A DNA stretch of 5,290 nt from Planctomycetota bacterium (GTDB taxonomy: Bacteria > Planctomycetota > UBA8108 > UBA1146 > JAJFFE01), in assembly GCA_020425835.1 (NCBI GenBank), contig JAGQRC010000315.1:1-5290 (forward strand), in the 5' to 3' direction. Position 1 is the stretch's first letter, and every line of letters begins with the position of its first letter. The notes below the pieces were generated by a model, which saw only the letters and a list, made by a program, of their open reading frames with translations, did not search any database and was not told the DNA's origin. The position numbers and the translations under genes were made by a program. This document shows positions 1 through 5,290 of the stretch, in pieces.

Positions 1-137
1 GGGATCGCATCGGTGGCGAAGACGTCCTCGGCCAGCGTCCGTCCCACCGCACCATCCAGCGGGACATCTTCGGGAGGAAGCGGTGTGAGCCGCGCGAGGA
101 TCTCGTCACGAACCACGGCCAAGGGCTGGAGCGTCAT
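1..137 (-). CDS. moeA: Molybdopterin molybdenumtransferase MoeA, N-terminal part only
   Basis: MoeA inserts molybdate into adenylylated molybdopterin in the last step of molybdenum cofactor synthesis, in the cytoplasm. Only the first 45 or so codons are present, because the gene runs off the left edge. Reading leftwards from an ATG at 137-135, the peptide begins MTLQPLAVVRDEIL. It continues with the family's N-terminal signature: a TPLPPEDVPL stretch, then AVGRTLAEDV, then an Asp-Ala-Ile-Pro (TDAIP) that usually precedes the PxxxxSAMDGYA motif, which would lie outside the window. The ATG overlaps the cutA stop codon as ATGA, which supports this start and suggests translational coupling. A GGGA about ten bases upstream, inside cutA, could serve as ribosome binding site. 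The conserved N-terminus makes the family assignment fairly secure. The catalytic MPT-binding domain is not visible, so activity cannot be judged. Confidence 0.85.
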   Translation of the reverse strand, partial: MTLQPLAVVRDEILARLTPLPPEDVPLDGAVGRTLAEDVFATDAI

Positions 138-499
138 CGCGCCGAATCCCGGTTGGCGTCGTTCGCGCGGCGTTTCATCGACACGTCCTGTGGTCCGGTC
201 ATCTCCTGCACCCAGTAGAAGTATTCCTTGAACCCCTCCTCGATCGGGAGGATCAAGAGTTCGGGGCAGTCGTAGGGGTGGAGCTCCTTGAAGCGCTCCT
301 CGAACCCACCCATGCTGACCGGCGCCGTCTTGATGAGCAGCACCACTTCCGACTCGTCGCAGATCTCACCCTTCCAGCGATAGAACGATCGCACACCGGG
401 GACGATGTTGACGCAAGCGGCCAACCTCTCCTCGACGAGCGTTCGGGCGAGATCGGCGGCATCGTCGGCGCGAACGGTGGAAACACAGAAGTAGATCAT
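134..499 (-). CDS. cutA: CutA family divalent-cation tolerance protein
   Basis: CutA proteins are small, very stable trimers with a ferredoxin-like fold. They were first linked to copper and other divalent-cation tolerance, but their exact biochemical role is still unclear. This 121-residue protein carries the family hallmarks: LVEERLAACVNIVPGV (residues 21-36, with the conserved Cys29), SFYRWKGEI (38-46), EVVLLIKT (51-58), HPYDCPELL (74-82) and the closing YFYWV (93-97). The family core is about 100-110 residues. The last 18 or so residues here form a charged, probably disordered tail (KRRANDANRDSAR) that may exist mainly because the reading frame runs on to the moeA start. The start at 499 is supported by a GAGGAA Shine-Dalgarno element (plus-strand 512-517) 12 bases upstream, and by family starts at the same place. 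There is no signal peptide. The stop overlaps the moeA ATG by four bases, so the two genes are likely cotranscribed. Confidence 0.95.
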   Translation of the reverse strand: MIYFCVSTVRADDAADLARTLVEERLAACVNIVPGVRSFYRWKGEICDESEVVLLIKTAPVSMGGFEERFKELHPYDCPELLILPIEEGFKEYFYWVQEMTGPQDVSMKRRANDANRDSAR

Positions 500-546
500 C
501 GTCGAGCTCGGTTCCTCGTTCTCTGGGGGACGAATCGACAGCGCGC

Positions 547-552
547 ATTATG
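547..552 (-). promoter_or_regulatory. Possible -10 element for cutA-moeA
   Basis: On the minus strand this reads CATAAT, one mismatch from the sigma-70 -10 consensus, in an otherwise GC-rich region and 48 bases before the cutA start. The best -35-like hexamer is TCGACG at 580-575, but its spacer of about 22 bases is too long, so the promoter is only tentative. Confidence 0.25.
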
Positions 553-719
553 CCCGATCGACTCGTCGTGCGTACGTCGACTTTCGAGCGTGTCGTCGGG
601 CGGCGGACGTCGACGGGATGGGGTCGGCGCGAGGCTCGGTGGACGAGAAGATCGCGGATTCGTCGCGGAAGTGGCGACAGGACGCCATCGGAGGTGGACG
701 CCGGTCGCAGCCTCGGCCC

Positions 720-749
720 TTGCCCGCTCGGCGCGTTCTCGGCTAACTT
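720..749 (+). promoter_or_regulatory. Possible sigma-70-like promoter for the kinase gene
   Basis: TTGCCC (720-725) and TAACTT (744-749) are separated by 18 bases and lie 52 bases before the kinase ATG. The -35 hexamer matches four of six consensus positions. The -10 matches three, but these are the most conserved ones (TA....T). This is a weak match in GC-rich DNA and could be chance. Confidence 0.22.
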
Positions 750-801
750 CCCGATCCAGATTCCGGCGGGGGCGACGTTGAGATGGCGGTGAGTTCGGGC
801 G

Positions 802-3800
802 ATGGGATGGCTACGTCTCCATCCATCGGAGGGCGAAGAGCTCGCCCCCGAGATCCAGTATCGAGAGGTGACCGAGGACGGGCTCGTCTTCGGCCGATCG
901 GCCCGCGTCACGTGGTCGATCGATGACGGTACCGTCTCCCGTCGCCACGCTCGGTTCTTCCGCGATGGCAACACCGACTACGTCGAGGATCTCGGTTCCA
1001 CGAACGGCACCTCGGTCAACGGTCGGCGCATCGCGGGAGCGAGACCTCTCGCCGACGGCGACCAGATCGGCGTGGGGGATCGGCGGTTCACGTACGAGCT
1101 CCTCGCCCCCGTGCATCTCGCGGAGACGCCGGTGCCCACCGGCGCGTCGACCTACACGATCGAAGCGGAGTCGAGTCGGTCGCCCGCTCCCGCGACTCCG
1201 CCCGGACCGGTCGTCACGGATGCCGCTCCCGTTCTGACCGACACGACGCGTTGGACCTCCGTCGAGCTCGTCGGTCGCGGTGGCATGGGAGAGGTCTACC
1301 GCGCGATCGATCACGATCTGGGGTGCGCCGTCGCCATCAAGCGGCTCCGTCGTCGGGACGACGGGAGTGATCGGATCCTCGAGCGTCTCCACGTGCGCGA
1401 GGCGGCGATCGCACGGACGATCCAACACCCCAACGTCGTGACGGTCCTCGAGGACGGCGTGCACGAGGGCGATCCCTACATGCTCCTCGAGTGGATCGAG
1501 GGGCCCACCTTCGACCGCTACCTCACGATCGGCGCGGCGACCGGTGGAGCGCCGTCGATGGGGGAGAAGGTCGAATGCCTGCGACAGGTCGCGCTCGGGC
1601 TCGCCGCCGCGCACCGCGCCGGCGTCGTCCACGCCGACCTGAAGCCGGCGAACATCCTTGTCTCCCCCTCCGAAGATCTGTCGAAGGTCGACAACCTCTC
1701 GATCCTCGAGTCTCCCGACCACCCCGCGGGCATCGCCGATGAAGTGGCGGTCGACCCCGATCTCGAGGAAGAGATCGCCCGCCGGCTCGGCCTTCCCGAG
1801 GTTCCCGACTTCGACTCGATCGCTTTCGTCGGACGCGAAGGAGAGCTCGCGCTGTTGGAGGCGTTTGCCGACGAACTCGTGCAGCCGCGCGCGGGCGCGG
1901 CGGCGCCGGGGTTCCTCTGGGTGATCGTCTTCGGCGAGCGAGGGTCGGGGAAGGCGCGGCTGTGCGATGAGCTGCGCCTGTCGCTCGCTGCACGACAGCG
2001 ATCGGTCGAGCTTCGGGTCACCGATGACGGGACGTTGCCACCTTCCGACTTCCGAGGGTTGTGGGTCAGTCTCGTCCCGCCGCTCCTTCCCGATCTGCCG
2101 GAGCTCCTGGAGCGGTACGAACTCGAGCGCGCGGCGGGCAGGGTTCGGGAGCTCTACCTCAAGCCCTTCCTCATCGGGCAATCGATCCGCTTCGTCGAGC
2201 GCATCGTGCAGCACGCGCGCTCCGCGCGCGCCTTCGTCGAGTGCGTCGACATCGAGACTCGCGGCAATCCGGCCCGGCTGGTCGAGCGACTTCGCGGTTC
2301 CTTCGAGAGCGGCGCTTGGGCTCTGAGCGGTCATGGGTATCGGTTTCGTCCGGACGCGCTCGGCATGGATGACATCGCGATCGCCAAGCGACTGCTCACG
2401 CGCCTCGAGTCGGAGGAGAAGGGGCTGCGCGACCTCCTCGTCGCGATCGCGCCGATCGGCGGGAACCTCGACTTCACGACGATGGTGGCCGCCAGCGGCA
2501 TGCCGTCGGCCGGGCTCTCCTATCTGGTCGAGTACGCGGTGCGCGAGGGCTACCTGCGTCGAGACCGCCGGGGGGACTGTTCCATCGTCGTCGAGCCGTT
2601 GCGCGCTGCCCTCGATGCCCGGGTCGATCCCAAGACGCGCGCGAAGATCGCCAAGCGTGCCCTGCCGTCGATGCACGTGCGCATGGACGCGGGTGACGTG
2701 CCGGCCTCGCTGCACCTCCGGATCGGGCGGCTGGAGGCGGGGATCGGACATCTCGAGCGCGCGTTCCTCGCCCTCCTCGCCGGCGCGGTGCGGGCGCGCG
2801 AAACGTACGAGCGCGACGAGTTCCTCGCGTGTATCGACGAGGCGCGGGCGCTCTACCGCACCACCGCATCGAAGCGCTCGCTGCAGCGGGCGATGGGGCT
2901 CGCGCTCGAGTCGTACCTCGGCGACGAGGGGCGAGGCTACAGCGGGCTCGAGCGGCTTCGTCGACTGCCGATCGCGGTGCGAGTGCACCTGACCGACTTC
3001 GGGATCGCGCGGAAGCTCGTCGAAGGGGAGACGACCTCCCAGGACGACGATGGTCAACCTTGGGGCACCCCGCGCTACATGTCCCCGGAGCAGGCCAAGG
3101 GCGAGCCCCTCGATCACCGGTCCGACATCTACTCCCTCGGTTGCACGTTCTACCACCTGCTGACCGGGGCGCCGCCGTTCGGGGGAGACTCGGCGATGAA
3201 CATCATCGTGAGCCATATCACGCAGGAGCCGGAGCCGATCGCTCAACGCCTCCCCACGATCGATCGGCGCATGGCCGAACTCATCCACAAGATGATGCGC
3301 AAGAGCCCCCTCGACCGCTTCCAGGACTACGCGCAACTGCAGGAAGCGATCACCAACGTTCGCTCTCCCGGTAGCTCGACCTCCTCGACGCAGCTCGACG
3401 GGAGCGCGGGCCGCATCGTCCTTCTCGTCGACAATCCATCGACCGCGGAGCCGAGCAACTCGATGGGACTCAAGCAGCTGTCGGTCGCCGATGTGAACCT
3501 CGAGCTCGGTCGCCACGAGAAAGCGCTGGGCCTCTACGAGAAGGTGCTCGCCGAGAACCCCGCTCTCGAGGTGGAGCTCGGCTTCCGGATCCTCAAGATC
3601 CACCAACAGCGAGGCGACGAGGAGCAGGCGCGTGAGTGGACGCGACGAATCCTGAGACTGACCGGGGATCCGAAGGAGCGCTTCTACTGCCGCTGGAAAC
3701 TCCTGTCCGAGCACCTCGGACGGTTCGACGATGCGCTGGAGGGGATGGCGGAGACCTTGCAAGATCTGCTGGAGGACGAGACCCCACCGGAGCTCAACGT

Positions 3801-3921
3801 CGAGCGGCTGCGTCAGCGACACCGCGAGCTCACGGAGCTCGGCAAGAAGCTCTCGAGGGAGCGGGAGACGGGACTTCTGCTGATCCGGAAGAGTGGCGAC
3901 CTACAGATCGAGCTCGACTGA
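802..3921 (+). CDS. FHA-Ser/Thr kinase-TPR protein with a STAND/AAA-like domain nested inside the kinase domain
   Basis: This is a 1039-residue Hanks-type protein kinase, probably cytoplasmic, with no signal peptide or membrane segment. Residues 25-98 form an FHA phosphothreonine-binding domain (FGRS 30-33, SRRHARF 46-52, DLGSTNGTSVNG 63-74). Residues 104-150 are a Pro/Thr/Ser-rich linker. The kinase N-lobe follows: VGRGGMGEVYRA 157-168, Lys180 in AVAIK, Glu200 as the likely alphaC partner, and catalytic HADLKPANIL 277-286 with Asp279 and Asn284; the usual HRD is HAD. Residues about 289-725 are a nested STAND/AAA_16-like region, described separately. The kinase resumes with DFG 732-734, GTPRYMSPEQ 755-764, DHRSDIYSLG 771-780 and Arg839. 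Residues 891-990 hold about three TPR repeats, then a short coiled-coil-like end. The ATG at 802 follows an in-frame TGA (790-792) closely and has a GGTGAG eight bases upstream. It is probably cotranscribed with the PDZ-like gene and orn. The substrate is unknown. Confidence 0.93.
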   Translation: MGWLRLHPSEGEELAPEIQYREVTEDGLVFGRSARVTWSIDDGTVSRRHARFFRDGNTDYVEDLGSTNGTSVNGRRIAGARPLADGDQIGVGDRRFTYELLAPVHLAETPVPTGASTYTIEAESSRSPAPATPPGPVVTDAAPVLTDTTRWTSVELVGRGGMGEVYRAIDHDLGCAVAIKRLRRRDDGSDRILERLHVREAAIARTIQHPNVVTVLEDGVHEGDPYMLLEWIEGPTFDRYLTIGAATGGAPSMGEKVECLRQVALGLAAAHRAGVVHADLKPANILVSPSEDLSKVDNLSILESPDHPAGIADEVAVDPDLEEEIARRLGLPEVPDFDSIAFVGREGELALLEAFADELVQPRAGAAAPGFLWVIVFGERGSGKARLCDELRLSLAARQRSVELRVTDDGTLPPSDFRGLWVSLVPPLLPDLPELLERYELERAAGRVRELYLKPFLIGQSIRFVERIVQHARSARAFVECVDIETRGNPARLVERLRGSFESGAWALSGHGYRFRPDALGMDDIAIAKRLLTRLESEEKGLRDLLVAIAPIGGNLDFTTMVAASGMPSAGLSYLVEYAVREGYLRRDRRGDCSIVVEPLRAALDARVDPKTRAKIAKRALPSMHVRMDAGDVPASLHLRIGRLEAGIGHLERAFLALLAGAVRARETYERDEFLACIDEARALYRTTASKRSLQRAMGLALESYLGDEGRGYSGLERLRRLPIAVRVHLTDFGIARKLVEGETTSQDDDGQPWGTPRYMSPEQAKGEPLDHRSDIYSLGCTFYHLLTGAPPFGGDSAMNIIVSHITQEPEPIAQRLPTIDRRMAELIHKMMRKSPLDRFQDYAQLQEAITNVRSPGSSTSSTQLDGSAGRIVLLVDNPSTAEPSNSMGLKQLSVADVNLELGRHEKALGLYEKVLAENPALEVELGFRILKIHQQRGDEEQAREWTRRILRLTGDPKERFYCRWKLLSEHLGRFDDALEGMAETLQDLLEDETPPELNVERLRQRHRELTELGKKLSRERETGLLLIRKSGDLQIELD
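1666..2976 (+). other. In-frame STAND/AAA_16-like insertion between kinase catalytic loop and DFG
   Basis: This segment encodes about residues 289-725 of the kinase. From Asn284 to the DFG Asp732 there are 448 positions, where a normal kinase has about 13. In order it carries: a short acidic leader; FVGREGEL (342-349), the entry signature of AAA_16/STAND signalling ATPases; a beta strand and P-loop GERGSGKA (378-385); an LLPDLPELLERY stretch (428-439) typical of these proteins; RELYLKPF (449-456); a TRGNP motif (486-490); a region resembling their winged-helix part (about 524-620); and Ala/Leu/Arg-rich TPR-like helices (about 630-722). Alanine replaces the usual Thr/Ser after Lys384. I find no hydrophobic strand ending in Asp-Asp or a WAD motif, and the distance from P-loop to LKPF is only about 70 residues, so the Walker B part seems lost. 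Codon use resembles the flanks. The boundaries are estimated from kinase motifs, to within about five codons. Confidence 0.8.
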
Positions 3922-3943
3922 GCGGAGCGGTAGGGGTCCCGCC

Positions 3944-3964
3944 GGTGTTCGCATCTCGAACACC
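3944..3964. repeat. Perfect 8-bp inverted repeat (stem-loop) after the kinase gene
   Basis: GGTGTTCG (3944-3951) and CGAACACC (3957-3964) are perfect reverse complements around a 5-base CATCT loop. The repeat lies 22 bases after the kinase stop, in the 92-bp gap before the PDZ-like gene. No T-run follows, so it is not a classical intrinsic terminator. It could be a weak attenuator, an mRNA-stabilising hairpin or an operator. Confidence 0.5.
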
Positions 3965-4013
3965 CGCCTCGACCGAGGATCGAACAGGGAAGAAATCGAA
4001 CGGGAACGCCCTC

Positions 4014-4616
4014 ATGATCGACGTGACCGAGAAAGTCCTCTGGGTCCTGGCCCTGCTCCTGCTACTCGCCCTCGGAGGCGTGTACTTCCTGCTGGGCACC
4101 AAGTCGGCGATCCCCGCGATCGCCATGCACGGTCGCAACACGTCGAAGGATGAGGTCACCAAGATCCTCGGCGCGGAGCAGGTCAAGTCGCTGGACGCGG
4201 CGCTGAGAGCGAACCCCCGCGAAGGCGACACCGACAAGCAGTACGAGCGGACGGCCGAGAAATACCGTGTCGTCAATCGGGCGACCTTCGATCGGTTCTC
4301 GAACCTCAACGACGCGTTCCAGGAGGTCAAGAAGTACTCCAGCAGCGTGGTCGACAACGACGATGGCTCGAACTCGCTGGAGATCTTCGATCTCGGCGAA
4401 GCCAGCACGCTGACCAACCTCGGTTTCGAGGACCACGACATCATCGACTACATCGACGGGGAGAAGATCGACTTCTCCAATCCGATCGAAGGACGACAGC
4501 TCTTCCAGGCGCTGCGGGATCGCATGGAACAACAGGGCTATCTGAAGATCGACATCCGCCGCCGCTCGAAGCCCACCAAGGTGATCGTGACGCTCGACAA
4601 GCTCCCCCCGATGTGA
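4014..4616 (+). CDS. Membrane-anchored GspC-like PDZ-domain protein
   Basis: This 200-residue protein has a short cytoplasmic N-terminus, one hydrophobic segment (about 9-27, VLWVLALLLLLALGGVYFL) and a soluble remainder that should face the periplasm. Residues about 85-196 follow the pattern of the GspC C-terminus. A helical VVNRATFDRFSNLNDAFQEV stretch comes first, then a variable loop, then a PDZ-like core: LGFEDHDIIDYIDGEKI at 136-152 replaces the usual LGL.xGDvI..ING, and a terminal LKIDIRRRSKPTKVIVTL follows. GspC is the inner-membrane clamp of type II secretion, but no other gsp gene is seen here and the usual homology-region domain is not evident. A stand-alone scaffold or kinase partner is therefore equally possible. 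The ATG at 4014 is chosen because GGGAA lies seven bases upstream and the membrane segment begins directly after it. It sits between the kinase and orn genes, with gaps of 92 and 45 bp. Confidence 0.82.
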   Translation: MIDVTEKVLWVLALLLLLALGGVYFLLGTKSAIPAIAMHGRNTSKDEVTKILGAEQVKSLDAALRANPREGDTDKQYERTAEKYRVVNRATFDRFSNLNDAFQEVKKYSSSVVDNDDGSNSLEIFDLGEASTLTNLGFEDHDIIDYIDGEKIDFSNPIEGRQLFQALRDRMEQQGYLKIDIRRRSKPTKVIVTLDKLPPM

Positions 4617-4650
4617 CGAACCCAGCGCACGAGCCCGATCGAAGAGCGAC

Positions 4651-4656
4651 GAGGAG
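4651..4656 (+). promoter_or_regulatory. Strong ribosome binding site for orn
   Basis: GAGGAG lies five bases before the orn ATG at 4662 and is the clearest Shine-Dalgarno sequence in the window. It fixes the start codon and suggests that orn is efficiently translated independently of the upstream gene. Confidence 0.75.
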
Positions 4657-4661
4657 TAGCG

Positions 4662-5204
4662 ATGGTCCGGGACGATCTGCTCATCTGGATGGACCTGGAG
4701 ATGTCCGGCCTCGATCCGCGACGCGAGCGGATTCTCGAACTGGCATGCCTGGTCACCGACAGCGAGCTGCAGGTCGTGGCCGAAGGCCCCGAGATCGTGA
4801 TCCGACAGAGCCGCGAGTTGCTCGACGGCATGGATGACTGGAACCGGGAGCACCACGGGGAGTCCGGGCTCGTCGATCGCGTGCTCGCCTCCGAGGTCGA
4901 TGAGGCCGCGGCGGAAACGACGGTGATCGAGTTCCTCGCCGAGATCGTCACCCCGAGAACTGCCCCCCTGGCGGGAAACTCGATCCACCAAGACCGCCGT
5001 TTCATCCAGGAGTACATGCCGCGCCTCGACGAGCTCCTCCACTACCGGAACGTCGACGTCTCGACGATCAAGGAGCTCGTCCGGAGGTGGCAGCCGGTGG
5101 TCTTCGAGGGTGCTCCGGTCAAGCGGGGATCCCACCGCGCCATCGACGACATCCGAGAGTCGATCGAGGAGCTCCGCTACTACCGCCAGAGAGCGTTCCG
5201 CTGA
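4662..5204 (+). CDS. orn: Oligoribonuclease Orn (DEDDh 3'-5' exoribonuclease)
   Basis: Orn degrades 2-5 nt RNAs, and especially dinucleotides, to mononucleotides. It completes RNA decay and, where c-di-GMP is used, pGpG breakdown. The 180-residue length equals the usual size (E. coli Orn is 181). All five DEDDh residues are visible: Asp11 and Glu13 in IWMDLEMSGLDP, Asp111 in GNSIHQDRRF, and His158 and Asp163 in GSHRAIDDIRES. Other family blocks are MDDWNREHH (57-65), YMPRLDELLHYRNVDVSTIKEL (118-139) and the ending EELRYYR. The protein is cytoplasmic and normally a homodimer. It is the third gene in the plus-strand series, 45 bp after the PDZ-like gene. The product looks intact and fully active, and the family match is unambiguous. 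Confidence 0.98.
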   Translation: MVRDDLLIWMDLEMSGLDPRRERILELACLVTDSELQVVAEGPEIVIRQSRELLDGMDDWNREHHGESGLVDRVLASEVDEAAAETTVIEFLAEIVTPRTAPLAGNSIHQDRRFIQEYMPRLDELLHYRNVDVSTIKELVRRWQPVVFEGAPVKRGSHRAIDDIRESIEELRYYRQRAFR

Positions 5205-5290
5205 CGCGGAGCCGCGCCGGCGAACGACCACCGAGCGAGCGTGTCCCACGACCCTCGGCGAGATCGCGAACGGTCAGGCGAGTTCGCTCT
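5205..5290. other. Region downstream of orn, no gene recognised
   Basis: These 86 bases up to the window edge show no recognisable gene start, tRNA or family motif. TCCGC (5197-5201) and GCGGA (5206-5210) could pair across the orn stop codon, and GCGAAC (5266-5271) with GTTCGC (5282-5287). Neither stem is followed by a visible T-run, although the second lies at the window end. No terminator can be called. Confidence 0.5.

Follow-up and report, generated by a model that had tools for sequence, protein, structure and literature searches.

The window, the whole 5,290-nucleotide stretch of Planctomycetota DNA analysed here, carries a single open reading frame at positions 802–3921 that encodes a protein of 1039 residues. 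Upstream lie a divergent cutA and the beginning of moeA, and downstream two further genes on the strand of the kinase (Table 1). The catalytic-loop motif HADLKPAN occupies residues 277–284 (nt 1630–1653) and the DFG motif residues 732–734 (nt 2995–3003), in agreement with the motifs and coordinates of an initial annotation made from the DNA letters; the spacing of 448 residues between Asn284 and Asp732 that it had reported is borne out. In a Pfam search of the protein the kinase domain PF00069 appears as two stretches, together with an FHA domain and weak matches to TPRs.

Table 1. Features of the window with their positions, strand and basis of assignment.
Feature	Position	Strand	Basis
Start of moeA, cut by the contig end	1–137	−	57% identity over 44 aa (E 2e-10) to the Pfam-assigned MoeA of N1 locus L110
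cutA, divergent from the kinase	134–499	−	PF03091, E 8.9e-32
FHA domain of the kinase protein, residues 29–92	886–1077	+	PF00498, E 2.1e-17
Kinase N-lobe to HADLKPAN, residues 150–284, N1 type	1249–1653	+	PF00069 stretch 152–292; inside the N1 clade of the N-lobe tree, N1 support 100/100
Stretch from Asn284 to the Thr preceding DFG, 446 aa	1654–2991	+	
Nested insert proper, between strands β7 and β8	about 1663–2982	+	P0002 model: flanking strands 281–283 and 714–716
P-loop GERGSGK of the nested STAND-like module	1933–1953	+	Sequence
Winged-helix-like part of the insert, residues 544–590, weak	2431–2571	+	MarR_2 below cut-off: E 0.041 with the whole protein, 0.011 with the insert alone
Segment GYSGLERLRRLP, leading from the insert to β8 and DFG	2935–2970	+	Conserved in N1; P0002 model: helix 698–706, strand 714–716, block pLDDT 93–95
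DFG motif	2995–3003	+	Sequence; N1 alignment
Chimeric junction, N1 part to K-family part	3097–3114	+	N1-like to A765, K-like from K766–D771 (alignments); N- and C-lobe trees disagree
Rest of the C-lobe, with TPR tail, from a K-family gene (unsplit zinc-ribbon-like kinase–TPR)	3097–3921	+	53–60% identity to P0031, P0041, P0045 and P0034
Hypothetical gene with N-terminal TM-looking segment (by eye), K neighbour	4014–4616	+	Homologue directly after K in 3/3 K loci (L125–L127), 28% identity
Oligoribonuclease-like exonuclease	4662–5204	+	PF00929 RNase_T, E 7e-31

Ordinary kinases have 12–16 residues between the catalytic-loop Asn and the DFG Asp (17 of 17). The spacing is at most 40 residues in all 172 motif pairs of the other kinases fetched, which were collected as kinase relatives and not drawn at random, and for which the first D[FLYW]G past the catalytic loop was taken, a choice biased towards short distances. 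Among the proteins P0018–P0081 the motif pair is present in 63 of 64, with 77 of 78 pairs within 30 residues and one pair at most 40, and in the kinase reading frames of loci L001–L082 none of the 94 spacings exceeds 30 residues.

A search with the insert alone returned the window and two proteins, P0002 and P0003, which are nested likewise and have 436 residues between the motifs as against 446 in the window. A profile search covering proteins up to about 970 aa matched at least 80 proteins at E ≤ 1e-20, comprising 15 full-length nested relatives (P0002–P0016), one fragment (P0017) and 64 kinases (P0018–P0081), and a gap in E-value from 4e-107 to 1e-37 separates the nested set, termed family N1, from the 64 kinases. 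The insert of a deeper relative matched at least 64 proteins, namely 52 members of a second nested family, N2 (P0083–P0134), ten AAA_16 proteins without a kinase and two kinase–AAA_16 proteins; in P0145 and P0146 kinase and AAA_16 follow one another in ordinary order. These counts are lower bounds since only about 8000 candidates were scored in each search. The Asn-to-Asp spacing is 438–456 residues in 15/15 N1 proteins and 514–547 in 49/49 N2 proteins that have both motifs, the fragments P0017, P0102, P0133 and P0134, each without one motif, being left out. Homologues with the same interruption, for which the initial annotation had proposed a search, are thus at hand, and the relatives show the nested form rather than only separate, uninterrupted kinase and STAND genes. 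From the spacings and from these relatives we conclude that the large split of the kinase in the window is real and conserved, and not a chance effect.

All N1 and N2 proteins that have a taxon on record are assigned to Planctomycetota or Planctomycetes. Among 392 genomes of one phylum, centred on a Planctomycetota record (L005), the N1 profile matched 15 at E ≤ 1e-15 (10 N1 and 5 N2) and the N2 profile 9 at E ≤ 1e-30, including those 5 N2, with at most 4 and 3 candidates, respectively, scored per genome. The N1 and N2 genomes do not overlap and together make up 19 of the 392. Protein and genome counts do overlap, because some loci repeat listed proteins: L094 contains P0017, L095 equals P0016 but for 0.1%, L102 equals P0107, and L104 and L105 are near P0084. 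At E ≤ 1e-15 and with at most eight candidates per genome, the N2 profile matched 0/179 genomes in the phylum of an Acidobacteriota record (G402, L004) and 0/169 in that of a Myxococcales record (G406, L057). A scan of 8 genomes with the N1 profile likewise gave no match; all three scans ran without a positive control and show little. In 13 genomes reached through loci, three had weak N1-profile matches at nine places (E 3e-10 to 9e-7). Four of these (L083, L087, L088 and L089) read as the ordinary order of kinase followed by STAND, and the catalytic-loop motif is absent from the other five. A scan of genome contigs with the window protein gave no relative, none of 82 loci searched by tblastn for the insert carries it (80 loci having been chosen by kinase motifs), and viral contigs gave two kinase matches. 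On one contig (C8 of G008; L085, L088 and L090) parts of the N1 insert profile match an open frame of 2184 residues in three places, and the piece of it in L088 is among those of ordinary order.

N1 and N2 group together in trees of the N-lobe (100/98) and, the window apart, of the C-lobe (99/96). The trees had 50 rows (15 N1 proteins and the window, 13 of the 52 N2, 5 of the unsplit kinase family K described below and 16 ordinary kinases) and a midpoint root, and the bootstrap of the N-lobe tree had not settled (0.982). The grouping fits one origin of the nested form, without proving one.

The catalytic residues are retained throughout. Lys, Glu, His, Asp, Asn, the DFG Asp, the αF Asp and Arg are invariant in 15/15 N1 and 46/46 N2 proteins, the APE Glu is present in 15/15 and 45/46, and the window likewise carries the full set (Lys, Glu, HxD, Asn, DFG Asp, APE Glu, αF Asp and Arg). 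The fold is that of a protein kinase, and in neither the window nor N1 nor N2 does the catalytic Asn lie close before DFG. The structural model used is that of P0002 and not of the window protein, whose own model, built from three rows, is poor (pLDDT 44.8). In the P0002 model strands 281–283 and 714–716 flank the insert, which places it in the β7/β8 turn; the entry linker (290–309) is of low confidence, and the exit into β8 is confident. Fold searches gave matches filled by kinases. Residue conservation and the predicted fold together show the nesting to be conserved and compatible with an active kinase.

The insert is long, folded and conserved over its whole length in both families. AAA_16 was matched in 4/4 N2 inserts, the N2 insert aligns with a LuxR-type AAA_16 profile (hhalign probability 99.5) over 428 columns that span the NTPase and the following parts, and N1 and N2 inserts align with each other over 418 columns (probability 99.8). 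These profile alignments show descent of the insert from a STAND module. The Walker A Lys is retained in the window, in 43 of 46 N2 proteins (Arg in 3) and in 8 of 15 N1 proteins (Arg in 7). Of the aligned Walker B pair, N2 has Leu at one position in 43/47 and an acidic residue at the neighbouring one in 19/47, so that an acidic Walker B is not kept. The N1 insert is about 75 residues shorter than that of N2 (436–446 against 518–537 in those measured), mostly in the NTPase core. Judged by these features, the STAND module is degenerate in N1 and N2. Of the earlier proposal of a sensor nested in the kinase fold, the nested STAND-like module in an intact, apparently active core stands, and the insert may, as proposed there, open or close the active site; an ATP-driven sensor is doubtful in N1, because of the Arg in Walker A and the shorter insert. 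A PDB sequence search with the inserts gave weak matches only (Orc1, E 0.005; a P-loop protein, E 0.004). A role in anti-phage defence was considered and set aside: the PADLOC matches shown are confined to the two kinase stretches and seem generic.

Gene order agrees with N1 on the upstream side of the window. Divergent CutA adjoins N1 in all eight N1 loci whose contig extends upstream of the gene (L110 and L112–L118; two of the ten loci are cut inside N1), with MoeA beyond it in the same eight, matching positions 1–499 of the window. Beyond MoeA, L115 and L117 encode a large protein with FHA and carboxypeptidase-regulatory-like domains, and L114, L116 and L118 have FHA-like matches in a comparable position. 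Directly downstream of N1, 9 of 10 loci (L110 and L112–L119) encode a fast-evolving protein that, judged by eye, has a signal peptide, a coiled coil and a C-terminal TM helix, a candidate partner of the kinase; it had no Pfam match in the four scanned, and neither L111 nor the window yielded a homologue. Downstream genes of the window correspond instead in part to loci of family K, of which the hypothetical gene is a neighbour (Table 1); the exonuclease has no match in the three K loci. K itself occurs in 3 of the 392 genomes at E ≤ 1e-40, and in all three N1 is on another contig. As for N2, a MutS-looking gene lies beside it in L120, L122 and L124, and a DUF255/thioredoxin-looking gene occurs in L120 and L124 (both by eye).

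The window protein itself is composite. Residues 1 to about 765 are of N1 type, and residues 766–1039 together with the next gene correspond to a separate, unsplit kinase–TPR locus. The protein shows the usual identity to its N1 relatives as far as residues 751–780, which then falls to 0.25 at 781–810, as against 0.53 among the relatives, and residues 763–1039 match the four unsplit kinases of Table 1 at 53–60% identity, to or within one residue of their C-termini. The N-lobe tree places the window within N1 (100/100), and in the C-lobe tree it pairs with the K protein P0031 (95/85). The N-terminal half has everything that marks N1, i.e., FHA, N-lobe, insert and CutA/MoeA neighbours, but the N1 C-lobe ends about 120 residues past DFG without a TPR tail, which the window does not. 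Alignments and trees thus show that the reading frame passes from an N1 kinase into the C-lobe and TPR tail of K, and because it crosses this junction the C-lobe and TPR tail in the window are not of the N1 family.

We judge the join most likely to be an assembly chimera. The initial annotation had considered misassembly at 1666 and 2976; both of these junctions are conserved in relatives, and the suspicious join, which it had not noticed, lies instead at about 3097–3114. The window is a short contig, which might raise the suspicion that the nesting is itself misassembled, but this can practically be dismissed, because all 64 relatives with the two motifs, some of them on contigs of megabase size, show the same nesting, as do genomes from other assemblies. 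A true fusion of N1 and K would instead mean that two kinase genes of the same genome had recombined at the conserved SPEQ motif, and that the nested kinase had thereby gained a new C-lobe and TPR tail. The frame is open through the join, third-position GC is 0.83–0.86 in both halves, and their tetranucleotide distance (0.293) falls in the within-genome range (0.196–0.322, as against 0.336–0.460 between genomes; three reference pairs and nine locus pairs, indicative only). N1 furthermore co-occurs with K in all three K-bearing genomes among the 392, and in these no exact match between N1 and K DNA on the same strand is longer than 16 nt, which leaves an overlap that would mislead an assembler unsupported. 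The fused protein was found only once, however, on a contig as long as the window, with lengths of 571–1818 allowed and 7994 candidates scored; none of the 15 full-length N1 relatives (up to about 970 aa) has the fused form, the flanks belong to two separate loci, and the N1 neighbour gene is absent from the window. True recombination, kept in view because of the similar composition and the lack of a long shared stretch, is in our judgement unlikely.

The explanation that we favour, and consider probable, is that the window holds an N1-type kinase with a degenerate STAND-like module in the β7–β8 turn serving as a regulatory platform, joined to K by an assembly chimera. The N1 part (positions 1 to about 3096) encodes most of such a kinase, with an FHA domain, a PknB-like Ser/Thr kinase and the folded module, which sits in the turn from the strand after the catalytic Asn to the strand bearing the DFG Asp. 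Since β7 and β8 each adjoin one metal ligand, a module at this turn could set the position of DFG. It may bind a partner, for which the neighbour of N1 in relatives, a coiled-coil protein with an apparent membrane anchor, is a candidate, and the state of the module would be passed through its conserved C-terminal segment (GLxxLxRLRRLP in N1, GNWYEILG in N2) and β8 to the DFG Asp, so that the placement of the second metal ligand would depend on partner binding. A phosphothreonine, either of the partner or of the kinase, may be what the FHA domain binds, and switching in N1 probably proceeds without ATP hydrolysis in the insert. From topology and from the conserved segments, which in both families sit just before β8, we infer that the insert regulates the kinase via β8 and DFG.

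How the insert acts can be read in more than one way. Tentatively, N1 and N2 may be single-chain, inside-out STAND kinases whose module is a built-in lever, partner binding moving β8 and the DFG Asp and thereby switching the kinase; the putative partner gene was not found in L111, which speaks against a regulatory reading. The insert might also be a spacer for localisation or scaffolding with little effect on catalysis, a reading that we regard as rather doubtful. In the passages available of PMC2667211 and PMC8596628, the spacer of SRPK1, at the same site, is said to be dispensable for catalysis and to retain the kinase in the cytoplasm, and both the degenerate NTPase of N1 and the membrane-anchored-looking neighbour protein in 9/10 N1 loci would suit such a role. 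A long folded module that is conserved throughout in two families, with conserved segments right before β8, is less easily accommodated, and the SRPK1 spacer has itself been suggested to stabilise the active conformation (passages of PMC2667211). A kinase gated by an active, ATP-driven STAND switch would account for the STAND homology and for the Walker A Lys of the window, most N2 and 8/15 N1 proteins, but it is at odds with the Walker A Arg of the other 7/15 N1, with the Walker B pair of N2 and with the shortened N1 core, and we consider it very unlikely.

The two bacterial families, which group together, indicate that the β7–β8 turn of a kinase can host a folded module of about 430–540 residues with the catalytic residues kept. 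If the module controls DFG, this would be a naturally occurring design that couples sensor and kinase, and if the lever reading is true, a mode of kinase control that we did not find described for bacteria in the open-access literature. The initial annotation knew of no bacterial kinase with such an arrangement, and the parts of the open-access literature covered likewise yielded no description of a STAND module nested in a bacterial kinase: there is none in the passages seen of PMC11032199, PMC2667211, PMC7159879, PMC8195603 and PMC8596628, and in the main text of PMC11032199, a survey of Planctomycetota kinases, no word begins with 'insert'. For annotation, a nested kinase is seen by Pfam as two partial stretches, and a genuine novelty and a probable artefact can share a reading frame on a single contig.

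Several known systems share parts of this architecture. The STAND ATPases of LuxR-type regulators (AAA_16 with PF00196) have the P-loop module and following parts that align with the N2 insert, but they lack a kinase, whereas the module of N1 and N2 is degenerate and embedded in one. Kinase–STAND proteins (L083 and P0146; kinase, then AAA_16) resemble N1 and N2 in uniting a STAND ATPase with a Ser/Thr kinase in a single chain, and the start of the STAND part of L083 is matched by the N1 insert profile (E 3e-10); these control proteins carry STAND after the complete kinase, as the initial annotation had said of the class, whereas in N1 and N2 the module lies inside it, between HADLKPAN and DFG. 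The K family (P0031, P0045 and L126) is the source of the C-lobe, TPR tail and downstream gene of the window, but its kinase is unsplit and its locus separate. PknB/Stk1-type kinases have the same core and catalytic residues as N1 and N2 and are the best structural match, with an uninterrupted kinase domain and no nested module. Rad53/CHK2 have FHA followed by kinase, as in N1, and fill the top four Foldseek rows by E-value (best 3.8e-12), but with low TM-scores (0.13–0.15 of the query) and an rmsd of about 13 Å. To our knowledge PknB/Stk1-type kinases have no N-terminal FHA, SRPK1/CLK kinases no FHA domain, and Rad53/CHK2 no nested module. Large kinase insertions had been said to lie usually elsewhere in the fold, against which stands a eukaryotic precedent at this very site: according to the parts consulted of PMC2667211, SRPK1 has an insert of about 250 residues and CLK a hairpin, both at the β7/β8 turn as in N1 and N2. 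They differ in being eukaryotic, and the SRPK1 insert is described there as structurally uncharacterised and is not presented as a STAND ATPase. By analogy of site, SRPK1/CLK is the nearest precedent for the nested insert.
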